A DNA stretch of 7,773 nt from a bacterium (lineage in GTDB: Bacteria; SM23-31; JAUVVT01), in the NCBI GenBank assembly GCA_030616165.1, contig JAUWXV010000178.1, positions 1 to 7,773 on the forward strand, read 5' to 3'. Position 1 is the first letter of the stretch, and every line of letters begins with the position of its first letter. Positions 1-7,773 of this stretch are shown in pieces. The notes below the pieces were generated by a model. It was not told where the DNA came from, searched no databases, and saw only the letters and a list, made by a program, of their open reading frames with translations. A program made the translations under genes and the position numbers.

Positions 1-7
1 GTGGGAT

Positions 8-697
8 ATGGCTGGTACGCTGATGTTTTGTTTTCGTGTTTGCAGCAGGAAAGAATGTCTTGATTGTGATTTTGTCGATTATAATGTTGATACAAGAGAA
101 AAACAGGGTGAAATCGATGTTATTGGGATAAATTTAGAAGATAAAAAGGCGTATGTTTGTGAGGTAGTGACTCATCTTACAACAGGATTAAGTTATAGTA
201 GATATGGGAAACTGGTTACTTATAATAAATTAAAGGATAAATTTAGTAAAGATATTAAGTATGGCAGTAAATATTTGAAAGAATTCAATATTACTTATAT
301 GCTCTGGACTCCTATTATCAAACATTCTTCAAGCATAAAATATGACCAATTTGCTTGCATTAAAAGAGTGAAGGAATATATTTTAAATAAGTTTAAAGTA
401 AATGTAGAATTTATATATAATGAAGCTTATAAATACAAGTTGAATGAATTAAGAGAAGTTGCAAGTAATAAGAATTCAGCCAGTAATCTTAATGTCCTCA
501 GATATCTTCAAATTGAAGAACACCTAAAAAAGCATTTAATAAATCTTAATAAAAGAAAAAATTTTCCCAAAGGAGGAAATAGATATGAGTGTTTGGTTAG
601 TGAGAGCAGGACGTCATGGGGAAAGAGAAAAACGTTTATTAGACCATGGCATCGTGGGAATAGGTTGGGAGGAATTGCCGAATTCATCAAAAATTAA
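8..697 (+). CDS. PD-(D/E)XK-like nuclease-family hypothetical protein, probably frameshifted
   Basis: This resembles a family of uncharacterised proteins recalled from memory, with a CDFVDYNV-type block, an E-x-D-V-x-G block, a C-E-V-x-T-H block, a W-x-P block and a C-terminal ELRE...LQI-EHL helix. Here these lie at residues 20-27, 35-40, 51-56, 100-102 and 147-172. E35/D37 followed by E52 fits a degenerate PD-(D/E)XK fold, but the usual lysine after E-x is replaced (E-V-V), so activity is uncertain. The reading frame is open to the left edge, so the ATG at 8 is only the first visible start. Frame 1 (1-60) reads more like the missing N-terminus and would join after loss of one T near 59-61. 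Residues after about 180 run 113 nt into the next gene and look like readthrough past a lost stop. Expressed protein or pseudogene cannot be decided here. Confidence 0.55.
   Translation: MAGTLMFCFRVCSRKECLDCDFVDYNVDTREKQGEIDVIGINLEDKKAYVCEVVTHLTTGLSYSRYGKLVTYNKLKDKFSKDIKYGSKYLKEFNITYMLWTPIIKHSSSIKYDQFACIKRVKEYILNKFKVNVEFIYNEAYKYKLNELREVASNKNSASNLNVLRYLQIEEHLKKHLINLNKRKNFPKGGNRYECLVSESRTSWGKRKTFIRPWHRGNRLGGIAEFIKN
571..576 (+). promoter_or_regulatory. Shine-Dalgarno site of the mrr-like gene
   Basis: AGGAGG sits 8 nt before the ATG at 585. It fixes the start of the second gene even though that start lies inside the reading frame of the first. It is the strongest ribosome site in the window. 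The helicase and exonuclease genes have A/T-rich leaders with no clear equivalent. Confidence 0.85.
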
Positions 698-1244
698 ATC
701 AAGAAATGAATTGCAAAAACTTTATGAACAAAAATATCCTGATAGTCACAAACGTAGAACTGCAATCCATGTTTCTCAAATTTGGACTTTTGTAAAACGT
801 ATTCAAAAGGATGACCTTATAATTATGCCTCTTAGAACACAATCGGCTATTGCGATAAGTGAAGTAAAGGGAGAATATAAGTATCGAAAAGACTTCGGCG
901 ATGATATGCAACACACAAGGGAAGTTAAATGGTTAAAGACAGACATACCTCGTACTGCTTTTGATCAGGATATTCTTTATTCCCTTGGAGCTTTAAGTAC
1001 TATATGTCAAATCAAGAGAGATAAGGTCGAAGAAAGGATGCAGACAATTATAAAAGGTAAAACAAACAACGGAAATGGGGATAATGGAACAGAAGTTGAT
1101 ATCGAACAGGCATCACATGATCAGATTATTAGATATATAAATGAAAAATTTAAAGGACACGGTTTAGCAAGAATCGTAGAAGCTGTATTGCAAGTTCAAG
1201 GTTATGTAACTAAACAGATGCAAAAATATACAAAAATTAACTAA
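585..1244 (+). CDS. Mrr-type restriction protein lacking its catalytic domain (truncated)
   Basis: The first 210 residues match the N-terminal architecture of Mrr-like restriction proteins that begin MSVWLVRAG. Recognisable blocks are GxVGIGWEELP (22-32), QIWTFV (65-70), DLIIMPL (77-83), a TDIPRTAFDQDILYSLGAL block (119-137) and a linker rich in Asn/Gly (160-170). A helical segment follows, DQIIRYINEKFKGHGLARIVEAVLQVQGY (179-207). Residues 1 to about 155 look like an EVE/PUA-like sensor module. Full-length relatives continue directly with a G-x-D-G-G-V-D-I...Q-V-K nuclease domain and are roughly 300 residues or longer. Here the match stops at Gly206-Tyr207, and 12 unrelated residues lead to a stop. 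No frame down to the tRNA at 1319 holds the missing motifs, so the domain was deleted rather than frameshifted. The protein should be unable to cleave DNA. It could be a relic or a stand-alone binding protein. Confidence 0.8.
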   Translation: MSVWLVRAGRHGEREKRLLDHGIVGIGWEELPNSSKIKSRNELQKLYEQKYPDSHKRRTAIHVSQIWTFVKRIQKDDLIIMPLRTQSAIAISEVKGEYKYRKDFGDDMQHTREVKWLKTDIPRTAFDQDILYSLGALSTICQIKRDKVEERMQTIIKGKTNNGNGDNGTEVDIEQASHDQIIRYINEKFKGHGLARIVEAVLQVQGYVTKQMQKYTKIN

Positions 1245-1318
1245 AATTGACTCGATTAATTAAGATTCAAAAATGGGGATAAATAGAAGATTATTAAGGT
1301 AATTATAATGTTTACAAA

Positions 1319-1396
1319 TGGTGGGCGATACTGGATTTGAACCAGTGACCTCCTGCTTGTAAGGCAGGCGCTCTAAACCAACTGAGCTAACCGCCC
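1319..1396 (-). tRNA. tRNA-Val (anticodon UAC), CCA encoded
   Basis: On the minus strand the gene begins GGGCGGT at 1396 and ends ATCGCCC-A-CCA at 1319. The acceptor stem pairs over 7 bp with one G-U. The anticodon stem is CCTGC/GCAGG around loop CTTACAA, giving anticodon TAC, which reads GUA valine codons. The T arm is ACTGG-TTCAAAT-CCAGT, and the D arm contains AGCTCAGTTGG. There is no intron. It lies 16 nt after the stop of the small membrane-protein gene on the same strand and may be processed from a shared transcript. No terminator is visible beyond the CCA. Its 3' end faces the truncated restriction gene. Confidence 0.96.
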
Positions 1397-1412
1397 ATAA
1401 ATCTAATTTATA

Positions 1413-1667
1413 TTATTCCTTTTCTTTTTTTCTTCCTTTAGATAAAATTGCTATCGGGAAAATTATACAATAGGTTATGACTAAAATTACAGGTGCAAGG
1501 GTTCTTGACCAGAAACTATCCGCTGGGCCCTGCAACATGAAAATATACCCTGTCAAAAGTAAAAACAGACCAATAAAAAAATATAAGAAGTTTCTACCAT
1601 CAAATGGGAAAGGGGGTTTTGTACTAACCTTTTTTCTTAATTTCTTTTTCTTTTTTGGCTTTTCCAT
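1413..1667 (-). CDS. Small two-helix membrane protein, DUF3098-like
   Basis: This 84-residue protein has a very basic start (PKKKKKLRKK, 3-12), a PFPFDGRNF block (19-27), then two hydrophobic segments at about 28-46 and 57-75. A short QGPADSFWS loop joins them, and the tail KGRKKEKE is charged. The second segment opens with T-L-A-P and reads like the ITLAP...GY/GF...P-I-A-I-L pattern of DUF3098-type proteins and their relatives in Bacteroidota and neighbouring candidate phyla. That family link is from memory and moderately sure. By the positive-inside rule both ends should be cytoplasmic. The function is unknown. The gene has a near-consensus promoter and is followed after 16 nt by tRNA-Val. 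It has no Shine-Dalgarno sequence, consistent with a leaderless mRNA. Confidence 0.8.
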   Translation of the reverse strand: MEKPKKKKKLRKKVSTKPPFPFDGRNFLYFFIGLFLLLTGYIFMLQGPADSFWSRTLAPVILVITYCIIFPIAILSKGRKKEKE

Positions 1668-1674
1668 TGTATTT

Positions 1675-1703
1675 ATAATAATAATTTAAATGTATATTGT
1701 CAA
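1675..1703 (-). promoter_or_regulatory. Near-consensus sigma70 promoter of the membrane-protein gene and tRNA-Val
   Basis: On the minus strand TTGACA (1703-1698) is followed by a 17-nt spacer and TATTAT (1680-1675). Six of six -35 bases and five of six -10 bases match consensus at ideal spacing. The predicted start, about 7 nt after the -10 box, falls at or next to the A of the start codon at 1667. Confidence 0.75.
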
Positions 1704-1711
1704 GAAAATAA

Positions 1712-1781
1712 TTTCTATTTTTGTGTCTTGTCTTAGTGGGCGGAATTCCTGCTTCATGTGATATTATTTTCTATTTTTGTG
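1712..1781. repeat. 14-nt direct repeat pair
   Basis: TTTCTATTTTTGTG occurs at 1712-1725 and again at 1768-1781, 56 nt apart. It lies just upstream of the divergent small-gene promoter and beside the hairpin region at 1781-1838. It could be a tandem binding site or simply a relic of duplication, and the AT-rich composition weakens the case for function. Confidence 0.4.
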
Positions 1782-1838
1782 GGAAAAAAGTGCCAAAATT
1801 CCCATTTTTCCCAAATAGGTGAGTTTATGGGAATTTTG
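1781..1838. repeat. Two overlapping, mutually exclusive inverted repeats
   Basis: Hairpin 1 pairs GGGAAAAA (1781-1788) with TTTTTCCC (1805-1812). Hairpin 2 pairs CAAAATTCCCAT (1794-1805) with ATGGGAATTTTG (1827-1838), a perfect 12-bp stem around a 21-nt loop. They compete for the base at 1805, and each stem falls in the other's loop, so both cannot form cleanly. No open reading frame follows closely and there is no U-run after hairpin 2, so it is neither a plain terminator nor an obvious attenuator. The surrounding stretch 1668-2572 holds no gene. Confidence 0.5.
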
Positions 1839-1914
1839 TTTCAGGGTTAACTTATTTAATTTCAAGGATTAAAGGTAATATTTATTCGAAAAAAACCGGA
1901 TATTTTTTTGACCA

Positions 1915-2462
1915 CACAAAGGGCAGGCAGAGAAAATATTCTTTCTGTTAAATTCAATTTTTATAACTCCTTAAAAGTAGTAAATTGTTAAATAGTTATT
2001 ATTTAAAATAACATACTATAAATATAAGAAAATTTATTCGTTTTGTCAAGAACTTTTTTAGTTTTTTTGCTAAAAGAAACAATAGGAAACCACCCACAGG
2101 GCAGGCTGAGGGCACCCACAGGGCAAGCAGAGCAAGGATAAATGAATATAGATTAAAACAAATAATAATAAACCGAATACCCAAAGGGCAAGGAAGAAAA
2201 TAAAGAGGGCGAATAAATTCGCCCCTACGGGTCATGGCCAAGAGGATTATTCATTAAAATAAGGGTTGGAAAAAATTATAATAAATCGCAGACCCAAAGG
2301 GTAAGGACGCAGACTCGAAGGGCAAGGAAGAAAATAAACAAGGGCAGAATAATGCCTGCACACTGTGTTCTGCCCCTGCAGTTTGTTGAAAATAGATTAA
2401 AAATAGAAATATGGAGAGGGGATGGTGGGCGTTTCCAATCTTCTGCGTATCTGCGGTTAATT
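1915..2462. repeat. Left repeat island (degenerate and intact repeat units)
   Basis: This gene-free stretch holds fragments of the repeat family that fills the right end of the window. A short ACAAAGGGCAGGCAGAG fragment lies at about 1916-1932. Two copies of CACCCACAGGGCA(G/A)GC lie at 2091-2106 and 2113-2128 (22-nt period). A full unit at 2146-2271 has a CCCAAAGGGCAAGG block, the GGGCGAAT hairpin and a TCATTAAAATAAGGGTTGG block. A second unit at 2276-2390 ends in a GGGCAGAA/TTCTGCCC hairpin. An inverted fragment lies at 2431-2460. Reading frames across it are artefacts of the repeat. Confidence 0.85.
2186..2271 (+). repeat. Left copy of an 86-bp direct repeat flanking the helicase-exonuclease pair
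   Basis: It aligns without gaps to 6971-7056, 4,785 bp further on. I count four mismatches by eye (82 of 86 identical). It spans the GGGCAAGGAAG block, the GGGCGAAT-AA-ATTCGCCC hairpin, the GGGTCATGGCCAAGAGG block and the CATTAAAATAAGGGTTGG block. Confidence 0.85.
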
Positions 2463-2504
2463 TTATTCAAATTGTTTACTTTTTATAAAAAAATAAAAAT
2501 TCTT

Positions 2505-2533
2505 TTGACATTGATTAAATAAGTTGTTAAATT
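2505..2533 (+). promoter_or_regulatory. Probable promoter of the helicase-nuclease gene
   Basis: TTGACA (2505-2510), a 17-nt spacer and TAAATT (2528-2533) lie upstream of the ATG at 2573, giving a leader of about 33 nt. The -35 box is perfect and the -10 box matches at four of six positions. The leader is A/T-only near the start codon and has no Shine-Dalgarno sequence. Confidence 0.55.
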
Positions 2534-2572
2534 TTATAAAGTTTTGCTATTTATTAATAACATAAAATAAAA

Positions 2573-5350
2573 ATGCAAAGTGATTTACAAAAAATAATTA
2601 AACTTTTCAGATCTAATCCAGCATTGACTCAACAGAATCTTCAAATTATTGCCTGCGCTGGGTCTGGTAAAACAGAATTTGTATCGACACGTATTGCATT
2701 ATTGGTAGCTGAAGGTTTAGCAAAACCTGAAAATATTGTTGCATTTACATTTACTGAAAGAGCGGCTGAGGAATTAAAATTTCGTATTCGTAGTAAAATT
2801 CGGGAGCTTATCAGGCATCAGCCTGATGTTGGAGATTTATACGTTGGCACAATACACAGCTTCTGTTATGAATTACTTAAAGAATTTGTATCAGGTTACA
2901 GAGGTTATGATGTGCTTGATGAAGGCAAACGTTACTCTTTCGTTAGTTCTATTCAATGGGAATTAGGATTTTCTAAATTAAAAGAATGGTTAGAATCAAG
3001 TTCTCGTAATCCATATGGTATAACAAATCAGGCTTGGATACTAAATACTCTTATTAGAGGGATTGACATAGTAAGAGAAGAAATGCTTTCATCGAAAAAA
3101 ATAGCAGCATGTGAAGAATTTCATGAAGCAATGCAAACATATGACAAAAAGCTTAATGAAAGGCATTTTCTTGATTTCAGCAGTATGATGTCTCATACAG
3201 TACAGATTCTTGAAAATGACAAATCTATACTCAAGTCTGTTAGAAATAGATTTACTCATATAACTGTTGACGAATATCAAGACATTAATCCGATTCAAGA
3301 AAAATTGATTAATTTATTAGTAGGGAAAAAGGGAAATCTTTGTGTAGTCGGAGACGATGATCAATCGATATATCAATGGAGAGGTTCAACTATTGAGAAT
3401 ATACTGACATTCAAAAAGCGTTACAAAAATGTCAACACTCATCATCTACCAATAAACTTTCGTTCCACACACAAAATAATTAATTTAAGTAACGAATTTA
3501 TTTTAAAAAATCGTAACCGACTTTCCAAGTCAATGAAATCGTCCGGAAAGAAATCAGAGAAAGGAGATATCTATAAACTTAAATTCTATTATCAGGAAGA
3601 CGAAATAAAGTTTATTATTGAGAGAATTAAAAAATTAATTGGAACTGATTGGACTGAAAAAGATGGGAAAACTCGTGGATTAACCTATTCAGATATTACA
3701 CTATTTTTTCGATCAGTTAGATATGAAGCTCGCCCTTATTTAGATGCATTAGATAATGCTAATATTCCATATGCTGTTTCTGGAATAGGTGGTCTTTTTG
3801 AATCACCTGAAGTAGATATAATTTTTGACATTTCATCATATTTAGGTGATTTTGAAAAAATATGGGATACCTATAGTCGAACAGGTACGATACCGGATGA
3901 AAATTCTATCTACTATGAATCTAATCGATTATTTCTATTACCAAATAAGAAAAAATTTGTTAAACTCCTTAATGAACTCAAAATAAATATTCAAAAGCGC
4001 AACCGTATATCAATCCAAGGATTATATGGAGATATACTTGCACTATTAGGATTAATTAAGGAAAGACTCCATGGAGATGATTATGAAATCAGGATGTATA
4101 ATCTTGGTCGTTTAAGTCAGGCAATCTCTGATTACGAAGGAACCAGAACTTATTGCACATATAAAGATATTAAACGATTTTGTTGGTTTATTAAGCACTA
4201 TGCAGAAAGTTCATACGATGCAGGGGCAGGAGAAGACCCTACTCGTGTTATAAATGCTGTGCAGGTTATAACACTTCATGCTACCAAAGGTTTAGGTTTT
4301 CCAGTAGTTTTTATGCCTCATTGTATTGATAGAAATCCGCGTAAAACTGAAACAGGATTTTTGAATCCAAAAAAGTTTGATTTTGCCAGATATAACGGAA
4401 ATATTGAGGATGAACGTCGTTTGTTTTATGTAGGTATGACCCGTTCCAAAAAATATTTATTTATAACAACCTCCTATGATCCCGGACCTCGAAAAAGAAA
4501 AAAATCTCCTTCACAATTTTTTAATGAATTAAATGATAAGTATTTTATTACTGAACCAAAGCCAGATCCTACCAAAAGGAAAAAACGAACACCAAAACCA
4601 TCAGTTGAGGATTATCGTTTTCCTACGAGTTACTCAGAGCTTAGCGATTATATTCGCTGTGAGTATGATTATAAGATACGCTATATATATGGTTTTAATC
4701 CAATAATTGTACAAGCACTTGGTTATGGTCAACAGGTCCACAATGTTTTAAATATACTACATAAAATTAACCAGGAAACTGGCAAAATTCCTTCAGATGA
4801 AAAGGCAGCTGAAACTATTTTAGATTATTTCTATTTACGTTATGCAGCAAAAGCACAAGAAGAAACTTTGCGTAAAAGTGCATTGCGGAGTGTCTTGCGT
4901 TATATTGAGATGTGGAAAGAAGACTTTACTCTTTCTGTGAAAACCGAACGACCTTTTGAGATGGATATTAACAATACTTTACTTTCGGGAACAATTGATT
5001 TACTAAAAAGACAATACTATGATGACAATATTCTGGAAATTATTGACTTCAAGACTGGTAACACAAGAAAAATGGATGAAGAATTAAGTCTGCAAGTGCA
5101 ACTTTATACTGTCGCTGCTCGTGAAGCTTTGAATATAGACGTGCAGAAAGCACATGTTCATTTTTTAGATGTGAAAAAACAGCGACGTGTTGAAATATTG
5201 ACAACACAAAAGCAATTAGATTTGGCAATGAAAACAGTATCTAACGCTATCAATGGTGTTACAATACGCAGATTTAATCGGAATCCAAGAAATAAGAAAG
5301 TATGTATAGGATGTGATTGGTCAAAAATATGTGCAGGGAAGAAAAAGTAA
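2573..5350 (+). CDS. UvrD/Rep-type helicase fused to an AddB/Cas4-like Fe-S nuclease
   Basis: This 925-aa protein should unwind DNA 3' to 5' with ATP and cut single strands, as RecBCD/AddAB-type enzymes do at DNA ends. Superfamily 1 motifs are in order: Walker A AGSGKT (29-34), Ia FTFTERAAEEL (58-68), GTIHSF (92-97), II VDEYQD (232-237), III GDDDQSIYQWRG (260-271), IV NFRS (295-298), V TLHATKGLGF (567-576) and VI EDERRLFYVGMTR (612-624). A basic linker (about 638-675) leads to the nuclease: Cys696, His723, G-T-I-D809, IIDFK with D825 and K827, Q841-x3-Y845. C911-x2-C914-x5-C920 at the end completes, with Cys696, the four-cysteine iron staple of AddB, Dna2 and Cas4. All key residues are present except Gly575 in place of the usual Glu of motif V. 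An in-frame stop at 2558 fixes the start. It may be co-transcribed with the exonuclease 127 nt downstream. Confidence 0.93.
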   Translation: MQSDLQKIIKLFRSNPALTQQNLQIIACAGSGKTEFVSTRIALLVAEGLAKPENIVAFTFTERAAEELKFRIRSKIRELIRHQPDVGDLYVGTIHSFCYELLKEFVSGYRGYDVLDEGKRYSFVSSIQWELGFSKLKEWLESSSRNPYGITNQAWILNTLIRGIDIVREEMLSSKKIAACEEFHEAMQTYDKKLNERHFLDFSSMMSHTVQILENDKSILKSVRNRFTHITVDEYQDINPIQEKLINLLVGKKGNLCVVGDDDQSIYQWRGSTIENILTFKKRYKNVNTHHLPINFRSTHKIINLSNEFILKNRNRLSKSMKSSGKKSEKGDIYKLKFYYQEDEIKFIIERIKKLIGTDWTEKDGKTRGLTYSDITLFFRSVRYEARPYLDALDNANIPYAVSGIGGLFESPEVDIIFDISSYLGDFEKIWDTYSRTGTIPDENSIYYESNRLFLLPNKKKFVKLLNELKINIQKRNRISIQGLYGDILALLGLIKERLHGDDYEIRMYNLGRLSQAISDYEGTRTYCTYKDIKRFCWFIKHYAESSYDAGAGEDPTRVINAVQVITLHATKGLGFPVVFMPHCIDRNPRKTETGFLNPKKFDFARYNGNIEDERRLFYVGMTRSKKYLFITTSYDPGPRKRKKSPSQFFNELNDKYFITEPKPDPTKRKKRTPKPSVEDYRFPTSYSELSDYIRCEYDYKIRYIYGFNPIIVQALGYGQQVHNVLNILHKINQETGKIPSDEKAAETILDYFYLRYAAKAQEETLRKSALRSVLRYIEMWKEDFTLSVKTERPFEMDINNTLLSGTIDLLKRQYYDDNILEIIDFKTGNTRKMDEELSLQVQLYTVAAREALNIDVQKAHVHFLDVKKQRRVEILTTQKQLDLAMKTVSNAINGVTIRRFNRNPRNKKVCIGCDWSKICAGKKK

Positions 5351-5477
5351 AGAAAGATTATGAGAGTCATCTAGTGAGTCTTATTCTGAACTTTTAGCCC
5401 AATTTAAATACTGAAGCGGAAATCAGTTTAAAATTGAAGTCAAGAAGTAAATAATTATTTTAACTTAAGTAAAAGAT
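5351..5477. other. Intergenic spacer between helicase-nuclease and exonuclease
   Basis: These 127 nt are AT-rich with no reading frame, no terminator-like hairpin and no repeat unit. A weak promoter is possible: TTGAAG at 5434-5439 with TATTTT at 5456-5461. The lack of a terminator allows readthrough from the helicase gene. Confidence 0.5.
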
Positions 5478-6362
5478 ATGGGAATTAAAAAAAATAAGAA
5501 ATCCTCATTACTCGAAGGTTCTTTTATTCATATCCCTCAAATTGGTTATGTTACAGAGAGTTATTTTTGGAGTGAGGGATACTTGAACTGGACTGAATTA
5601 TTGAATGATTTACATAAAATTAAGATATCAAATTCTAAAAAGAGAATAATAGATAAATATATCATTAAATCTTTAAAGTCATTAGAAAAAAAAGATACAT
5701 ATTTTTTTTCTAAGGCTTTTCCAAAAAATGAATACTGGAGATTATATAGTTACTTTAGTGAAGATTCTTTATTCCTTGATATCGAAACGACCGGTCTAAT
5801 ACCAGGATGTGATTATATTACAGTAATAGGTGCATCCACTCATAAAAAATATTATACATTAATTAGAGATAAGAATTTTGAAAAATTATACGATTTGCTG
5901 AGAAATGCACGAATACTAATTACATATAATGGCAGCCAGTTTGATATAAAATTTATAGAAAAGGAATTTTCAATTTCTAAGTTCAAATTCATCCATATTG
6001 ATTTAAGATGGTTGTTAAGTAGGCTTGGCTACAAAGGAGGATTAAAAAAATGTGAAAAATCTTTAGGAATTAAAAGAGATAAAAAAATTATTGATATTGA
6101 TGGGTATATGGCAGTACTGTTATGGGATAGATATTTAAAAGGCGACTTTCGTGCTTTGAATGTTTTAAAAAGATATTGTATTGAGGATACAACAAACCTA
6201 ATAACTCTAATGCACAAGTCGTACAATTTAGCTTTGAATAGTTTAGATTTTCCTGTAAAAACTTATTTCGAAGAACGGAAAACTATGAAAATAAAGATTC
6301 CTTTTGACAATTCAATAGTACGAGAATTGAAGAAATCATATCACTACGATTATTTGTATTAG
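5478..6362 (+). CDS. DEDDy exonuclease, YprB-type RNase H-like domain with HhH-like N-terminus
   Basis: This 294-aa protein is predicted to be a 3'-5' exonuclease of the RNase H-like fold using two metal ions. Residues 15-45 (SFIHIPQIGYVTESYFWSEG and onward to W38) read like the helix-hairpin-helix-type segment that often precedes this domain and may bind nucleic acid. The catalytic domain runs from about 98 to 250. Exo I is FLDIETTGL with D101 and E103. Exo II is ITYNGSQFD with N151 and D156. HIDLRWLL (173-180) and GGLKKCEKSLGI (187-198) are conserved family blocks. Exo III is Y233-C-I-E-D237. All four acidic residues and the Tyr of the DEDDy class are present, so the enzyme looks active. 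An in-frame stop at 5466 leaves ATG 5478 as the only start, and no strong ribosome site precedes it. The substrate (DNA or RNA) is not decided by sequence. Its neighbour suggests DNA end processing. Confidence 0.88.
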   Translation: MGIKKNKKSSLLEGSFIHIPQIGYVTESYFWSEGYLNWTELLNDLHKIKISNSKKRIIDKYIIKSLKSLEKKDTYFFSKAFPKNEYWRLYSYFSEDSLFLDIETTGLIPGCDYITVIGASTHKKYYTLIRDKNFEKLYDLLRNARILITYNGSQFDIKFIEKEFSISKFKFIHIDLRWLLSRLGYKGGLKKCEKSLGIKRDKKIIDIDGYMAVLLWDRYLKGDFRALNVLKRYCIEDTTNLITLMHKSYNLALNSLDFPVKTYFEERKTMKIKIPFDNSIVRELKKSYHYDYLY

Positions 6363-6450
6363 AATGAATTTAGCCAATATTATCTGGACATTTAAATATT
6401 AATATAATTAAATGAAATATTAGAAAAAACAAATTTGAAACTTTGCCTCA

Positions 6451-6477
6451 AGCTTTTAGCTATTAGCTGTTAGCCAG
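6451..6477. repeat. Heptamer repeat AGCTNTT, three to four units
   Basis: AGCTTTT-AGCTATT-AGCTGTT-AGCCAGG runs with an exact 7-nt period. The same heptamer recurs at 6688-6694 and 7268-7302. It resembles the short tandemly repeated heptamers known from cyanobacteria and other bacteria. It marks the left edge of the right-hand repeat island. Confidence 0.75.
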
Positions 6478-6546
6478 GATAAGAGGAAAATACATTAAAA
6501 CAAGGATTGGAAATAATAATAAACCGCAGAGTGAAGAAAACCAAGA

Positions 6547-6581
6547 GGGCGAACACACAGTGCAAGCACACAGGTTCGCCC
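6547..6581. repeat. Block C hairpin, long loop
   Basis: GGGCGAAC (6547-6554) pairs perfectly with GTTCGCCC (6574-6581) around a loop containing ACACAGTGCAAGCACACAG. CTAC follows. The long-loop form recurs at 6844-6878 and in altered form at 2342-2375. Confidence 0.8.
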
Positions 6582-6708
6582 CTACGGGTTATGTATAAGA
6601 GGAAAATTCATTAAAATGAGGGTTGGAAAGAATAATAATAAAGCGCAGACACAAAGGGCAAGGACGCAAGAGAAGGGATAAATAAAAAGCTGTTAGTTAG
6701 AATAAAGA

Positions 6709-6730
6709 GGGCGAACACATAGGTTCGCCC
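6709..6730. repeat. Block C hairpin, short loop
   Basis: GGGCGAAC (6709-6716) pairs with GTTCGCCC (6723-6730) around ACATAG, and CTAC follows. The loop is a shortened version of the 6547 copy. Confidence 0.8.
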
Positions 6731-6744
6731 CTACATTTGGTAAA

Positions 6745-6847
6745 AATGAAAATAGATTAAAATAATTGTAATAAACCGCAGACCCAAAGGGTAAGGACGC
6801 AGACCCACAGGGCAGGCCCGAAGGGCAAGGAAGAAAATAGAGAGGGC
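6745..6847 (+). repeat. First copy of an exact 103-bp repeat
   Basis: It is identical by eye to 6893-6995, offset 148 bp. It covers the AAAATAGATTAAAATAATTG variant of block A and the whole of block B up to the first bases of the block C stem. Zero divergence points to a recent duplication or gene conversion. Confidence 0.9.
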
Positions 6848-6878
6848 AAACACACAGTGCACGTACAGGGGTTCGCCC
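6844..6878. repeat. Block C hairpin with one mismatched pair
   Basis: GGGCAAAC (6844-6851) faces GTTCGCCC (6871-6878). Position 6848 is A where G would pair. It is the clearest case in the window where the stem is broken. CTAC follows. Confidence 0.75.
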
Positions 6879-6892
6879 CTACATTTGATTGG

Positions 6893-6995
6893 AATGAAAA
6901 TAGATTAAAATAATTGTAATAAACCGCAGACCCAAAGGGTAAGGACGCAGACCCACAGGGCAGGCCCGAAGGGCAAGGAAGAAAATAGAGAGGGC
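6893..6995 (+). repeat. Second copy of the exact 103-bp repeat
   Basis: It matches 6745-6847 exactly. The copies diverge immediately inside the hairpin stem at 6848/6996 (A versus G) and upstream at 6744/6892. Confidence 0.9.
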
Positions 6996-7056
6996 GAATA
7001 AATTCGCCCCTACGGGTCATGGCCAAGAGGAAAATTCATTAAAATGAGGGTTGGAA
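6971..7056 (+). repeat. Right copy of the 86-bp direct repeat flanking the helicase-exonuclease pair
   Basis: This is the partner of 2186-2271, in the same orientation, with four mismatches counted by eye. It includes the perfect hairpin GGGCGAAT-AA-ATTCGCCC at 6992-7009. Confidence 0.85.
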
Positions 7057-7063
7057 CATCCTA

Positions 7064-7083
7064 AGACACGCCATGGCGTGTCT
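7064..7083. repeat. Perfect 20-bp palindrome with a different stem sequence
   Basis: AGACACGCCATGGCGTGTCT is fully self-complementary and is followed by CTAC, as in the GGGCGA hairpins. It follows block A directly, so it occupies the block C position with unrelated bases. Confidence 0.85.
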
Positions 7084-7136
7084 CTACATTGTTATTTAAA
7101 TACAAAATCCACTAAAATAAGGATTGAAAACAGAGA

Positions 7137-7154
7137 GGGCGAATAAATTCGCCC
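7137..7154. repeat. Block C hairpin
   Basis: GGGCGAAT (7137-7144), AA, ATTCGCCC (7147-7154). It is followed by CCAC instead of the usual CTAC, then by block D. Confidence 0.85.
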
Positions 7155-7209
7155 CCACGGGTCATGGCTGAGAGGAATTGTCTATCAAAACAAGGATTGA
7201 AAACAAATA

Positions 7210-7229
7210 GGGCGATTCATGAATCGCCC
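7210..7229. repeat. Perfect 20-bp palindrome of block C type
   Basis: GGGCGATTCATGAATCGCCC is fully self-complementary and followed by CTAC. The inner part of the stem differs from the GGGCGAAT copies on both arms at once. Confidence 0.85.
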
Positions 7230-7267
7230 CTACATTAATTTTTTGTAAATTGTAAATTGATTGTCGC

Positions 7268-7302
7268 TGCTATTAGCTGTTAGCTATTGGCTTTTAGCTT
7301 TT
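7268..7302. repeat. Heptamer repeat, five units
   Basis: TGCTATT-AGCTGTT-AGCTATT-GGCTTTT-AGCTTTT runs with an exact 7-nt period. It shares its core with the array at 6451-6477 and sits between two block C hairpins. Confidence 0.8.
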
Positions 7303-7311
7303 ATGGAAAGA

Positions 7312-7331
7312 GGGCGAATAGCCATTCGCCC
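7312..7331. repeat. Block C hairpin
   Basis: GGGCGAAT (7312-7319), loop AGCC, ATTCGCCC (7324-7331), followed by CTAC and block D. Confidence 0.85.
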
Positions 7332-7385
7332 CTACGGGTTATGGCTGAGAGGAATATTCATTAAAACAATGGTTGGAAACAGAGA

Positions 7386-7403
7386 GGGCGAATAAATTCG
7401 CCC
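7386..7403. repeat. Block C hairpin
   Basis: GGGCGAAT (7386-7393), AA, ATTCGCCC (7396-7403), followed by CTAC. Stem and loop are identical to the copies at 2207-2224, 6992-7009 and 7137-7154. Confidence 0.85.
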
Positions 7404-7468
7404 CTACGTTTGGTTGAAAGAGATTATTTAAGACATTTTGTGGGAACACCTTCGTCAGCAGAAAGTTA

Positions 7469-7494
7469 CGCCCGGGGTAATGAAACCCAGGGCG
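7469..7494. repeat. Imperfect inverted repeat of another type
   Basis: CGCCC-G-GGGT (7469-7478) pairs with ACCC-A-GGGCG (7485-7494) around AATGAA, a 9-bp stem with one G/A mismatch. It lacks the CTAC tail and does not fit the block C family. No U-run follows closely enough to call a terminator. Confidence 0.5.
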
Positions 7495-7518
7495 ATCGAA
7501 AATTCATTAAAAAAAAGA

Positions 7519-7539
7519 GGGCGACCCGCCGGATCGCCC
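7519..7539. repeat. Block C hairpin with variant interior
   Basis: GGGCGA (7519-7524) pairs with TCGCCC (7534-7539). The interior CCCGCCGGA is GC-rich and partly self-complementary. CTAC follows. Confidence 0.75.
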
Positions 7540-7717
7540 CTACATTCGGTGTTTCTACAATTCAAAATAAGTAGTTATACCGCAAACGGCGGTTATGATA
7601 AATTTGTTAATCGAATATTATGCTTATCTAATTAATCCATATCATGTATTGTCCCCCATTTACCAAATAAACATTCATGCTCCTTTGGAGCGCCACGAAA
7701 AATGAAAATAACTGTAA

Positions 7718-7751
7718 GGACAGAACCCAAAGGGCAAGCACTGTTCTGTCC
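7718..7751. repeat. Hairpin with GGACAGAAC stem, block C position
   Basis: GGACAGAAC (7718-7726) pairs perfectly with GTTCTGTCC (7743-7751), and CTAC overlaps and follows. Its loop contains a CCCAAAGGGCAAGCA piece of the block B type, so a block B module sits inside a block C hairpin. Confidence 0.8.
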
Positions 7752-7773
7752 CTACATCTAATTTCTTTAATCT

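Follow-up and report, generated by a model that had tools for sequence, protein, structure and literature searches.

The hairpins repeated in two islands of this 7,773-nucleotide stretch (the window) are very probably REP elements of the TnpA_REP/RAYT subclass 2.4 type, which a RAYT would read, cleave and spread. The placement in subclass 2.4 is a provisional one, made by common features rather than by a phylogeny that includes the published reference sequences. The anatomy of the hairpins, their abundance, the co-variation of their arms, the asymmetry between their strands and their association with RAYT genes, inside as well as beside them, are established here. GTAG-tagged REPs form a super-family tied to RAYT/TnpA_REP Y1 transposases, for which it is already published that stem variants within a family are complementary, that one genome can hold several families and that REPs can lie in genes (PMC3733652).

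Anatomy and abundance of the hairpins

Pair-by-pair inspection covered thirteen hairpins in the two islands (2207-2379 and 6547-7755), the one at 2342 by eye (Table 1). In its minus-strand form every one of them is a tag followed by a palindrome, and all point the same way. The preliminary description had counted about twelve hairpins with a CTAC tail, which is the GTAG tag seen from the opposite strand; the family is real, although the exact tag is found in 11 of the 13, with GTGG at 7137-7158 and GCAG at 2342-2379. Three consecutive G-C pairs form the foot of the stem in 11 of the 13 elements, a GGG-type foot being absent from 7064-7087 (AGAC) and 7718-7755 (GGAC). The loop is TTTA in four hairpins (2207-2228, 6992-7013, 7137-7158 and 7386-7407), and the same loop is present in one studied REP, judging by the mutants described (PMC8266576). 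Stem GGGCGAAC is common to 6547-6585, 6709-6734 and 6844-6882, with loops of 6 to 19 nt. When 12 window hairpins were folded as single-stranded DNA and compared with shuffles, z values ranged from -2.4 to -6.6, with only -1.1 for 6844-6882. This last copy had been described as the only mismatched one (as 6844-6878); it does deviate, by a G.T wobble on the GTAG strand, but 7519-7543 contains a second wobble (T.G).

Table 1. Hairpins and CRISPR-DR7-like units of the window
Feature	Positions	Strand	Basis or remark
REP, GTAG + GGGCGAA/TTCGCCC, loop TTTA	2207..2228	-	left island
REP-like hairpin GGGCAGAA/TTCTGCCC, long loop, tag GCAG, hence no CTAC tail	2342..2379	-	by-eye reading
REP, stem GGGCGAAC, loop of 19 nt containing a small inner hairpin	6547..6585	-	pair check, folding
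REP, stem GGGCGAAC, loop CTATGT	6709..6734	-	pair check, folding
REP, stem GGGCGAAC/GTTTGCCC, one G.T wobble, long loop	6844..6882	-	pair check, folding
REP, GTAG GGGCGAA TTTA TTCGCCC	6992..7013	-	pair check, folding
REP, AGACACGC CATG GCGTGTCT	7064..7087	-	pair check, folding
REP, tag GTGG, body GGGCGAA TTTA TTCGCCC	7137..7158	-	pair check, folding
REP, stem GGGCGATTC, element GGGCGATTCATGAATCGCCC	7210..7233	-	pair check, folding
REP, GGGCGAAT GGCT ATTCGCCC	7312..7335	-	pair check, folding
REP, GTAG GGGCGAA TTTA TTCGCCC	7386..7407	-	pair check, folding
REP, stem GGGCGATCC, element GGGCGATCCGGCGGGTCGCCC, one T.G wobble	7519..7543	-	pair check, folding
REP, stem GGACAGAAC, long loop	7718..7755	-	pair check
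Decayed CRISPR-DR7-like unit	2236..2272	+	12/37 mismatches; alone at edge of chance range
Decayed CRISPR-DR7-like unit	6477..6513	+	7/37 mismatches
Decayed CRISPR-DR7-like unit	6593..6629	+	9/37 mismatches
Decayed CRISPR-DR7-like unit	7021..7057	+	10/37 mismatches
CRISPR-DR7-like unit	7094..7130	+	Rfam RF01320, 40.5 bits vs gathering score 37
Decayed CRISPR-DR7-like unit	7167..7203	+	13/37 mismatches; judged by 73-bp spacing, alone within chance range
Decayed CRISPR-DR7-like unit	7343..7380	+	9/37 mismatches

Abundance was evaluated in stretches adding up to about 1.0 Mb of the host's 3.74 Mb, the first part chosen for its GGGCGA hairpins and the rest mostly by contig number, so that densities are not a fair genome average. 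This sample contained 209 perfect GTAG hairpins (79 distinct sequences) with 32 distinct 7-nt arms, and a Markov-1 control genome contained none. Hairpins occurred at 65 per 1000 GTAG compared with 1.0 per 1000 other tetramers, a contrast (about 65-fold) far too large for sampling by GGGCGA hairpins alone to produce. Chance hairpins are ruled out by this enrichment together with the empty control. The exact element GTAGGGGCGAATTTATTCGCCC was found in 0 of the 289 other genomes searched and is therefore not a universal sequence.

Paired change of the arms and the strand that folds

Co-variation was evaluated with an anchor made only of the tag and the four outer pairs, leaving the inner three pairs free and thereby avoiding selection for pairing. 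All three inner pairs were intact in 72 of 103 distinct elements, whereas 500 shuffles averaged 9.2 such elements and never exceeded 17. This bears out the earlier reading that both arms change together and the fold is kept. This tag-anchored version underestimates pairing, since many GACA and GGAC elements look imperfect in it only through register artefacts; a loop-anchored version gave the same picture with fewer elements. Compensatory change could also be seen in place, where homologous flanks hold GAGACAT../..ATGTC and GAGACGT../..ACGTC; for AGACAT..ATGTCT and AGACGT..ACGTCT, 47 of 50 flank bases are equal. Intermediates are present as well, as in the series GGGTTCG..CGAACCC, GGGTTCG..CGAATCC, with a G.T pair, and GGATTCG..CGAATCC.

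Among one-mismatch copies read on the GTAG strand, the host genome had 19 with G.T and 5 with A.C (P = 0.003), and other RAYT loci had 18 and 8, respectively (P = 0.04), both P values being generous since some copies are related. Because G.T on one strand is A.C on the other, this excess shows the GTAG strand to be the one whose fold is kept. By itself, the G.T excess fits DNA and RNA folding alike and does not separate them.

Different hairpins also replace one another in homologous flanks. In some of these cases the hairpins are quite different, with arms and loop both altered; for example, taatctattttcatttttaccaaat precedes both GAAC(CTATGT)GTTC and GAA(TTTA)TTC. Such replacements could be expected if both arms were rewritten from a template, by quasi-palindrome correction or by fork template switching, with no need for selection by an enzyme; templated rewriting had already been raised in the preliminary description. 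We consider it unlikely, since it predicts few intermediates and no strand bias, whereas 32 one-mismatch copies and a G.T excess on the GTAG strand were seen, and stem identity follows RAYT identity (see below). The G.T intermediates suggest that at least some of the stem change is stepwise.

RAYT genes with hairpins beside and inside them

Pfam Y1 is matched seven times in the host genome, and one RAYT finds nineteen matches there, some of which are parts of one and the same gene. NCBIfam REP_Tyr_transpos was the best match, better than IS200, for all five Y1 proteins tested, two of which score above its curated cut-off and three below. GTAG hairpins adjoin the resident RAYTs and sit in frame within them, as in L002 and L003 (SRRGELVHP, EGRVNPPL), L006 (VRANGRSPL), L024, L136, L138 and others; in L006, L024, L136 and others they lie between HuH and Y. 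The involvement of a RAYT-like enzyme, proposed from the window alone, is thus well supported: the elements agree with published REPs in tag, stem and foot (PMC3733652, PMC6006769), and several resident RAYTs have such hairpins beside or inside them. The enzyme is not the orphan Y1 transposase that had been imagined, as several RAYT copies hold REPs in their own coding sequence. These in-gene REPs first appeared new, but they had already been published (PMC6006769).

No RAYT gene adjoins the window REPs. Their arms GGGCGAA and GGACAGA are matched at a resident RAYT, and the stem GGACAGAAC of 7718-7755 recurs within a resident RAYT-like reading frame (contig C302, about 3058-3318). For the host genome as a whole, 55% of the elements have an arm also found at a resident RAYT; about 45%, including those with the window stems AGACACG and GGGCGAT, had no matching arm at any RAYT among the fetched sequences.

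The association was also evaluated in 80 named RAYT loci from Nitrospirota, Chloroflexota, Bacteroidota, Cyanobacteria, Desulfobacterota, Planctomycetota and more. Internal GTAG hairpins were present in 63 of them, and 97 of the 108 internal hairpins lie between HuH and Y. Density was 2.5 hairpins/kb inside the gene, 1.1/kb within 600 bp and 0.05/kb beyond. A 7-nt arm was common to internal and outside hairpins in 25 of the 31 loci having both. The preliminary description placed similar CTAC-ended palindromes in cyanobacteria and other bacteria, in agreement for cyanobacteria with published GTAG REPs from that group (PMC3733652) and with the GTAG REPs carried by Anabaena and Calothrix RAYT loci. 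In one RAYT of another genome (L150), the in-gene REP region has expanded to a long in-frame peptide repeat (IGQAQIGQAQ...).

Arm sharing between pairs of RAYTs dropped with falling core identity, from 3/3 pairs (100%) to 13/19 (68%), 96/328 (29%), 158/2162 (7%) and 16/648 (2%), the pairs being non-independent. So steep a fall indicates that each stem goes with a RAYT lineage, and many stems are therefore to be expected where a genome has many RAYTs.

The hairpins might instead be kept for a role at the RNA level, as terminators, mRNA stabilisers or processing sites. Functions of this kind have been published for some REPs (PMC3733652), and folding of one strand with tolerance of G.T is predicted likewise. 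We regard this explanation as very unlikely because it leaves unexplained why the GTAG tag is fixed, why the hairpins are enriched roughly fifty-fold within RAYT genes and why the stems track RAYT divergence.

The reading as RAYT-dependent REPs suggests a simple sequence of events, in which binding, cleavage and mobility are borrowed from the literature. The GTAG strand would become single-stranded and fold, a RAYT would read the element through its tag and folded hairpin, and cleavage and transfer would then spread it through the genome. Many RAYT lineages, present or past, each with a stem of its own, would leave several stem types side by side, and within a lineage the stem would drift in matched pairs, as an unpaired stem would no longer be folded and read. 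In vitro, the enzyme reads GTAG and bases of the loop and largely tolerates swapped stems, while mismatches in the stem impair cleavage (PMC8266576); given this tolerance and this sensitivity, paired change calls for no new mechanism.

CRISPR-DR7-like units and relation to known systems

The window hairpins are placed between DR7-like units, about 73 bp apart in places, so that the REPs of the GGGCGA class form part of a larger unit. Seven such stretches were found, one of them above the Rfam gathering score, with 7 to 13 mismatches in 37. The best match in each of 30 simulated windows had 12 to 17 mismatches, so that the two weakest units draw their support from spacing or context. MicX and other Rfam matches below their gathering scores were dismissed as chance. 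In the 1.0-Mb sample there were 38 units with up to 13 mismatches, versus none in the control, and spacings of 66 to 75 bp recur. A unit lies within 60 nt of 20/58 GGGCGA REPs versus 0/40 other GGGC REPs. Considering all REPs, 24 cases gave an offset to the unit, which was +6 eight times and -7/-8 six times. True arrays of other genomes, one of them of the same class, have the repeat end seen in these units, and cas1 was not detected in the host genome, although the assembly, at 90% completeness, may simply lack it.

These units invite the idea that the window hairpins are old spacers, acquired by CRISPR arrays from REPs of the same cell, and that the arrays later lost their cas genes. Several hairpins do occupy slots of roughly 36 nt between DR7-like units at 73-bp spacing, true arrays with a nearly identical repeat exist in same-class and other genomes, and no cas1 was found in the host. 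Nevertheless, independent spacer capture predicts random orientation and offset and cannot account for the REPs outside DR7-like units, which makes it highly improbable; the preferred orientation and offsets and the shared slot edges fit duplication and hairpin exchange better.

The exchange of hairpins may be RAYT-driven or may be due to template switching or to recombination via the shared foot. A rather doubtful proposal is that whole hairpins are swapped at fixed sites by a RAYT-dependent reaction, with dead CRISPR array slots as the favoured sites in this genome; the REP inside each RAYT gene would serve as the seed copy from which a new stem is defined and spread. Joined-flank searches for empty sites produced no convincing case, the hits being weak and AT-rich or lying in tandem arrays, and the nearest genomes are too far removed for strains to be compared.

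Other repeats share the two islands. The TTAGCTNTTAGC motif (6451-6474 and 7261-7298; 25 copies in 1.0 Mb) in several places occupies the slot that follows a DR7-like unit, with a similar pattern in another genome (L245). The CGCAGACCCAAAGG and CTTGCCCNNNGGG units (2287-2328, 6644-6679, 6777-6846 and 6925-6994) are tiny CCC-NNN-GGG palindromes, also found within the long loops of some REPs, e.g., 7718-7755; CTTGCCCNNNGGG occurs 54 times in 1.0 Mb. The palindrome family CCCTGGGTTTCATTACCC, at about 7466-7496, has 5 copies in 1.0 Mb and is also present upstream of the L004 RAYT gene. Between the islands are a UvrD-type helicase with a PD-(D/E)XK nuclease domain (2573-5350) and an adjoining RNase_H_2 protein (5478-6362).

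With its many RAYTs and dozens of REP stems, this genome offers a good natural series on how an enzyme tracks a changing hairpin, and hairpin replacement in fixed flanks and the link to decayed CRISPR-like repeats are testable leads on REP movement.

Compared with known systems, the elements share with the GTAG REP super-family (Di Nocera et al. 2013, PMC3733652) the tag, a stem of 6 to 13 bp, many copies, several families per genome and complementary stem variants, but they differ in their high diversity (the 32 arms per 1.0 Mb) and in the location of some copies within a CRISPR-like frame. Subclass 2.4 REPtrons (PMC6006769) have three G-C pairs at the REP foot, as do most elements here, and REPs both flanking the RAYT gene (tnpA_REP) and in frame between HuH and Y, as in this genome; unlike in them, the window REPs are away from a RAYT gene, and some families lack the GGG foot (AGAC, GACA, GTCA, CCGA). 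REPINs (Bertels and Rainey 2011, PMC3116915) are likewise built of REPs with linked RAYTs, and inverted REP pairs do occur within RAYT genes, but no such pairs (REPIN units) were found among the window REPs, which are single copies in one orientation. The CRISPR direct repeat DR7 (Rfam RF01320) is resembled in the 37-nt unit, the slots of about 36 nt and the one copy passing the gathering score; however, the window is not a CRISPR array, as its repeats are strongly diverged (7 to 13 of 37), repeats fill its slots and the genome has no detected cas1. The hairpins thus add a rich new case to a known kind of element, their oddity being that some copies sit in the apparent remains of a CRISPR array.
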